NCBI GenBank assembly: GCA_020974905.1 | Contig: CP087563.1 | Coordinates: forward strand, 992,001-1,056,000 | Direction of reading: 5' to 3' | Source of the DNA: Planctomycetes bacterium syqfu | GTDB taxonomy: Bacteria; Planctomycetota; Phycisphaerae; Phycisphaerales; Phycisphaeraceae | DNA length: 64,000 bases | Shown: one piece after another, positions 1-64,000 of the stretch | Position numbering within the stretch: the stretch's first letter is position 1 | How the letters are laid out: each line of letters starts with the position of its first letter | Program-made: the position numbers and the translations under genes | Notes under the pieces: generated by a model | Seen by the model: only the letters and a program-made list of their open reading frames with translations | Databases searched by the model: none | Told to the model about the DNA's origin: nothing

Positions 1-390
1 AGTGCACCATCCGTTCGCATGACGCCGTTGCAGTTTCTCTCGACCTTAACCATTGTGACCAAGACACCAAGTCAATGGATCATCCCAAGTGCCCCAATGC
101 ACCAACGGATCAACCCAATCAATCTGATATCTGTGATGAATACTCACTTGAGATGCAGGCAGATCTGTTTTATTCCCAAAGCCTGATCCATTCCCTTCGC
201 GGTCAGTGTTTGATAAATGATTGGTCACATCACCAATCACGTGATTTATCGATCACGCCCCCGCCGCCCAAGGCCTGATGTCCCTCTCAGAGTCGGCAAA
301 CCTTAAAACCAATCTCAATACTTATCATTCAAATTCCCATTGTTGGGAAGTGAACTTTTTAACTTTTGATTTATACAAGGAACAAACACA
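1..390. other. Intergenic region with a nested inverted repeat
   Basis: I see no convincing gene in this stretch. The most notable structure is a double inverted repeat at 212-250: outer arms GATAAAT/ATTTATC and inner arms GATTGGT/ACCAATC around a 6-nt loop. It could be an operator or an RNA hairpin for the small exported protein that follows, but no T-run or clear promoter goes with it. Short reading frames on both strands here have no recognisable domains or ribosome binding sites. Confidence 0.5.
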
Positions 391-645
391 ATGCGTATTT
401 TAGCAAGCTTGATTATCGTTACCGCTTTGTCTTTCGGTCTGACCTCCCTCACCACCGCTGCCCCTGAAGTCACGCAGCAGACCCAGGTGACGGAAAAGAC
501 CATGGGCGACAAGTGCACCAAGGGCAAATGCGACAAGGCCAAGGAAAAGACCGAATGCGATAAGGCCAAGACATGTGACAAAGCCAAAAACTGCGACAAG
601 TCCAAGTGCGATAAGCCCAAGGAAGACACTGTTGAGAAGAAGTAA
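391..645 (+). CDS. Small exported Lys/Cys-rich protein
   Basis: An 84-residue protein with a clear Sec signal peptide (about residues 1-23, ending near TTAA). The mature part is almost entirely Lys, Asp, Glu and Cys, built from imperfect repeats of the type C-D-K-A-K. Six cysteines sit about 5-9 residues apart in a highly charged background. This pattern resembles low-complexity metal- or polyanion-binding exported peptides, but no family was recognised and the function is unknown. A strong terminator follows about 60 bp downstream, so it is probably a monocistronic transcript. The start codon follows AAGGAAC, a plausible ribosome binding site. Metal binding is inference from composition only. 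Confidence 0.7.
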   Translation: MRILASLIIVTALSFGLTSLTTAAPEVTQQTQVTEKTMGDKCTKGKCDKAKEKTECDKAKTCDKAKNCDKSKCDKPKEDTVEKK

Positions 646-705
646 TTCTGAATCCGCATTGATTCAGAACACGATGTGATGTCCTCATAACCACATCACT
701 AAAAC

Positions 706-743
706 AAAGTCCGGCCTGAGGTTTATTCAGGTCGGACTTTTTG
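706..743 (+). terminator. Rho-independent terminator after the Lys/Cys-rich gene
   Basis: A 14-bp stem (706-719 with 727-740, one G-T pair) with a 7-nt loop is followed by a T-run. It lies between two convergent genes; the A-run on its left side lets it also serve the minus-strand acyltransferase gene. Confidence 0.85.
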
Positions 744-781
744 ATTTGTTTGATAATTGCTATGTTCAAACTGGTCGTGAA

Positions 782-2014
782 TCAAGCTGCCTTGCGCGTT
801 GGTGCAGGTTCAAGGTGCATGCTGGCTTGGGTAGTTTCTGACAGACTGAATCGACTTGGAATCCACTGATTAAAGAACCGGGCAAAGCCTCGCGAAAAGG
901 CGACAGCGGGTTTATCTGCAACAAACCACAAGCCCCAGCCTAGCACCAGTGAGCACGCTGCAAGGATGGTTGCGGTGACGATTGCCGCTGCCGAAGCCGA
1001 CATCATCTTGAGCATCAGCATATACGTCGGGTATGCAGCGGCACAGAGAAACGGCGTGTGAATCAGGTAAAGTCCAAACGAAATCTTCCCCAGGAACACC
1101 GCATAGGGACGAGCGAAAAACCGTTGCGTCACCGGCGAGAGAATCAGGTATCCCGTCAACGCGGTCGCCAGGACAAGATGCAACATCCCGCCGATATTGG
1201 GAAGTCCGATCAGATAGACAAAGCCGGTCATGGTTAGCAACGCGCCAAGCCTGGTATGCGTCAGTAACCGCGTCACCTTCTGCATCACCTGCGGCACACG
1301 TTGCCGAACCACATCCGCATTGACATACATATCACAGAGCATCGTCCCCAGGACAAACGCGTTGACCCAGAACATGTACAACCGGAAAAGCACCAAGGCG
1401 GTGATCGCGTAGATCAGCCAACGTGCCTTGTGCTTGCCGATGACACTCAGATATGCAAAGAGGAAGAACGAACCCATCAGTTCCACTTCCATCGTCCAAA
1501 GCACGCGGTTGTAGCTGGCGTCGGGATTGTAGTTAAAGAAACACTGCCAAACCGCGGTCTTGATCGCCATGAGGATGCCAGCTTCAAACTGATAATGATG
1601 CCCCAACCAGTCGGCATACGCCGGCCCGAGTTGATTGGCTAACTGCACATTGCTCATCAGTCCGCCAGCATGCAACACGTACGCAAAGAGAACCGAAACC
1701 AACACCGGCAAGAGCAATCGGGGGTAACGACGAATCGAAGCATCCGTCAACATGCTGTTGGCCTTGGCAGCATCATTCGTCGCGTGATACCGAAGCGAGA
1801 GCACAAACGCCGACATCACCCAGAACAGCCACACTGCGAAGTTCCCATCGTAAAACGCTTCGATAAACGGCTTGAAAGTCGGGCCAACCCAACTGTTGAG
1901 TCGATCAATCGGCACGATGAAAAACATCAAATGCAGATGGGTCAAAACCACCACAAACGCTGCGATACCACGCAGCCCTTCCAGATAAGCCAGTTTGCCT
2001 GCTTGCTGATTCAA
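782..2014 (-). CDS. Acyltransferase 3 family membrane protein (OafA/YrhL-like)
   Basis: A 410-residue polytopic membrane protein of the acyltransferase 3 family. These enzymes transfer acetyl or other acyl groups to sugars or lipids of the envelope. The N-terminal hallmark YLEGLRGIAAFVVVLTH is present at about residues 10-26, including the family Arg and His on the first helix. About ten further hydrophobic segments follow and the length is typical. The acceptor cannot be read from the sequence; surface polysaccharide is most likely. It stands alone, convergent with the small exported protein gene. Confidence 0.88.
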   Translation of the reverse strand: MNQQAGKLAYLEGLRGIAAFVVVLTHLHLMFFIVPIDRLNSWVGPTFKPFIEAFYDGNFAVWLFWVMSAFVLSLRYHATNDAAKANSMLTDASIRRYPRLLLPVLVSVLFAYVLHAGGLMSNVQLANQLGPAYADWLGHHYQFEAGILMAIKTAVWQCFFNYNPDASYNRVLWTMEVELMGSFFLFAYLSVIGKHKARWLIYAITALVLFRLYMFWVNAFVLGTMLCDMYVNADVVRQRVPQVMQKVTRLLTHTRLGALLTMTGFVYLIGLPNIGGMLHLVLATALTGYLILSPVTQRFFARPYAVFLGKISFGLYLIHTPFLCAAAYPTYMLMLKMMSASAAAIVTATILAACSLVLGWGLWFVADKPAVAFSRGFARFFNQWIPSRFSLSETTQASMHLEPAPTRKAA

Positions 2015-2248
2015 TTCAGACTCTCCTTGGGCAAGTGATGCACATGGTGCATCATGTCAATGCAACAACAGCCCCCGGTGTCTATCAATATCGACACAGA
2101 AAGATGAGATTTGCCAATGGGCGTAATGGAGTTCCGATAGAAAAGCACTCTTTAAAGCAAATCATCATGACCAATCTATTATTGGACATTGCTCAGCTGC
2201 CAAGGGAACACAAGGAAATTAGTTAAAATAAGCGAATAAACATAAAAA

Positions 2249-2737
2249 CTAGTCTTTAGATGAATTTGTCGGGACAGTTAATGTAATTAGGACACTGGAA
2301 ATAAAAGCTCCTAAAAATCCCAAGCCTGCATCTCTAAAATATTTTCTAACTAGCTGTCTTTTAATTTCAATTCGGATCAAATTACGAAATGTTTTGGGAG
2401 TATACCGATTTTTAATTATCGCCTGATATTCAGACAATCTAAAATCCATCTCTTCAGGTTCTACATCCAATAAAATTGGAATGACATTCTTTCTCATTGC
2501 AACAGCTACGGAAATTTCATGTTTCACGTTATCTGATTTCAGCGCATTCTCACTCACCAGTATCCAAACTGCATTACTATCCCTCAATGAGTTATCAATA
2601 CGAGAGTTCCATTTATCACCTGGTCTTAGTGATTTAAAATCTAAAAAATAATCTAACCCTGCTCTTTCAAAATATTTCGATAATTTGTCTGCAATTCTAT
2701 TATCAAATTTGCTGTGAGATACAAATATATCAGGCAT
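2249..2737 (-). CDS. TIR-domain protein with C-terminal membrane helix
   Basis: A 162-residue protein made of one TIR domain (about residues 3-130) and a single hydrophobic segment (about 138-155). The first strand IFVSHS (4-9), the BB-loop region around residues 34-43 and an Asn-x-x-x-Glu-Ile-x-x-Ala helix with Glu74 are visible. Glu74 is in the place of the catalytic glutamate of NAD-cleaving TIR domains. The gene is much more AT-rich than its neighbours and has no partner gene nearby, which suggests acquisition by transfer. Bacterial TIR proteins often act in phage defence by degrading NAD+, but a membrane-anchored solitary TIR could also be an adaptor or effector. TIR assignment is firm; enzymatic role is inference. 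Confidence 0.85.
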   Translation of the reverse strand: MPDIFVSHSKFDNRIADKLSKYFERAGLDYFLDFKSLRPGDKWNSRIDNSLRDSNAVWILVSENALKSDNVKHEISVAVAMRKNVIPILLDVEPEEMDFRLSEYQAIIKNRYTPKTFRNLIRIEIKRQLVRKYFRDAGLGFLGAFISSVLITLTVPTNSSKD

Positions 2738-2774
2738 AATCCCCCCATTTTCCCGTTTACCTAGATAATATGAA

Positions 2775-4796
2775 TTACTCGCCTCGTTCAGCCCATTCTT
2801 CTTCGAGCGGTCCGAGTTCCTTGGTCAGCGCTTCGTGTTTATCCTGGAGTTCGGAAAAGAGTTTGTGATCCTTGTAGGTGTCGGGATCAGCGAGTTTGGC
2901 ATCGAGGTCCGCGATCTCTTCTTCGATCTGCATGATGCGATTTTCGAGTTTCTCCTGACTCATCTTGGAGACGGCGCCGCGATTGGTGGACTTGTTCTTG
3001 TTCTTGTCCTTGTCCTTACCCTTGGACTTTTGTACCTGCTTTGTCTCCTGAGCCTTGGCTGCTTCCTTTGCCTTGGCTTGGACGGCAGCTTGTCGGGCGT
3101 CTTCCTCGGCTTTACGTGCAGCCTGCTCTTTGGCTTTCTCACTCTGGGCTTCGAGGTATTCGGTGTAGTTGCCCCAGAAATGTTTGACGCCACCTTTACC
3201 ATCAAGGATCAGCAGTTGGTTGACCAGTGCATCAAGCAGCCAACGGTCATGGCTGATGAGAATCAGTGTGCCCCCCCCGCGTGCCTGATCACCCCAACCT
3301 GAAGGTTCAGCGGTGAAGAGCCGGGCAGCTTCTTCCAGACGTTCAGCGGAGAGCACATCCAGGTGGTTGGTCGGTTCGTCAAGGACAAGCAGGTTATGTG
3401 TGCCAGCAATCATCGCAGCCAACGCCACACGCGAGCGCTCTCCGCCTGAGAGTGAGCCCAGCGTTTTATCCTGATCATCACCGGAGAACATGAACGCGCC
3501 CGCCATCTCGCGCGCCAGTTGACCGTTTTCGTTTGGCATGCGACGTGTCAAATATTCGACGATTGTTTGATCTGCACGCATGTCATCGTGGACCTGCTTG
3601 AAGTGTCCGACGAGAACCTGCGAACCGAGTTTGGCGTGACCACTGCTGGCTTCCTGTTCACCAAGCATGCAACGCACAAGCGTGGATTTGCCTGCACCGT
3701 TGGGACCGATGATGCCGATGCGATCACCACGGCGGATGATGACATTCAGATGATCAAAGAGTTTTTTCTTCCCATCGTCATAGCTCTTGGACAAACCTTC
3801 GACACTGAGCACCTGGTCACCGGAACGCGGCGGGGCTGGCAGTTGCAGGTTCATCACATCAAGCTCGATGGGACGCTCGGTGAGTTCATTACTGATGAAA
3901 CGCTGCAGACGGTTTTCCCGACCGCGTGCCTGCTTGGCGCGTTGGCCTGCCTTGTAGCGGTCGATGAAGTTTTTCTCCTGGCGGATTTTGTCCTGCTGTT
4001 TTTCGTAGACACGCTGAGCAACCATGCGACGTTCGGCGCGGAGCTCGGTGAACTTCTGATAGTTACCCGGATACTCAAAAACCCGGCCGATTTCGACTTC
4101 GTAGATTTTGCTCACCACGCGATCAAGCAACCAACGGTCATGGCTGATGAGCACCACCGCACCGGGATAACTGGAGAGATATTCCTCAAGCCAGATGCGC
4201 CCTGCAATGTCCAGGTGGTTGGTGGGTTCGTCGAGCAGCAACAAGTCAGGCTTGGACAACAGCAACTTGGCTAGCGCCAAACGACCGCGCTGTCCGCCGG
4301 AGAGATCTTTGACTTTGACGTTGAAAGTTTCATCCCCAAGCCCAAGGCCGTGCAGCGCCTGTTCAATCTGGTGATCGACTGCATAGCCACCTGCAGCCTG
4401 CATCTGGTGTTCGACATGCTCGTAACGCTTGAGCAGTTTTTCGAGTTCCTCGCCTTCGGACTCTGCCATGGCGTGGGAGATTTCATCCAACTCAGCATGA
4501 AGCTTTTCCAACTCCGCAAAGACCCCCTGGGCTTCTTCGCGCAGCGTGTGTTCGAGGTTAAGCTTGGGGTCCTGATGGAGATACCCGACGGTGCTGCCAC
4601 GCGCCAGTTGAATCTGCCCTTCATCGGGCTTCATATTGTTGAGGCCTGCAATGAGTTTCATGAGCGTGCTCTTGCCCTGGCCGTTGCGTCCGACCATGCC
4701 CACATGCTCGCCCTGTTCCAAGGTCATATTGGCGCCATCGAGAACGATGTGATCGCCATAGCCAAACCGCAGATTTGCAACACTTAAAATCGCCAT
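2775..4796 (-). CDS. ABC-F family ATPase (Uup-like)
   Basis: A 673-residue soluble protein with two ABC ATPase domains and no membrane segments, the architecture of ABC-F proteins, which act on ribosomes or in DNA maintenance. Walker A GRNGQGKS is at 36-43 and a second GPNGAGKS lies in the middle. Both signature sequences (LSGGQRGR and LSGGERSR) and both LDEPTNHLD Walker B/D-loop motifs are intact. The linker between domains is charged and helical. The C-terminal 130 residues are Lys/Glu/Ala-rich with a final coiled coil (about 600-670), like the DNA-binding tail of Uup. Exact subfamily is uncertain, so no symbol is given. Confidence 0.9.
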   Translation of the reverse strand: MAILSVANLRFGYGDHIVLDGANMTLEQGEHVGMVGRNGQGKSTLMKLIAGLNNMKPDEGQIQLARGSTVGYLHQDPKLNLEHTLREEAQGVFAELEKLHAELDEISHAMAESEGEELEKLLKRYEHVEHQMQAAGGYAVDHQIEQALHGLGLGDETFNVKVKDLSGGQRGRLALAKLLLSKPDLLLLDEPTNHLDIAGRIWLEEYLSSYPGAVVLISHDRWLLDRVVSKIYEVEIGRVFEYPGNYQKFTELRAERRMVAQRVYEKQQDKIRQEKNFIDRYKAGQRAKQARGRENRLQRFISNELTERPIELDVMNLQLPAPPRSGDQVLSVEGLSKSYDDGKKKLFDHLNVIIRRGDRIGIIGPNGAGKSTLVRCMLGEQEASSGHAKLGSQVLVGHFKQVHDDMRADQTIVEYLTRRMPNENGQLAREMAGAFMFSGDDQDKTLGSLSGGERSRVALAAMIAGTHNLLVLDEPTNHLDVLSAERLEEAARLFTAEPSGWGDQARGGGTLILISHDRWLLDALVNQLLILDGKGGVKHFWGNYTEYLEAQSEKAKEQAARKAEEDARQAAVQAKAKEAAKAQETKQVQKSKGKDKDKNKNKSTNRGAVSKMSQEKLENRIMQIEEEIADLDAKLADPDTYKDHKLFSELQDKHEALTKELGPLEEEWAERGE

Positions 4797-4869
4797 AGAC
4801 GGAACAGATTAAATGGGATTGACAGTGTTGGCAAGGGGTTGGTTCTTTGTTATTCGGATCAAAAAATGA

Positions 4870-5022
4870 TTAGAGCGTTTCAAATCATTAATCTCATGCC
4901 ATCTCTCATTTCATCATTCCCGCGAAGGCGGGAATCCAGTGGCATTCTGGTGACGCTTGCATATCTCACTGGACTCCCGCCAGCGCGGGAGTGACGGAAG
5001 TTGGAGATGAATGATTTGAACG
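4870..5022. repeat. MITE-like palindromic repeat, copy 1
   Basis: An imperfect palindrome about 150 bp long. The left end TTAGAGCGTTTCAAATCATT is mirrored on the right by AATGATTTGAACG, although the final GCTCTAA is lost. The core (4912-4996) has arms of the type TCATTCCCGCG...GGCGGGAATCCAGTGG. Three other copies lie at 9253-9344 (reversed), 41255-41416 (same direction) and 46772-46856 (reversed). It encodes nothing, and the rest of the 4797-5157 gap shows no other feature. Confidence 0.85.
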
Positions 5023-5157
5023 GCACCTGCAGGCTGATGCCAAGGTGCGAAGATCACGTCGGTTGCGATGAAAGACAAATATCATCTTGCCTGTCATAAC
5101 AGGTCTCAAAGGCAACTCTACACGTCTGAGACATTTGCGTGTACAATTCTGATCAGA

Positions 5158-6123
5158 ATGTCTAACCCTGCAATCGAACTTATCATCTGGACCGACGCCA
5201 ACCGGGTTCCTTTGGCCAAGGCCATCATCGACCAACTTGCTGACCGGGCCACGTTTCTTGCTGTGGGCGGTGATCGTCAGGCAGCGGTGACGGACTTGGC
5301 GCGTGATCTGGACTTGCCGTTTGATGATGATCTGCGGAAGCTCATTATTGACCATCCCCCTGCTGGGTTGTTGCTGCTATCCAATGAGGAAGTGTCGATC
5401 AAGGAGCTGACAGCCAGTGCGGAGGATCAGATGATGGTCCACGCGATCGAACCGGTGACGAGCACGATTCCGCAGGTGAATCCGACGACGATCCAATGTG
5501 GCTTACTGCCCCGCTTTGAGCAATGCTCGGGCTGGGCGCAGGCAGCGGACCCGCTTTCGTCACTGGGGCAATTGGATCAGATCCACTACAACAATTTGAG
5601 TCCACAAACGGATGCTTCGCTTTTCGCCAAGTTGGTCGATAGTTGGGAACACATTTTGAGCATGGTGGAAATGCCCACCGATGTCGATGCGGTGCTCACC
5701 AGCAACGTTGCCATCCCCGAGAGTCTGGAAAAAATCACCGGGCATCTGTCCATTCAGGCACGCCTTGCCAGCGGTGGCTGTATCCAGATGGTCCTCAGCG
5801 ATCAGGCTGCCATGTCGCGGCGTCAGATGATGCTGCTTGGCAATGACGGTCAGATTCTCGTCACCGACACGCAATACCAACTCTACCAACCCGATGGCAC
5901 GCTCATCGACCAATGGGAAAGCACCGACGCCCCGCCGAGCTATGCACAGCTCATCGCAGAGAACTGGTTCGAGGTGCTCAACAAGCCCTATGCCCAGGTC
6001 GCAGATGAAGAAGTCCGACTCAAGCGGCGTAAGGCTGCGTTGGGGTGTGCGCATGCCTGTTTGATCAGTGCCCGCACCGGTGAGTCGGAGACACCGGGGC
6101 GCGTGTTGGAGTTGCAGGTTTAA
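5158..6123 (+). CDS. Gfo/Idh/MocA-like hypothetical protein
   Basis: A 321-residue protein. The ATG at 5158 is preferred over an upstream in-frame start at 5068 because the extra residues lie next to the repeat element and have no family look. The order of features resembles an oxidoreductase of the Gfo/Idh/MocA type: a short alpha/beta N-terminus ending in a strand GLLLLS (about 75-80), and later a beta-rich part with GHLSIQARLASGGCIQMVL. The glycine-rich NAD(P)-binding motif at the N-terminus is absent, so if related it is probably not a normal dehydrogenase. The similarity is weak and the function is unknown. Confidence 0.5.
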   Translation: MSNPAIELIIWTDANRVPLAKAIIDQLADRATFLAVGGDRQAAVTDLARDLDLPFDDDLRKLIIDHPPAGLLLLSNEEVSIKELTASAEDQMMVHAIEPVTSTIPQVNPTTIQCGLLPRFEQCSGWAQAADPLSSLGQLDQIHYNNLSPQTDASLFAKLVDSWEHILSMVEMPTDVDAVLTSNVAIPESLEKITGHLSIQARLASGGCIQMVLSDQAAMSRRQMMLLGNDGQILVTDTQYQLYQPDGTLIDQWESTDAPPSYAQLIAENWFEVLNKPYAQVADEEVRLKRRKAALGCAHACLISARTGESETPGRVLELQV

Positions 6124-6460
6124 GAGCGCCATTGGTCCCGGGGACTAAAGTCCCGCGGGCTTTAATGTGCATGCGTTGCTCGATGGCATCGATGTATCGG
6201 GTTGCGTCGGAAGTTTTGTTTCTGATTCACCTTGACAAGCTTAGAAACATATCGATAATACCCATCTGCCTGTGATCCAGGCCGACTGTGACAAGGTTAA
6301 GTCAATTTTTCGTAACTGCTTGATTGACAAGACCGTGGCACAGACAAAAGCGTCTTGCATCCTTAGCCGGCTTGCTTGATGCCTCAGCCAGGATCAGGTG
6401 CCGGCTCCCTTCAATTCGATCATTCTTATGATCGGCTTCGCTGGGTGGCGGAGTAAGCAT
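6124..6460. other. Intergenic region upstream of tRNA-Gln
   Basis: No protein gene is supported here. A GC-rich hairpin-like sequence (GGGACTAAAGTCCC) follows the upstream stop codon and may end that transcript, though it lacks a T-run. Further on lies a sigma70-like promoter, listed separately. A minus-strand reading frame across this region and the tRNA is a shadow of the tRNA gene. Confidence 0.5.
6232..6259 (+). promoter_or_regulatory. Putative sigma70-type promoter
   Basis: TTGACA at 6232-6237 is followed after 16 bp by GATAAT at 6254-6259. It points toward tRNA-Gln and the glmU-prs operon, about 200 bp upstream of the tRNA. Confidence 0.5.
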
Positions 6461-6531
6461 TGGCCCGTGGTGTAATGGCAACACTCCAGTTTTTGGTACT
6501 GGCATTCCTGGTTCGAGTCCAGGCGGGCTAG
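6461..6531 (+). tRNA. tRNA-Gln (anticodon TTG)
   Basis: A cloverleaf can be drawn: acceptor stem TGGCCCG/CGGGCTA (one G-T pair), anticodon arm CCAGT-TTTTGGT-ACTGG with anticodon TTG, and T-arm CCTGG-TTCGAGT-CCAGG. The anticodon reads CAA (and CAG by wobble), giving glutamine. CCA is not encoded. A short T-run follows directly. Confidence 0.93.
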
Positions 6532-6575
6532 CTTTTTTCATCAAACGATACACGGTCACCCAGGAACTTTTGATC

Positions 6576-7355
6576 ATGAATGATCAGGCCCGTCAACCGA
6601 TTGATCCTCCCGTCGATGCCATCATCATGGCAGCAGGCAAAGGCACCCGCATGAACAGCGAGCTGCCCAAGGTGCTGCTGGATGTCTATGGCAAGCCGAT
6701 GGTCCAATGGGTCGTCGATGCCTGTCTCCTAGCCGGATGCGAGCGCGTGATCGTGGTCATCGGCTTTAAGGGTGATCAGGTCAAAGCTGCCCTTTCCCAA
6801 TATGAGCAGTGTTACTTTGTCGAACAAACGCAGCAACTGGGTACCGGCCATGCCGTCATGATGGCCAAGGACCTTTTTGATCCGTCAGCCTCGCGCGATG
6901 TCTTCGTGCTCGGTGGTGACGGTCCGCTGATTCGTGCACAGACCTTGGATCAACTGTTACAGGTTCACCGCGATGGTACTTTCCCCGCCACCCTCGCGAC
7001 GGCCGTGATTGATGATCCGACCGGCTACGGCCGCGTGATCCGCGACAGCGATAACACGTTTAAAGCGATTGTTGAACAGAAAGACGCCACGGAAGAACAA
7101 TTGGCAGTACACGAGGTGAATCCCAGTTACTACTGCTTCAAGTCCGACGCGCTGTTTGCCAAGCTTTCGCAAATCAAGCCCAACAACCAGCAGGGAGAAT
7201 ATTACCTGACGGATGTGCCGGGCATTCTCAAGTCCGAGGGAAATGCCGTGGGCGTCGTGGATGCGGTGCCCAAGGATGACGTGCTGAGTATTAACACGCG
7301 TGAGCAGCTTGCGGAAGTGGACCGCATTTTACAAACGCGAATGGCCCAAAAGTGA
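6576..7355 (+). CDS. GlmU-type N-acetylglucosamine-1-phosphate uridylyltransferase (N-terminal domain only)
   Basis: A 259-residue nucleotidyltransferase like the N-terminal half of GlmU, which makes UDP-GlcNAc from UTP and GlcNAc-1-phosphate for peptidoglycan precursors. The signature AAGKGTRMNSELPKVLLD is at about residues 15-32, and the GGDGPLI motif and the E-x-N-P-S-Y-Y segment follow. The left-handed beta-helix acetyltransferase domain of full GlmU is missing, so acetylation of GlcN-1-P must be done elsewhere. The ATG at 6576 has AGGAA 9-10 bp upstream; an in-frame TTG at 6570 is less likely. It heads the run glmU-prs-rplY-pth, a gene order known from other bacteria. Confidence 0.85.
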   Translation: MNDQARQPIDPPVDAIIMAAGKGTRMNSELPKVLLDVYGKPMVQWVVDACLLAGCERVIVVIGFKGDQVKAALSQYEQCYFVEQTQQLGTGHAVMMAKDLFDPSASRDVFVLGGDGPLIRAQTLDQLLQVHRDGTFPATLATAVIDDPTGYGRVIRDSDNTFKAIVEQKDATEEQLAVHEVNPSYYCFKSDALFAKLSQIKPNNQQGEYYLTDVPGILKSEGNAVGVVDAVPKDDVLSINTREQLAEVDRILQTRMAQK

Positions 7356-7369
7356 TTGGGGAATAAATC

Positions 7370-8353
7370 ATGAGCCGTGCTGATCGGGATGAACTTAAAA
7401 TTTTCTGCGGGCGTGCCTCGCGTGACCTGGCGGAGCGCATCTGCCGCTACCTGGACTTGCCTCTGGGTCAGGGTCATACGGACATGTTCCCGGATGGCGA
7501 ATTGATCGTGAAGATCGAGGAAGACGTCCGTGGCCGCGACTGCTTTGTTGTGCAGTCAAGCTACCACCCGGTCAATGCGCATTTGATGGAGATGTTGATT
7601 TACATCGACTGTCTGCGTCGCGCTTCAGCCAAACGGATCACCGCGGTGATTCCTTACATGGGTTACGCCCGTCAGGATCGCAAGGATGAAGGTCGCACAC
7701 CGATCACCGCCAAGCTGGTTGCGAATTTGATCTCGCACGCCGGTGCCGACCGCGTTGTTGCGATGGACTTACATGCCGCACAAATCCAGGGCTTTTTCGA
7801 CATCCCCGTAGATCACCTTAACGCTTCACCAGTCATCGTCCGTCACCTGATGGGCATGCGTGAAGAACTCGGTGACATCGTGCTTGTGAGTCCCGACGTG
7901 GGTAACGTCAAGACCGCCAAAGCCTACGCCAACTGGCTCGGTGGCGATCTTGCCATCGTCGACAAACGTCGCAAGTCTGGCACGGAAGTCGAGTCTGCCA
8001 ACCTCATCGGTGAAGTCAAAGGCAAGACCGTCATCATGGCGGATGACATGATCTCAACCGCAGGCACCATGTGCGAAGCGGCCAAGCTGGTCATGGAACG
8101 TGGCGCCAAACAGGTCATCGCCTGTTGTACCCATGCCGTCCTCGTCGGTCTGGCCATGGAACGTCTTGCTGAATCACCCATCAGCAAGATCCTCATCACC
8201 GACACCATCCCGGCTGGCACCCGCTGCAAGCCCATCGAAGACAAGATCGTTCAACTGAGTGTCGATGAAATCCTCGGCGAAGCCATTCACCGTATCCATC
8301 ACAACTCATCCGTGTCGAGCCTGTTCCGTACCTTCTCGACCGCTCCCCGTTAA
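7370..8353 (+). CDS. prs: Ribose-phosphate pyrophosphokinase
   Basis: A 327-residue enzyme that makes PRPP from ribose 5-phosphate and ATP for nucleotide, His and Trp synthesis. The divalent-cation/PRPP-binding stretch VVAMDLHAAQIQGFFDIP and the PRPP loop VIMADDMISTAGT are present, as is the N-terminal FPDGE motif. The length fits the class I enzyme. It starts 14 bp after the glmU-like gene with a GGGGA ribosome binding site, so the two are cotranscribed. Confidence 0.95.
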   Translation: MSRADRDELKIFCGRASRDLAERICRYLDLPLGQGHTDMFPDGELIVKIEEDVRGRDCFVVQSSYHPVNAHLMEMLIYIDCLRRASAKRITAVIPYMGYARQDRKDEGRTPITAKLVANLISHAGADRVVAMDLHAAQIQGFFDIPVDHLNASPVIVRHLMGMREELGDIVLVSPDVGNVKTAKAYANWLGGDLAIVDKRRKSGTEVESANLIGEVKGKTVIMADDMISTAGTMCEAAKLVMERGAKQVIACCTHAVLVGLAMERLAESPISKILITDTIPAGTRCKPIEDKIVQLSVDEILGEAIHRIHHNSSVSSLFRTFSTAPR

Positions 8354-8462
8354 CCCCTCCGAAAACCCCCGGAAGTTTTCACAGAGAATTCGAAACTTGC
8401 CGGATTAAGAACATAAACATCCAGTCAACAAAAAAGACAGAACAAAGAAAAGGATAAACACT

Positions 8463-9107
8463 ATGAGCACTGCAACCATCCCAACCATTCAAGCCACCGT
8501 CCGCGAACGTACCGGTAGCCGTTACACCGCCCGTCTCCGCGCCGAAGGCCGTATGCCCGTCGTCGTTTACGGTCACGGTCAGGAACCGGCCCATCTCTCC
8601 GTGGACAATGAAGAAATCAACGAACTACTGCATCAGCATGCCCATCTGCTTAACGTTGTTGTCGACGGCAAGGAAGAAACCGTTGTCCTCAAGGATGCCC
8701 AATGGGATCACATGAGTTCCAACATTCTTCACCTTGACCTGGCTCGCGTGAACCTCTCCGAAGAAGTCACCGTCGAAGTCGAACTCAAGTTCGTCGGCGA
8801 ACCCGTTGGCCTGAAGGTCGCTGGTGCCATCCTCGAACATCCGCAGGACACCATCGAAGTCACCTGTAAAGCCAGCGACATTCCCGAAGTCATCAAGGTC
8901 GACGTCTCCGGCCTGGAAGCTGGCGAATCCTTGACGCTTAGCGATCTGGTCCTGCCCGCAGGTGTCACCGTTGACACCGAAACCGACACCGTCCTGGCCT
9001 CCGTGCAGGTCATGGCAGAAATCCCCGACGAAGACGAAACCGCCGAAGCAGGCGATGCCGAACCCGAAGTCATCGGCCGCCCCGCCAAGGAAGACGACGA
9101 AGACTAA
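8463..9107 (+). CDS. rplY: 50S ribosomal protein L25 / general stress protein Ctc
   Basis: A 214-residue protein of the long (Ctc) form of bL25, which binds 5S rRNA. The N-terminal RNA-binding part begins IQATVRERTGSRYTARLRAEG with the family VVYG motif after it, and the C-terminal TL5-like beta domain ends in an acidic tail rich in Asp and Glu. The ATG has AAAGGA about 7 bp upstream. It lies between prs and pth as in the conserved bacterial order, and a strong terminator follows. Confidence 0.93.
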   Translation: MSTATIPTIQATVRERTGSRYTARLRAEGRMPVVVYGHGQEPAHLSVDNEEINELLHQHAHLLNVVVDGKEETVVLKDAQWDHMSSNILHLDLARVNLSEEVTVEVELKFVGEPVGLKVAGAILEHPQDTIEVTCKASDIPEVIKVDVSGLEAGESLTLSDLVLPAGVTVDTETDTVLASVQVMAEIPDEDETAEAGDAEPEVIGRPAKEDDED

Positions 9108-9135
9108 TTTCAGTTTTCGGTCAATACGATTTTTC

Positions 9136-9170
9136 AAAAAGACCTCGTGTCCATCACGGGGTCTTTTTTT
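9136..9170 (+). terminator. Rho-independent terminator after rplY
   Basis: AAAAAGACC-T-CGTG pairs with CACG-G-GGTCTTTTT across a 5-nt loop, followed by a T-run. It separates rplY from pth, which therefore needs its own promoter. Confidence 0.88.
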
Positions 9171-9190
9171 GTAGACTGTGGGTTTTAAAT

Positions 9191-9438
9191 CAGGGAGTAG
9201 GGATTAGTGATTAGGGAATAGGGATCAGGGCAAAGACAATACGCCAACAATCCGTCACTCCCGCGCAGGCGGGAGTCCAGTGAAATCTGCAAGCGTCACC
9301 AGAATGCCACTGGATTCCAGACTTCCGGGGGCGCGGGAATGACGAAATTAAAGTCATCATGACGGTAAACGTTTGAACTGAGATAGACGTGATTTTAATG
9401 TCTTTCCCCTAATCCAAATCCCAATTCACTAATCCCTG
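9191..9438. repeat. Second inverted-repeat element, split by a MITE copy
   Basis: The left arm CAGGGAGTAGGGATTAGTG begins at 9191. The right arm ends at 9438 with AATTCACTAATCCCTG, an imperfect inverted copy. Between the arms lies copy 2 of the MITE-like repeat. An uninterrupted relative is at 13253-13365. The element occupies nearly all of the gap between rplY and pth. Confidence 0.75.
9253..9344. repeat. MITE-like palindromic repeat, copy 2 (reversed)
   Basis: The core reads CGTCACTCCCGCGCAGGCGG on the left and GCGGGAATGACG on the right; the internal sequence matches the reverse complement of copy 1, including AAGCGTCACCAGAATGCCAC. It lies inside another repeat element. Confidence 0.85.
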
Positions 9439-9458
9439 CGAACAAAGTGAGCAAACAC

Positions 9459-10028
9459 ATGTACATCATCACCGCCCTGGGCAATCCGGGTAAGGAATAC
9501 GAAAACACCCGACACAACGCAGGCTTTCTCGTTGCAGACGCCCTCATCGAAAAGTTTGGCTTAACGCAGGGACCAAGCAAGTTCCACTCCGTCATGTACG
9601 AAGGCAACATTGCAGGCGAGCGCGTCATGCTCCTCAAGCCCACCACCTTCATGAACAAGTCCGGCGTGGCAGTTGGCGAAGCCATCAACTTCTACAAGCT
9701 CGATCCACAAACCGACCTGATGGTCCTCGTCGATGACCTGGCGCTGGACAGTGGCAACATCCGCATCCGTGCATCAGGCTCCGCAGGTGGTCACAACGGA
9801 CTCATTGACATCGAACGCGCCTTGGGCACCAAGGACTACCCGCGCATGCGCATCGGCATCGACGCCCGTGGCCAAATCCCCCAGGTCAAATACGTCCTCG
9901 GCCGCTTCACCGAAGAACAACTCGCCAACCTCGACGACGCCAAACACGACGCCTGCGCCGCCATCGAATGCTGGCTCAAAGAGGGTTTACCCAAGGCGAT
10001 GAGTACGTATAATTCGAGGAACAGTTAG
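9459..10028 (+). CDS. pth: Peptidyl-tRNA hydrolase
   Basis: A 189-residue enzyme that releases peptides from stalled peptidyl-tRNA. The N-terminus MYIITALGNPGKEYENTRHN carries the family GNPG motif and the catalytic His of the TRHN segment. The Asp of VLVDDLALD and the GSAGGHNGL loop are also in place. An in-frame GTG at 9447 would add four residues; the ATG at 9459 matches the usual short leader better. It is cut off from rplY by a terminator and nested repeats. Confidence 0.94.
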   Translation: MYIITALGNPGKEYENTRHNAGFLVADALIEKFGLTQGPSKFHSVMYEGNIAGERVMLLKPTTFMNKSGVAVGEAINFYKLDPQTDLMVLVDDLALDSGNIRIRASGSAGGHNGLIDIERALGTKDYPRMRIGIDARGQIPQVKYVLGRFTEEQLANLDDAKHDACAAIECWLKEGLPKAMSTYNSRNS

Positions 10029-10066
10029 CTCCAACATTCATACACTCATTCAGGAATGTCCAAAGC

Positions 10067-10513
10067 ATGAAACTATTTCACATCAAGCCTGGCATCGGAA
10101 TTGGTCCCATTGAATTTGGGATGTCGATCAATGACGTTCACCTTGTTCTAGGAGAACCGGAAATCAGTGAAAAAGATAAAGAAATATACTTAGGTGGCAT
10201 TATCGTACACTATTCATCACATGGGAAAGTTGAATTCATTGAAACAGCGTCAAGTGATCAATATCAATGTCTCTACCAAGACCAATGTCTACACAACATG
10301 CTTGCAGATGACGTTCTGGAATTGGTTTGTCAACAGCATGAATACGACAAGACGGATCCCGAAGTCGGTTACTCATACATTTTTTTGCAACCACAATTGA
10401 GTTTATGGCGTGGAACAATGCCAGAAGAAGACCAAGAAGATGATGATCCTGAAGGTCGATATTTTGAAGCTGTTGGCTTAGCAATGACTGGATATTTCAA
10501 GCAGACAAGGTAA
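10067..10513 (+). CDS. Hypothetical protein with IGPIEFGMS motif
   Basis: A 148-residue soluble protein, more AT-rich than its neighbours. The N-terminal part reads IGPIEFGMSINDVHLVLGEP, a motif (I-x-F-G-M-s...V...L-G-x-P) found in small hypothetical proteins including some immunity-type families. An acidic run EEDQEDDDPE lies near the C-terminus. No catalytic residues were recognised. Base composition and lack of synteny hint at recent gain. Confidence 0.6.
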   Translation: MKLFHIKPGIGIGPIEFGMSINDVHLVLGEPEISEKDKEIYLGGIIVHYSSHGKVEFIETASSDQYQCLYQDQCLHNMLADDVLELVCQQHEYDKTDPEVGYSYIFLQPQLSLWRGTMPEEDQEDDDPEGRYFEAVGLAMTGYFKQTR

Positions 10514-10530
10514 TAAATAGACTTTACCTC

Positions 10531-11142
10531 ATGAAACCCAAACTTCGAGACAAAATGACACCCCCGGTCGATGGCTTTATCCGGAAGAACAAACAGTGGC
10601 AGGCTGAGTTACAGGCCCTGCGCGAGATCGCGTTATCCTGCGAACTCACCGAAGAGATCAAGTGGCGGCAACCGTGTTACACCATCGACGGCAAAAACGT
10701 GGTGTTACTCGGCAACCTCAAAGACTGCTGCACACTCAGTTTTCTCAAGGGTGCTTTGTTGGATGATCCCAAAGGTTTGCTTGTTGCACCCGGTGAAAAC
10801 TCACGCTCAGCGCGGTATCTGAAATTCACGGATGTCGCTCAGATCAACAAGCAGAAAACGCTGATCAAGTCCTACATCAAACAAGCCATCGACAACGAAA
10901 AAGCGGGCAGGAAAGTTGACCTGAAATCCGATGCCCAGATGGAGATTCCCGAGGAACTCCAAGCCAAGTTTGATGAAGATGCCAAGTTCAAAGCCGCCTT
11001 CGAAAACCTCACCCCCGGCAGACAGCGTGGCTACATCCTGCATTTCACTTCTGCCAAACAATCCAAAACCCGAACCTCCCGCATCGAGAAATGCATGCCC
11101 AAGATTTTTGAGGGTAAAGGGTTTAATGAGTACTCGAAATAA
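10531..11142 (+). CDS. YdeI/OmdA-family protein with DUF1801-like domain
   Basis: A 203-residue protein. The N-terminal part (about 1-120) looks like a DUF1801 domain, with the EEIKWRQPCYTIDGKNVV segment and the following LSFLKGALLDD region. The C-terminal part has the helical OmdA-type signature EELQAKFDEDAKFKAAFENL and RQRGYILHF, followed by a conserved RIEKCMPKI. Proteins of this family have been linked to bacteriocin tolerance in some bacteria, but no biochemical role can be read here. It lies 17 bp after the preceding hypothetical gene. Confidence 0.8.
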   Translation: MKPKLRDKMTPPVDGFIRKNKQWQAELQALREIALSCELTEEIKWRQPCYTIDGKNVVLLGNLKDCCTLSFLKGALLDDPKGLLVAPGENSRSARYLKFTDVAQINKQKTLIKSYIKQAIDNEKAGRKVDLKSDAQMEIPEELQAKFDEDAKFKAAFENLTPGRQRGYILHFTSAKQSKTRTSRIEKCMPKIFEGKGFNEYSK

Positions 11143-11210
11143 TTCGTCGCATGAATTAGACTTGAGGTGTTGTGACAAATACCAACACTTCTTTTCAATC
11201 GAGGTAACAG

Positions 11211-12032
11211 ATGAAATTCCGGGATGCAATCGTCGTTATACCCATTGTGGTTTTGTGCATGCTGACGTCCACTGCCGTGACGTACGCCGAAACATTTCAC
11301 AGTGAAAAGTATGGTTACCAACTTGATGTGCCCAGCGACTGGAAATCGATACCTGATGAAGTCATCAAGCAATATGTTGCAGCCATTCAGAAACAAAGTT
11401 CGGACGTGAAGCTGATTTACGATGCTGGTTTTCAGCTTGAATCAGCTGAGCATTGGTTTACGTACCCCTACATTTTGGTACAGGTCATGCCATACGAAAC
11501 GTTCGGCTTGGATCGGCAGATGAATCAAGATGAGTTCCCCAACTTCATCCAATCCGTAACCGGAATGGATCTCTCAAAAGTTACCAAGGATCATATGTCG
11601 GATGAAGTTCAGGGCTTGTTGGGCAACATTCAAACCAGGCAGATTCAACTCGACTCAGAGAATCAGCGATATAGCTGGCAGGTGAATATGGAGGCTCAAG
11701 GTGTTGGCACAGTACGTGGCATGGTCTCAGGTTTTTTCGGGCGCGAAGCCATCATCCAAGTCACCTGCTATACCTTGGAATCAGACTGGGATCAATTTGA
11801 GCCTGCCCGAAAGCAAATCACCGATTCATTCCGTTTTGATGACGCTAAAGCTTACAGTCCTCAACTCGCTGCCGAGCATCAAAGTTCCTTCTGGAAACGT
11901 GCTTTCTCGGGCAGCTTTTCGGGGGCTTTAATCGGCGGTGTTGTGGGTGCGATCGTTGCAGCCCTGGCCGCTGTGAACAAAAAGAAATCAGCCAAGAATG
12001 CCGAGGATAATTCCCCGAATCAAGAGGGATGA
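11211..12032 (+). CDS. Exported protein with C-terminal membrane anchor
   Basis: A 273-residue protein with a signal peptide (about 1-26, TAVTYAETF), a soluble domain and a C-terminal glycine-rich hydrophobic segment GALIGGVVGAIVAALAAV near residues 240-257 followed by Lys-rich residues. The opening of the mature part, YGYQLDVPSDWKSIP, resembles the start of PsbP-like folds seen in many bacterial lipoproteins and stress proteins. The topology suggests an extracytoplasmic domain anchored by the C-terminus. The start has GAGG about 7 bp upstream. The function is unknown. Confidence 0.65.
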   Translation: MKFRDAIVVIPIVVLCMLTSTAVTYAETFHSEKYGYQLDVPSDWKSIPDEVIKQYVAAIQKQSSDVKLIYDAGFQLESAEHWFTYPYILVQVMPYETFGLDRQMNQDEFPNFIQSVTGMDLSKVTKDHMSDEVQGLLGNIQTRQIQLDSENQRYSWQVNMEAQGVGTVRGMVSGFFGREAIIQVTCYTLESDWDQFEPARKQITDSFRFDDAKAYSPQLAAEHQSSFWKRAFSGSFSGALIGGVVGAIVAALAAVNKKKSAKNAEDNSPNQEG

Positions 12033-12080
12033 TTCAAGACACAACGTATCAAACACGCTCATTGACACAAGGCAAAACAA

Positions 12081-12109
12081 AACCCCGCGTTCGTTTGGAA
12101 CACGGGGTT
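12081..12109. terminator. Bidirectional terminator
   Basis: The stem AACCCCG-c-GTTC / GAAC-a-CGGGGTT (one internal mismatch, 5-nt loop) has A-rich sequence to the left and T-rich to the right. It lies between the convergent exported-protein and Nif11-like genes. Its core is nearly the same as the terminator at 12772-12804. Confidence 0.8.
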
Positions 12110-12158
12110 TGTTGTTTGATTTACTTGTCGATCAGTGTTTCCTGATCAGGTTGCCTCG

Positions 12159-12380
12159 TTAGCGAAGCCAGATGGAACGGCAACGAGGGTTGCCATAGGA
12201 CGTAAAGTCCAGGCCTTCTTCTTTGAGGACTTCGTCGAGTTCTTCGACGGTGAATTCGTAGCCATCAGCTTTGGCTTCTTCGACGAATTTTTCCTTGCTT
12301 TCGAGTTGGTTATAGCGGTATTTGATTTCCTTGTCTGCACCACCAGCCAACAACAGCTTTTCAACATCTTCCTTTGACAT
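12159..12380 (-). CDS. Nif11-like leader peptide domain protein
   Basis: A 73-residue protein that starts at MSKEDVEKLL, with GGAG 8 bp upstream. An upstream in-frame Met would give a longer protein but has no ribosome binding site. The body matches the Nif11/nitrile-hydratase-like leader pattern: alternating helix, then AKADGYEFTVEELDEVL (about 37-52), where G-Y-x-F-T-x-E-E-L is the hallmark. The last residues, SYGNPRCRSIWLR, would be a core peptide with one Cys. Such leaders usually belong to precursors of ribosomally made modified peptides, but no modifying enzyme or exporter is nearby and no double-Gly cleavage site is obvious, so the role is open. Confidence 0.75.
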   Translation of the reverse strand: MSKEDVEKLLLAGGADKEIKYRYNQLESKEKFVEEAKADGYEFTVEELDEVLKEEGLDFTSYGNPRCRSIWLR

Positions 12381-12865
12381 GATTGATACTCCAACGCTTA
12401 CGTACATCAATTTGCGTGCTGTGGATCAAAGGCTTGGATGTCAGTCTGACGATTTGGGTCAAACTTCAGTCACATATTACAAATCTCTGCCATTCTATCA
12501 AGGGACATCACGATATTTTTACAAGCGAATTGATTATCCAAGCCTGATTCTTAGGGTACGTGGTTGTTGAGGCAAGTTGGACAGATGCTGCATTGTAGTT
12601 GAAGGGGTATGGTCGAAACCCGGTCAAGATGACCGGTCCATGTGTACATAGCCGAGCCATCTTGGCTCGGTTGCCTTGGAAGGATGCCCATTCAATTGGA
12701 TGCAACCCGACATTAGCAAGGCAACCCGTACCACGGGAGTGGTACGGCTTTGGGATGATCTGCACAAACAACAAGACCCGCGTTCGATTGGAACACGGGT
12801 CTTGGGTGATTGTTTTGGTTTCAAGCCGGACTTGTGATTGATTCAGCAAGTCGGATTGAATGCGA
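12381..12865. repeat. Gene-free region with a cluster of REP-like hairpins
   Basis: Four hairpins lie close together: CCGGTCA-AGA-TGACCGG at 12620-12636, CCGAGCCA-TCT-TGGCTCGG at 12652-12670, CCGTACCAC/GTGGTACGG at 12726-12747, and the terminator at 12772-12804. The second belongs to the family seen at 15645, 39171, 43816 and 43865, recognisable by the flanks catagcc and ggttgcctt. No protein gene is supported. Confidence 0.7.
12772..12804. terminator. Terminator between two minus-strand genes
   Basis: CAAGACCCG-c-GTTC pairs with GAAC-a-CGGGTCTTG around a 5-nt loop. The minus-strand reading follows the ribosomal-like small gene at 12866-13177 and so would end its transcript; flanking A/T-rich sequence is moderate. 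Confidence 0.7.
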
Positions 12866-13177
12866 TCAGGCAGGCGTCACTTCGATAAAACGGGAGACGC
12901 TCTTGAGATCGTTGATGACGTCAGCGGTTGCGAAGATGACGCCCTGTTCACCCTGAACGCCCTGGGCGGGGTGAATCTTGACCATGCGCTGGATCCAGGG
13001 ACGGCCACCACGGGTCTTGTAGCGGAGCTTGGAGTCAGCAACTTTGTCCAGACGCTTCTTCTCAGCCTTGATGGTTTCATCCTTGGCCAAGACGCGACGC
13101 AGTGTTTTGATTGCGGCTTCGTTGGTGGGCTGCTTGACAACCTTAACCTGAACGTTGGTGCCGATTTGGATATCCAT
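12866..13177 (-). CDS. Basic small protein, possibly ribosome-associated
   Basis: A 103-residue basic protein starting MDIQIGTNVQVKVV, chosen because GAGGAA lies 6 bp upstream; longer in-frame starts lack this. The segment NEAAIKTLRRVLAKDETIKA followed by EKKRLDKVADSKLRYKTRGG faintly recalls the ribosomal protein bS21 pattern (VKV...ALRRF...E.RRR), but the fit is weak and the C-terminal half (PWIQRMVKIHPAQG onward) is different. No family was recognised. The highly basic composition and the strong ribosome binding site suggest an abundant nucleic-acid-binding protein. Confidence 0.65.
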   Translation of the reverse strand: MDIQIGTNVQVKVVKQPTNEAAIKTLRRVLAKDETIKAEKKRLDKVADSKLRYKTRGGRPWIQRMVKIHPAQGVQGEQGVIFATADVINDLKSVSRFIEVTPA

Positions 13178-13252
13178 ATCTAATTCCTCTTCAATTCGCA
13201 GTGAGTCGGGTATTATGAGGTTTTTATTTGGGGTTGTCAACTCAATTTAAGC

Positions 13253-13365
13253 CAGGGAGTAGTGAATAGGGAATAGGGAGTCGGACGAAGGCAAAAAAAT
13301 GCTGTGGACAGTAATGCAAAAGTGCTTTTCCCCTAATCCCTAATCACGATTCCCTAATCACTTAT
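13253..13365. repeat. Second inverted-repeat element, intact copy
   Basis: The left arm CAGGGAGTAGTGAATAGGGA and right arm CCCTAATCACGATTCCCTAA form an imperfect inverted repeat. It is the uninterrupted relative of 9191-9438. The right end lies directly beside the stop codon of the metallo-beta-lactamase-fold gene. Confidence 0.75.
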
Positions 13366-13366
13366 G

Positions 13367-14041
13367 TCAATACTGCCTTCGTGATCGGTTGACCTGGATG
13401 TTGTCGTGACCGGGGATGATCAGGTCGGCGATTTCGACGATTTCCATCATGCTGTCCATGGCAGCCTGGGCGTCATAGGCACCACGGAGGACGCGGCCCT
13501 GCTCCAGATGCTCCTGGGTGGCAATGGCGTCGCCGGCAACGACAACCGTGTGGCCGGGTAAAGCCAGCAAAAGGCCACAGGTCCCGGGCGTAAAACCGTA
13601 GGACGGGAAAAGGTCGACCCCGCGAGCCAGTTGATCCGGTGCGGATTTGAACTTTTTAAGGAGTTCAATGTCACGCTTGAGAATCTCCCAGCCGTCGGAC
13701 TCTTCTTCTTCGAGTTGGAATTGCTCGATGAGATGTCGACCGATGGCTTCGCGTTCGGCTTCGCCAATGTACCAATTGGCATGCTCCAGGCCGGCAAGTC
13801 CCCAGCGGTGAGCAGGACGGAAATTGGTGAGAAAGACATCGGTGACATCCTTAAGGGCAATGCCTGCACGCTCGGCCAATCGGGCGCCGATGACCTGGGC
13901 GGGTAAGCCCGGATCGACGAGAATGACCTGTTTTTCACTGCGGATAAGCGTGCAGGTGCTGTGTGCGGATCGGGTGGCACCGGCTTCATTCCAAAGCTCA
14001 TGCCGACTCAAGGCACCGATACTGATAATGCGATAATCCAT
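13367..14041 (-). CDS. Metallo-beta-lactamase-fold protein lacking most metal ligands
   Basis: A 224-residue protein with the order of the MBL fold: VILVDPGLP near residue 40, then the place of the metal motif, a GFTPGTCGLLLALPG strand-turn, VVVAGDAI, and the late PGHDN. The T-H-x-H-x-D-H motif reads T-N-F-R-P-A-H, keeping only the last His, and the His after TPG is missing. The Asp of AGDAI and the His of PGHDN remain. A two-metal active site is therefore unlikely; it may bind one metal or serve as a binding protein. The fold is well supported and the substrate is unknown. Confidence 0.8.
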   Translation of the reverse strand: MDYRIISIGALSRHELWNEAGATRSAHSTCTLIRSEKQVILVDPGLPAQVIGARLAERAGIALKDVTDVFLTNFRPAHRWGLAGLEHANWYIGEAEREAIGRHLIEQFQLEEEESDGWEILKRDIELLKKFKSAPDQLARGVDLFPSYGFTPGTCGLLLALPGHTVVVAGDAIATQEHLEQGRVLRGAYDAQAAMDSMMEIVEIADLIIPGHDNIQVNRSRRQY

Positions 14042-14134
14042 GTTTACTTCTCTAAAACAAAATCAAACGCACCTTCAATGCATCAGGTGCGCTACGGGTT
14101 TAATGGTTCGTCGGGACAGAATGGTACAGCCGAC

Positions 14135-14659
14135 TTAATATGGGTCAACCGACTTGAGCAGTTGTTGCTTGGACATCTTCTTGAGTTTCTCGACGACCAG
14201 GTCAGGCAGCAGTGAGGTCAGACGATCGATCTTGCCCCCTGCTGCAATCTGTTTGATCAGGGACGAACTGGTAAAACCGTAGTTTTCACCAGTCATGATG
14301 AAGACGGTTTCGATGTCGCCCACCGCACGGTTGGTTAATGCCAACTGAAATTCGTGATGTAAATCGGTGACATTTCGCAAGCCACGCAGGATCACCGTCG
14401 CCCCGACCTGTTGGGCAAAGTCCACGGTCAATCCTTTATAGGATTGGACGGAGACATTCTGGCAGCGTTCATCGACGATCTGTTGAATCATTTCGACACG
14501 CTCGTTTGGCGGGAAGATGACGTTCTTATCCGGATTATGCCCCACTGCAACAATCAGTTGATCAAAGAGTGGTTCAGCCCGTTGGATAACATCCATGTGG
14601 CCATTGGTTATCGGGTCGAAGGTCCCGGGAAACAGCGCGATTTTAGGTTTCTGTGACAT
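14135..14659 (-). CDS. coaD: Phosphopantetheine adenylyltransferase
   Basis: A 174-residue enzyme of coenzyme A synthesis, joining 4'-phosphopantetheine and ATP to give dephospho-CoA. The N-terminal FPGTFDPITNGHMDVI carries the T-x-G-H nucleotide motif. RGLRNVTDLHHEFQLA and the FTSSSLIKQIA segment (counterpart of ISSTxxR) follow. The start MSQKPK gives the family's normal length; an upstream Met adds ten residues without support. It follows the MBL-fold gene's upstream gap of 93 bp and is read in the same direction. Confidence 0.95.
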   Translation of the reverse strand: MSQKPKIALFPGTFDPITNGHMDVIQRAEPLFDQLIVAVGHNPDKNVIFPPNERVEMIQQIVDERCQNVSVQSYKGLTVDFAQQVGATVILRGLRNVTDLHHEFQLALTNRAVGDIETVFIMTGENYGFTSSSLIKQIAAGGKIDRLTSLLPDLVVEKLKKMSKQQLLKSVDPY

Positions 14660-14881
14660 CCCAACAGTATAGCAAGTGCTTTGAAACACTGGATATCTAT
14701 CACAGCTTGCACAATCGTTACAACCGGACCGTGATATTTTGATTTTGTCTCAAGTTGTGTTCTTTTATTTGCATTCGAAAGTTAAGTTATAGAAAGTCCA
14801 CAAGAGTTTTGTTTGGGAGAACGCACTCTTGTATGCATCGGGAGAAAATTGTAGAGACTGCGAAAGGTGTAGACCCTCATG

Positions 14882-15469
14882 ATGAAAACCATCTCCAGAA
14901 TATTAGCTGTCGCGGCATTGGCACTGATGCCCACCGCAGCATTTGCAGGTGGGATCGACTTTGGCTCAACTGAAAACGGTAGTTCACGCCCCAGCTGGGG
15001 TCGTGCAGCCGGTGCAAGTTGGGGCATGAGTGGATTCCTCACTGAAAACATCAACAAGTTTGGTGCACAAGGTAATCCGATCAGCATTACCGCATCAGCT
15101 GCCAACACCTATGACCCCATCGCCGGGTTTGGTGCAACCAACGCTGATTACCTCGGCTATCAGGTCGCTGGTCCCAACGGCACCCGTCTGATCTTCGACC
15201 GCCTGGCTGCCAACGTTGTGGCACATGTCCTTGGTGGTGACACGGATGACCAGATCGATGACGCCCCGGACATGCACGACCGGTTCAGCTTCTATCGCCC
15301 CGAAATCTCCGGCGGTCTCTTTGACACCGGCGGCGCCTCGGGCACCCAACTGAACATTCCCGACATCCCGGATCCGACCCCTACCCCGGAACCGACCAGC
15401 GCCGCCCTCATGGGGCTGGCTGCATGGATGATCGGCCTGCGTCGCCCCGCACGCACCCGCCACAGCTAA
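14882..15469 (+). CDS. PEP-CTERM exported protein
   Basis: About 195 residues (an ATG at 14879 is equally possible). The N-terminus is a signal peptide ending AAFAGG. The C-terminus is a PEP-CTERM sorting signal: TPEP, a hydrophobic helix SAALMGLAAWMIGL, then an Arg-rich end RRPARTRHS. Such proteins are processed by an exosortase/archaeosortase and displayed on the surface, often with exopolysaccharide. The central domain is Gly/Asp-rich and not recognised. The exosortase is not in this window. Sorting signal is seen directly; surface location is family knowledge. Confidence 0.85.
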   Translation: MKTISRILAVAALALMPTAAFAGGIDFGSTENGSSRPSWGRAAGASWGMSGFLTENINKFGAQGNPISITASAANTYDPIAGFGATNADYLGYQVAGPNGTRLIFDRLAANVVAHVLGGDTDDQIDDAPDMHDRFSFYRPEISGGLFDTGGASGTQLNIPDIPDPTPTPEPTSAALMGLAAWMIGLRRPARTRHS

Positions 15470-15777
15470 GGATGGCTTTGGCTAAGAAGTAAAATTTTGC
15501 TGCTCAATTCCTGCAATTGAGCATGCAGTCTCCAATCTGCCCTGGATCGGGTCTTGACCGGCGAATGCCTCCTCGGTCAGGACCCTTTCTCTTTTTCAGG
15601 ACAGGTCTCTCATCACACACAACAACGTTGTCGTACCACCACATAACCGAGTCATCTTGACTCGGTTGCCTTGTTGATGATTATCCTTGTTACAGTATTA
15701 GCGAATGTGATTGGCGTATGAGCGTGAGTGCGTGTTGAACGGGAAAGCAAGACAAGATGACTCGGCTATGTACTTAA
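15470..15777. terminator. Terminator and hairpin cluster downstream of the PEP-CTERM gene
   Basis: A perfect 9-bp hairpin TGCTCAATT/AATTGAGCA lies at 15501-15523. A larger stem GGGTC-TTGACCG / CGGTCA-GGACCC spans 15549-15585 and is followed by TTTCTCTTTTT, a good terminator. A REP-like hairpin AACCGAGTCA-TCT-TGACTCGGTT lies at 15645-15667 and a half copy (GATGACTCGGCTATGTA) at about 15753-15770. No gene is present. Confidence 0.8.
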
Positions 15778-17154
15778 TCACTTCACCGTCACCGGCACGT
15801 CCTTGATCGTGATCGCCCCATCCCAATACTCGGTGAGATACGTCGTTTTTTCCGCGACCTCAACATTGGGGGTTAGCAGCACATCCACCGTATCACCATC
15901 CTTGATATTGATGCGATGTCGACCTCCAATCCACCATCCAGATTGTTTGTTGGCTGGAACGTGGACGCTGCTCATTCGCTGCGTTTGATCTTGACACCGA
16001 ATCGAGACATCAAAGGCGATCGGCTTGGGCAACATGTTAAAATCCAATTCGACATCCCAATCCGCATATTTCTCGGGCTTGTATGTCAGCTTCACGGTGA
16101 TGGATTGAACCATCTGCTTCCGAAGGCTTTCATCGACAATCGGCGTCACCGTTGATGTCCCCTTGGGCACAAACTGGACATCCTGCTCAAACTTCAATTC
16201 ACGTTCCAAAATATCCAGGCCATCATGTTCCAGGGGTAAAGGTCGTAGCGCCGGATCGTAAAGCTGGCATTGCATCCGGGCTGTGATCGTCTGTTTGCCC
16301 ACCGCGATTTTCTCCCACTGTTTCTTCTTGATGTGCAATATGAAACTTGTTGAACCACCGCTATGTGTGGCAATGGATGTCTCCCCCAATTCACGGGTGT
16401 AAAGGTGTAAATCACCAAGCATGAACTTCAACTCACGCTTGGCACACCAAAGGTCAGCGCGTCCCATTCGTGAAGGATTTTTTGACAGACTCACGACGAT
16501 CCATTTGCCATGTTCAATGTCATTGCGGATGGTCATAACATAAAGTTGGTCGATGATGGTTTGTCGGTATGTGTCCCACTGCTGCTGTGACAGGATGCCC
16601 GTTGCATGCATTTTTTCGACAACATCCCCCGCATCGACATACCACTTTCGCGTGATATCCGACTGGAGTTTCATGGCATCCTGCGTGAGAGCCTGCTTCT
16701 GAGCATAAGACAGCTTTCCTATATTCAACCGATCACTGAGGATGTCCCACGATTCTTTTGCCAGCGATGTATCGTTGTTGACCTGGCTGCGCAGATACCA
16801 GGTCGGTGCTTTGCTTAACCAATGGACCTGGCCTGCGATTCGGATGGCATTGGGGACGCACAAGCCAATCACTGTCAGCATCACCAAGCCACCAATGAGC
16901 ATGCGTTTTTTCTGACGTTGCCGATTGCCTTGCACGATGGTTTTGGGTGACAAGCGCGTGCCACATTCCGGGCAGGCTTGTTGATCATCGGGCAATCCGG
17001 TCAAATCAAACCGACACCTGGCACACAACGGATGGTTATCAACCTTCCGCCCACGAAATCCCAGGATAAGCGCACGCAAACCAGCAAGGAATATCAACAG
17101 GTATATGCCGATGCCGATCAGCGTGCCAATGTCGTTTGAAACCCTCACTGTCAA
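15778..17154 (-). CDS. Zinc-ribbon membrane protein, third of three tandem paralogues
   Basis: A 458-residue protein with a first membrane helix (about 12-33) and the linker GFRGRKVDNHPLCARCRFDL. A four-Cys zinc ribbon follows (Cys44, 47, 61, 64; C-x2-C-x13-C-x2-C), then GNRQRQKKR, a second helix (about 84-103) and a large domain of about 350 residues. The C-terminus has the family end motif LTEYWDGAITIKDVPVTVK. Together with the next two genes upstream it forms a tandem paralogue set. Topology suggests a cytoplasmic zinc ribbon between two helices and a large extracytoplasmic domain. The function is unknown. Confidence 0.75.
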   Translation of the reverse strand: MTVRVSNDIGTLIGIGIYLLIFLAGLRALILGFRGRKVDNHPLCARCRFDLTGLPDDQQACPECGTRLSPKTIVQGNRQRQKKRMLIGGLVMLTVIGLCVPNAIRIAGQVHWLSKAPTWYLRSQVNNDTSLAKESWDILSDRLNIGKLSYAQKQALTQDAMKLQSDITRKWYVDAGDVVEKMHATGILSQQQWDTYRQTIIDQLYVMTIRNDIEHGKWIVVSLSKNPSRMGRADLWCAKRELKFMLGDLHLYTRELGETSIATHSGGSTSFILHIKKKQWEKIAVGKQTITARMQCQLYDPALRPLPLEHDGLDILERELKFEQDVQFVPKGTSTVTPIVDESLRKQMVQSITVKLTYKPEKYADWDVELDFNMLPKPIAFDVSIRCQDQTQRMSSVHVPANKQSGWWIGGRHRINIKDGDTVDVLLTPNVEVAEKTTYLTEYWDGAITIKDVPVTVK

Positions 17155-17212
17155 TGATCTACTCCCGGTCGATGTGCAATCAAAACTGAATCACTACCAA
17201 TACGCATGATCA

Positions 17213-18676
17213 TCATCCTTCGGGCTTTCGTATCACCGGCACATCCTTGAAAACAATCTCATGATCCCAATACTCCGTAATGTCCAGTGACTCGGCGGCG
17301 GCCTTTTCGCTGGGGATCAACAGGATGTCCGCCTGGTCAAAATCCTTGGTTTTGAATTTCTTCCACCAGTTGAAAATCGGGTTGCGACACCTGCCTTTGA
17401 CGGATTGATTGTCACGTTCTTTAACCAGTCGCCCCAGTAGAAGCTGCTCATCACCAACGCGCATGTAGACTTCGTGTGCATAGGGTTTGGGATGCGTGCC
17501 GGTGAGAATTTCAAAGCGGATATCCTTACCATTATAGAGGATATTGATCTGCTCCAGTTTCATGTCCTGCGTCATGGCTTCGCGTAAAGATTCATCTTTA
17601 ATGGGGGTGACGATTTGTGTGCCAACGGGTTTGATGGACAGATCTGCATGAAAGGTCTTGGTTGTTAACAGCATGCCCGGTACAGGGTAAATAGGCTGGC
17701 CTTGATCATCAAACTTGAGTTTCTCCGTGACGTAGTCTTCATCACCATGATCGTAATACCAGGCACCGGTCACGATCAGGAACGTATGCTCAAGCTTCAA
17801 ATCGTAATCACCGGGTTTGATTTGCTGCCATTCTTCGGTGCTGATTCGTAATTGAGAATCGAACCCACCGCTGTAACCTGCCCTTAGCGGTATTGAACTG
17901 TGAAACTGAAACGCAGGAAGCTTTTGCTTGTCCAGATAGGGTTGGTTCATCCCATTGATACATCGCAGGTCGACACTGCCCAGTCGTGGCCGATTCATGG
18001 TCATGCGATAGGCAATGTGTTGGCCGTGTTCGACGGTTTTGCGGATTTGAAAATTTGCTGCTGAATCCAAGGCAGTCTGACAATATTGCTGCCAGTCATT
18101 TTCGCTGAGTGTGCCGTTGGCGTAGGCTTTTTCGATCAACTCACCGGCAGATTGATCCCACGTTCGGTTCATGTCCGCCTGCAATTCAAGTGCGTCTGCC
18201 AGCAGTGTCCTTAGTTGGTGTCCTGCAAGTTGCTTGTTATCCAATCGCCCTGCCAGGATTGCCCATGATCGTGCTGCCCATTGGCTGTCAAGTTCGACCT
18301 GTTTTTGCAAAAACCAATTGGGCATCTGTGCCAACCAGTTCACCCGGCGCATTTTGCCTGCTGCCAAGCCACCTAGTGACAGACAGACAAAACCAACGAG
18401 CAATAAACCTGACACCACGCGCAGGCGACTGCGTCGACGGTTGCCGTGTTGGATGTGATGGTGGTTGGCAATGTTCTGCCCACACTCCGGGCAATTTGTT
18501 GTGTCTGTTGGTAATCCAAACAAATCAAACCGGCACTTGCGACAAACCGGGTGATCATCCAGCTTGCGTCCCCGCCAGCCGGTGATCAGCAGGTAGACGC
18601 CAAGCCCAATGACGAACAGGCAACAGAGAACCAGAAAAGTAAGCGTCAGGAATGTCACTGGCAAAGGCGTGTTCAT
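17213..18676 (-). CDS. Zinc-ribbon membrane protein, second of three tandem paralogues
   Basis: A 487-residue paralogue. The start MNTPLPVTF is chosen because its ATG overlaps the TGA of the preceding gene (ATGA at 18673-18676), a sign of translational coupling; a longer in-frame start lies inside that gene. Helix 1 is at about 8-33, then GWRGRKLDDHPVCRKCRFDL with Cys45, 48, 62 and 65, GNRRRSR, and helix 2 at about 87-107. The large domain ends with SLDITEYWDHEIVFKDVPV. It lies 58 bp before the third paralogue. No enzymatic motif was recognised. Confidence 0.75.
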   Translation of the reverse strand: MNTPLPVTFLTLTFLVLCCLFVIGLGVYLLITGWRGRKLDDHPVCRKCRFDLFGLPTDTTNCPECGQNIANHHHIQHGNRRRSRLRVVSGLLLVGFVCLSLGGLAAGKMRRVNWLAQMPNWFLQKQVELDSQWAARSWAILAGRLDNKQLAGHQLRTLLADALELQADMNRTWDQSAGELIEKAYANGTLSENDWQQYCQTALDSAANFQIRKTVEHGQHIAYRMTMNRPRLGSVDLRCINGMNQPYLDKQKLPAFQFHSSIPLRAGYSGGFDSQLRISTEEWQQIKPGDYDLKLEHTFLIVTGAWYYDHGDEDYVTEKLKFDDQGQPIYPVPGMLLTTKTFHADLSIKPVGTQIVTPIKDESLREAMTQDMKLEQINILYNGKDIRFEILTGTHPKPYAHEVYMRVGDEQLLLGRLVKERDNQSVKGRCRNPIFNWWKKFKTKDFDQADILLIPSEKAAAESLDITEYWDHEIVFKDVPVIRKPEG

Positions 18677-20046
18677 TGTGTTTCCAACTTCACTGGCACG
18701 GCTTTGAAAACCAACTCGCCATCCCAATATTCGGTGATATCCAACGACCGACGCGCAGCCTCGGCACTGGGTGTGAGAACGACGTCGACTTTTTGAATGC
18801 TTGCGTTGATCAGGTCATCGAAAAAGCCATGCCTTGCTCCCATTAATGATCTTCTCTTGGGAATGCGTATCAAAGGCTCCAACGGATAAGCCTGTCCTTC
18901 AATCAAAGCCTTCATCTCCCATACCAAAGCGATCGGCGTATTCTGAGCATTTGTAAAAACAACCAATTTCCCGTCCGTTGGCCTGAAAGTAACCTTTTGA
19001 ATCTCAAATGATTCTTCAACTGCCGCCTTGTAAAACGCATTCTTGATTGGTTTCACGCAAGATTGACCTGGTGGCAAAATCTCAATCTCCGATTCCGATT
19101 CAAAATCGCGAACAAAGACTTCGCCGGATTTGGAACTCATTGTTCCTGTTTTCAAGTCATACAGTCTTTTAAAGGCATATTCCTGGGACATCATGTAACG
19201 GAGCTTCACCTTACCCGTTGGCAAAGTGCTCCAATCTTCATTGTCAGATCGTTTCAAGGAATAGATTCGCCCGTCATTGACCTGTAGGCGATTCGCTCCT
19301 CTGGTACCCAGAAAATCCAATCGTAATGTTCCTGTTCGTTTGGGGTGATGATGAAATGTCTCGTAGTAAGGCCTGCTACCATGCTCGATGACGGGGCGAA
19401 ATTGAACCTTCAATACAGCCACTTGTTCATCAAGCACATTGTTGACGTAGCGCATCCACAGGTCATCATCGAGTAATTGCTGTTCGTGGACTTTCTCAAT
19501 CCAAAGGTCGGCTTCCTTGACCCAATCTCGATCCTTGTCTTCCTGCAATTTGAGAGCCAGTCGTGCCACGCGGTTGGCTTGCGATTTTGAGACGCGTGAT
19601 GTTTCGAGTTGTTTGTAGGTTTTCTTCCAATCTTCCTGTGAGTGCAATTCCGCAGCCATGGCAAACTTGGGCATGGTCAAGGCAGGCATCTGTGGCAACC
19701 AATCCAAACTGCGTATGCCGGGGAAGATCGCGAAAACACCCAAGACACCGGCAAGCAGAACACCTCCAAATCCTGTCACGATTTTGCCCTTTTGTTTTTT
19801 GCGATTCCCCACGCGGACATCTTTGCGGTAGCGTAACGGTCGATTGCATTTGGGACAGTTACGGACGGCATTGGTGCTGCCATACAGATCATGGCCACAG
19901 GTTCGACACAGCGGATGCCCATCGATCTTTTTGCCACGATTTCCAGTGATAAACAGGACCAAACTCAACAGAAACAACATACCACCAACGATGAGCAGCA
20001 TGATCATGGTCATGTCGGATGGATTGGCTACAGACAGATCGTGCAT
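18673..20046 (-). CDS. Zinc-ribbon membrane protein, first of three tandem paralogues
   Basis: A 457-residue paralogue and the first gene of the set in transcription order. Helix 1 is at about 14-35, followed by GNRGKKIDGHPLCRTCGHDL with Cys47, 50, 64 and 67, then GNRKKQKGK and helix 2 at about 88-110. The remaining part is the large domain, ending SLDITEYWDGELVFKAVPV. All three paralogues keep the R/N-G-[RK]-K-[IVL]-D-x-H-P-[LV]-C block and the terminal EYWD block, while the middle is much more variable. The gene is divergent from ftr with 72 bp between. Confidence 0.75.
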   Translation of the reverse strand: MHDLSVANPSDMTMIMLLIVGGMLFLLSLVLFITGNRGKKIDGHPLCRTCGHDLYGSTNAVRNCPKCNRPLRYRKDVRVGNRKKQKGKIVTGFGGVLLAGVLGVFAIFPGIRSLDWLPQMPALTMPKFAMAAELHSQEDWKKTYKQLETSRVSKSQANRVARLALKLQEDKDRDWVKEADLWIEKVHEQQLLDDDLWMRYVNNVLDEQVAVLKVQFRPVIEHGSRPYYETFHHHPKRTGTLRLDFLGTRGANRLQVNDGRIYSLKRSDNEDWSTLPTGKVKLRYMMSQEYAFKRLYDLKTGTMSSKSGEVFVRDFESESEIEILPPGQSCVKPIKNAFYKAAVEESFEIQKVTFRPTDGKLVVFTNAQNTPIALVWEMKALIEGQAYPLEPLIRIPKRRSLMGARHGFFDDLINASIQKVDVVLTPSAEAARRSLDITEYWDGELVFKAVPVKLETQ

Positions 20047-20118
20047 TTCTTACTCCCGGAAAAGTCGCACGCAAATGGGAACCGTCAATAGGCAGGTGAT
20101 ATTGGTATCATATGCGAC

Positions 20119-21045
20119 ATGTCTGATCTGCCCAACCCCACCCTGATTATCGACACCTTTGCTGAAGCGTTTGGCATGTGGTGTTGCCGATTGATTGTCA
20201 CTGCGTCTGACTCTTATTGGGTGAAGATGGCAGCCCAACATGCGACGGGTTATGGCACGAGCATCATCGGCTGTGACTGTGAAGCAGGTGTGGAAAATTA
20301 CCTGTCCCCGGATCAAACGCCTGACGGCAGACCGGGTGTGAGTCTGCTTTTTTTTGCAATCAAGTCCGAGCAATTGGCCCAGGCGGTGGTCAATCGTGCA
20401 GGCCAGTGTTTGATGACCACACCGACGACAGCAGTGTATGACGGGTTTAACGATGTCATCGACGATGCCCAAGCCAAAACAAAACGCGTTGCGTTGGGGG
20501 AGTACATCAGTTATTTCGGGGACGGGTTTGAAACGCAAAGCCAACAAGCCCAACGCGACGGCTGGGACATCCCGGTGATGGAAGGCAGCTTTTTCGTGCA
20601 GTCGGACATGGGCATGCGGTTAGGTGTCGGTGGCGGGAACCTGCTGGTCTGCGGCCGTGATCAACGCTTGACACTCAACGCAGCCAAACATGCGGTGGAT
20701 GCGATGCGAATGGTGCCGGGAACCATCATGCCGTTCCCGGGTGGGATTGTGCGTTGCGGGTCCAAAGTGGGTTCACTGCGTGATTCGCAAATGATCGCAT
20801 CGACGAATCACCACTATTGCCCGACACTGGCAGATCATCCTGACAGTCAACTGCCAGCAGGGACAACAACTGTCTATGAGTTGATTGTTGACGGGATTGA
20901 TCTTGATACAGTCAAGCAGGCGATGAAGGCTGGACTAACCTGCCTGATTAAGCAGGACATCATTGCGATCACTGCAGGGAATTATGACGGCAAACTGGGA
21001 CGGTACCAGATTCGATTGCACGAGTTGGTTGATGAATTGTTATGA
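20119..21045 (+). CDS. ftr: Formylmethanofuran-tetrahydromethanopterin N-formyltransferase
   Basis: A 308-residue enzyme of tetrahydromethanopterin-linked C1 metabolism that moves the formyl group between methanofuran and the pterin. Characteristic blocks are IIDTFAEAFGMW at the start, HATGYGTSIIGCDCEAG, the TPDGRPGVSL motif, GQCLMTTPTTA, and PFPGGIVRCGSKVGS, plus the end AGNYDGKLGRYQIRLHEL. In bacteria the gene (also called fhcD) supports formaldehyde or formate oxidation. Mch follows 70 bp downstream. The companion fhcABC, fae and mtd genes are not in the window. Confidence 0.92.
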   Translation: MSDLPNPTLIIDTFAEAFGMWCCRLIVTASDSYWVKMAAQHATGYGTSIIGCDCEAGVENYLSPDQTPDGRPGVSLLFFAIKSEQLAQAVVNRAGQCLMTTPTTAVYDGFNDVIDDAQAKTKRVALGEYISYFGDGFETQSQQAQRDGWDIPVMEGSFFVQSDMGMRLGVGGGNLLVCGRDQRLTLNAAKHAVDAMRMVPGTIMPFPGGIVRCGSKVGSLRDSQMIASTNHHYCPTLADHPDSQLPAGTTTVYELIVDGIDLDTVKQAMKAGLTCLIKQDIIAITAGNYDGKLGRYQIRLHELVDELL

Positions 21046-21115
21046 TGTCTGCCTATTTGACCGATGTCAGTCGGGTAGTGATTAAACTTTGCCAGTGGTG
21101 TGAAATGAGGATTCG

Positions 21116-22045
21116 ATGACGACCAAGGAAGTACCGGGACTCAATGACCGGGCCCTGATTCTGGTGGACGAAATGCAGCGTTGTTCAGCCGAGTTGGGCA
21201 TCAAACGCGGCAGCGTGGTGGGGTCCCGTGTGATTGATTCGGGGATCGAATCCCGCGGCGGACTTCGCGCAGGTTTGATGGCTGCACAAATTGCCATGGC
21301 CAACCTGGGGACGGTGAGTCTTGTCCCCAATCCCGATCCTTCACAGATGACGCCAGCCGTCGCCGTGAACATCAACCATCCGGTGGCAGCCTGTGTGGTG
21401 TGTCAACATGACGGTTGGGTGATCGAGGAAGAGGAAACCGGTTTTAAAACCCGTGGCTCAGGGCCATTCCGAGCAGCGTATGGTCGTGAAGATCTCTATG
21501 AAATTTTTGGTTTCAGGGAACGGACCGGTTGTGCAGTCGGTGTGATCGAAACACAAACCATCCCCTCCCGTGCGTTGGTTCACGACCTGTCAATCAAGTG
21601 CGGTGTTCAGCAACATCATGTCGCGCTGATTTGTGTGAATCCAGATAGCCTGGCAGGTAGTGTCCTCACGGCATCACGTAGCGTGGAATGGGCCTTGATG
21701 AAGCTGCATCTACTCAACTTCAACATCAAGCGCATTGTCAGTGGCTACGGTATCTGCCCGCTTGGTACAGTCGGTGGCGGATTGAATCGGTCGGTTGGTC
21801 AAGCCTACGATCAAATGATCTATCACAGCCAGGTGACGTTGTATGCAGTCGGTGATGATGACACGTTAGCCAGCGTGGTCACTCAACTGCCCTCCAACAC
21901 TTCATCGCTTTACGGCCAACGTGCTGAAAGTCTCCTTTCACTGGATCATGATCCGACGTCCAAGCTCGATACTGGTCTGATGGCGCCTGCCAAAGTCTGT
22001 ATTCAGAACATTGAAACAGGCGTCTGTCACCTCAGTGATGTCTGA
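21116..22045 (+). CDS. mch: Methenyltetrahydromethanopterin cyclohydrolase
   Basis: A 309-residue enzyme that interconverts methenyl- and formyl-tetrahydromethanopterin, the step next to Ftr. Family features are GIESRGGLRAGLMAA, AACVVCQHDGWVI, GSGPFRAAYGREDLYE, GVIETQTIPS and the late SGYGICPLGTVGGG segment. Its length is normal. The start codon has GAGG 7 bp upstream. With ftr it makes a two-gene C1 unit, so the host probably makes methanopterin-type cofactors. Confidence 0.92.
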   Translation: MTTKEVPGLNDRALILVDEMQRCSAELGIKRGSVVGSRVIDSGIESRGGLRAGLMAAQIAMANLGTVSLVPNPDPSQMTPAVAVNINHPVAACVVCQHDGWVIEEEETGFKTRGSGPFRAAYGREDLYEIFGFRERTGCAVGVIETQTIPSRALVHDLSIKCGVQQHHVALICVNPDSLAGSVLTASRSVEWALMKLHLLNFNIKRIVSGYGICPLGTVGGGLNRSVGQAYDQMIYHSQVTLYAVGDDDTLASVVTQLPSNTSSLYGQRAESLLSLDHDPTSKLDTGLMAPAKVCIQNIETGVCHLSDV

Positions 22046-22212
22046 GAACGCCATTGGTCACAACCCGCAAAGGCTTCGTTAATACAAGAATCCCGTTTGT
22101 TGCCTTCCAATGCAGAACGCAAACAGTAATTCAGTGATGAGACCCGTTGCATAACAGAACTCAGAGTTGGCAGCGTTTTACTTTTGCATCAAAACCAATC
22201 AGAATATCGCTA

Positions 22213-22986
22213 ATGATACATGGCCAAAAGGTTATTGTGGTTTTACCCGCTTACAAAGCTGCCCAGACAGTGAAGATCACCTATGAAAATATCCCGATGG
22301 ATGTTGTTGATGATGTGATTCTTGTCGATGATGCCAGCGATGATGATACTGTTCGCATTGCCCAGGAACTTGGGATCAAGACGTTTGTACACCAGGTGAA
22401 CCGTGGGTATGGGGGCAATCAGAAAACCTGTTACGCCCAGGCATTGGCCCAAGGTGCTGACATCGTCGTGATGCTTCACCCGGATTACCAGTACGACCCG
22501 AGATTGGTCACTGCCATGTCAGCGATGATTGCATCGGGCATTTATGACTGCGTGCTGGGTTCACGCATTCTTGGTAACCAAACACGTAGTGGCGGGATGC
22601 CGATCTACAAATATTTCGCCAACCGCATGCTCACCGCGTTTCAGAATTTAATGATGGGAACCAAACTCTCTGAGTTCCACACGGGCTATCGTGCGTTTTC
22701 CAGCAAAGTGCTTAAATCATTGCCATTGGAAGCCAACTCGGATGACTTTGTATTCGACAATCAAATGCTGGCACAGGTGGCGTGGCATCGTTTTGCGATG
22801 GGTGAAATCTCCTGCCCAACCAAGTACTTTCCCGAAGCCAGTTCGATTAATTTCAAACGCTCCTGCATCTATGGCCTGGGGGTTCTGAAAACCAGTGTCC
22901 ATTTCCGACTCGCGAGAATGGGGCTGGCATCCAAAATGGAATTTGAAAACGATCAAGGTCGACTTTCAATTCCCCAGAATGATTAG
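22213..22986 (+). CDS. Glycosyltransferase family 2
   Basis: A 257-residue GT-A fold glycosyltransferase of the dolichol-phosphate-sugar synthase type. VVLPAYKAAQTV, the nucleotide-sugar motif LVDDASDDDT, RGYGGNQKTCYAQAL and the acceptor-side DPDxQ-like HPDYQYDP are intact, and LSEFHTGYRAFS follows. There is no C-terminal membrane domain. The ATG at 22213 begins directly before the first strand; an earlier in-frame start at 22147 would add an unconserved segment. It is paralogous to the N-terminal half of the protein at 24955-26526. Confidence 0.88.
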   Translation: MIHGQKVIVVLPAYKAAQTVKITYENIPMDVVDDVILVDDASDDDTVRIAQELGIKTFVHQVNRGYGGNQKTCYAQALAQGADIVVMLHPDYQYDPRLVTAMSAMIASGIYDCVLGSRILGNQTRSGGMPIYKYFANRMLTAFQNLMMGTKLSEFHTGYRAFSSKVLKSLPLEANSDDFVFDNQMLAQVAWHRFAMGEISCPTKYFPEASSINFKRSCIYGLGVLKTSVHFRLARMGLASKMEFENDQGRLSIPQND

Positions 22987-23104
22987 TCCCGTATGCGTCA
23001 TGATCCGCCTATGTATGAAGTAGCCGCGTTGCGACCCAATACGGCAAGTCATCACGCAAAACACTCTGATAGTCCGTGCTTCAGATGTTGATATCAATTC
23101 CACA

Positions 23105-24889
23105 TCACTGAGGAGTGCTGAGTTGTGGGATCAGACGCAGATCAAGCAAAATAAAATGCTCATCCGAATAGATGATGGCTGGCTGTAACACACCTTCAAG
23201 TAGTTCTGGCATGATCGAGCTTGAAAACCGTTGCTTGAGATATCTGTCATACGGCTTGAAATAGCCAGGGCAGGATTGGAGATGCGATCGGGAGATCAAC
23301 AGGTGAGATGTCCTGGTTGTGTCGCGCAGGTTCAAGACATCTGCCAATGCCTGTGGGTAATAGGCATCAATCACAGCCACGGTTCGTCTTCGCATTTTCA
23401 GTGCGTAATCCTGATGGAATAATTGATGCAATTCGTAACTCACCAATACAGGACGCTGGTAGAGATACGGGACCAGTTGAAGTGGATAACCAAACCAACC
23501 CGCCAAATATGCCTCAGCATCTAAAGCGGACAGTTCCTTGAAGATGGGGTTTTGCAAATTCTTGATCGTCAGGTATCCCGCTTTGGCGTCACCACGACGT
23601 GTTAAGAACATGACCGCTAAAACACAGAGCAGTACACTGATCACCTTGCCCAAGCGTCTGTTAGAAGTGTGTTCTGTCAACCATGTCCCAAGGGTCACGG
23701 GTAGCAGTGGCAGCAGTAACAAAAACACTACAAAGAATGTGTATTCAGCGTATCGACCGGGCATGTACAGAAGCGGGTAAACCTGCCGCGAGATGATAAA
23801 CAACATCAAACCGACAAATGCAAAGAGCATAAACCTGCAGAACAAGGGGTTTCGCCACATCTGCCATGCACAGATAAGTACCCCAGCAACACACAATCCC
23901 CAGAACAAAGCCAAACGGACATTAACCTGTTCGTGAATGAATCTGGCATTTGCCCAATTCTCAACCACAGGCCATGCGTTGCCATGAGGACGAGCCATAC
24001 TCAATGTATTGCGGATTAAGGCCCGGCTGGGTGAATCAAACGGATAGGAGTCCACAGGATTGTATCTGCCCCCCATCTTCAGTTCCGGGAAATCTGCCAC
24101 TGTCCTGGAACTGATCTTGCTACCGTACTTTGAAGCTTGAATCAAGGTTGGCAATACACAGGCCAGACACAATAAACCCGTCACACCGATCAGCGCGATG
24201 CGTTTACCCGGATGTCGCCAGGCTTTGGGCAAATCACGGTTGCGGGTGTCCAAAGCCAACAGCCAACTTACCAAAAGGATCCCCCCCATTACCGATGCGA
24301 CCGGGTAAAACAAACTGGCAAAAACAGTCGTGACTGCCAGCAACAACGGTCTTTTCTCAAGTAGACACATCAGTAACAAGGCAAACAACGGCAAAGCAAA
24401 ACTGCGCGGCAACCCCCCGGCCATGCGTGAAAGATAAATACCAAAACCAAGTACTCCGATAATCGACATCCACATGCCAATCTCACCGGCCAGGTTCCGC
24501 CCATTCCTGGCCATCACCACCAGTAGAATGACAAACAAGGGATATACCATGCATTTGCTCAATACACGCAAGTCCCCAAACTGGGCCAGCGCGATCATCA
24601 ACGCCTTGTATCCCTGGGGCATACAATCCAGATAATAATCCGCGATATAGTCATTTTGAAAAAGCTCCGGGTTCTGATACCTGTAAAATGGCCAAATCTG
24701 CTGTAAGGCATCATCGTTGAACGCCTCAAGCGATAATGAATGACGAAAATGCCCCATCATGGAAGGACCAAAGACACAGGCGATCACAATCAACACGACC
24801 AACCGCAGCAACCAACGCTGATGTCTTGCCCACCAGGCATCAGACACCTGGCTTCCTGGCAATTGAAAATTGGATTCAAAATCAGTCAT
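23105..24889 (-). CDS. Polytopic membrane protein of a glycan cluster
   Basis: A 594-residue membrane protein with about eleven hydrophobic helices, for example near residues 28-46, 115-135 and 330-420, and a soluble C-terminal region of about 130 residues. An early loop has the sequence DYIADYYLDCMPQG. It resembles GT-C type or polymerase-like membrane proteins of polysaccharide synthesis in layout, but no decisive motif was recognised. It lies between two glycosyltransferase genes and is divergent from the fused one, which supports a role in surface glycan or glycolipid assembly. Confidence 0.6.
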   Translation of the reverse strand: MTDFESNFQLPGSQVSDAWWARHQRWLLRLVVLIVIACVFGPSMMGHFRHSLSLEAFNDDALQQIWPFYRYQNPELFQNDYIADYYLDCMPQGYKALMIALAQFGDLRVLSKCMVYPLFVILLVVMARNGRNLAGEIGMWMSIIGVLGFGIYLSRMAGGLPRSFALPLFALLLMCLLEKRPLLLAVTTVFASLFYPVASVMGGILLVSWLLALDTRNRDLPKAWRHPGKRIALIGVTGLLCLACVLPTLIQASKYGSKISSRTVADFPELKMGGRYNPVDSYPFDSPSRALIRNTLSMARPHGNAWPVVENWANARFIHEQVNVRLALFWGLCVAGVLICAWQMWRNPLFCRFMLFAFVGLMLFIISRQVYPLLYMPGRYAEYTFFVVFLLLLPLLPVTLGTWLTEHTSNRRLGKVISVLLCVLAVMFLTRRGDAKAGYLTIKNLQNPIFKELSALDAEAYLAGWFGYPLQLVPYLYQRPVLVSYELHQLFHQDYALKMRRRTVAVIDAYYPQALADVLNLRDTTRTSHLLISRSHLQSCPGYFKPYDRYLKQRFSSSIMPELLEGVLQPAIIYSDEHFILLDLRLIPQLSTPQ

Positions 24890-24954
24890 ATGCCATATTG
24901 TAACATGGAGGTTTAAAGTACCATGATGTCAACCTGTTGCCAGCAGCATCGAAT

Positions 24955-26526
24955 ATGCAGACACAAATAGACAACATCATACCCAATACCCGGATCATGA
25001 TCCTGATTGTCCCAACGCTCAATGATGATGCGTTGTTGCAATTTTTGGATCATCTGCCGGAGGATTTGCTGTCGGACGAGACCGTTCATTTTGCATTGCT
25101 GGACCGTTCAATTGATGGCAAACGAAGTTGGCTGACACGTTCGTGGCTTGATCATCGTCAATACACACGTTGGACGCTGCTGCATAACCCGACCCCACAT
25201 GGATATGGGGGGAATCAAAAGCTTGGATTCCGCCTGGCGTTGGATCGAGACTTTGACTTTGTCATCCATTTCCTGGCTGACGGACGGTATGCCCCCGATG
25301 ATCTGAGACATTTTGTGCAAACATGGCGTGAGAATCCTGCTGATGTCCTGCTGGGTGATCGTCTGAGTTCTGATTCTGAATTGAAGTGTGACATGCCTGT
25401 ATTGCGACGCTGGGCCAATCGTGCACTGGCGTGGTATCAAAACCGCATGGCACAATCCAATCTCACCGATTTCCACTGTGCGCTACGCGGTTACAGCACG
25501 CGATTTCTCAAAACCGTCCCCTTTGAAATCAACACCAATGCGCTGCACTTCGATTCACACCTGCTGCTCCAGGCACATTGCATCCAGGCTGACATCCAAC
25601 AGATTCCCGTCCATTACCTGCATCAGAACGGTACGCCCTACCGTGCAGGACTCGGTTATGCCTGGCAGGTATTCAAGTCTGCCACCCAATACCGCTTGCA
25701 CCAGATGGGTATGCTCTGCTCGTTGAGTTATCGCGATCTGCGTCCCACCAAGTATCAGGACAAGACCACCGACTTCAGATCATCGCACCAGTTGGCATTG
25801 CAACTCACCCGTCGGATCAAGCCCCAAACTGTCACTGACATAGGCTGTGGTCCGGGATTTGTTGCCAAACACTGCCAGGATGACGGCATCCATGTGACAG
25901 GCTTGGATATGTACCCACCGCTTGAAGGGACCATGCAAGCCTTTCATCGCGTAATCCTCGAAGCCGAACCGCTGCCTGTGGATCCTTTTGAGTCAGATGT
26001 GGTTTTGATGCTCGATATCATTGAACACCTGGCATCACCCGAGGAGTTCCTGCTGGCGATGCGCAACAATAGTGACCAACTGGGAATGGATCAGCATGAG
26101 AAAACGCTCATCCTTTCAACGCCCAATATTGCCTTTATCATCCCGCGTCTGAATCTGTTGTTCGGACGCTTTAACTACGCAGAACGTGGCATCCTGGATA
26201 TCACCCACAAGCGTCTTTTTACGCGAAAATCCCTGAGACACTGTCTTGAAACCTGCGGGTACCGGATTGAGCGTTTTCACCCGGTTGGACTGGCGTTTGA
26301 AGTGGTTTTCAAGGGTGTAATGGGTAAGTTGTTGGCTCGGATATCATGGCTGATGGCCCGAATGCTACCCACGGTCTTTGCTGCCCAGTTTCTCGTGGTT
26401 TGTCATCCGACAGCCGGTTTGAAACAAATCCTTCAGGACAGTCACCGCAAGCATCTGCCCGATGAACCGACAACACCAGATCCATCACAACTGTCAGATT
26501 CAGGGCAGGATGCATATCAGGTTTGA
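24955..26526 (+). CDS. Fusion of a degenerate GT2 domain and a SAM methyltransferase
   Basis: About 523 residues. The N-terminal half aligns with the GT2 protein at 22213-22986 (shared HGYGGNQK, NRALAWYQNRMAQ, LTDFHCALRGYS), but the sugar-nucleotide Asp motif is replaced by LLDRSIDGKR and the HPDYQYDP segment by FLADGRYAP. The C-terminal half is a class I methyltransferase with TVTDIGCGPGFVAKHC (motif I), VTGLDMYPP and VVLMLDIIEHLASPEEF. ATG at 24955 is the first in-frame ATG; an upstream TTG at 24937 is possible. The methyltransferase is probably active; catalysis by the GT2 half is doubtful. Confidence 0.8.
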   Translation: MQTQIDNIIPNTRIMILIVPTLNDDALLQFLDHLPEDLLSDETVHFALLDRSIDGKRSWLTRSWLDHRQYTRWTLLHNPTPHGYGGNQKLGFRLALDRDFDFVIHFLADGRYAPDDLRHFVQTWRENPADVLLGDRLSSDSELKCDMPVLRRWANRALAWYQNRMAQSNLTDFHCALRGYSTRFLKTVPFEINTNALHFDSHLLLQAHCIQADIQQIPVHYLHQNGTPYRAGLGYAWQVFKSATQYRLHQMGMLCSLSYRDLRPTKYQDKTTDFRSSHQLALQLTRRIKPQTVTDIGCGPGFVAKHCQDDGIHVTGLDMYPPLEGTMQAFHRVILEAEPLPVDPFESDVVLMLDIIEHLASPEEFLLAMRNNSDQLGMDQHEKTLILSTPNIAFIIPRLNLLFGRFNYAERGILDITHKRLFTRKSLRHCLETCGYRIERFHPVGLAFEVVFKGVMGKLLARISWLMARMLPTVFAAQFLVVCHPTAGLKQILQDSHRKHLPDEPTTPDPSQLSDSGQDAYQV

Positions 26527-26602
26527 CTCTTAAACGATTTTCGACCATAATTCGTGGCTCGGCGCTGTATGCGCACACCAATAGCGAGGAGCTTGAAACA
26601 AC

Positions 26603-28036
26603 ATGGCCGACGAAACCAACAACGTGACCACCGAAGAAGAAGTGACCCCCGAAACACCGGAAGCGACAACCGCAACCGAAACACCGGAAGCCGAAGAATC
26701 TGCCCTGCAACAGACCGTGACGGTCAAAGACAGCGGCCCGGCTTGTAAGGAACTGACCATTGAAGTTTCCGAAGAGTCCATCGCCAATCGCATCGAAGAA
26801 AGCTATGACCAGCTTGCCACCGATGCGACCATCCCCGGCTTCCGTCGTGGTTACGCCCCCCGTAAACTCATCGAACGTCGATTCGGCTCATCCGTCAAGG
26901 ACGATGTCCGTGCCCGTCTGATCTCTGAGTCTTACTCCAAGGCCATTGAAGACGAAGGCCTCGATGTCATCGGTGAACCCGATGTCAAGAACTTCGACGA
27001 AATCGAGTTGCCCGAAACCGGCACACTCAAGTACGTCGTCGAAGTCGAAGTCTCCCCCGCTGTCGATGTCCCGGCATTTGACACCTTCGAAGTCGAAGAA
27101 GAAGCCTTCGAAGTCACCGACGAAGACGTTGCCAAGGAAATCGACTCCATGGCTGACCGCTACGGTGACATGGCTTCCATCGGTGATGGCGAAGTCCAGG
27201 AAAAAGACTTTGTCCAGGCTCACGTGAATATCTACGCTGGCAAAGATGCTGGTGATGATGCTGAAGAAATCGGTCATCATCATGGCGTATACATCCTCGT
27301 CAACGGTGAAAAGGCTGACTACAAAGGCCACGTCGCTGGTATCGTCGTCGAAGAACTCGGCAAGAAACTGGCTGGCAAGAAAGTCACCGACGAAGTTCGC
27401 GTTTCCATGACCGGTCCTGAAAGCCACGAAGATGAAAAGATCAAGGGCCAGGACATCACCATCGTCATCAAGATCGAAGACATCCAACGCGTCAAGCCTG
27501 TCGACATGGACAAGCTGACCACCATGCTCGGTGTCGAATCCGAAGACGACCTCAAGACCCGCATCAAGGAAGACCTCCAGCAACGCCGTGAACGCGAACA
27601 GCAGTCCAAGAAGCACGATCAGCTTCGTGAACAGCTGCTCGAAAAGATCGACTTCGAACTGCCCGAGAAGATCGCCGGTCGTCAGATCGCCCGTAACCTT
27701 CAGAACCAGGCCATGCAGTTTGCATACCAGGGCATGAAGGAAGATGAAATCGAAGCCAAGCTGGCTGACATTCGCAGCGAGAACGAAGAACAGGCCCGCA
27801 AGGATCTGCGTTTGTTCTTCATCCTTGACCGCATTGCCAAGGACAACGAAATCGAAGTCACCCCCGAAGAAATCAACGGCCGGATTTACATGATGGCCAT
27901 GATGCGTCAAACTCGCCCCGAAAAACTGCGTCAGCAAATGCAGCAGTCCGGCGAAATCGAAAGCCTTTACATGAACATCCGCGAACAAAAGACGCTGGAT
28001 AAGATTCTCGAAGGCGCCAAGGTCAAGACCAAGTAA
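26603..28036 (+). CDS. tig: Trigger factor
   Basis: A 477-residue ribosome-bound chaperone. A Thr/Glu-rich acidic extension of about 45 residues precedes the ribosome-binding domain, whose signature IPGFRRGYAPRKLIERRFG is clear. The central FKBP-like domain is divergent, with a His-rich HHHGVYILVNG segment, so prolyl isomerase activity is not assured. The C-terminal helical arm is long and charged. GAGGAG lies about 13 bp before the ATG. A terminator follows, and clpX comes two genes later. Confidence 0.92.
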   Translation: MADETNNVTTEEEVTPETPEATTATETPEAEESALQQTVTVKDSGPACKELTIEVSEESIANRIEESYDQLATDATIPGFRRGYAPRKLIERRFGSSVKDDVRARLISESYSKAIEDEGLDVIGEPDVKNFDEIELPETGTLKYVVEVEVSPAVDVPAFDTFEVEEEAFEVTDEDVAKEIDSMADRYGDMASIGDGEVQEKDFVQAHVNIYAGKDAGDDAEEIGHHHGVYILVNGEKADYKGHVAGIVVEELGKKLAGKKVTDEVRVSMTGPESHEDEKIKGQDITIVIKIEDIQRVKPVDMDKLTTMLGVESEDDLKTRIKEDLQQRREREQQSKKHDQLREQLLEKIDFELPEKIAGRQIARNLQNQAMQFAYQGMKEDEIEAKLADIRSENEEQARKDLRLFFILDRIAKDNEIEVTPEEINGRIYMMAMMRQTRPEKLRQQMQQSGEIESLYMNIREQKTLDKILEGAKVKTK

Positions 28037-28079
28037 CCCCGGAAGTCCCCGGAAGTCCCCGGAAGTTCCCCCGGAAAGT
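28037..28079. repeat. Tandem 10-bp repeat after tig
   Basis: Three perfect copies of CCCCGGAAGT in a row (28037-28066) are followed by a degenerate fourth. A similar CCCCCGGAAGTTTTC occurs once after prs near 8368. Confidence 0.8.
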
Positions 28080-28142
28080 TTTCAGAATCAATTCTGGACT
28101 ACTGCCCGGCAAGACAGGTCTTACCCCCAATTCAAGCAACTC

Positions 28143-28181
28143 AAGCGAAGGAATCTCAAACGAGGTTCCTTCGCTTTTTTT
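28143..28181 (+). terminator. Rho-independent terminator of tig
   Basis: AAGCGAAGGAA (28143-28153) pairs with TTCCTTCGCTT (28166-28176) around a 12-nt loop and is followed by a T-run. The rest of the gap to 28406 shows no gene. Confidence 0.92.
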
Positions 28182-28406
28182 ATTGAATCTCCGCGTCGAA
28201 TCACCATGACATTTTTCTGAACACTGAAATAATGCCCTCAGCAGCCCCGTCTTACAGGTGTTACACACGTCAGATTCGATTCGCGGTGAGTGAAACTGCG
28301 GGCGTTATCCGGTCTTTACTTTAAGCCCGATGCAACGGTCACCGATAAAAATCCTGAGGTATTAGCCGACTTTGGCTGTAAATATCGTAAAATAGAGTTA
28401 GTAGCC

Positions 28407-28781
28407 ATGATCACGACACTTCTGACAACCTGCATGGGAGCCATCCCGACGATGCTGGGCAAGTTCTCTGCCCCGAGCTGTCCGTTGGTCCTGGCGTCAT
28501 CGCGTCGTGGTGGCACATACGCTTCGCCGATGTTCGATATTTTTCTGTATTCGGCCTTAATCGCTGCAGGCGTGATTGTCTTGGTTTTCGTTGCCATCAA
28601 ACTCAGGTCCTGGCTTCTGGATGTCTCAACGGACAGCAATACGGGCGACTTCTTCAGCATCTCACAACTGCGGGAACTCAAAGACAATGGCTCGATTTCC
28701 GACGAGGAATATGAGTCGGCCAAGCGCGTTCTGGTTGCCCATGGACTTCAGATGCTCAACTCCTCTTCTTCGGATGAGTAA
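28407..28781 (+). CDS. Membrane protein with SHOCT-like C-terminus
   Basis: About 124 residues if it starts at the ATG at 28407. The start is uncertain: a GTG at 28290 gives 163 residues and an ATG at 28533 gives about 82, and none has a good ribosome binding site. One membrane helix (DIFLYSALIAAGVIVLVFVA) is followed by a short cytoplasmic region ending in ISQLRELKDNGSISDEEYES, a typical SHOCT-type helical hairpin. It takes the place between tig and clpX that clpP holds in many genomes. The function is unknown. Confidence 0.6.
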   Translation: MITTLLTTCMGAIPTMLGKFSAPSCPLVLASSRRGGTYASPMFDIFLYSALIAAGVIVLVFVAIKLRSWLLDVSTDSNTGDFFSISQLRELKDNGSISDEEYESAKRVLVAHGLQMLNSSSSDE

Positions 28782-29053
28782 GGTTCACGTCTGAATAACC
28801 TCAATTGGATCAAAATCATCCCCGTGAATCCCACACAAATCATGGCTATCGGTCCTTCTGGGACGATTATTTGTGTTATGATAAGCCGATTGATCATACA
28901 ATAATAACAAGTACAGGTTATCCCCCGTCCGTCATTAAGCACGATGCGCGAATGGACGATCTAACGATATCAGGTACTGCGTTTATGTCCGCGGCCCATT
29001 GGAACTCGTAAGGTTCTAATTGACCAGGGCAACAAACATTTGGGACGAATTTC

Positions 29054-30367
29054 ATGACGAACGGTAAATCTGGTAAAGGCGGAAGTGGCAGCAAATCAGG
29101 CGACAGCGGTTTTCAAGGCCGTCGCGTGACCACATGCTCGTTTTGTGGGAAGACCAGCCGCGAAGTCGGCCCCATGGTCGAAGGCCCCAACGATGTGTAC
29201 ATCTGTGCCAACTGCGTAGACCTGTGCCAGAACATCTTCAAACAGGAACGCCGTCGCGTTTCCACCGGTCGTACCACCTTCGACGAAATCCCCAGTCCCC
29301 GTCAGATTACCGAGTTCCTTGATGAATATGTCGTCGGTCAGCGCAGCGCCAAGCGTGCCCTGTCCGTGGCGGTGCATAACCACTACAAGCGTTTGACCGC
29401 TGCGGAAAACAAGGATGCTGGCGTCGAGCTGGATAAGTCCAACGTGCTTCTGCTGGGTCCGACCGGTTGCGGCAAAACACTGCTGGCGCGCAGCCTTGCC
29501 CGTACGCTCAACGTCCCCTTTGCCATCGGTGACGCCACCACATTGACCGAAGCCGGCTACGTCGGTGAAGACGTGGAAAACCTGCTGCTAAAACTGCTCC
29601 AGGCTGCCGACTACGATGTCGAAGCAGCGCAGCGTGGCATCATCTACATCGACGAAATCGACAAGATCGGCAAGACCAGCCAGAACGTCTCGATCACCCG
29701 TGACGTCTCCGGTGAAGGTGTGCAGCAGGCATTACTCAAGATGCTCGAAGGCACCACCGCCAACGTCCCGCCGCAGGGTGGCCGCAAGCATCCTGAACAA
29801 CAGTACATTCAGATCGACACCACCAACATCCTCTTCATCTGTGCCGGCACGTTCGTCGGCCTGACGGATGTCGTGGAACGTCGCATTGGTCAGTCTGCCA
29901 TCGGCTTTGCTTCTGAGCAGGCTCACGAAGATGAACACAACGAAGATGTCGGTTACCTGCTCAGCCAGGTGACGCCTGAAGACCTCTCTGAGTATGGCAT
30001 GATTCCCGAACTCATCGGTCGTTTGCCCATTATCACGTCGCTTGATCCATTGGATATTAAAACGTTGGTGATGATCCTCACGCAACCCAAGAACGCCCTG
30101 GTCCGCCAGTATCAGCACTTCTTCTCAATGGAAGATGCCGAATTGGAGTTCACACAGGATGCTCTGGAGGTGCTCGCTGAACGCGCCATCAACCGTAACA
30201 CCGGTGCCCGTGCGCTGCGTAGCGTGATGGAAGAAGTGATGCTCGACCGCATGTATGACTTGCCGGACATGCAGAACAACAATACAAAATATGTGATGGA
30301 CGCCAAGGCCATTGAAGAAAACACGCCGTTGGAAAAATTGCGTGTCGCCCGTAAGGAATCGGCCTGA
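29054..30367 (+). CDS. clpX: ATP-dependent Clp protease ATP-binding subunit ClpX
   Basis: A 437-residue AAA+ unfoldase. The N-terminal zinc finger has Cys28, 31, 51 and 54. Walker A GPTGCGKT is at 135-142, Walker B IIYIDEID is near 196-203, and the sensor and arginine-finger region PELIGRLP is intact. The loop [13 protein letters not shown] keeps the IGF tripeptide that docks on ClpP, so a ClpP partner must exist even though none is encoded here. A Gly/Ser/Lys-rich N-terminal extension of about 25 residues precedes the zinc finger. Confidence 0.96.
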
Positions 30368-30467
30368 TTCACAGGCATCATCACATCCTGATGCAACGCT
30401 GCCTGACCTCATGGGTATGAGTTGTCGTCTGAGTTCTTTGTCCGCTGCAAGCCAAGGGATCGAGTCT

Positions 30468-32645
30468 ATGATGTGGTTCAAATCGTTTTGTCCGCCCACC
30501 CTTTCAAATCTACGTTCCATTGGCCGCCTGACAATCATCACATTGCTGCTCATCTGCAGCACGACGCAAGCTCAACCGCGTAACGACTGGCTCAACGCGG
30601 CCTACCGTGGCGACTTTGACACGATCCGCATCTCTCTTGAACAGGATCAAACCCTCCAGGCCCATCCTGAACTCCAAAGCCTTTTAGCCGAACTCAAGAC
30701 GTATCAGGAACACGAACAGCAGTTCGTTGCCAAGCGTCAAACCGAGTTAACCAAGGCGATGAAAAAGATGCATGCCGCTTTGGCCATTGGTCGCGTGGAA
30801 GATGCGTTGATTCATGCCATCGAAGCGCAGAGTCAGGTCAAGGACCCGGAAAAATTTATTGAGCAACGTGAAATCCAGAAGCTGGTCACCGAAGCCGAAA
30901 CACATGCTGGGAAGACCGAACTCGAAGGCAACTGGCTCACCGCGTTAAGTCTTTACCGCAAGCTGGAGATGCTCTTTGAACCGGTCCCCCGTTACAAGAC
31001 GCATATTGACCGGATCAATCAGCGTGTGCGTGTGATCTCGCTGTATGCCCCCAAGAAGATTACGCAGTTGTACAAACTCCGTGCCGACAGTGCTGGTGAT
31101 GCGACCGAAGCCCCGCCGGTGGCGTTGGAAGCGGAGACCTGGCAGAAGCGGTTAACCGATGTGAACCTGCCGATTCTCACCAGCGCACTGCGCAACAGTG
31201 CCATGCAGCATTACTCAGGTGTTGGCTATCGCGAGTTAATGCTCTCTGCGGTTAAATCCCTCAAAGCAACCGTCCTGACTCCGGGGCTTGAAGAAGCCTT
31301 CCCCGTCTTAGCCGATCAGGCCAAGCACAATGACTTTGTCAGCTACCTGTCGATCGTTCAAAACAACCTGCGTCAGCGACGTGACCGCATGACCAATGCT
31401 GATGTCGCGACGACTTTGCAGCGTGTTTTTGATCAGAATGAAAAGACACTGAATCTGCCACAGGAAGTGATCATCTACGAACTGACCGAAGGGGCGATGA
31501 GTCAACTCGATCCGTTCTCCGCGGTGATCTGGCCTTACGAAGTCGATCAATTCAACCGCTCGACCAGTGGCATGTTCTTCGGCGTCGGTGTTCAAATCGC
31601 TTTGACCAACAACCAACTGACCGTGGTCAGTCCGCTGCCCGACTCCCCTGCTCATCATGCAGGGATCAAACCCGGTGACATCATCAAACTTGTCAACGGA
31701 CAGGCAACCACCAACTGGACGCTCGATTGGGCGGTCAAGGAAATCACCGGCCCAGCAGGTTCACATGTCACGCTTGGCGTTCAGCGCAAGGGTGAAAAGG
31801 AACTACTCTCCTTTGACCTGCAACGCTCGCGCATTCAGATCCACTCCGTGCGTGGCTGGGAACGTGCTCCCAAGACCGCGACCGGTTGGGATTACTACAT
31901 CGACCGTGAAAACAAAATCGGCTATATCCGTGTCTCCCAGTTCATCCCCAGAACACCAGCCGACTTTGACCGGGCCATCAACCAGATGGAATCCGAGCAT
32001 GGCATCAACGGCCTGATTCTCGACCTGCGCTTTAATCCCGGCGGACTCATGCGTCGCAGTGTCGACCTGGCAAACCGATTCGTCTCCAAAGGAACCCTGC
32101 TCTCCACGGTGGACTCCTCGGACAAAACCACCAGCCTGTATCCGGCCAAGGCGCATCTGGCACACTACCCGCGTATCCCCCTGGTCGTCCTGATCAATCA
32201 AGGCTCAGCATCGGCAGCGGAAATCGTCGCAGGTGCACTGCAGGATCACCAGTCCGGCATCCTTGTCGGCTCACGAAGCTTCGGCAAAGGTTCGGTTCAG
32301 GATGTCTATCCCATGCTTGGTAACCGGGCTCAGATGAAGATCACCACGCTGCATTACAAGCTGCCTTTGGGTCGGATCATTCACCGCGAACCTGGTGCCC
32401 ATCAATGGGGTGTTGACCCGGACGTGGCTGTGAAGATGACTGATCAGGAAGTTGCCGACGCCATTGAGTACCGCCGCGAAGTCGACGTGGTCCGTGAAGA
32501 TGGCCAAGGCCCCAAGCCCGACAAGCTCGTCAAGGAAGGCTTGGATTTACAACTCGAAGCCGCCCTGCTGCTTGCCCGTGTTCAGTCGGTGGTCCAGGAA
32601 CAGAACAACCTGGCCAAACGCCGCGATCCGTTTGATACACCGTAA
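30468..32645 (+). CDS. C-terminal processing protease (S41 family) with PDZ domain
   Basis: About 725 residues. The start MMWFKSF at 30468 gives a signal-anchor peptide (about 18-35) followed by AQ; longer in-frame starts reach back into clpX. A helical region of about 330 residues precedes a PDZ domain (SPLPDSPAHHAGIKPGDII). The S41 protease domain keeps the Ser/Lys dyad: Ser582 in GSASAAE and Lys607 in SFGKGSVQ, 25 residues apart as in E. coli Prc. It probably trims or degrades periplasmic proteins. It starts about 100 bp after clpX and may be cotranscribed. Confidence 0.9.
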   Translation: MMWFKSFCPPTLSNLRSIGRLTIITLLLICSTTQAQPRNDWLNAAYRGDFDTIRISLEQDQTLQAHPELQSLLAELKTYQEHEQQFVAKRQTELTKAMKKMHAALAIGRVEDALIHAIEAQSQVKDPEKFIEQREIQKLVTEAETHAGKTELEGNWLTALSLYRKLEMLFEPVPRYKTHIDRINQRVRVISLYAPKKITQLYKLRADSAGDATEAPPVALEAETWQKRLTDVNLPILTSALRNSAMQHYSGVGYRELMLSAVKSLKATVLTPGLEEAFPVLADQAKHNDFVSYLSIVQNNLRQRRDRMTNADVATTLQRVFDQNEKTLNLPQEVIIYELTEGAMSQLDPFSAVIWPYEVDQFNRSTSGMFFGVGVQIALTNNQLTVVSPLPDSPAHHAGIKPGDIIKLVNGQATTNWTLDWAVKEITGPAGSHVTLGVQRKGEKELLSFDLQRSRIQIHSVRGWERAPKTATGWDYYIDRENKIGYIRVSQFIPRTPADFDRAINQMESEHGINGLILDLRFNPGGLMRRSVDLANRFVSKGTLLSTVDSSDKTTSLYPAKAHLAHYPRIPLVVLINQGSASAAEIVAGALQDHQSGILVGSRSFGKGSVQDVYPMLGNRAQMKITTLHYKLPLGRIIHREPGAHQWGVDPDVAVKMTDQEVADAIEYRREVDVVREDGQGPKPDKLVKEGLDLQLEAALLLARVQSVVQEQNNLAKRRDPFDTP

Positions 32646-32664
32646 GAATCTTGATCCATGGCTG

Positions 32665-32756
32665 AACCACAGAGTCACAGCGACACAGAGGAAAGACAAA
32701 AAAGACCTTGTTTTTTCTGTTTTTTTCAGGCTCTGTGACTCTGTGACTCTGTGGTT
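32665..32756. repeat. Inverted repeat AACCACAGAGTCACAG
   Basis: The left arm AACCACAGAGTCACAG and right arm CTGTGACTCTGTGGTT are perfect complements about 60 bp apart, with an extra CTCTGTGA copy on the right and A- and T-rich runs in the middle. It fills the gap between the protease and aroC. It may be a small mobile repeat or a terminator-like structure. Confidence 0.75.
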
Positions 32757-32805
32757 AACTCCTAACCAGCTTGTCACTGCAACCGCAACCGAGTAAATTG
32801 CTTCG

Positions 32806-33912
32806 ATGGCAGGAAATTCATTTGGTCAAGCGTTTCGGATCACCACGGCTGGCGAAAGTCATGGCGGTGGTAACGTGGTCATTATTGACGGAGTCCCGGC
32901 AGGTCTGCCATTGCGTGTCGATGACCTGCTGCCGGATTTGGATCGGCGGCGCCCCGGTCAATCCAAGATCGTCACCCAACGTCAGGAAGCCGACACCCCC
33001 GAGATTCTCTCCGGCGTCTTTGACGGCCAAACCACCGGCACGTCCATCGCCATCCTCATCCGCAACGAAGATCAACGGTCCAAAGACTATTCCAACATCA
33101 TGAACAAGTACCGCCCCGGTCACGCGGACTACACGTTCGATGCCAAGTACGGCATGCGTGATTACCGTGGCGGTGGGCGATCCAGTGCCCGTGAGACAAA
33201 CGTCCGTGTTGCGGCCGGTGCCGTCGCCAAAAAGCTGTTGGCTGAACTCCATGACATTTCCATCATTGGCTACGTCAAGCAGGTCGGCAACATCATCGCC
33301 GACATCCCGCACCCCGAAGCGGTCACCATGGAGCAGGTCGAAGCCAACATCGTCCGCTGCCCCGACCCCGTCAAGGCTGAGGAAATGATTGCGTTGATCG
33401 ACGAAGTGCGTAAGGATCAGGACTCCATCGGCGGTGTCAGTGAACTGGTCGCAACCAATGTCCCCGCAGGCTGGGGCGAACCGGTCTTCGACAAACTCAA
33501 AGCGGACCTGGGTAAAGCCATGTTCACGCTGCCTGCCGTGCTAGGCGTTGAATATGGCGTGGGCTTTGGCTGTGCGACCATGCGGGGCACGGAGAATAAC
33601 GACATCTTCCGCGTCACCCCCGGAAGCTCTCCCGAAAAACCCGGCCACATCACCACCGACACCAACCACCACGGTGGCATGCTCGGTGGCATCAGTTCCG
33701 GCATGCCGATCGTGCTTCGCTGTGCCATCAAACCCACCAGCAGCCTCTCCCGCGAACAGGACACCGTCACCCGCGATGGCGAACAAACCACCATTGCCAC
33801 CAAGGGCCGACATGACCCGTGCTTATTGCCACGTTTTGCCCCCATGGGCGAAGCGATGATCGCCATCGTGTTAGCCGACCACGCCCTGCGACAACGTGCT
33901 GCCAGAGTATAA
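32806..33912 (+). CDS. aroC: Chorismate synthase
   Basis: A 368-residue enzyme of the last shikimate step, EPSP to chorismate, using reduced FMN. The N-terminal [18 protein letters not shown], the signature [20 protein letters not shown] and the [20 protein letters not shown] block are present, as is the late [17 protein letters not shown]. Length is normal. It ends at a terminator shared with a convergent gene. Confidence 0.97.
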
Positions 33913-33950
33913 AAGCTCACTAAAACACTTGAATTGATCATCAAATGACA

Positions 33951-33974
33951 AGCACCGGACGTTAATCCGGTGCT
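33951..33974. terminator. Terminator between convergent aroC and the beta-helix gene
   Basis: A perfect 9-bp stem AGCACCGGA/TCCGGTGCT with a 6-nt loop, extended by ACA/TGT outside; T-rich sequence follows on the plus side. Confidence 0.75.
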
Positions 33975-33999
33975 CGTTGTGTTGACATGAATGATTTGA

Positions 34000-36900
34000 T
34001 CACGGTGCCTGCCAGATGGGTTCGCTGGTGGAGGTTGTGTTGTTGATCAAGGTGCTTTGTGCTGCAGGCAAGTGGTTTTCGATGTAGCGTTCCATGATGT
34101 AGTCTGCAGGGTTGTCATAGTTGTTGTCGGAGATTTCGATTGTCGTCAATGCCGAGTTGCTGCGGACGTTGATGACGTCGATATAGGTTGTGGTATTATT
34201 GGCATTGATGTTGGTCAGTTGATTGCCGGAGATGAGCATGTTGCCTTGACAGGTGTTGTCGATGAACATGCCATAGCTGCCGATCTCGGTGAAGGTGTTA
34301 TCGAGAATCTGAGCATCGGTTGTGCCGTTGGTGTAGACACCGGTGCTGGTGATACCTTCAAAATAATTGTCTTTGAGAATGACATCCGATGTTTGCGAGC
34401 CAATGACCACGCCACGGTTATAAGCGTTGTAGAGTCGGTTGTTGTTGAGAATCGCATCACGTCCGGGGAAGTCGGTCCGTGCGTAGAGCATGATGGCAGG
34501 ATGTGTCGTTGACGTATCTGGATCACTATCTCCTAACGCCCAAACGGCATCACGGATGACATTCTCCGCGATAACGATGTCGTACCATTGGTCGGTGTTG
34601 TAGCTGCCTTCGGATGCGATGTAGACCGCTGCACTGATGGCTTTTTCAATTTCATTTCGGGCGTAGGTGATGGTGTAACCACCGACGACGGTCATGCCAC
34701 GGCCCCATGTCTGTTTGTGCAGATCGTTGCAGAAGGCTTCGATGTGATGACAGATTGAGGAACTGCCATAGCTGACGACAGCGATTTGATCGTCACCGGG
34801 ATTGTGAACCTGATTGGCGATGGTTTGGATGTATGACGTCGTGCCGGTGTGATGGATGGCGTCGGCCCATGATGAATCAACGTAATTACCACAGACAATG
34901 CCATCGACATTGTTTTTGTGTATGAAGATGCCAGCCCCACCGGGTCCGTGGACCTGACAGGCTGAGATGATAAAGTCGGTCGCCTGGTACGCCCATATGC
35001 CGTTGGATTGGGGGTAGGAGAATCGCTGTGTGCCGACGCCATGCATGTTGATGCCGACAAGGCTCGGTGCATCGCCGGTGATCTGCAGCACGCTTGAAGT
35101 CTGGTTGCCCGAGGACATGACGGTGGTTGCGCCTGCACCAATCACATCAATGCCGTTCATCGAAATCATGCTCCAATAGCCATAGACACCGGCGGGGATG
35201 TAGAGTGGCAGGTCCAAATCGACAGCATCATCAATGGCAACCTCAAACGCTGCAGCATTGTCCGTCGGGTTTGCTGTATGACCATCGGCGAGTACGCCGT
35301 AGTCCAAGACATTGATATGATCCGATGGGATGCGGATGACCGTGAGATTATCCATACGGATGGTGTTGGCGTATTGGTTATAGAGCACGAGTTTGGTAGC
35401 CAACCCAAGTTCATCGGGGAGTAAACCGATCGCCAATGTCTGAGGCGCGTTCTGGTCAATGATGGCAGAGACATCACCGGTGTTGCGGTCACAGGTGAAA
35501 GAGACGTGATGCATGTCGGTGCCGGTGACGCCGGACCATGTTTTGTGTGCCAGCACGGTAAAACTTTGAGCATTGTCGAACGTCTGAACACACTTGAGCG
35601 TGGTGCGGTTGTAACTGTCTGCTGCAAGCTCGACAAAAAAGCCGTAGCCCTGACCGTGGTCATCAAGCAGGAACACGCCCCCACCGTTGCCTGATGCGTT
35701 GGTGCGTTTGATGTCAAAACCGATGATGAGTTTGCTGTAGGCTTCGAGGTTCCCGATCTCAGGCATGGGCATGGCGGCGCGGGATTTGTCACCTGAAAAA
35801 GTGACGATGCGTTCATCACCCTCGACCACCTGCTGAACCGTGCCGTTGTCGACTGTCCACGGCGATGTCAGTGGCATGGCATCCACCGTACCATCATGCG
35901 CGAGCCCGCCTTGATTGAACATCTCATGCACGAGCACGGTGTCAGAATCACGACCGGTGGTCAGCGTGACATCATCAAAATAACAGTTGTCATTGGCTTT
36001 GAGATACACGCGTGAGAAGCTGGAAACGTCGGTATTCGTACAGGTGATTTTAACCTGCCCGTCGATACTCAGGGTTAACGTTCCTGATCGATGATCCCAC
36101 TTCAGACTCATGAGTACGAAACGGGGGTCGGTGATGAGATGGCCGCTTGCAGCATTGGACGAAATGATGGTGCTCGGTTGATTCCAATAGTCGATCTCTG
36201 ATGTCAGATCATATTTGCGGATATTCAGAAAGCCCTGACCGTTGTATGCGGTGGTTGAACTGGAATCCCAATGCGCGGCGTAGCCCTTCTTGCCGTCTGC
36301 ATTGAACATGCCGATCCAGAGTCCGCGTTGATAGGTGGTGTGTCGCAGACGAACGGTTAAATCAAAATTCTGCTGCAGCGGGAAATTGAGCTTGGACATC
36401 ACCAGGCCGTTATTGAGTTTCATGTATGGCACATGGGGGACGTTTGCATCCGTGGTAATGTGTTGGGGGATACCACCGCTGATACTTTCCCAGCCGGCAA
36501 AATCAGACATGTCATCTTCGATCAGTCGCGGAACGGTACATCGGCTTGCAGGTTCGAAGCCGGATTTGAGTTGGATATCATCGTAGTAACACAGACCGTT
36601 ACCTTTGAGATAGATTCTGGAGAAGCTCTCAAAATTCACATCCGTGCAGGTCGCCTTGACTTGCCCATCCACGCGCAGGGTCAGTTCGTGACTGCTCGCA
36701 TCCCAACGCAGCGAGAACATGGCGAACGTTGTGTCGGTGACAAGGTGACCGCTGCTGGCGTTGGATGAGATGACCGTGCTTGGTTCATTCCAATAGTCGA
36801 TTTCCGAAGCCAGATCATATCGACGAATGTTGACATAGCCCTGGCCGTTGTAGGCTGTCGAAGAACTTGAGTCCCAATGGGCAGCATAGCCCTGCTTGCC

Positions 36901-37236
36901 GGCCTCGTTGAAGATGCCGATCCACAGGCCGCGCTGATAAGTGGTATGACGTAGTCGGACGGTGAGTTCGAAGGATTGCGTGATGGGATGATCAAGCGAC
37001 TTGCAGACCAGACCGTTGTTCAGTGTCATGTAGGGGACGTGAGCGACGTTGGCATCGCTGGTCACCAATTGTGGTAATCCGCCATCGACACTGGTCCATT
37101 GACTTAAGTCTGCAACCGCATCTGAAAAGACACTTGGGACCACGCGCACCGACTGTGCCTTGGCAGTGATGGCAACCAACAGTAACACGCAACCGAACAT
37201 TCCAATCCCGTACCCCCGGGTCAATCGCTCGAACAT
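34000..37236 (-). CDS. Large exported protein: duplicated lectin-like domains and pectate-lyase-type beta-helix
   Basis: A 1078-residue protein. The start MFERLTRGYG has a perfect GGAGG 5 bp upstream and begins a signal peptide (to about AKAQS, residue 29). Two near-identical domains follow at about 38-226 and 240-428 (both with LTVRLRHTTYQRGLWIG and GYAAHWDSSS), of a concanavalin/LamG-like beta type. A more distant third domain (about 450-655) comes next, then a right-handed beta-helix beginning INVLDYGVLADGHTANPTDN, the opening of pectate-lyase-superfamily proteins. It probably binds and perhaps cleaves a polysaccharide; catalytic residues could not be assigned. Confidence 0.85.
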   Translation of the reverse strand: MFERLTRGYGIGMFGCVLLLVAITAKAQSVRVVPSVFSDAVADLSQWTSVDGGLPQLVTSDANVAHVPYMTLNNGLVCKSLDHPITQSFELTVRLRHTTYQRGLWIGIFNEAGKQGYAAHWDSSSSTAYNGQGYVNIRRYDLASEIDYWNEPSTVISSNASSGHLVTDTTFAMFSLRWDASSHELTLRVDGQVKATCTDVNFESFSRIYLKGNGLCYYDDIQLKSGFEPASRCTVPRLIEDDMSDFAGWESISGGIPQHITTDANVPHVPYMKLNNGLVMSKLNFPLQQNFDLTVRLRHTTYQRGLWIGMFNADGKKGYAAHWDSSSTTAYNGQGFLNIRKYDLTSEIDYWNQPSTIISSNAASGHLITDPRFVLMSLKWDHRSGTLTLSIDGQVKITCTNTDVSSFSRVYLKANDNCYFDDVTLTTGRDSDTVLVHEMFNQGGLAHDGTVDAMPLTSPWTVDNGTVQQVVEGDERIVTFSGDKSRAAMPMPEIGNLEAYSKLIIGFDIKRTNASGNGGGVFLLDDHGQGYGFFVELAADSYNRTTLKCVQTFDNAQSFTVLAHKTWSGVTGTDMHHVSFTCDRNTGDVSAIIDQNAPQTLAIGLLPDELGLATKLVLYNQYANTIRMDNLTVIRIPSDHINVLDYGVLADGHTANPTDNAAAFEVAIDDAVDLDLPLYIPAGVYGYWSMISMNGIDVIGAGATTVMSSGNQTSSVLQITGDAPSLVGINMHGVGTQRFSYPQSNGIWAYQATDFIISACQVHGPGGAGIFIHKNNVDGIVCGNYVDSSWADAIHHTGTTSYIQTIANQVHNPGDDQIAVVSYGSSSICHHIEAFCNDLHKQTWGRGMTVVGGYTITYARNEIEKAISAAVYIASEGSYNTDQWYDIVIAENVIRDAVWALGDSDPDTSTTHPAIMLYARTDFPGRDAILNNNRLYNAYNRGVVIGSQTSDVILKDNYFEGITSTGVYTNGTTDAQILDNTFTEIGSYGMFIDNTCQGNMLISGNQLTNINANNTTTYIDVINVRSNSALTTIEISDNNYDNPADYIMERYIENHLPAAQSTLINNTTSTSEPIWQAP

Positions 37237-37811
37237 GACAACCTCCTGTGGACATGCGTGCCGACTGCACCTTGCATGCAATCTGAGCACAATGAATAGG
37301 CGATCACAGCAAAGTCGACGTGCCTTGCTGCGTCTGATGTCGATTCAAGACATTGCTTAAACGCAAATCATGCGATTGAGTTGAATGCCCGAGACAGGCA
37401 CTCATCTCACGATGTATGGATACCAAGGCACATCGACTGTGATACCCGTCCAAGTCGATGACCATGACAGCAATGCCGGATTGTTAAAAGGGATCAAACA
37501 GAGATACCGCGCTCGATCACCTGAGAATTTCAGTGTCCCAAAAGGTGTTTTATATCGATTCACAAATAGATCGCCCAAGCGCATGAGGACGCATTTAAAG
37601 CAGTCAAACTGGACAAAACGCGATGCAATCACCCCTGAAAGATGGCGTAGAATTATTTTGCATCGATACATATTACAACTGTGTAAGTTATAGCCCTGAG
37701 AATCGACATAATCAAGCGCTGGTCACAAAAAATTTGCGCGATAACAACATGGCATCACCATGGGATCACACCACATCCAACGTAGCAGGCTATTCATTGG
37801 CTAAATAAAAC
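37237..37811. other. Gene-free region upstream of the beta-helix gene
   Basis: About 575 bp with no convincing gene. A possible 102-codon plus-strand reading frame from 37385 has no ribosome binding site, no recognised domain and an unusual composition. No hairpin or promoter stands out. It must contain the promoter for the minus-strand exported protein and the 3' end of the ddl transcript. Confidence 0.4.
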
Positions 37812-38762
37812 TCAGACGCCCAAGGCCATCCGCACCAGGCGGTCACAGAGTTCAGGCAAGGTCAGGCCGTTGTGATGTGCTGCCATGGGAAGCAGGGAGT
37901 GACTGGTAAATCCGGGCAAGGTGTTGACCTCTAATATCCAGGGATTGTGCTCTTGATCAAGCATGACATCCACCCGCGCCATGTGTCGGCAGCCAAGTTC
38001 ATTAAACGCCTGTAATGCGATCCACTGCACCTTCTCCAACACCTCAATCGGGATGTCATCGATCTGCTCAGCACCGATACGGTATTGCGTGTCATCGCGA
38101 TCGTACTTGGCATCGTAATCGTAGAACTCGACAGCAGGCACAATGTTGATCACCGGCAAAGCGTGATAGCCATCCCGACCATAACCCGGTGTGCCGATGA
38201 TGCCGACTGTGAGTTCGTGGCCCTGGATAAATTGCTCAACAAGGACTTTACTATGACGTTCGTGAATCCTACCAAGCGCACGATCAACTTCCTGCGAAGT
38301 CTTGCAGATGTATAAATCAAAGCTGCTGCCATCGCAGATGGGTTTGATCACCACGGGCAAATCAAGTGACACCGACTGGCCGACCGAAAGAATCTCGCTG
38401 CCGGGCGTTGGCAGATTGTTTTGCTCAAGCACCATCTTGGTCCGATGCTTGTCCATGCAAAGACCTGCTGCAGGTGAGGCACAGCCGACATAGGTATCGC
38501 CGCGTTCATCAAGCATGTGCTGCAGGTGTCCGCCTTCGCCCCATGGGCCATGGAGAATGGGGAAGATCACATCACCGCCCCATTGGTCAAACTCATTTAA
38601 TGCTGAAAGATCGTCAGGTGTGATGTCGCGGAGTTTCACGTCGTAACGGGCAAGCTTCAATGCGTCTGCGACGTTGTTGCCACTGTTTAAACTCACTTCA
38701 CGTTCACGGTCAGGACCACCGGCTAAGACCATGACTTTCTTACTTGCCAACCCTGTACGCAA
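37812..38762 (-). CDS. ddl: D-alanine--D-alanine ligase
   Basis: A 316-residue ATP-grasp ligase that makes the D-Ala-D-Ala dipeptide for peptidoglycan. The N-terminal MVLAGGPDREREVSLNSG, the GPWGEGGHLQHMLDE turn, CMDKHRTK, VVIKPICDGSSFDLY (ATP-grasp) and the metal site LEVNTLPGFTSHSLLP are all present. Presence indicates a normal peptidoglycan precursor pathway, consistent with the glmU-like gene. It is followed upstream by a small membrane protein gene read in the same direction. Confidence 0.95.
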   Translation of the reverse strand: MRTGLASKKVMVLAGGPDREREVSLNSGNNVADALKLARYDVKLRDITPDDLSALNEFDQWGGDVIFPILHGPWGEGGHLQHMLDERGDTYVGCASPAAGLCMDKHRTKMVLEQNNLPTPGSEILSVGQSVSLDLPVVIKPICDGSSFDLYICKTSQEVDRALGRIHERHSKVLVEQFIQGHELTVGIIGTPGYGRDGYHALPVINIVPAVEFYDYDAKYDRDDTQYRIGAEQIDDIPIEVLEKVQWIALQAFNELGCRHMARVDVMLDQEHNPWILEVNTLPGFTSHSLLPMAAHHNGLTLPELCDRLVRMALGV

Positions 38763-38785
38763 CGGCCGCCTCGATTTCTAAAACC

Positions 38786-39109
38786 TTATTGTTGGGACAA
38801 CATCGGATACACCACAAACCATAGCACCAGGCTTAACACAATGCCCAGTGAACCCAGAACCATGCCCGCGATGCAGAGTCGTTTACCAAGTAACTCTGGC
38901 TGCGATTGGATTTGCCCAAGCCCCTGCCAGCCGGCAATGATGGCAAGCAAACCCGCTGCAATCCCGATCACCAGCGTAAACGCATCAAGCACCGCCACCA
39001 CACCACTGCAAAGACTGATGATCGCATGCCCAGGCCTGGCGGAGATCCATACTTTAAATGCATCGGCACGGGCGGTGTCGCGGCTGGATTCTTTACCAAA
39101 TAGTCCCAT
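38786..39109 (-). CDS. Small DUF4190-like membrane protein
   Basis: A 107-residue protein starting MGLFGKESS, with GGTGGGT just upstream; a longer in-frame start adds 15 unlikely residues. Two or three hydrophobic segments with glycines (LVIGIAAGLLAIIAGWQGLG and MVLGSLGIVLSLVLWFVVY) match the DUF4190 pattern of small membrane proteins. It lies 23 bp upstream of ddl in the same direction. The function is unknown. Confidence 0.65.
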   Translation of the reverse strand: MGLFGKESSRDTARADAFKVWISARPGHAIISLCSGVVAVLDAFTLVIGIAAGLLAIIAGWQGLGQIQSQPELLGKRLCIAGMVLGSLGIVLSLVLWFVVYPMLSQQ

Positions 39110-39170
39110 AGACCCACCATTGTAACCGGGAATCAATCCGACAGGTAACAGCATGACGACATGGATATAG

Positions 39171-39189
39171 CCAAGTCATTCTGGCTAGG
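39171..39189. repeat. Degenerate REP-like hairpin
   Basis: ATAGCCAAGTCATTCTGGCTAGGTTGCCTT matches the family CATAGCC-stem-GGTTGCCTT in its flanks, but the stem CCAAGTCA/TGGCTAGG has decayed. It lies in the gap 39110-39481. Confidence 0.5.
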
Positions 39190-39324
39190 TTGCCTTGAAA
39201 TAACACCCGTCCAATCAGCCCAACGAAAACACCTATCGCCCCATCCCTGACCTTGATCACGTCCAAACAAACTCAGCAAATGCTGGGAGTCGGCGAATGG
39301 ATTTTGCAAAATCAAGCCTGACTG

Positions 39325-39452
39325 TTTCCGCAATGACAATTCAGTCGAAAACATCTTTTCCCATAGGATTATGAATGTTTTGAATAATTATTCCGGTGAC
39401 CATTGACTTCCTCATACACCATACCTAGCATTACTGCGGAAACATTTCCGCA
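39325..39452. promoter_or_regulatory. Probable LacI-type operator
   Basis: TGCGGAAACATTTCCGCA at 39435-39452 is a perfect 8-bp inverted repeat with a 2-bp centre, 30 bp before the LacI-family gene. A half site TTTCCGCA recurs at 39325-39332. Even spacing and size fit a LacI-family operator, most simply one used for autoregulation. Confidence 0.65.
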
Positions 39453-39481
39453 ACCAACACCAATCATCAGAGCCTTGAAAG

Positions 39482-40588
39482 ATGCCAGTTAAAACGTCAC
39501 GTCAAAACACCAAACGCAAGTCAGGCAGCGTCACCATCAAGGATGTCGCCAACCATGCAGGCGTCTCACTGACCACCGCTTCTGCTGCACTGCATCACAC
39601 CGGTCGTATCAGCGACCAACGTCGCAGTGAAATTCTCAAAGTTGCCAGCGAGATCGGCTATCAACCGCGTACCGCTGCAAGACTCATGCGATGCAAAAAA
39701 ACCGGCCACCTCGGGTTGGTGATTAATCAGGTCGACCCGCTCTCTGCTTTCAGACACGGGAACCATCGACACTACATCGCCCATTTCATCCAATCCTGTG
39801 AAGAGCGAAACATCCCCTACCATCTGGATTTCTGCAACATTTCCAGAAATGGCATCGTCCCCCCACGACATGCGGCTGGTGGACTGGTGGATGGCATTCT
39901 TGTTCTGGGTGATGACGTGGACCGTCCCTTGATTGACGAGCAGGCAAGCCCCATGCACAAGTGGCTCAAGCAGTTCGACAAGCCGGCAATCACCTTATCC
40001 TCTCACAGTCACTGGAGTGTCCTAAGCGACACCGAAGAAGGCATTTTCCTGGCCCTGCAACAACTCCATGCAATGGGTCACCGACGCATCGGTTTTGTCA
40101 GTGGCGACGAGATGTACAAATACAACCAGGTCTTTCAAGACGGTTTTACGCACGCAGTCGATGCACTGAAATTGACCACGAAAAAAGACTGGCAAATTTC
40201 CGTTCAATCCTCAGCACTGAACACCTCACAAGTCATGGACAATGTCCTGGAACAAACGCGTCACATGCTTGCATCCGATGACCGACCGACTGCGTTTTAC
40301 TGCAATGGTGGTGAAAAAATGCGAGCCGTCATCGAAGCTGCCAGACAAGTGGGATTGAATGTCCCCAACCAGGTCAGCGTAATTGGCAACTGTTCTGCCA
40401 TCTATGCCTGTGATGGTTACCCCCGACTCAGTGCGGTTCATCGGGATGTCTCAGCCATCATTGAACATGCCATCGACATGCTCAAGCAATGTATCGCTGA
40501 TCCGAAAAAAGACTCTCAGTCATTGAAGATTGTCCCGAAACTGACCCTTCGCCAAACCGTTGGGCGAGTTGAATCAAGTCTGTCATGA
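39482..40588 (+). CDS. LacI-family transcriptional regulator
   Basis: A 368-residue regulator. After a basic N-terminus, the helix-turn-helix VTIKDVANHAGVSLTTASAA (about 17-36) and the hinge region (IGYQPRTAARLMR) are followed by a periplasmic-binding-protein-like effector domain with LHAMGHRRIGFVSGD and the late VSVIGNCSAIYACDGYPRLS segment. LacI proteins usually answer to sugars. The adjacent prepilin and beta-helix gene are likely targets, and the upstream palindrome is a good operator candidate. Confidence 0.9.
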   Translation: MPVKTSRQNTKRKSGSVTIKDVANHAGVSLTTASAALHHTGRISDQRRSEILKVASEIGYQPRTAARLMRCKKTGHLGLVINQVDPLSAFRHGNHRHYIAHFIQSCEERNIPYHLDFCNISRNGIVPPRHAAGGLVDGILVLGDDVDRPLIDEQASPMHKWLKQFDKPAITLSSHSHWSVLSDTEEGIFLALQQLHAMGHRRIGFVSGDEMYKYNQVFQDGFTHAVDALKLTTKKDWQISVQSSALNTSQVMDNVLEQTRHMLASDDRPTAFYCNGGEKMRAVIEAARQVGLNVPNQVSVIGNCSAIYACDGYPRLSAVHRDVSAIIEHAIDMLKQCIADPKKDSQSLKIVPKLTLRQTVGRVESSLS

Positions 40589-40613
40589 GCCACGCCATCA
40601 TAAGGACGCAAAG

Positions 40614-41258
40614 ATGAATCCACGCAAAGGTTTTACCTTGATCGAACTGCTGGTGGTGATCTCCATCGTGTCACTGTTAATCAGCATCCTACTCCCGGCA
40701 TTGGCCAGCGCGCGTCGCAGTGCACGTAGCGTGATCTGCGCCAACCAACTCAAGCAACTCAGTACGCTCGGCATGATGTACGCCAACGACAACGATGACT
40801 ATCTCCCGTTCTTCAAACAGGGTTTTGGCAGCAACACCTATTGGTTCGAAGATGAAGCTCAATCATGGGTCTTTTACTATCTCAACCGCAACAGCAGCGC
40901 CAAAAGCAAGCTCATTGTCTGCCCCGATGATCCGCGTCAATCCGACAATCGCAACAATCACAGCTACGTCTGGAACTATCACATTTCAAACGATGGATCG
41001 GCGGCAACCGGATTTTCACTTCGCGTGTTCCGCGGTGCAGGCTTGGCCATGCTCGTCGACTACAACGCCAATCCGACGGACAGTTCGGTGAATGCTGATA
41101 TCGGTCCATCCGGTTTTGCAGCGAGTAATGCCCTGACGCGGGTTGGTGCACCACATAATAATGCGACCAACGTCCTGTTCGGTGCCGGCCATGTTAAATC
41201 CATGCCACTGAGCGATGCGACCAACACCAAGATTCTCAAGCTTGAAAGCTATGATTAG
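40614..41258 (+). CDS. Type II secretion/prepilin-like protein (H-X9-DG type)
   Basis: A 214-residue protein with a type IV prepilin leader: RKGFTLIELLVVISIVSLL, where cleavage by a prepilin peptidase would leave Phe first. The rest is a pilin-like globular part. Near the C-terminus HNNATNVLFGAGHVKSMPL recalls the H-X9-DG segment of planctomycete prepilin-like proteins, with Asp replaced by Ala. ATG at 40614 has AAGGACG upstream. Its TAG stop lies within the end of MITE copy 3. Confidence 0.88.
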   Translation: MNPRKGFTLIELLVVISIVSLLISILLPALASARRSARSVICANQLKQLSTLGMMYANDNDDYLPFFKQGFGSNTYWFEDEAQSWVFYYLNRNSSAKSKLIVCPDDPRQSDNRNNHSYVWNYHISNDGSAATGFSLRVFRGAGLAMLVDYNANPTDSSVNADIGPSGFAASNALTRVGAPHNNATNVLFGAGHVKSMPLSDATNTKILKLESYD

Positions 41259-41416
41259 AGCAGTTAAAAAAATGAATCTCCTTACGATCACATTTTTTCG
41301 TCATTCCCACGTAGGCGGGAATCCATTGGCATACAGTTGACGCTTGTATATTTCACTGGACTCCCGCCTGCGCGGGAGTGACGGAGGGTGGAGATTAATT
41401 CTTAAAAACGCTCTAA
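41255..41416. repeat. MITE-like palindromic repeat, copy 3 (complete)
   Basis: The most complete copy: left end TTAGAGC, right end GCTCTAA, with AATGAATCTCC/GGAGATTAATT inside. Core 41299-41383 matches copy 1 in the same direction. The left end contains the stop codon of the prepilin gene. Confidence 0.88.
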
Positions 41417-41463
41417 CCACGTCCAAACAGCTTGTTTTACAGTGCATTTTTAACATTTGGAAC

Positions 41464-43779
41464 ATGAACATGCGTTATGGTTTAAGTGTCCTTTTCCTGC
41501 TTGTCAGCCTTGTTTCGCAGAGTGTCAAAGCGGATCAAGCCATCCAACTCATGCCGACATTTGAAAGTTGCAGTGTCTATCTCAACGCTTGGGTTGATGT
41601 GGAAGATTGCCAACTCCAATATCGTTTAAAGGGTCAAAGTAGATGGCTTGCTGGTCTCCCCATGGTCCGTTCTGAGAATAACCCGCAATGGCGAAGCTCG
41701 ATCCTCGGACTTGCAGAAGGCCAAACCTACGACGTTAAAATCACATCCGGCGATGAAACATGGGAGCAAAGTTTCGTCACATGGAACTCCGAGGTCCCCA
41801 TCGCGCGAACCGTCACACTCACCAAGGCCCCTGTCTATATCAGCGACATCGGAAGCCCCAACGGTTGGATTCGCTACGTGGCATCCGAAACATTGCGCTC
41901 CGACGACAAAGCCATTGCAGCAATCAACATTGACGATGCCAGCTACATCATTCTCGATGGCATTAAAGTCCGTGGTGGTATCAACCATGGTATTCATGTT
42001 GCCAACTCCTCATATGTCCGCATCGTCAATTGTGACATCGCACAATGGGGACGCGTCGGCAAACAGGATATCCATCGACGGGGTCAATACTATGACGCAC
42101 AGAAACAAACAATCAACTACGATGCAGGCGTCTTCATCGATCAAAGCCTTGGCGTGGTTGTCGAACGCAGTTACATCCATGATCCCAACGGCCAGGCCAA
42201 CCCGTGGTCGTATGCCCATCCTGCCGGTCCCTGCGCGTTGTACATGTATGCACGCGGTCAAACCGTCATTCGCTACAACGACCTGATCGGTTCGCAGAAA
42301 CATCGCTACAACGACATCATCGAAGGCAATCGCAACGGCTTTGAAGACGGCGGATTCTGTCGCGATGCTGACATCTATGGCAACATGTTCATTCTCGGTA
42401 ACGACGACGGCATTGAACTCGATGGCGGGCAAATGAATATCCGTGTCTGGGGCAATCACTTTTCCAACACACTCTGTGGTGTGAGTACCGCACCGAGTCT
42501 TTTCGGGCCGACCTACATTTATAACAACCTGTTCTCACACATGGGGGATCAAAACAACAGTGGCGGAACCGGCATTAAAAACGGATACAAATTTGCCGGC
42601 CAAGGCATGATTTACCTGTATCACAACACGTTTGATCTCCGCACCGGGATGAACAACTTCGGCAAAAGCGATCACCCTCGCAACTACATCGTCGCCCGGA
42701 ACAATGTCTACAACTATTCCAATGAACTCTTTGGTGATTCGATTATCTCTGAGCAGAATGACATTGATCATGAGTTGATCTATGCAGACGATCCCAAGCT
42801 GTTTAACGATGACAAAACCGCGCTATCCAGCAGCCGTGTCGCCCCCAACGCGATCTTTGCCAAACCGCAATTCCGCAGTGCTTCCACTGGTGATTATCGA
42901 CTCAAAAGCCAGTCTCCGGGAAGTGACGATGCCGTGAAAGTTGCCGGACTTCCCGTTGATGCAACAGGTGTTGGCGTGCAGGATATTTTGCCTTTGCGTT
43001 CTGCATCACTGACGGTGAGCCAGAACATCGTCGAATTTGATTCATCCCCCCATGCCAACATCATTGCAACGTTCATCGCAGGTGATGGCACATTTCATAT
43101 CCGCAAGAATGATGCGTTTGACTGGTTCGATGTCACCCCCATGCAAGGTAGGTTTACCCCGGGCAAACCAGTTACATTCACCGTCAAACGCAAAGACAAT
43201 CTGCCTGTGGATCAACGGCGATTCAAAGGCTGTTTCCAGATCACATTGGCCAATGGCGTTTCCCGCCCTGTGTCGGTTTATGCAGGTCAGGATCAATTGG
43301 TCTTACCCGGCACATCCGACCCGCGCGTGGTGCAGATCGTCGAAGCAGAAGACGGCATCAGTGATCTCCAGCTTGAAGTGGTCACACATGATCAGGCGTC
43401 CGGCGGTAAAGCAGTAGTCTTGCCCCGCACCCCTGACAAAGCGATCGACTTGGATCAGATGATCAGCTACACCTTCACCATTCCCGAAGATGGCAGCTAT
43501 TTCCTGGCAGCACGCACCAAAGCCTATGCCCCTGCCGGTCATCATAATTCGGTCTACATTTCACTGGATGGCTCGGACTTCATTCGTGAAGAATTCTGGA
43601 CCAGTGGTGATTGGTACTGGTGTGGCCTGAGGTCGCTTGGCAAAGATTCTCGCGCCTGGTTCTACCCCTTCAAACTCAAAGCCGGTGAACACACCCTGTG
43701 CATCACCCCCCGTGAAAGCATGCAGCTGGACTGCTTTGCCATCACGACCGATCCGCGTGTGTTGTTTGTTGAGCCATGA
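41464..43779 (+). CDS. Exported right-handed beta-helix protein
   Basis: A 771-residue protein. The start MNMRYGLSV gives a signal peptide ending VKADQ. A beta-sandwich-like region (about 25-110) precedes a parallel beta-helix with repeated short strands (for example IRIVNCDIAQWG, RDADIYGNMFILGNDDGIEL, YIYNNLFSH), typical of polysaccharide lyases and carbohydrate-binding helices. The C-terminal part is beta-rich, possibly a carbohydrate-binding module. Directly downstream of the LacI regulator and prepilin, it may be part of a polysaccharide-use locus. The catalytic residues were not identified. Confidence 0.8.
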   Translation: MNMRYGLSVLFLLVSLVSQSVKADQAIQLMPTFESCSVYLNAWVDVEDCQLQYRLKGQSRWLAGLPMVRSENNPQWRSSILGLAEGQTYDVKITSGDETWEQSFVTWNSEVPIARTVTLTKAPVYISDIGSPNGWIRYVASETLRSDDKAIAAINIDDASYIILDGIKVRGGINHGIHVANSSYVRIVNCDIAQWGRVGKQDIHRRGQYYDAQKQTINYDAGVFIDQSLGVVVERSYIHDPNGQANPWSYAHPAGPCALYMYARGQTVIRYNDLIGSQKHRYNDIIEGNRNGFEDGGFCRDADIYGNMFILGNDDGIELDGGQMNIRVWGNHFSNTLCGVSTAPSLFGPTYIYNNLFSHMGDQNNSGGTGIKNGYKFAGQGMIYLYHNTFDLRTGMNNFGKSDHPRNYIVARNNVYNYSNELFGDSIISEQNDIDHELIYADDPKLFNDDKTALSSSRVAPNAIFAKPQFRSASTGDYRLKSQSPGSDDAVKVAGLPVDATGVGVQDILPLRSASLTVSQNIVEFDSSPHANIIATFIAGDGTFHIRKNDAFDWFDVTPMQGRFTPGKPVTFTVKRKDNLPVDQRRFKGCFQITLANGVSRPVSVYAGQDQLVLPGTSDPRVVQIVEAEDGISDLQLEVVTHDQASGGKAVVLPRTPDKAIDLDQMISYTFTIPEDGSYFLAARTKAYAPAGHHNSVYISLDGSDFIREEFWTSGDWYWCGLRSLGKDSRAWFYPFKLKAGEHTLCITPRESMQLDCFAITTDPRVLFVEP

Positions 43780-43810
43780 GGTTGAAGATGCGATTGAAGG
43801 GCGCGACAAA

Positions 43811-43883
43811 AACAACCGAGTCAAAATGACTCGGCTATATACCTGATTAAATTGACACATATAGCCCGGTCATCTTGACCGGG
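43811..43883. repeat. Pair of REP-like hairpins
   Basis: CCGAGTCA-AAA-TGACTCGG at 43816-43834 and CCCGGTCA-TCT-TGACCGGG at 43865-43883. Both belong to the family at 12620, 12652 and 15645. They lie between two convergent genes and could also end both transcripts. Confidence 0.75.
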
Positions 43884-43929
43884 TTTGCGTTATCAAGCAT
43901 CAAGTGATTCGTGAACGCGATTGATTGAC

Positions 43930-44682
43930 TTACTTACTTGTCCCGGCAATCAATCGCGCGATCGGCGTAAGCAGGTGTGGCACGACGCGGTCCGTTGCCA
44001 GATTCTCAGCATGATGCGATAACATCTGCAGAATCTCCGGCAGGTCTTCGACTTCATTAATCGGGCCATACTGACGGATGGTCAGGTAAATGCTGATGGG
44101 TTCGCTGCGTGATCGACGGGTCGAACCGCGCTTACCCCGACGTCTGGTTTTGACATCAAAGTAGGCTTGCAGATCACCATGCTTACTCAGGGCAACACCG
44201 ACCATCGGCTGGGCGTTAAGCAGCTTGGCATCCTCAATTGTGGTCAACTGTGCCAGGGGTGAATCGCCAAACAACGCTTCAGCAACAACGCGGTCCTGAT
44301 CACCATCGCACTCCAGATCAAAGCCGAAGGTCAACTCCAGATGGTCAACATCCAGCGGGCTGATGGAAAGGTGGTACGGTGCCATCTCAAGCAGGAGTTT
44401 GTGCAGGACGTAGCCTTCGGACATCGTCTCGGGATTGACATGCCCACTGCGGATGGAGGTCTCGCGCATGGCAGTCCACTTGTACTGCATGTCCTGATTG
44501 CGGGCGCTTTCAAGAGAAAGTTCATTGTCATAACGACGGAACTGATCCATCGTCGGATCACTCTTGCGAATACGGTCGAAAAAGTGGAGCAGGGACTCTC
44601 TGTCACTGGGCAAAGGCATCTTCAGGGCGAGTTTCTGATTGACGTAGAAATCGTTACAAAGTGCCCCGTAACTGGTTGTCAT
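43930..44682 (-). CDS. Conserved-looking hypothetical protein
   Basis: A 250-residue soluble protein. The N-terminal half is mixed alpha with a charged helix (DRIRKSDPTMDQFRRYDNEL). The middle contains LDVDHLELTFGFDLECDGDQ, and an Arg-rich patch RRRGKRGSTRRSRSEP precedes a beta stretch ISIYLTIRQYG. No family was recognised. The DVDHLELTFGFDLE segment might mark a TIGR-like uncharacterised family. It is transcribed alone, with a REP hairpin pair after it. Confidence 0.6.
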   Translation of the reverse strand: MTTSYGALCNDFYVNQKLALKMPLPSDRESLLHFFDRIRKSDPTMDQFRRYDNELSLESARNQDMQYKWTAMRETSIRSGHVNPETMSEGYVLHKLLLEMAPYHLSISPLDVDHLELTFGFDLECDGDQDRVVAEALFGDSPLAQLTTIEDAKLLNAQPMVGVALSKHGDLQAYFDVKTRRRGKRGSTRRSRSEPISIYLTIRQYGPINEVEDLPEILQMLSHHAENLATDRVVPHLLTPIARLIAGTSK

Positions 44683-45012
44683 AGCGGTACATCCTTCCGT
44701 AGGGCTCAGACGTTTTTCCTAGGCAAAACGCCCGTTTCTCCGGCCTCGAGTCTGATTATAGCCGATCAATCTTTAATCCGATAGCACCCTGCTATCACCA
44801 AGTTGCGATATGTCTCTGGCAATCCTGATCCGCGTCTGTTACCCTTGGCGAGGAAATTTGAGCAGCCTGCGTTAAACGGTCTATTTTGCCATCGTTATGC
44901 GCATCGCCAATCCGTCTTGAAGTCCAGATGCGCCCCATCTGAACAACCATCCAAGAGATCCACGCATGCGATGCTGTCCCCGGGCAAGACAGCGTTGAGA
45001 CTAGAAAAGATC
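44683..45012. other. Intergenic region between divergent genes
   Basis: A perfect 7-bp inverted repeat with a 3-nt centre, GATAGCA-CCC-TGCTATC, lies at 44780-44796 and could be a regulator site for one of the divergent genes. A plus-strand open frame joins the antiporter frame from 44803 but its residues have no membrane character. No other feature is evident. Confidence 0.45.
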
Positions 45013-46722
45013 ATGAAGCAAAAACCATCCTTCGCTCTGAAATTTGCTGGCCTACTCATCGTCATCCTCGGACTTGGGGGCGGTTACCTCATCGGCAAGC
45101 ATGTCCAACCGCAGTGGGAATTGCAGTACACGAGTATGGATGTGAAGCAGGATGACAGTGGGCTTTACTACATCTTCAAAGGCAAACGCACGCCGGTGGA
45201 TCAGGCACTGGAAGCGGGTGGCGTGCCGACGATGATGCCGGAGCAGGTGAACGGGAAAATTGTCATCGACAAAGACGGGCAATATTCCTACGTCACCGCG
45301 ACGAAGCATTTGGGTGTGTGGTCACTGTTGCCTGCGATCGTGGCAATTGGTTTGTGTCTTGCGACGCGTGAGCCGTTGGTGAGTTTGCTCATCGGGATCT
45401 GCACTGGCGCGCTGATGCTCCAGAAATATGATCTGACTGAAGAAGTGCTCATGCCATCCTTGGCCAGCACATCGTCTGCCGGTGTGTTGCTTTTGTACCT
45501 GTGGTTGCTGGGCGGACTGATGGGCGTGTGGTCGCGCACCGGTGCAACACAGGCCTTTGCACAGTGGGCAACACGCACGCTCGTGCGCGGGCCGCGCACC
45601 GCCAAGCTCGTTGCTTGGGGGTTGGGCATCCTGTTTTTCCAGGGCGGGAACATGAGTGCGGTCCTTGCAGGCACGTGCGTCAAACCCATCGCCGACAAGG
45701 AAAATATCAGTCACGAAGAGTTGTCCTACATCATCGATTCCACCGCATCACCCATCGCGATTCTCATGGCGTTTAACGCTTGGCCTGCCTACGTTCAAGC
45801 GTTGATCTTCGTCCCCGGCGTTGCTGTGTTGGCAACGGAGCAGGAACGGTTGGGCTTTTTCTTCCGGAGTTTGCCGCTGAGTTTTTACGCTGTTTTTGCG
45901 ATTCTCAGTACGTTTTTAGTCTGTATCGACAAGCCGATTTTCATTGGCAAACAAATGCGTGATGCGATCAAACGTTCGCGCGAAACCGGCATGCTTGACC
46001 GTGAAGATGCTCAACCACTCGCCTCCCCTGAGTTGCGTGAAAGTCACGTGCCCGAAGGATACACGCCTTCATTGATGGAGTTTGTGATCCCATTGGTGGT
46101 GATGATTGCCACGGCAATTGGCACGTTTGTTGCCACGGGTTCGCCGCAGGTTCGCTGGGCTTTTGCGTTCGCGTTGCTTGCGGCATGCGTGATGGCATTG
46201 GTTCGCGGGATGGCGTTGGATGACTTGATGGACGGCATTGCGACCGGTCTCAAGGGCGTGGTGATGGCGTCGGTGATTCTGCTTATGGCGGTGGCGCTGG
46301 GCAGTGTGACCAAGCAGATGGGTGGCGGTGCGTATTTGGTCAGCCAGTTGGGGAGCACGCTGCCTTACTGGATTTTGCCTGTCGCGTTGATGTTGCTAAC
46401 GATGTGCATCGCCTTTGCCACCGGCACAAGTTGGGGCACGTTCGCGGTGACCTTCCCGTTAGCGATGCCACTCGCGTGGGCGCTGGCCAACGAACATGAA
46501 CTCTCGCACCCGGTGTTGTATTTGATGGTCTGTTTTGCCAGCGTGCTTAACGGTAGCGTCTACGGCGACCAATGCTCCCCCATCTCCGACACGACAATCT
46601 TGAGCAGCATGACCTGCGGTGCAGACCTGATGGACCACGTCAAAACCCAGTTGATCCCCGCAAGTATCGCAGCCTTCGCCGCGATGGTCTGTTGGGAAAT
46701 TGTGGTGATCGGGTTTTGTTGA
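45013..46722 (+). CDS. NhaC-family Na+/H+ antiporter
   Basis: A 569-residue membrane protein with about 12 helices. The start MKQKPSFALK gives one leader helix followed by a soluble insert (about 35-95, DVKQDDSGLYYIFKG onward) not found in small NhaC proteins. Family features include GGLMGVWSRTGATQAFA, FATGTSWGTFAVTFPLAMP and the closing block GDQCSPISDTTILSSMTCGA and MDHVKTQLIPA. It exchanges sodium (or another cation) for protons or an organic ion. NhaC-family substrate cannot be fixed from sequence. Confidence 0.85.
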   Translation: MKQKPSFALKFAGLLIVILGLGGGYLIGKHVQPQWELQYTSMDVKQDDSGLYYIFKGKRTPVDQALEAGGVPTMMPEQVNGKIVIDKDGQYSYVTATKHLGVWSLLPAIVAIGLCLATREPLVSLLIGICTGALMLQKYDLTEEVLMPSLASTSSAGVLLLYLWLLGGLMGVWSRTGATQAFAQWATRTLVRGPRTAKLVAWGLGILFFQGGNMSAVLAGTCVKPIADKENISHEELSYIIDSTASPIAILMAFNAWPAYVQALIFVPGVAVLATEQERLGFFFRSLPLSFYAVFAILSTFLVCIDKPIFIGKQMRDAIKRSRETGMLDREDAQPLASPELRESHVPEGYTPSLMEFVIPLVVMIATAIGTFVATGSPQVRWAFAFALLAACVMALVRGMALDDLMDGIATGLKGVVMASVILLMAVALGSVTKQMGGGAYLVSQLGSTLPYWILPVALMLLTMCIAFATGTSWGTFAVTFPLAMPLAWALANEHELSHPVLYLMVCFASVLNGSVYGDQCSPISDTTILSSMTCGADLMDHVKTQLIPASIAAFAAMVCWEIVVIGFC

Positions 46723-46771
46723 GAGATGAATTTCAGCATTCGATCAGTTCACGCAAACAAGCTCTATTTTT

Positions 46772-46856
46772 CGTCACTCCCGCGCAGGCGGGAGTCCAGT
46801 GAAACATCCATGTGCTAACAGAATGCCACTGGATTTTCGCCTGCGCGGAAATGACG
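46772..46856. repeat. MITE-like palindromic repeat, copy 4 (reversed, core only)
   Basis: CGTCACTCCCGCGCAGGCGG at the left and CGGAAATGACG at the right, with TAACAGAATGCCACTGGATT inside. The flanking extensions are decayed; GATCAGTT/AACTGATC remains as an outer inverted pair near 46742 and 46883. Confidence 0.8.
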
Positions 46857-46895
46857 ATATGCAAGTCCCTATGAAGTCAAACTGATCAAGCTGCT

Positions 46896-47888
46896 CTACT
46901 CAATGGTGTTTTCAGGCCGCCGCCCTTTTCGCCAGGCGCCGGGAGCAATACCGGTGACACGTTTAAAGGCACGACTGAAGGCTGCTTCGGACTCATAGCC
47001 CAAGCGATCGGTGCATTGGGCAACGCTGAGATTTTCTTCGGATAGCCATGTCCCTGCCAGATGCATACGCCATCGCGTGAGATACTGCACCGGTGATTGA
47101 CCGACGTGCTGCGTAAAGCGTGCGGAAAAAGCGGAGCGTGACATGGCAACTTCCTTTGCCAGCGATGCGACCGTCCAATTGGTCATCGGCTGATTGTGGA
47201 TCAGCAGCAATGCCGGGCCGATGCGTTCATCCTGTAATGCCCCTAACCAACCGGTTCGCGCATCGGGATTCTGTATCAGCCATGTTCGGATGGCTTGAAT
47301 CACGAGGATGTCTGCAAGACGTGTGACGATGGTTTCACCACCGGGTTGCTTGCCCGTGGCTTCGGCAGCCATGAGTTGGAGACTGCTGTGCATCCATTGC
47401 GTGTGTGATGTCCCCCATGTCTGAATGTGGACGATGGGCGGTAGCAGGTCTACCAAATCCTTCGCTGCTGGATGTTCAAATCGGACGGCACCGCAGATGA
47501 GTGTTGTTGCCTCCCCACCACCGCCGTACTCCAAAAGTTCATATCTTGGACTGACTTTTTCAACGGGCAAATCAAAAAAGTTTTTGGCTTTGGCGCGCGG
47601 CTTGTGCACGATGCGATGGCCAAGCCCATGCGGCACCAACGCAAACTCACCGGGCGATAAGACCAATGCTGGGTGGTCCTTGACTTCCAAAATGCATCGC
47701 CCCGATGTCACCACATGAAAGAGCAGACAGTCAGGCATGGCAGGCAAACTGATGCCCCATGGTGCGGTCAGATGCGAGCGCGTATAGACCACTCCCGTCA
47801 TCCGCAGGTTATGCAGAATCTCACCCAGCGGGTCAGTTGATTGCCAAATATTCTGATCAGGTCCGGTTGTCTTGGGAATTGCAGTCAT
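46896..47888 (-). CDS. AraC-family transcriptional regulator
   Basis: A 330-residue regulator. The N-terminal cupin-like domain contains CLLFHVVTSGRCILEV and the LVPHGLGHRI segment. The C-terminal two-HTH AraC domain starts with LAKEVAMSRSAFSARFTQHV and ends with DRLGYESEAAFSRAFKRVTG. It is divergent from an NmrA-like oxidoreductase gene, and AraC regulators of this cupin type often control such neighbours. The intergenic 47889-48057 must carry both promoters. Confidence 0.92.
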   Translation of the reverse strand: MTAIPKTTGPDQNIWQSTDPLGEILHNLRMTGVVYTRSHLTAPWGISLPAMPDCLLFHVVTSGRCILEVKDHPALVLSPGEFALVPHGLGHRIVHKPRAKAKNFFDLPVEKVSPRYELLEYGGGGEATTLICGAVRFEHPAAKDLVDLLPPIVHIQTWGTSHTQWMHSSLQLMAAEATGKQPGGETIVTRLADILVIQAIRTWLIQNPDARTGWLGALQDERIGPALLLIHNQPMTNWTVASLAKEVAMSRSAFSARFTQHVGQSPVQYLTRWRMHLAGTWLSEENLSVAQCTDRLGYESEAAFSRAFKRVTGIAPGAWRKGRRPENTIE

Positions 47889-48057
47889 CGATGGATGATA
47901 TCACAGCATCTTGCTATATTTCCAACCTATTTGGACGTTCTGCAATATTTTCGACATTTACTGTCATAGTTTGCGCTATCCTTCCGGGATATCCTGATTC
48001 ACAACAAAACCGCACCCGATGTTGGTGCACTAGAATAAACCTCGAATCTGGAGAAAA

Positions 48058-48921
48058 ATGATGCCCGTCAACACCAACACAAACACGCGTGAAGAACTGA
48101 TTCTCGTGACCACTGCCAACGGCAAAACCGGTAGCCGGATCACTAACCAACTTGAAGCCATGGGCAAGCGTATCCGCCGTGGCTCACGGTCCGCTGAGAT
48201 CGCATTTGACTGGAACATGCCCGAAACCTGGGGCCCGGTTCTTGAAGGTGTGACAGCTGTGTACATCGCATACATTCCTGACCTGGCGGTCCCTGCTGCC
48301 CCTGCAACGATCAACGCCTTTGCCAATCTTGCTCGTGAGATGGGTGTTGAAAAACTGGTGCTGCTTTCAGGGCGCGGTGAGAAGAATGCCCAGGTCTGTG
48401 AACAGATCATCAAGGACAGCGGCATGGCATGGACCATCGTTCGCACGAGTTGGTTTAACCAGAATTTCAGTGAAGGTGAATTTACGCAGATGGTCCAGCA
48501 GGGCATGGTCACGCTGCCTGCCGACGCTATTGCCGAACCGTTTGTGGATGCTGATGACATTGCTGATGTCGTGACCGCTGCATTGACGGATTCACGTCAC
48601 GATGGCGAACTCTACGAAGTCACCGGCCCGCGCCTGCTGACCTTTGCCCAGGCCGTTGAGACGATTGCTCAGGTCACAGGCAAATCGGTGGAATATCAGC
48701 CTATTACCAATGATGCATTTGAAGCAGGCCTCAAAGCTGCCCAACTTCCAGATGACATGGTGTGGTTACTCAACTACCTGTTTACGGAAGTACTCGACGG
48801 TCGAAATGAAAAAGTGTGTGATGGCGTGGAGCGTGCGTTGGGACGCCCTGCCAAAGACTTTGCCGACTTCGTCAAGTCGGTAGCCCAAAGCGGTGTCTGG
48901 GATACGGCTGTCATTGTCTGA
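48058..48921 (+). CDS. NmrA-like NAD(P)-binding oxidoreductase
   Basis: A 287-residue protein of the NmrA/atypical SDR family. The N-terminal strand and loop LVTTANGKTGSRITNQL carries the nucleotide-binding turn. FANLAREMGVEKLVLLSGRG and WTIVRTSWFNQNFSE follow the family order. The substrate is unknown; such proteins act as quinone or redox-sensing reductases. GGAG lies 6 bp before the ATG. It is divergent from the AraC regulator, so regulation by that protein is likely (inference). Confidence 0.85.
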   Translation: MMPVNTNTNTREELILVTTANGKTGSRITNQLEAMGKRIRRGSRSAEIAFDWNMPETWGPVLEGVTAVYIAYIPDLAVPAAPATINAFANLAREMGVEKLVLLSGRGEKNAQVCEQIIKDSGMAWTIVRTSWFNQNFSEGEFTQMVQQGMVTLPADAIAEPFVDADDIADVVTAALTDSRHDGELYEVTGPRLLTFAQAVETIAQVTGKSVEYQPITNDAFEAGLKAAQLPDDMVWLLNYLFTEVLDGRNEKVCDGVERALGRPAKDFADFVKSVAQSGVWDTAVIV

Positions 48922-49003
48922 CCCAGTAACTGCGAACCATGTAACCGAACCAGCGATAATAATGTGATGCAATGGCTGAATCAGAAGCCAATGACGCGCA
49001 TAA

Positions 49004-49034
49004 AAAAAGCTCGCGTCATTTCGACACGAGCTTT
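49004..49034 (-). terminator. Minus-strand terminator at the island boundary
   Basis: Read on the minus strand, AAAGCTCGTGTC pairs with GACGCGAGCTTT (one mismatch) around a 5-nt loop and continues into TTTTTTTAT. There is no protein gene upstream of it on that strand, which fits a lost RNA gene. Confidence 0.7.
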
Positions 49035-49208
49035 AAAACTCCCCGAGTCGAACGGGTTTCAAACTCTGGGAGCATTACAACCCATGAATATACCGGGCCT
49101 TGTGGATTTAACAAGTAGCGAACACGGTCTCTCGGCCTGTACGAGCAGATTCCGAACACACGGGCGCTCTCGCAACCGGCCGGTTAACTGGTTCGCTGGG
49201 CGCATAGA

Positions 49209-49238
49209 CTTGACTAAATTGTCAAGCTGGGCTAAAGT
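49209..49238 (+). promoter_or_regulatory. Promoter with overlapping palindromic operator for the NTase/HTH operon
   Basis: TTGACT (49210-49215) and TAAAGT (49233-49238) are spaced 17 bp. The palindrome CTTGAC-TAAATT-GTCAAG (49209-49226) covers the -35 box, as expected for autorepression by the HTH protein of the operon. Confidence 0.65.
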
Positions 49239-49261
49239 GTATTGCTTGGAGAGCCGATGCA

Positions 49262-49822
49262 ATGACCATGTTGCCACCGTTCACGGATGATGGGTTGCTG
49301 CCGCCGGCAGATTACACGCTCACGCTGGATGAGGTGCGGGCATCTGTCCTGATCGAAGATCCTCAGCCATCACGAGAAGATTCGCATTGGGACAGCGGAT
49401 GGCGACTGAAGCTGGTCGACAACCTCGGCGTGATGGTGGCCCAACTCTGGCAGGTCGGCATCACCGAGATATTCGTCAACGGCTCGTTCGTGGAAGACAA
49501 GGACCACCCCAACGACATCGACGGCTACTTCGTCTGCGATCTGCGCCGCCTGGCCTCGGGCGATCTGGAACGGGAACTCAACCTGCTCGACCCGCACAAG
49601 GTCTGGACGTGGGACCCGACGACGCGTCGGCCCTACCGCGGATACCCGAAGAAGCAGTTGCCGATGTGGCATCAGTACCGCGTGGAATTGTACCCGCACG
49701 TCGGCCAGGTGAGCGGCATCCGCGACAAGCACGGACATGAGCTTGAGTTTCCCGCCGCGTTCAGGCAGTCACGGCGCGACGGACACCCCAAAGGCATCAT
49801 CAGGATCGGAGGTCACCCATGA
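49262..49822 (+). CDS. Nucleotidyltransferase-fold protein, putative toxin
   Basis: A 186-residue protein. VNGSFVEDKDHPNDIDGYF matches the minimal nucleotidyltransferase pattern: Gly74-Ser75, nine residues, then Asp85-x-Asp87 as probable metal ligands. A third acidic residue and the C-terminal part (WHQYRVELYPHVGQ) would complete the site. It probably adds nucleotides to RNA or protein. The gene overlaps the next by 4 bp (ATGA) and shares its promoter, a layout used by toxin-antitoxin pairs such as AbiE/MenAT, though here the enzyme comes first. The family name DUF6932 is a guess from memory. Confidence 0.75.
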   Translation: MTMLPPFTDDGLLPPADYTLTLDEVRASVLIEDPQPSREDSHWDSGWRLKLVDNLGVMVAQLWQVGITEIFVNGSFVEDKDHPNDIDGYFVCDLRRLASGDLERELNLLDPHKVWTWDPTTRRPYRGYPKKQLPMWHQYRVELYPHVGQVSGIRDKHGHELEFPAAFRQSRRDGHPKGIIRIGGHP

Positions 49823-50265
49823 TCCGCAACGAGAACGAATACCGTGAGGCGGTCCAGCGGCTGGCCGATGAGAAGCAGCGCATCGCACAGCAAAAGGCCG
49901 AGCTTGAGAAGATGGACCTGTCGCCCGACGAGGTGAAGCGGGTGCTTGACCCCATGCGCTCGTTTCATCTGCAGCTCCAGGAAGAGGTCGAAAGCTACGA
50001 GCGCCTCAAGCGCGGCGAGTTTGAGGAGATTCGAAACCTGCGCGGCCTGGGGCACCTGCTGATCGCGCTGCGCATCGCACGCGGCATCAGTCAGCGCCAA
50101 CTTGCCGAGCGCCTTGGCGTGCATGAATCGCAGGTTTCCCGCGACGAGCGCAACGAGTACCACGGCATCACACTGGATCGAGCGGCCCGCGTGCTTGATG
50201 CGTTGGGTGTTGACCTGCGCAGCACGGTGCAGGTGCCGGCGGAAGACCTGGCGGTCGCGGTATGA
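49819..50265 (+). CDS. XRE-type HTH protein, putative antitoxin
   Basis: A 148-residue protein. The first 70 residues form a charged helix or coiled coil (EYREAVQRLADEKQRIAQQK onward), likely for dimerization or toxin binding. Residues 78-133 are an XRE helix-turn-helix (ARGISQRQLAERLGVHESQV). Its start overlaps the nucleotidyltransferase stop by ATGA. A palindrome over the operon's -35 box is its probable operator. Antitoxin function is inference from arrangement. Confidence 0.8.
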   Translation: MIRNENEYREAVQRLADEKQRIAQQKAELEKMDLSPDEVKRVLDPMRSFHLQLQEEVESYERLKRGEFEEIRNLRGLGHLLIALRIARGISQRQLAERLGVHESQVSRDERNEYHGITLDRAARVLDALGVDLRSTVQVPAEDLAVAV

Positions 50266-50284
50266 GTGCGCCGTGGATACCGAC

Positions 50285-50845
50285 TCACCAGCAGTTCATC
50301 GGGCACCACATCATCGGGTTCTGCGGCTGTCGCTGGGCGTCCCCGGGGGCGGGCTGCGTGGTCGGTGTCCCCATCCTCGGGCACATCAGCATGCCGGGAT
50401 TCCACTGCCAACCATGTTGCTGGGCCATTTGCTGCATGTGCTGATGCATCTGCATCATGTTCTGCGGCCCGGCCGCCATCGGTTGGAGTTTGGCGATCTG
50501 CTCCGCGGTGAGGACCGCCTTGACCTGCTCCCGCGCCTGGTCGGCAATGGCCTGAACCTTCTTGACCTGTTCGTCGCTCAGGCCCAAGCCGGTCTGGTAG
50601 GTCAGAACCGACGCCGGATCGTAAGCATTGATCTGCGCTGCCGTCATCATGCGGCAACGCATCATCATTCCGTCGGACAGGCCCATCTGCTTCATCATGT
50701 CTATCCACTGGGCCTGATTCATCGTGCCCGGCGGATTGGCGGCGGCATCGGCAGGAGGCGTGTCTTGCGCGTGGGCCAGGACGGCGAACAAACCACCGAC
50801 CGCCAACAAAATCGTCAGCGCGCTCAAAGTGCTACGATGTGACAT
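50285..50845 (-). CDS. Spy/CpxP-like Met-rich exported protein
   Basis: A 186-residue protein. The start MSHRSTLSAL is preferred, with GGAG upstream, and gives a signal peptide ending in AHAQD. The mature part is helical and rich in Met and Gln (WIDMMKQMGLSDGMMMRCRM; MMQMHQHMQQMAQQHGWQW) with the LSDEQVKKVQAI and LTAEQIAKLQPM segments seen in Spy/CpxP or Met-rich metal-binding proteins. It ends MMWCPMNCW. The likely role is periplasmic metal sensing or chaperoning. The upstream region has an inverted repeat GGAACC-TACAGT-GGTTCC at 50882-50899. Confidence 0.75.
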   Translation of the reverse strand: MSHRSTLSALTILLAVGGLFAVLAHAQDTPPADAAANPPGTMNQAQWIDMMKQMGLSDGMMMRCRMMTAAQINAYDPASVLTYQTGLGLSDEQVKKVQAIADQAREQVKAVLTAEQIAKLQPMAAGPQNMMQMHQHMQQMAQQHGWQWNPGMLMCPRMGTPTTQPAPGDAQRQPQNPMMWCPMNCW

Positions 50846-50921
50846 AGGACAACTCCTGTTCAAGGATAACCCAGTCTGTCGGGAACCTACAGTGGTTCCA
50901 GTTTGTCATTCATACAGGTCT

Positions 50922-51749
50922 TCACCACATGGGGCAGTCGTCGCACCAGCGTCGCCAGTTCGGTTGAGCTTGCGGCTGTTGGTTTGACGGGGCTGCGTCC
51001 TCGCCTGGAGCGAGCATCTGTCGCATCCACCGGCCGCGCTCCCAACACATGTCGCGGTATCGCGCGATCACTTGTTCCTGTGGGTGACCCGTTGAAGTAA
51101 ACCGGTCCAGCGCGTCGCGCTGGTAGTCCGTCAAGTAAGCAGCCCGCGACACCAATAGTTGACGGTTCGGCTCGGATAGTTGCGGGGCGGCGAGCACCGC
51201 GAGGCGAGCTTCCTCCAGCATTTGATCGAGAATCTGTGGATCGGCCTGGCCCGTGCGTTGCTGCTGGGCCACGGCTTCACGCAGACGCCGTGACGAGAAG
51301 ACGATCCGTAACTCCGCCTGATCCTCGGTGTTGAGCGTCAGGAAGAATCGTGCCCGCTCGGTAAACAGCTTCACCGGGTAGAGGAAGTCACCGGGCATCG
51401 CGCCCGCCGAAGCGTTGACCGTCCCCCATCCGATGAGGAACATGACCAGGACGATCGCGGCGGCCCGTGTCCAAACAGGCCGACTGAACCACCGGACCTT
51501 GCGCGGCGCGGGTTCGGCGCGGGAGGCGGTCAACGTCTGGCTACCCAGTCGGCCGAGCGTCTTCATCAAACCCGCGAGGGAAACATTGGGGTCGGGCAGG
51601 CACTCCAGGCGCGTGGCGATATCCAGCAGGGGCCGCAACGCTTCGGCATCCGCCGGGTGTTCGGCCAGCGCGTCGTCGATGGTCTGGCCGCCACGCACTT
51701 GATCAAGGCAGGCGTCCAGCGTGTCCACCAGATGCTGTTCACGTTCCAT
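50922..51749 (-). CDS. DUF5667-like membrane protein, probable sigma partner
   Basis: A 275-residue protein. A helical N-terminal part of about 90 residues (LDACLDQVRGGQTIDDALAE) lies before a single membrane helix (AAAIVLVMFLIGWGTVNA). Then comes a domain starting PGDFLYPVKLFTERARFFLT, the opening of DUF5667. The C-terminus ends WCDDCPMW, like the CPM-Cys/Trp end of the neighbouring Met-rich protein. It overlaps the ECF sigma gene by 11 bp. The layout resembles an anti-sigma factor with an extracytoplasmic sensor, but no zinc anti-sigma motif is visible. Confidence 0.7.
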   Translation of the reverse strand: MEREQHLVDTLDACLDQVRGGQTIDDALAEHPADAEALRPLLDIATRLECLPDPNVSLAGLMKTLGRLGSQTLTASRAEPAPRKVRWFSRPVWTRAAAIVLVMFLIGWGTVNASAGAMPGDFLYPVKLFTERARFFLTLNTEDQAELRIVFSSRRLREAVAQQQRTGQADPQILDQMLEEARLAVLAAPQLSEPNRQLLVSRAAYLTDYQRDALDRFTSTGHPQEQVIARYRDMCWERGRWMRQMLAPGEDAAPSNQQPQAQPNWRRWCDDCPMW

Positions 51750-52293
51750 AGCGCACCTCCCGACCGGCCAGCAGGCCGCGCAGCGCCGACAGCGCCCGGA
51801 ACTGAAGCACCCGGATCGCGCCGGGGCTGCGATCCATGATGGCCGACACGTCGTCGTTGCCCAAACCCTCGATGAACTTGAGCGTGACCAGTTGCCGCTG
51901 GTCGTCGCTCAGCTTGCCGATCGCCTGTTCCAGATCGATCCACGCCGCCACCGTGTCGGGGACGCTCGCGTTGTCGTGGGCTTGTGCTTCGTATTGCTCG
52001 GTCATGGCGGTCATCACGGTGCGCTTCTTTGCCCCGGCCGCTCGCCGATCGTCCACGACAACCCGTTCAGCGATCCGGAACAGCCAGGCGGGGAAAGAGC
52101 CTTGTTGCTGGTTCAGATTCTTGAGCACGCGGACGAATACTTCGCTGGTGAGGTCTTCCGCGAGGTCCGCTGCTACTCGGTAGCGCATGTATTTGAGCAC
52201 CTTCGGGTAATAGCGGGCGCACAGGGCGGTCAGGGCCTCGGTTTCGCCTGACCTTGCCCCTTCCAGCAGCCCCATCAGTTCGTCGTCGTTCAC
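51739..52293 (-). CDS. ECF-type RNA polymerase sigma factor
   Basis: A 184-residue sigma70-family factor of the ECF type. The region 2 segment YYPKVLKYMRYRV, AEDLTSEVFVRVLKNL and the FPAWLFRIAERVVVDDRR block are followed by region 4 with LSDDQRQLVTLKFIEGLGND and an HTH ending AIRVLQFRALSALRG. Translation begins at GTG with GGAG 6 bp upstream. It is followed by the DUF5667-like gene, probably its regulator. A motif upstream of it recurs before the His-rich gene. Confidence 0.9.
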   Translation of the reverse strand: MNDDELMGLLEGARSGETEALTALCARYYPKVLKYMRYRVAADLAEDLTSEVFVRVLKNLNQQQGSFPAWLFRIAERVVVDDRRAAGAKKRTVMTAMTEQYEAQAHDNASVPDTVAAWIDLEQAIGKLSDDQRQLVTLKFIEGLGNDDVSAIMDRSPGAIRVLQFRALSALRGLLAGREVRYGT

Positions 52294-52312
52294 GTGTCAC
52301 TCCAGGAGTTCA

Positions 52313-52341
52313 GTCGGAACGACCCTCGCTGGCGTTACGCC
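52313..52341 (-). promoter_or_regulatory. Shared promoter-like motif before the sigma gene
   Basis: On the minus strand GGCGTAACGCCAGCGAGGGT is followed by CGTTCCGAC. The same layout occurs at 52805-52832 before the His-rich gene. It may be the ECF promoter (GTAAC box and CGTTCC box) or an operator, given the near-palindrome GGCGTAACGCC. Confidence 0.55.
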
Positions 52342-52459
52342 GGTGGCCCGGCGAGTCTGAACTGGACATCGGTCCGCAGCGACGAGCCAGCCATCCGTAA
52401 ATGATGTTGCCGCGCCGGCTCCCCCGATTCATTGTCCCACATGGATCATGATAGACTGG

Positions 52460-52735
52460 TCAATCGCAGTAGCCCGCGCGGCGGTAACCATCGTCATGAT
52501 GCCAAGGCATGATCCGGGCAAACCAGTTGTGATCGCACATGCGGTAGCGCGAATCCCATCGGGCGGCATGGCCACCGTCGTAGCGGATATGCCTGGCACC
52601 GTAACCGTAATCGGCATCGGTCCTGTAGGCGTGGCGTGTCGGTGTGTTTCCCGCCGGGGCGGCCGCCCAACCAAGGCTGGCCACACCAAGAACCGCAACG
52701 GCGACAAGAGCAACAATGGCGAGGGGCTTTTTCAT
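52460..52735 (-). CDS. Small exported His-rich protein
   Basis: A 91-residue protein with a clear signal peptide ending in GWAAA (about residue 26). The mature part of about 65 residues is rich in His, Tyr, Arg and Asp (TRHAYRTDADYGYGARHIRY; IMPWHHDDGYRRAG) with two Cys, a composition fitting metal binding in the periplasm. It is transcribed between the P-type ATPase and the sigma gene, and its upstream region shares a promoter-like motif with the sigma gene. No family was recognised. Confidence 0.7.
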   Translation of the reverse strand: MKKPLAIVALVAVAVLGVASLGWAAAPAGNTPTRHAYRTDADYGYGARHIRYDGGHAARWDSRYRMCDHNWFARIMPWHHDDGYRRAGYCD

Positions 52736-52804
52736 GATCGTTTCCTTTCTAAAGTCAGCAGCGGCGTGCAGGGAACGCTCTGTTTGCCGCTATCCATTTG
52801 TTTA

Positions 52805-52832
52805 GACGGAACGAGTCCCGCCGGCGTTACGC
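52805..52832 (-). promoter_or_regulatory. Shared promoter-like motif before the His-rich gene
   Basis: On the minus strand GCGTAACGCCGGCGGGACT is followed by CGTTCCGTC, matching 52313-52341 at 23 of 28 positions by eye. It lies about 70 bp before the start codon. Confidence 0.55.
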
Positions 52833-52888
52833 AGCCACACGAAATGGCAGGTATGGCGTTCTGGGCCGGCCACCTTATGGAATGGACC

Positions 52889-55051
52889 TCAACCCCGAAG
52901 CAACCGCAGGCCATTGAAGACGACCAGTAGCGTTGCGCCTGTATCGGCGGCGATGGCCATCCACAGCGATGCCAAGCCAACAATGGCCAGCACGATAAAC
53001 AGGAACTTCAGGCCCAGAGCGAAGGTAATGTTGGTCTTGATGTTTCGCAACGTTCGGCGGGAATGTCGGATGAGCCAGGAGACTTTCAGTAGGTCATCCG
53101 ACATCAGCGCGATGTCGGATGTTTCGATGGTGGCGTCGGTTCCCATGCCACCCATGGCAATGCCGATACTTGCCGCTGCCAGTGCCGGGGCATCGTTGAT
53201 ACCGTCACCCACCATCGCCACATGGCCATGCTCGGCTACGAGCGCCTCGACCACCTTGACCTTGTCCTCGGGCAGAAGTTCGGCGCGGTACTCATCCACA
53301 TTCGTGGCGGCGGCGACGGCCTTGGCGGTTCCGCTATTGTCACCGGTGAGCATGACCACTTTCCGAATGCCGGCGGATCGGAGTAGTCGCACCGCCTCGG
53401 GCGCATCGTCGCGGACGCGATCCGCGATGCTGATCAAACCGCAGACGTGCTGATCGTTGCCGACCGCCACGACCGTATGGCCGGCATCCTCCAATGCGAC
53501 GGCCCTATCGTGAGCGTCCTGGGACTCTTGTCCTCGGTCGTGCATCATGCGATGGCTGCCGATCCAGAACAGGCGACCGTCTATCTCTCCTTCGCCCCCC
53601 TTGCCCCGGATGGCGCGGTAGCTCTGAGCGGGTATGACTTGGACGGTATGGACTTGGGCTTTCCTCAGGACCGCCCGCGCCAATGGGTGTTCGCTGTGAG
53701 CTTCCAGCGCCGCCGCCCGTTTCAGCAGTTCTTCGGGGGTATGACCATTCAACGGCACGATTTCCTGGACCTCCGGTTGGCCGTGGGTCAGCGTGCCCGT
53801 TTTGTCCATCGCCAGCACACGGAGACGTCCGGCGGCTTCCATATAGACGCCGCCCTTGACCAATACGCCGTGACGCGCCGCCGATGTCAGCGCCGAGACG
53901 ATACTGACCGGCGTAGAGATCACCAATGCGCACGGGCAGGCAATCACCAGGATGACCAATCCACGGTAGCCCCATAGGGACCAGGCACCCAGCCCCAGCA
54001 ACGGCGGCAGGACCGCCAGGATTACCGCCAGCAGCATCATTACAGGCGTGTACCACCTGGCGAACTGATCGACCCATTGCTGTGCGGGCGCGCGGCGCGA
54101 TTGGGCATCCTGCACCATGTGGATAATACGTGCCAACGTTGTATCGTCCGCCGTCTTGGTCGAACGGAATTCCATCGCGCCGTCTTCGTTGACGGTCCCG
54201 GCAAACACCTCATCGTCGGGCGACTTTGGAACCGGCATCGATTCGCCAGTGATGGCGGCTTGGTTGACGGTGGAGTCTCCCTTGGTGACCACGCCGTCGA
54301 GGGGAATCTTTTCCCCCGGCCGAACCAAGACGGTCGCACCTACGGGCACTTCTGCCACGGGCTTTTCCATGATGTCGCCGTCGTGCGGGCAGATATATCG
54401 TGCCGTGGCCGGAGACAGGTCCAACAAAGCGCCAATTGCATTGCGGGCGCGTTCGACACTCCAGTGCTCCAGCAGCAGCGAGACGGCAAAGAGAAACGCC
54501 ACCGTTGCCGCCTCGAACCACTCGCCGATCGCCATCGCGCCGATGACGGCGACAACCATCAGCAGGTTCATATCCGGCTGCAATCGCCGGACTGCCTGAA
54601 TCGCCTTGGGCGTGACAAACCACGCTCCCGTCACGACGGACGCAACGTACAAGAGAATCGATGTCAAGGGATAAGCATGCGATGGTTCGTGCCCGCCAGT
54701 CAAGGCGTCCACCAGGCTGCCGTGGATGCCCCAATGCGTGATGAAGCCAGTGGCGAGTAAACCACCGCTCAATGCGGTCATGATGAGCCAGCCATGGCGT
54801 GTCCAGAAGTTCTCCTGCGTTACGGCGTTTCGTTGTGCCCATGGCACCGCCTTCATACCGGTAGCATTGATTGCCGAGACGATCACCTCCGACGTGATGA
54901 TGTCGGGGTCAAACTCGGCCGACATACGACCGTTGACCACATCAAACGACAGGTCGAGTACGCCGTCCCGTCGGCCGACTTCTCGTTGAAGGATGGCGAC
55001 CTCCTCCGAGCAGTCCAGGCCATGCACTTTGTAGTCAGCTCGCTGTGACAT
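52889..55051 (-). CDS. Heavy-metal P1B-type ATPase, Zn/Cd/Pb-like
   Basis: A 720-residue metal-exporting ATPase. The N-terminal domain carries GLDCSEEVAIL in place of the classical C-x-x-C. Cys372-Pro-Cys374 in transmembrane helix 6, Asp416 in the phosphorylation motif DKTGTLT, the TGES loop and GDGINDAPAL are intact. A Lys in the C-terminal helix region (TNITFALGLK) and an Asp near the end (ADTGATLLVVFNG) match the Zn2+/Cd2+/Pb2+ class. It exports excess metal and ends about 150 bp before the His-rich gene. Its start overlaps the ABC ATPase gene by 17 bp. Confidence 0.92.
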   Translation of the reverse strand: MSQRADYKVHGLDCSEEVAILQREVGRRDGVLDLSFDVVNGRMSAEFDPDIITSEVIVSAINATGMKAVPWAQRNAVTQENFWTRHGWLIMTALSGGLLATGFITHWGIHGSLVDALTGGHEPSHAYPLTSILLYVASVVTGAWFVTPKAIQAVRRLQPDMNLLMVVAVIGAMAIGEWFEAATVAFLFAVSLLLEHWSVERARNAIGALLDLSPATARYICPHDGDIMEKPVAEVPVGATVLVRPGEKIPLDGVVTKGDSTVNQAAITGESMPVPKSPDDEVFAGTVNEDGAMEFRSTKTADDTTLARIIHMVQDAQSRRAPAQQWVDQFARWYTPVMMLLAVILAVLPPLLGLGAWSLWGYRGLVILVIACPCALVISTPVSIVSALTSAARHGVLVKGGVYMEAAGRLRVLAMDKTGTLTHGQPEVQEIVPLNGHTPEELLKRAAALEAHSEHPLARAVLRKAQVHTVQVIPAQSYRAIRGKGGEGEIDGRLFWIGSHRMMHDRGQESQDAHDRAVALEDAGHTVVAVGNDQHVCGLISIADRVRDDAPEAVRLLRSAGIRKVVMLTGDNSGTAKAVAAATNVDEYRAELLPEDKVKVVEALVAEHGHVAMVGDGINDAPALAAASIGIAMGGMGTDATIETSDIALMSDDLLKVSWLIRHSRRTLRNIKTNITFALGLKFLFIVLAIVGLASLWMAIAADTGATLLVVFNGLRLLRG

Positions 55052-55781
55052 GCATCACATCTCGATCGTGGCTCGCGCCCGCTCCGGTGGCGCGCGGCGC
55101 GGCGTCGGAGCCGTCCGGGGAGCACTCCTCGACAATCTGCCCGTGCCGAAGACAAACGATACGTTGGGCGAGTCGGCCCAGGTCCGGGTCGTGTGTGGCG
55201 ATCACGAGGGTTCGCCCCTCACGATGCAGCCGCTGGAAGATCTTCACAACGCGGTCGGCATTGTCTTCGTCAAGGTTGCCCGTCGGCTCATCGGCGAGGA
55301 TGATCTTCGGATCGTTGATCAACGCTCGCGCAATGCAGACCCGCTGTTGTTCGCCCCCGGATAGTTGTGACGGCAGATGGTGAGCGCGATCGGCCAGTTG
55401 CACTCGCTCCAGAGCGAGCAGCGCCTCCTGCTTATCCACCATCGAATGGTAATACTGGGCGAGCATGACATTCTCGACAGCCGTCAGATAACTGACCAAG
55501 TGAAATTGCTGGAAGATCAGGCCGACGTTCTCCCGACGAAAAGTGGCGGCTTCATCGACATCGAGCTGCAATAGGTTCTGGCCCATGACATGAACGCAGC
55601 CGTCCGTGGGTCGATCCAAACCGTCCAACAGATTCAACAGCGTCGTCTTGCCCGAGCCGGACGGTCCCATGAGCGCGACCCATTCGCCAAGGGCGATCTT
55701 CAAGTTCACCCCATCGACAGCCCGCACGCCACCGGGATAAGCGCGAGTCACGTATTCAAGCAGTACTGCGGATTGATTCAT
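55035..55781 (-). CDS. ABC transporter ATPase (MacB/LolD type) of an iron-uptake operon
   Basis: A 248-residue ATPase with Walker A GPSGSGKT, signature LSGGEQQR and Walker B IILADEPTGNLD, the last typical of LolD/MacB/FtsE-type ATPases. It sits next to two FtsX-type permeases and an FTR1-type permease, the arrangement known from the Campylobacter P19 iron-uptake operon (cj1658-cj1665). It shares one base with the stop codon of the upstream permease gene. The last 25 residues are a His/Asp/Arg-rich tail, an extension of unknown use. Confidence 0.88.
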   Translation of the reverse strand: MNQSAVLLEYVTRAYPGGVRAVDGVNLKIALGEWVALMGPSGSGKTTLLNLLDGLDRPTDGCVHVMGQNLLQLDVDEAATFRRENVGLIFQQFHLVSYLTAVENVMLAQYYHSMVDKQEALLALERVQLADRAHHLPSQLSGGEQQRVCIARALINDPKIILADEPTGNLDEDNADRVVKIFQRLHREGRTLVIATHDPDLGRLAQRIVCLRHGQIVEECSPDGSDAAPRATGAGASHDRDVMHVTAS

Positions 55782-57079
55782 CAGTCACCTCTCAAAATGG
55801 CGGCCGGTTGTAATCTCGAGGCCCGACGCGCCCCCAGCCAGCCGGCCAACAGACAGACCCCCAACGTCACACCGGTCGCCGCCGCCAGCGCTGCAACCCG
55901 AGGCTGCACATTGGCGTGGAATACGTACCACACGACACCCTGCGCCAACGCGGTGCCGAGGACGAATCCGCTTGCCGCCGCGACCACACCCATTGCCGTG
56001 TTTTCCAGAAGCAGCAGCATTCCCACGGCCCATCGCGTCGCGCCCAGCGATTGAAGCAGCGCCAACTCTTTGCGCCGCTGCACGACCCGCGCCAGCACCG
56101 CGGCGCAGACACCCATGGCTGTCAGCACCGCCACCGCCGTCAGTGCCAGACCGGCAAGCAGATTGATTTTCGTTAACATATGCCGCTCGCCGTAGAGCAC
56201 TTGTTGAAGGGGTTTGAGTTGCACCGGTTGTTCGAGATTGTTGATCGCCTGTTCCAACGCTCGGATGGCCGATCCATCACCGGGAACCGACATCAAAAGG
56301 TAACCGAAGTCGGATGTCATCGGTAGCGAGTTGCCTGCGCCGGTCGGTCCGGCGGAAAGAGGCAGCGGCGCGGCATTGCGGATTTTCGGATCAGTTGCGG
56401 CGTGGCAGGACAGGCAATCAGCATATCGACCAGCCGTTACCCCCGGAACCTGAGGGTGAGTCACCGGCACCTGTGCGAATCGCGCCGGACCAGCCGTTGC
56501 AACGGTAAGCGATCCCGGTGGGACGAACAGGCGATCCTCGTCCTCGTCGCCGGATTCGAAAATGCCCACGACCTGGTATTGGCCGGGCGACTCGCCGCTG
56601 AGCCATTGGATGTTGATGCGCCCGCCCACGGAGAGGCCGAGCATCTTTGCCACACTTCGACCGGCCATCACTTCATCGGAGCCGCTCGGGCGACGTCCGG
56701 TGACCGACCAGTAGCCGGTCATCACGGTCAGGGATTGGGGGTTGGCCGCCGCCACCGCGACGGGGCGACCTTCGATCAGCCCGACGCGAAGCGCCACCCG
56801 CGCCGTCTTGACACCGCGCGTTTGCAACAGTGTCTCGATGGTGGGCCAATCCACCTGTGGTGGCGTTGATGCCGATTGTGAAGAGGCTGGTGATGTGATC
56901 GGATAGACCACGGCATTGGCTCCGATGTGGCGCAGCTCCCCGCTCATCTTCTGTTGGACTTCCATTGCCATGGTGGCAAACAGCGCCGCCAGGATCGCGC
57001 ACGTGGTCAGCGCCCCCAGTGTCCATAAGGACACACCGGGGTTCTTCAAGATGGCTTTGACGACCATTCGACCGAGCAT
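55781..57079 (-). CDS. FtsX/MacB-type permease with a CXXCH motif
   Basis: A 432-residue permease with an N-terminal helix (about 18-40), a large extracytoplasmic domain (about 41-300) and three C-terminal helices with the FtsX-type segment RRKELALLQSLGATRWAVG. The external domain contains Cys222-Leu-Ser-Cys225-His226 within GRYADCLSCHAATD, a C-x-x-C-H motif as in c-type cytochromes, with no other heme features seen. Flanking genes are its ATPase and the second permease. The CXXCH could be heme, a disulfide or a metal site; only the motif is certain. Confidence 0.85.
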   Translation of the reverse strand: MLGRMVVKAILKNPGVSLWTLGALTTCAILAALFATMAMEVQQKMSGELRHIGANAVVYPITSPASSQSASTPPQVDWPTIETLLQTRGVKTARVALRVGLIEGRPVAVAAANPQSLTVMTGYWSVTGRRPSGSDEVMAGRSVAKMLGLSVGGRINIQWLSGESPGQYQVVGIFESGDEDEDRLFVPPGSLTVATAGPARFAQVPVTHPQVPGVTAGRYADCLSCHAATDPKIRNAAPLPLSAGPTGAGNSLPMTSDFGYLLMSVPGDGSAIRALEQAINNLEQPVQLKPLQQVLYGERHMLTKINLLAGLALTAVAVLTAMGVCAAVLARVVQRRKELALLQSLGATRWAVGMLLLLENTAMGVVAAASGFVLGTALAQGVVWYVFHANVQPRVAALAAATGVTLGVCLLAGWLGARRASRLQPAAILRGD

Positions 57080-57093
57080 GTCACGGTCCTCAA

Positions 57094-58365
57094 TCAGACG
57101 CCACGGAGCAGCCGAGCCGCCTGTTGATGCACCGTGCGCCAGACCGGCGGCACACTGGCGGCGACGGCAATCAGCAATCCCAGCAACGGCGCGAGGATCA
57201 GCAGCACCCCGTGGGGTTCAGATGCGCTGTCGAAAATCACTCGAAGCAGCCACCCACCAAGAACCTGGCCGGTCAGCGCCGCCAATACACCACCGGCCAG
57301 TCCGATGGCGACCGCTTCGGTCAGGAACAGGCGTAAGACATCGGCCCGGTGAGCGCCCACCGCCTGGAGCAGCGCCACTTCACCGCGCCGCTCCAGCACC
57401 GCCGAGCTGAGTACTCCCATGATGCTCAAGGTGCTTGCGATCAACACAAAAATGCCCAGCAGCAACATCAGCCCATCGATGCGGCCAAGCACCGCGCCTT
57501 GCGTCTCGGCCACCCGCCGCACCACCCGAGCGGATGAACCGGGCACGGCGTTCTGGATGTCGGCAGCGACCGAGCCGGGATAAGGCGTGCAAACCCATCG
57601 TTCGTATTCGGCGGGCGTCAGCGACTGCGGATCGCGGCCATAACGTTCCGCCAACTTGTTCTCCGGTGTGGTCAGAGCGGCAATCTGCACCTCCGCGACT
57701 TTGCCCGGCAACCCCGCCAGTCGCTGCACAACCGAGAGCGGTGCGACGATGGCTTCATCTTCGTCCTTGCCGCTGGTGAGCACGCCGACGATGCGTACAG
57801 AAGTGGAGCGTTGGTCGGTGGTCAATTCCACCCGGTCTCCGGGCCCAAGGTCCAGTTCCTGCGCCAAGGCTGCGCCGACCAGGCAGGATTCGGGATTCAT
57901 CGGCCACGCGCCGCGGGCCTGCCAGTAGGGAAAGACCTCCGCCGCACCGGTCACGAATGGATCGGCGTCTTCGAGCAGCACATGGTGGTTAAACCAAGTG
58001 CCCACCAATGGGACGGATCGGCCTGCCAAACGAGCTTGCGTGGTCAGCCGTGGCGCGAAAGCGAGGATGTTGTTGCGCCAGAATATCTGCTTGAGACGCG
58101 GCAGGTCGGCTTCGTCCAGGTAAACCGTTCGCCCAGGCGCAACCAGTTCGTAGCCGCCGACGCGAACGTCCACGGCCGCCTCGGCCGGCTGAAGCTGGAT
58201 GTTCGCGCCGAACGAGCGCATCTCGCGGTTGAGTTTGTCGCCCACATCCAGGCCCAGAGCCAGAAGTCCGATCACCAGACTCAAGCCGATCCAAACGGCG
58301 GCCACCGCCAGCAGCTTACGGCTGCGGCGACGAACGAATGATTCGATAAGCATTCGAAAAAACAT
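57094..58365 (-). CDS. FtsX/MacB-type permease
   Basis: A 423-residue permease. The ATG at 58365 (MFFRMLIESF) is preferred because it begins the first helix as in family members; a longer in-frame start adds 23 residues without support. It has one N-terminal helix, a long external domain with LTPAEYERWVCTPYPGSVAA, a segment shared by the P19-operon permeases, and three C-terminal helices (GVLSSAVLERRGEVALLQAV). It lies 14 bp upstream of the CXXCH permease and works with it and the ATPase. Confidence 0.85.
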   Translation of the reverse strand: MFFRMLIESFVRRRSRKLLAVAAVWIGLSLVIGLLALGLDVGDKLNREMRSFGANIQLQPAEAAVDVRVGGYELVAPGRTVYLDEADLPRLKQIFWRNNILAFAPRLTTQARLAGRSVPLVGTWFNHHVLLEDADPFVTGAAEVFPYWQARGAWPMNPESCLVGAALAQELDLGPGDRVELTTDQRSTSVRIVGVLTSGKDEDEAIVAPLSVVQRLAGLPGKVAEVQIAALTTPENKLAERYGRDPQSLTPAEYERWVCTPYPGSVAADIQNAVPGSSARVVRRVAETQGAVLGRIDGLMLLLGIFVLIASTLSIMGVLSSAVLERRGEVALLQAVGAHRADVLRLFLTEAVAIGLAGGVLAALTGQVLGGWLLRVIFDSASEPHGVLLILAPLLGLLIAVAASVPPVWRTVHQQAARLLRGV

Positions 58366-58448
58366 GATTGAGTCGAACCCGTTGACGTTGATCGTCCTGG
58401 CACCATGCGAGCCCGTCGGACCGACGCGCCACAATTGGTGGCTTGTTG

Positions 58449-59876
58449 TTACTCGGTCGGGTTGTTCGCATGCTCCTGCTCAAACAGCTTCCGGCATCTC
58501 GGCATGGAGCACAGGTAGTATGTGGTGTTCCCCTCGGTAACGACTGCAGCGGCCTCGTTGATCTTGACGCGCATTCCGCAGATTGGGCAATTGGCTTCGG
58601 GCATGGGGCGGTCGTCAAAGAGCTTGGCGTGGCGGTCGAGCAGTTCGGTTCCGATCCGAAGTTCCGTGTCGTTCACTTGCGATTCCAACGGTATCGGATT
58701 ACACCCGCCGGCCATGCCGACCGACAGGGGGTTGATCTCCGCCGCACAGTTGAGGCACAAGAGATTAGGACCACTCTGGATGTAGCCGAATGTCCCGCAT
58801 ATCTCACAGGCGTCCAAGCTCGTGCGAACCTTACCGTCGGAAGTCTTCATCGCCAGAAAGCGCACGACGCGATCCCCGACCGCCAATCCGTAGCGGTAAA
58901 GTTGGCCATCATCCAAAGCGGTCAGCGGCACTGTCACCGCGGCCCCTTTGCGCGTGAGCATCTGGGGAGGCGGTACTTCGTGGGGCATCTGTTCCTGTGC
59001 GTAAACCACGCCCACCGCAAGCAAGACTACCAGCGTGCAAACCAAAGCCCCGACACGATAGAACCGTTCCCGCCGCACTGTAGCCAGAGCGAGACGGCGT
59101 TCGGCGGTCGAAGCTGTCGGCTCCGATGCGGCGGCCTCGTCCGTCTCCCGGGTGAACCAGATAAATAGGGGAATCGCAACGATCGCCAGGATGAACAAGG
59201 CGTTGTTGCGCACAACCGGCCCAATCAACGCCATAGTCGTCTGCGTCGCGGGAACGATCCCGACTTCAGAAAATTCGTGATAGCCGTTGACCAGCAACTG
59301 GGCGAGGAAGATCGCCAGAACCCATTCCGTCACGACGAAGAAGCGTTTCAGATTGACTCGTATGCTGCCACGTACAAACATCACCGCAAACACGACGGCG
59401 AAGACCAGCCCAAGCAACGCCCCGAGAAAGCTCAGCACGGCATCGGTGGTCAACCGTACAGCGCTGAGGAACATGACCGACTCGGCACCCTCGCGGAAGA
59501 CCATCAGGAAGGCGAACAAGCCCAAGCCCCACGCCTCGAGCCGACGATGCGATGGGTCGGCCTGAACCGTCCGTTCCACGCGGTGCTCGATGTCCTGGCG
59601 CAGGGTCTTACTCTTGCGGTGCATCCACCACATCATCGACGCGACGAAGACCGCCGCCGTCCAGTACAAGACCCCCTCGTAGGCCTCCTCGTTGATCGGC
59701 AAGGCGTTGAGCCCGAACGTCGCTACGACGCTGGCCAGCACCGCCAGACCCAGCCCCCAGTAGACCGGCTTCTCCAGATCCTTGCGGCCCGCTCGCTTCA
59801 GCACCACTAGCGTGATGCTGATAACCAGGGCGGCCTCGACCCCTTCCCGTAACATGATGACAAATGATTCAAACAT
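58449..59876 (-). CDS. FTR1-type iron permease fused to DUF2318 and a Cys-rich C-terminal domain
   Basis: A 475-residue protein that starts MFESFVIMLREGVEAALV with GGAG upstream. The FTR1 part has seven helices and two R-E-G-x-E motifs, REGVEA (10-15) and REGAES (128-133), where the Glu pair binds iron. After residue 300 follows a DUF2318 domain with Cys357, 360, 374, 377 and 392 (DACEICGTFGYIQSG; CLNCAAEIN), then a TRASH/YHS-like end with CPICGM (430-435) and Cys456, Cys461. In other bacteria DUF2318 is a separate gene. The fusion likely couples iron permeation to redox or iron binding. Confidence 0.88.
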   Translation of the reverse strand: MFESFVIMLREGVEAALVISITLVVLKRAGRKDLEKPVYWGLGLAVLASVVATFGLNALPINEEAYEGVLYWTAAVFVASMMWWMHRKSKTLRQDIEHRVERTVQADPSHRRLEAWGLGLFAFLMVFREGAESVMFLSAVRLTTDAVLSFLGALLGLVFAVVFAVMFVRGSIRVNLKRFFVVTEWVLAIFLAQLLVNGYHEFSEVGIVPATQTTMALIGPVVRNNALFILAIVAIPLFIWFTRETDEAAASEPTASTAERRLALATVRRERFYRVGALVCTLVVLLAVGVVYAQEQMPHEVPPPQMLTRKGAAVTVPLTALDDGQLYRYGLAVGDRVVRFLAMKTSDGKVRTSLDACEICGTFGYIQSGPNLLCLNCAAEINPLSVGMAGGCNPIPLESQVNDTELRIGTELLDRHAKLFDDRPMPEANCPICGMRVKINEAAAVVTEGNTTYYLCSMPRCRKLFEQEHANNPTE

Positions 59877-60118
59877 GCGAGCAATCTCCGACAAGCCACA
59901 CGCAAGTAATTAAGATCGGGTCTCAATTTCATCGTCAGGGTAGCAATGTGGATGTGGCATGTCAATGCAAAAATGGGTATCGCGACCTGGAGATTGACGT
60001 GGACTGTGATCAGGAACGGAACGCGCAATGTCCCACCCAGCCGGATTTTGAATGCATCATTGCCTCACTGGCCGGGTCGCTCCATTGGGCCGGAACGCAG
60101 ATGACGACTCAACTTACC

Positions 60119-60394
60119 TCACTTGTCTGTCGCCCGGCCATGGAACCATTGAACCGTGAATGTAATCGCGATGAGAATTAACGCCAGAAGTATGATGATC
60201 CAGTTTACCGATAGATGGGCATACCCCTTTTGTTCCATCTGTGTTTGTTGGTCGTATTTCGTTACTCCGATCAGAAGAAATGTTACGGCCCAGAAACCAA
60301 TGACAAACCACCCGCTTGGCGAACCCGACTTTCGAGTATTGGCCTTGTTTGAACGCGGCTTCTTGCGTCGCTTGTTTCTGCGGTTGGCAGCCAT
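60119..60394 (-). CDS. Small membrane protein with basic N-terminus
   Basis: A 91-residue protein. The first 25 residues are Arg/Lys/Asn-rich (NRRNKRRKKPRSNKANTRKS) and two hydrophobic helices follow (FVIGFWAVTFLLIGV and IIILLALILIAITFTVQWF). Start: ATG beginning MAANRR. No family was recognised. It lies between the FTR1 gene and a SpoIIE-type phosphatase gene. Confidence 0.6.
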   Translation of the reverse strand: MAANRRNKRRKKPRSNKANTRKSGSPSGWFVIGFWAVTFLLIGVTKYDQQTQMEQKGYAHLSVNWIIILLALILIAITFTVQWFHGRATDK

Positions 60395-60494
60395 CCAAAC
60401 GTCCTTCGCCTTCAGATTTACGTGTTCCCATTTGTATTACCAAACGGACGGTCGAATCATCGTTGGGCGAAATTCAACCGTGATAACGACGAAC

Positions 60495-61976
60495 CTACGC
60501 GGTAGCGGACTGCATTTGTAGCGAAGGTGCAGCGGCGATCTCAAATGCCAGAATCGTCGTGTCGTCGGTTGTCGTGCCTTGCCCGCGGCGCTCGACCTCG
60601 GCAATGATGCTTTCGACTTGCCCGTCCAGCGATTGCGAATCGCATTCGGACAACAGATCGCCCACGCCACGCGACCCGAGTTGCGACTCGCCTAGAACAC
60701 CGGACTCGGTTACACCGTCACTGTATAGAAAAACTCGGTCTCCCGGCTTCAGCGGCACTTCAATGATGTCCCATCTTCCATTTGGAAGAATGCCCAGCAT
60801 CGGACCAGTGGATTCGAGATGCTGAATATGACGGCCAATAATCGTCGTGCATCCTTCGTGGCCGGCCGCGGCATAGGTCCACGTGCCTGCCACGGCGTTC
60901 CAGATACCAATCGAAGCGACGGCAAACTTCTGTCCGAGTGTGCAAGCGAGAAGGTCGGCATTGACTTGTTCGAGAGCGACAGAAAGATCAAGGCTTTGTT
61001 CCAGTCGATAGCGCAGCGACATTTTGACAATGCCGGTCAGCAGCGCAGCACTGACTCCGTGTCCCGCAATGTCCACCACAGCGGTGACCAACCGGCCGTC
61101 GGGCAACTCAAACAAGTCGTACAGATCCCCCGCCACGTGCTCCATGGGCCAATAGCGAGCCGACACCTTCATGCCATGGGAATTGCAAGTCAGGCGTGGC
61201 AAAAGGTTCGCCTGGATTTTTCGTGCCCGTTCCATGTCCGACAGCCGATGCGTTTCGTGCCAATGAAGTATTTCCGCCATGTGATCAAGTTCGCCAGTCA
61301 GACTCCACAATTCAGACGGACCGGGCAAGGTGGGCCGAGCGGCAAAATCCTTTGAAGCCCACGCCTTGGCGGCGTGAGCCAACCGGCGGAAGGGACGGAT
61401 GGCCCAGAAATACATACCCAGACACAGCAGCAGCATGACACTCCCGGCGGCGGCAATCGTGCTTGCAATATGGCTTGACAGCATGCCGCGCATCTCGCGA
61501 TTGACATTTGCCATGTCCTGCGCCACGACGATGATGATTCCGTCATCAACGGGCAGCCTTGCCTGTACGTAATCGCGTTCATTGACTCGGATGATCGAGC
61601 GACTCTGGCCAACGTCAATCAATGCTCGTTTGGCGTCATTTTCTTGCGGAGAGGCCGACTCGGCGACGATCCGTCCTTTGTCGTTCAAGACGAGGATGAT
61701 GTGCCCCGGTGAGATGTGGGCATTGAGTGTTTCGCAAAATCGACGTACATACTGTTGAATCACTTCGCGTGGCTTGTCAGCATCAAGCTCAAGTAACCGG
61801 GCCTGGTCCTGCAAGGCCGTGACGACACGATCAACAAGGGTCGCACGCTCCCGCTGATAATCGATGAACGTACTGATGGCGCTCACCGTGACGATCACGA
61901 CGACCGCGGTGATCACGAGCCGCAGCCGCAACGAGTCGCGCAGCCTTATCCATCTTGATCGAAGAGTGTCACTCAT
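60495..61976 (-). CDS. SpoIIE/RsbU-type phosphatase with membrane sensor
   Basis: A 493-residue signalling protein. It has an N-terminal helix (about 18-38), an extracytoplasmic sensor region (about 40-175), a second helix (SVMLLLCLGMYFWAI), a HAMP-like linker and a PP2C-type SpoIIE phosphatase domain with GDLYDLFELPDGRL, VVDIAGHGVSAALLTG, AAAGHEGCT and YSDGVTE, which carry the metal-binding Asp residues. It would dephosphorylate a STAS antagonist; a STAS protein gene lies 26 bp upstream, making a partner-switching pair. An anti-sigma kinase is not present here. Confidence 0.88.
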   Translation of the reverse strand: MSDTLRSRWIRLRDSLRLRLVITAVVVIVTVSAISTFIDYQRERATLVDRVVTALQDQARLLELDADKPREVIQQYVRRFCETLNAHISPGHIILVLNDKGRIVAESASPQENDAKRALIDVGQSRSIIRVNERDYVQARLPVDDGIIIVVAQDMANVNREMRGMLSSHIASTIAAAGSVMLLLCLGMYFWAIRPFRRLAHAAKAWASKDFAARPTLPGPSELWSLTGELDHMAEILHWHETHRLSDMERARKIQANLLPRLTCNSHGMKVSARYWPMEHVAGDLYDLFELPDGRLVTAVVDIAGHGVSAALLTGIVKMSLRYRLEQSLDLSVALEQVNADLLACTLGQKFAVASIGIWNAVAGTWTYAAAGHEGCTTIIGRHIQHLESTGPMLGILPNGRWDIIEVPLKPGDRVFLYSDGVTESGVLGESQLGSRGVGDLLSECDSQSLDGQVESIIAEVERRGQGTTTDDTTILAFEIAAAPSLQMQSATA

Positions 61977-62002
61977 AGACTATTCATCCATCGGTGCATG
62001 GG

Positions 62003-62359
62003 TTACCGAACGGCAGAGATAGCTTCATTCAGCCCGGGCTGAATAACCAATACCTCGTCAAGCCGAGTGATCCTGAATATTTCTGCAATCGCCGGTCGAA
62101 TGCAACACAGGCACAGCTTGCCCTCATGGTTCGCTGCGGTCTCGTGAAGCGTCGTCAACATTCCCAATGCACTGGACGACATGTGAGAAACATCTGAGAA
62201 GTCCAGTACGATCTTCGGGCACGACTGACTGGTTGCCAGTTCATTGAGACGATCACTGATCGCATCAATGCACACAGGGTCCAAAATCTTTCCGCTCAGA
62301 GCAACGACATGCACGTCGTCCACTTGCTCGATCCGCATTTCATGCGATTGATCCTGCAT
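62003..62359 (-). CDS. STAS-domain anti-sigma factor antagonist
   Basis: A 118-residue single STAS domain. VVALSGKILDP at the start, LDFSDVSHMSSSALGMLTTL (the phospho-acceptor Ser stretch) and a typical end are visible. It is the natural substrate for the adjacent SpoIIE-type phosphatase. When dephosphorylated, such proteins bind and remove an anti-sigma factor. GGAG lies 6 bp before the start. Confidence 0.88.
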   Translation of the reverse strand: MQDQSHEMRIEQVDDVHVVALSGKILDPVCIDAISDRLNELATSQSCPKIVLDFSDVSHMSSSALGMLTTLHETAANHEGKLCLCCIRPAIAEIFRITRLDEVLVIQPGLNEAISAVR

Positions 62360-62455
62360 AGCAGTACTCCTTGGTGAGAGTCTATGGGTCGTTCAGCACG
62401 GAACATTTCCTCGAGTCCATCGAACACACCGCTGATTCGTGATAGCGCCACTCGA

Positions 62456-62791
62456 TCAGATTGCGTTTTGGTCGCGTTCCCCGGTACTGATGCGAACGGC
62501 TTGTTCGATCGACGAAACGTATATCTTGCCGTCACCGCGTAAACCCGTATGGGCCTTTTCCTCGATGGCGCTCACGATCTGGTCCACCAGTTCATCGGCA
62601 CAGTACACCTCGATTCGCACGATGGGATTCAAGTCGCTCACCTCGTGCGCGGAACGGCCGTCGGGGCCGTGTCCTCGACCGAAGCCGGTGGCCTGCGTGA
62701 TGCTTGCTCCGGAGAGTCCCTCCACATGGTGAAGGGCCAGCATCACTTGCGAGAGACGAATCGACTTCACAAATGCTTCAACTTTCTTCAT
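62456..62791 (-). CDS. PII-like protein associated with a metal RND pump
   Basis: A 111-residue protein starting MKKVEAFVKS with GGAG 6 bp before the ATG; a TTG-initiated longer form is less likely. GFGRGHGPDGRSAH corresponds to the PII family T-loop region, without the uridylylated Tyr, and RIEVYCADELVDQIVSAIEE and TGLRGDGKIYVSSIEQAVRI match the C-terminal PII pattern. Such proteins next to RND metal pumps are a known PII subgroup (PII-NG, from memory). It overlaps the RND gene by 16 bp, so it may sense metal or control the pump. Confidence 0.82.
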   Translation of the reverse strand: MKKVEAFVKSIRLSQVMLALHHVEGLSGASITQATGFGRGHGPDGRSAHEVSDLNPIVRIEVYCADELVDQIVSAIEEKAHTGLRGDGKIYVSSIEQAVRISTGERDQNAI

Positions 62792-62807
62792 GGCGGTCTC
62801 CAATTAC

Positions 62808-64000
62808 TTACCGTTGCTTAGCGATGGGTGTTGCGAATTCGACACGGGCGGCGAACCACTTGTAAAGCGATGGCACGACCAACAGCGTCAGGACGGTCGA
62901 GGTCACCAAGCCACCGATGACGACGGTGGCGAGCGGCCGCTGCACCTCGCTGCCGGTGCCGGTCGCGAGCAGCAGGGGCACCAGGCCCAGCGCCGTGGTG
63001 ACGGCGGTCATCAGCACGGGACGAACGCGGAGCGATGCGCCTTCGACCGACGCTTCATCCATGGTTTTACCTTCTTCGAGCAGCTGATTGAGGTAGGTGA
63101 CCAGCACCATGCCGTTCTCAAGGGCGATGCCGAAAAGCGCGATAAAACCGACCGACGCGGGGACGGAGAGGTTCTCGCCGGCGATCCACAGGGCGACGAC
63201 GCCACCCACAAGTGCAAGCGGGATATTCAACAGGATCAGCAGCGTGTTCCCCAATGAATTGAAACTGCTGTAAAGCAACAGGCAAATGACCAGCAGCGTG
63301 ATGGGCACGACAAGGGCCAGCCGCTTGTTCGCTTCCTGCTGCAGGCGGAAAGCACCGCCCCAGGTCGTGAAGTAGCCAGCGGGAAGTCGCACGTTCTTGT
63401 CGATGGCGGCCTGGGCGTCCGCAACGAACGAACCGATGTCGCGGCCCACCACGTTGTTCTGGATGGTGATGAACCGCTGCGTGTCTTCGCGGGTGATCTG
63501 GCGCGGGCCGGTGATGCGCCTGATCTCGGCCAGGTCGGTGAGCGGCACGCGAAGGCCGGTCGGCGACTCAACCAGGATGTCACCGATCGCGCGGCGGGTT
63601 TCTCGGGCGTCGGGGGTATAGCGGACAAGGATGTCGAACCGTCGTATGCCCTCGAAGACCTGCCCCGCATCTTGTCCCCCGACCGCAGCACGGATGGTGT
63701 GCTGGACATCGGACAGATTCATGCCGTAACGGGCGATTGCCTCGAAGTTCGGCCGAATCAGCAACTGCGGCGTGCCCGTCACTTGGTCCACCTGAATGTC
63801 CGCCGCGCCGGGCACTTCGCGGAGTACTGCGGCGATGGCGTCGGCCTGCTCTTTGAGTTCGGCGAGGTCTTCGCCGAACAGCTTGACGGCGAGTTCCGCC
63901 TTAACGCCTTCGAGCAGTTCATCCACGGTCATCTCGATCGGCTGGGTCAGATTCGCCACGACCCCGGGCATGCCTTCGACCCTCTCACGAATCTGCGTTT
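62808..64000 (-). CDS. CusA/CzcA-type heavy-metal RND efflux pump, C-terminal part
   Basis: A partial gene that continues past the window's right edge. The visible 397 or so residues have the late RND pattern: TVDELLEGVKAELAVKLFGE, DIQVDQVTGTPQLLIRPNFE, PVTLLVICLLLYSSFNSLGN-like helices, GFIALFGIALENGMVLVTYLNQ and RVRPVLMTAVTTALGLVPLL. These fit a heavy-metal efflux (HME) RND transporter. The N-terminal part with the metal-binding Met or Asp residues is outside, so the substrate is unknown. It overlaps the PII-like gene by 16 bp. Confidence 0.9.
   Translation of the reverse strand, partial: TQIRERVEGMPGVVANLTQPIEMTVDELLEGVKAELAVKLFGEDLAELKEQADAIAAVLREVPGAADIQVDQVTGTPQLLIRPNFEAIARYGMNLSDVQHTIRAAVGGQDAGQVFEGIRRFDILVRYTPDARETRRAIGDILVESPTGLRVPLTDLAEIRRITGPRQITREDTQRFITIQNNVVGRDIGSFVADAQAAIDKNVRLPAGYFTTWGGAFRLQQEANKRLALVVPITLLVICLLLYSSFNSLGNTLLILLNIPLALVGGVVALWIAGENLSVPASVGFIALFGIALENGMVLVTYLNQLLEEGKTMDEASVEGASLRVRPVLMTAVTTALGLVPLLLATGTGSEVQRPLATVVIGGLVTSTVLTLLVVPSLYKWFAARVEFATPIAKQR

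Follow-up and report, generated by a model that had tools for sequence, protein, structure and literature searches.

The three tandem genes at positions 15778 to 20046 of the window (the whole 64,000-nucleotide stretch of planctomycete DNA that was analysed) are an ordinary small array, and the interesting part is the expanding family to which they belong, which is spread across the class Phycisphaerae. Each protein is predicted to cross the inner membrane twice. The loop between the two crossings would be cytoplasmic and positively charged and would carry a four-cysteine ribbon, and HEAT-like helices and two Ig-like sandwiches would lie outside. The reading that we prefer, with a probability of about 40%, is that the family forms a membrane-anchored repertoire in which one constant docking ribbon is combined with many variable ectodomains. 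The genes and their shared motifs are located as follows.

20046-18673, minus strand: gene 1, ATG start, 457 aa, a paralogue with transmembrane (TM) helix, ribbon, TM helix and ectodomain
18676-17213, minus strand: gene 2, ATG start, 487 aa, a paralogue
17154-15778, minus strand: gene 3, TTG start, 458 aa, the member of the trio for which syntenic orthologues are clear, in G001 (96%) and G003 (43%)
18673-18676, minus strand: ATGA overlap of the gene 1 stop and the gene 2 ATG, dependent on the ATG chosen for gene 2
19846-19908, minus strand: C-x2-C-x13-C-x2-C ribbon of gene 1
18482-18544, minus strand: C-x2-C-x13-C-x2-C ribbon of gene 2
16963-17025, minus strand: C-x2-C-x13-C-x2-C ribbon of gene 3
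15820-15831, minus strand: EYWD of gene 3

The end-to-end similarity of the three genes, which is far beyond chance, indicates that they are true full-length paralogues. Pairwise BLASTP comparisons gave E values of 5e-75 (33% identity over 484 columns), 2e-41 (25%), and 2e-46 (26%). All three have the ribbon inside a G-[RK]-K-x-D-x-H-P-x-C block and end in the EYWD block, and the earlier description of three tandem genes with two membrane helices and these two blocks was confirmed on the minus strand. Their homology over the whole length also speaks against copies that are unrelated. The ribbon (45-67% identity) and the last 28 residues (43-64%) are the most similar parts; the helical part is less so (24-41%), and identity is low in the TM helices (14-29%) and in the first (19-22%) and second (11-31%) Ig-like domains. 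The earlier note had the genes differing in the middle; the middle has indeed diverged, but it is still homologous. The ATG at 18676 was chosen as the start of gene 2, the alternative in the list of open reading frames (ORFs) being a TTG at 18727 (504 aa), and with this ATG the overlap of genes 1 and 2 is found at 18676-18673 as had been claimed. Genes 2 and 3 are spaced by 58 bp. A promoter and terminator scan found six promoter-like sites against a mean of 5.2 and nine terminator-like sites against 5.0 (sd 2.1); both of the minus-strand terminator-like sites lie inside gene 1, so the scan is silent on cotranscription. Divergent from the trio, at 20119-22045 on the plus strand, are the genes for formylmethanofuran:tetrahydromethanopterin formyltransferase (FTR) and methenyl-H4MPT cyclohydrolase (MCH), both confirmed by Pfam.

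Most of the protein is predicted to lie outside the cytoplasm. An AlphaFold2 model was made from gene 3 and ten family sequences (mean pLDDT 85, pTM 0.65), and the helical part modelled alone had a mean pLDDT of 90. The following parts were distinguished.

17053-17130, minus strand: TM helix 1 of gene 3, residues 9-34, from the model and the charge analysis
16828-16911, minus strand: TM helix 2 of gene 3, residues 82-109, from the model and the charge analysis
16543-16821, minus strand: HEAT/ARM-like helical domain of gene 3, residues 112-204, predicted extracytoplasmic, from the model
16165-16542, minus strand: Ig-like beta sandwich 1 of gene 3, residues 205-330, from the model
15781-16131, minus strand: Ig-like beta sandwich 2 of gene 3, residues 342-458, which includes EYWD, from the model

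Topology was assigned by comparing lysine and arginine in the two 15-residue stretches of the ribbon loop beside the TM helices with those in the two outer flanks. The test examined 95 members, of which 10 lack a ribbon that fits the regular expression and 2 have no room to score. In all of the 83 scorable members the ribbon loop carries more lysine and arginine than the outer flanks (mean 9.2 versus 2.3), and because of this bias the ribbon is predicted to be cytoplasmic and the C-terminal part extracytoplasmic. An architecture of TM helix, cytoplasmic four-cysteine ribbon, TM helix, and an extracytoplasmic part of about 350 residues is thus well supported by prediction. Some members depart from this arrangement. 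One in the window's own genome (L154 7456-9492, at 5.28 Mb) carries a second ribbon and is predicted to have four TM helices, which looks like a duplication of its N-terminal module. Two family ORFs are very long, about 850-890 aa (L137 4589-7144 and L138 5318-7990), and may be fused tandem copies.

The ribbon is retained in most of the family. It was found in 85 of the 95 members and in 43 of the 49 family ORFs of strain ZRK32, and the residues that flank its cysteines are conserved as well. Ribbons of the type CxxCxYxL...CPECG also occur in several further small membrane proteins of the window's own genome (L015, L016, L018, L020, L022, L023, and L025). Retention of the four cysteines would be expected of a metal or redox sensor, in which the ribbon reads zinc or oxidation and the ectodomain transmits the signal or is controlled by it. 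Against this, conservation extends to the residues around the cysteines and a similar motif is present in unrelated membrane proteins of the genome, which together suggest a structural module in common use. Nor did a regulator or redox gene turn up repeatedly among the neighbours of many loci, and a sensor is very unlikely.

The family has no match among the characterised families searched. No family match to the trio above cut-off was found in Pfam, NCBIfam, or PADLOC, and no paper on the family was found among the titles and abstract openings covered by the literature searches, so the suggestion that the system is undescribed holds within these sources. The closest profiles are those of DZR-type zinc ribbons (PF12773, PF13240, PF13248, and PF18912), which share the CxxC...CxxC knuckles and give weak scores to the ribbon. 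Unlike these, each protein of the trio has one ribbon only, placed in a distinct block that its two TM helices enclose, and the scores are all below the cut-offs: in Pfam DZR, genes 3 and 1 scored 14.8 and 13.9 bits and gene 2 was unlisted (gathering cut-off 27.3), while the best NCBIfam score was 13.3 bits against a cut-off of 32. Thirteen members had no match to Pfam repeat families at an E value of 0.1. In PDB sequences, a profile search matched zinc fingers, ribosomal L37, and proteins like them to the ribbon region and gave one weak match to the helical part. TcaA-type proteins have a cytoplasmic ribbon, a TM helix, and extracellular domains. They would resemble the family in having the ribbon inside and a large domain outside, but in the family the ribbon lies between two TM helices.

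Structure comparisons point to common folds. Foldseek/VIA-align searches with the sandwiches returned transglutaminase C-terminal domains, Spo0M, arrestins, PapD-type pilus chaperones, and RbmA. These Ig-like or FnIII proteins share the sandwich fold (Z up to 8.4, with an rmsd of about 3 across some 110 residues), but identity is at most 12% in the listed alignments, and the family differs in domain context and in its membrane anchor. The Z scores of the RbmA, PapD, and transglutaminase domains, about 6.6-8.4, are in a range that the tool calls possibly unspecific, and the profile search of PDB sequences gave no sequence match to these domains. The helical part resembles the helix-pair solenoid of HEAT/ARM proteins such as karyopherin-beta2, the beta subunits of AP-1 and AP-2, and TOG domains (Z up to 8.4 over 96 residues), but it has only about two repeats, and the best Foldseek E value was 1.8. 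The Ig-like and HEAT-like scores of the modelled domains say common fold and no specific relative. An analogy with membrane coats, in which a solenoid and an Ig-like domain are combined as in the adaptor beta subunits, was rejected, because the scores for these folds lack specificity and the prediction puts the ectodomain outside the cytoplasm. A defence system was also set aside, as PADLOC gave only a 37-residue match to a type I specificity subunit (E 0.0076) in one of the three proteins. A mobile or viral origin was rejected as well, since gene 2 had no tblastn match in plasmids or phages. A search of viral contigs with one ribbon-block pattern found no relative, and a structure search of the viral library BFVD gave generic matches only.

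The distribution of relatives suggests a family of the class Phycisphaerae. In draws that score only a few candidates per genome, 60 of 121 Phycisphaerales genomes were positive at an E value of 1e-10, and 74 of 248 Phycisphaerae genomes at 1e-8. A phylum-wide draw with four candidates scored per genome found 24 positives in 391 genomes, all in the window's own order; this understates the range, because 42 of the 74 positives in the class draw lie outside the order. Of 61 relatives, 41 match at 1e-3, many through the N-terminal ribbon region only. The named relatives are Phycisphaeraceae and Phycisphaerales assemblies and strain ZRK32; a metagenome-assembled genome titled Bradyrhizobium (L114) matches over 23 residues only and was not counted. 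Copies per genome were counted as the earlier note had proposed. When eight genomes were searched in full, each yielded between 4 and 53 matches at 1e-5, among them double matches to one protein and matches to the ribbon only. ZRK32 is a cultured planctomycete whose genus is placed in the class Phycisphaerae (PMC10945688). Twenty-two stretches of its complete genome contain 49 family ORFs at 1e-3, two of which overlap and are probably one broken gene; a further stretch completed one cut ORF and added none.

The trio itself is not a conserved unit, because two other genomes of the genus differ at this place. G003 has just one family gene between FTR and the downstream 196-aa gene, namely the gene 3 orthologue. 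In G001 the copy upstream of gene 3 is a different one: the contig ends within it and includes its 226 C-terminal residues, which are 26% identical to gene 2 and 24% identical to gene 1. G001 is a draft of 270 contigs, in which assembly artefacts are possible. The earlier note had taken the genes for a paralogous multi-subunit complex. The paralogy is true and the genes are tightly packed, but a complex defined by these three subunits is not supported. As a fixed hetero-oligomer, genes 1, 2, and 3 would be obligate subunits, and the ATGA overlap and the 58-bp spacing agree with that. The single gene in G003, the other paralogue in G001, and array sizes of one to eight speak against a subunit set that is conserved across species. 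Likewise in genus g37 the array beside the same gene, read from its sequence as PurM, has seven copies in G056, six in G044, three in G040, and one in G048. An obligate three-subunit complex is therefore unlikely.

Tandem duplication has enlarged the family many times over, and the copies of an array tend to group by lineage. Family loci hold one to eight copies, although the frequency of arrays is biased because some regions were picked for several search matches. In ZRK32, 37 of the 49 ORFs lie less than 400 bp from another on the same strand. Among 62 adjacent same-strand family pairs under 400 bp apart, 14 overlap (six by 4 bp and three by 1 bp) and 36 are spaced by 0-60 bp, where the most upstream possible starts were used except in the window. 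In a quick tree with SH-aLRT support, covering 80 of 94 rows, seven of the eight copies in G348 group together (support 90) and the eighth is found elsewhere. The copies of G451 and G466 group (99), as do the array copies of genus g37 (91), and the trio is placed with the copies of G003 and the orthologue from G001 (73). In a second tree the trio forms one clade (96).

Three arrays of ZRK32 give the best hint for a partnership between paralogues. In L181 (1970-1979 kb), L182 (2208-2216 kb), and L184 (3290-3296 kb), long paralogues of 473-545 aa alternate with short ones of 340-354 aa, the pair being repeated three, two, and two times. In each array the longs group together (99, 89, and 91) and so do the shorts (97, 93, and 96), which is most simply explained by the copying of a two-gene unit. 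The long runs into the short in four of the seven pairs, with an overlap of 4 bp in three of these and of 1 bp in the fourth. These repeated units are the other evidence in favour of a hetero-oligomer, and they keep co-assembly of paralogues plausible. Recent gene conversion among the ZRK32 paralogues was rejected, since the best 60 of 66 DNA matches include no long near-identical stretch; the sole identical 50-base match among them joins the two overlapping ORFs.

Gene neighbours were examined, as had been proposed, at 50 loci (49 regions and the window), and no widely conserved partner was found. No cluster of neighbours occurs in more than five genomes, and a conserved operon partner was rejected because the widest clusters reach five genomes and most others reflect synteny between close relatives. 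The widest is a prepilin-like gene (five genomes, by sequence reading), followed by TetR-like, PurM-like, and PhoU-domain genes in four genomes each, with PhoU confirmed by Pfam for two. The PhoU-domain gene lies upstream of family genes (L132 2947-3678, L136 3628-4404, L137 7166-7933, and L144 3395-4225) and is within 35 bp of them in L132, L136, and L137; Pfam was applied to L132 and L136. In three genomes of the genus, family genes stand directly before a polyphosphate kinase gene (L153 7297-9489, L159 6790-8983, and L160 6530-9144), as a pair or, in G003, as three ORFs; here Pfam was applied to L153.

Selection on the family is purifying but relaxed. Where it could be computed, dN/dS in orthologue pairs is 0.09-0.46, and most neighbours have 0.03-0.16. 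Between G000 and G001 the family genes have 0.09-0.33, and the neighbours mostly have a dS of 0.2-0.6, with a lipoprotein-like gene (dN/dS 0.26) and a pilin-like gene (dS 0.99, dN/dS 0.22) as exceptions. Family dS in this comparison is 1.8 at 5.34 Mb, where the upstream flank is divergent too (77% DNA identity), 2.4 at 3.87 Mb, 0.8 at 5.28 Mb, 0.5-0.6 at the 4.548/4.549 Mb pair, which is background, and 0.14 for gene 3. In other genera dN/dS is 0.18-0.46 and synonymous rates run from background to nearly four times those of the flanks. An exception among the controls there is a sugar-isomerase-like gene (dS 1.55) that is more diverged than the adjoining family gene; the controls of G451/G466 are themselves near saturation, and the orthologous array members of g37 (G044/G056) are only mildly elevated. 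The first 60 residues are at least as conserved as the middle in most orthologue pairs, with some exceptions. Several windows within genes have zero or saturated dS. No whole orthologous gene has a dN/dS above 1 where it was computed, so adaptive diversification is not demonstrated.

A scaffold under little constraint that drifts faster would fit these rates as well. The main rival reading is such a scaffold in the envelope: the proteins would space or stiffen it, the ribbon would be a structural knot, the ectodomains would drift, and array size would tune dosage. Such a role is consistent with purifying selection at ratios above those of most neighbours and with the lack of a widely conserved neighbour gene. 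RbmA is a biofilm scaffold, and it is the top Foldseek match, although as a generic fold match only. Simple drift would not be expected to produce the mosaic at 5.28 Mb described below, nor the excess of synonymous divergence over the flanks at three G000/G001 loci; a scaffold is somewhat less likely than the preferred reading.

The 5.28 Mb locus is a clear mosaic, in which the half with the TM helices and ribbon is near background divergence and the ectodomain has been replaced. Between G000 and G001, residues 1-256 are 91% identical and residues 257-619 are 42% identical. Synonymous differences are 168/228 (0.74) in residues 257-619 and 46/203 (0.23) in the rest (Fisher p 5e-27). Gene 3 hints at a second mosaic, with 22/44 in residues 1-61 and 17/265 in the rest (p 2e-11). 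Both p-values flatter the contrast, because the boundaries were chosen after the windows had been viewed. Sixty-codon windows of ten control genes, which include the 4.548/4.549 Mb family pair and leave out the pilin-like gene, range from 0.05 to 0.61, and single controls span up to 0.05-0.36 or 0.18-0.54. At 5.28 Mb the first four windows have 0.00-0.41 and the next six 0.67-0.86, clearly beyond the control spread. Gene 3, with 0.48 versus 0.03-0.14, is only moderately outside it. What can be relied on is the contrast inside the gene at 5.28 Mb, because a high dS at low identity owes something to alignment noise and the dS of housekeeping genes can be depressed by codon bias.

In the preferred reading, the ribbon, which is better conserved than most of the ectodomain, would give all members the same structural or docking site, used by one cytoplasmic partner that they share, and the ectodomains would each bind a different ligand, in the envelope or external. 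That the ectodomains recognise different partners is the step that we infer. Neighbouring copies would be translated together and may co-assemble, so that an array would supply alternative or mixed membrane-anchored binding proteins. There is a slim chance of something wider, a receptor system spread over the class and expanded by lineage, whose ectodomains would pass between strains as cassettes and be kept as coupled pairs within tandem arrays, serving in recognition of self, neighbour, prey, or phage. ZRK32 alone has 49 ORFs of a family that is unnamed in the libraries searched. If the reading with a constant ribbon and variable ectodomains is true, the class would possess many envelope proteins, for recognition or as scaffolds, that have gone unrecognised, and the shared ribbon would point to a single cytoplasmic partner that could be obtained with any one member.
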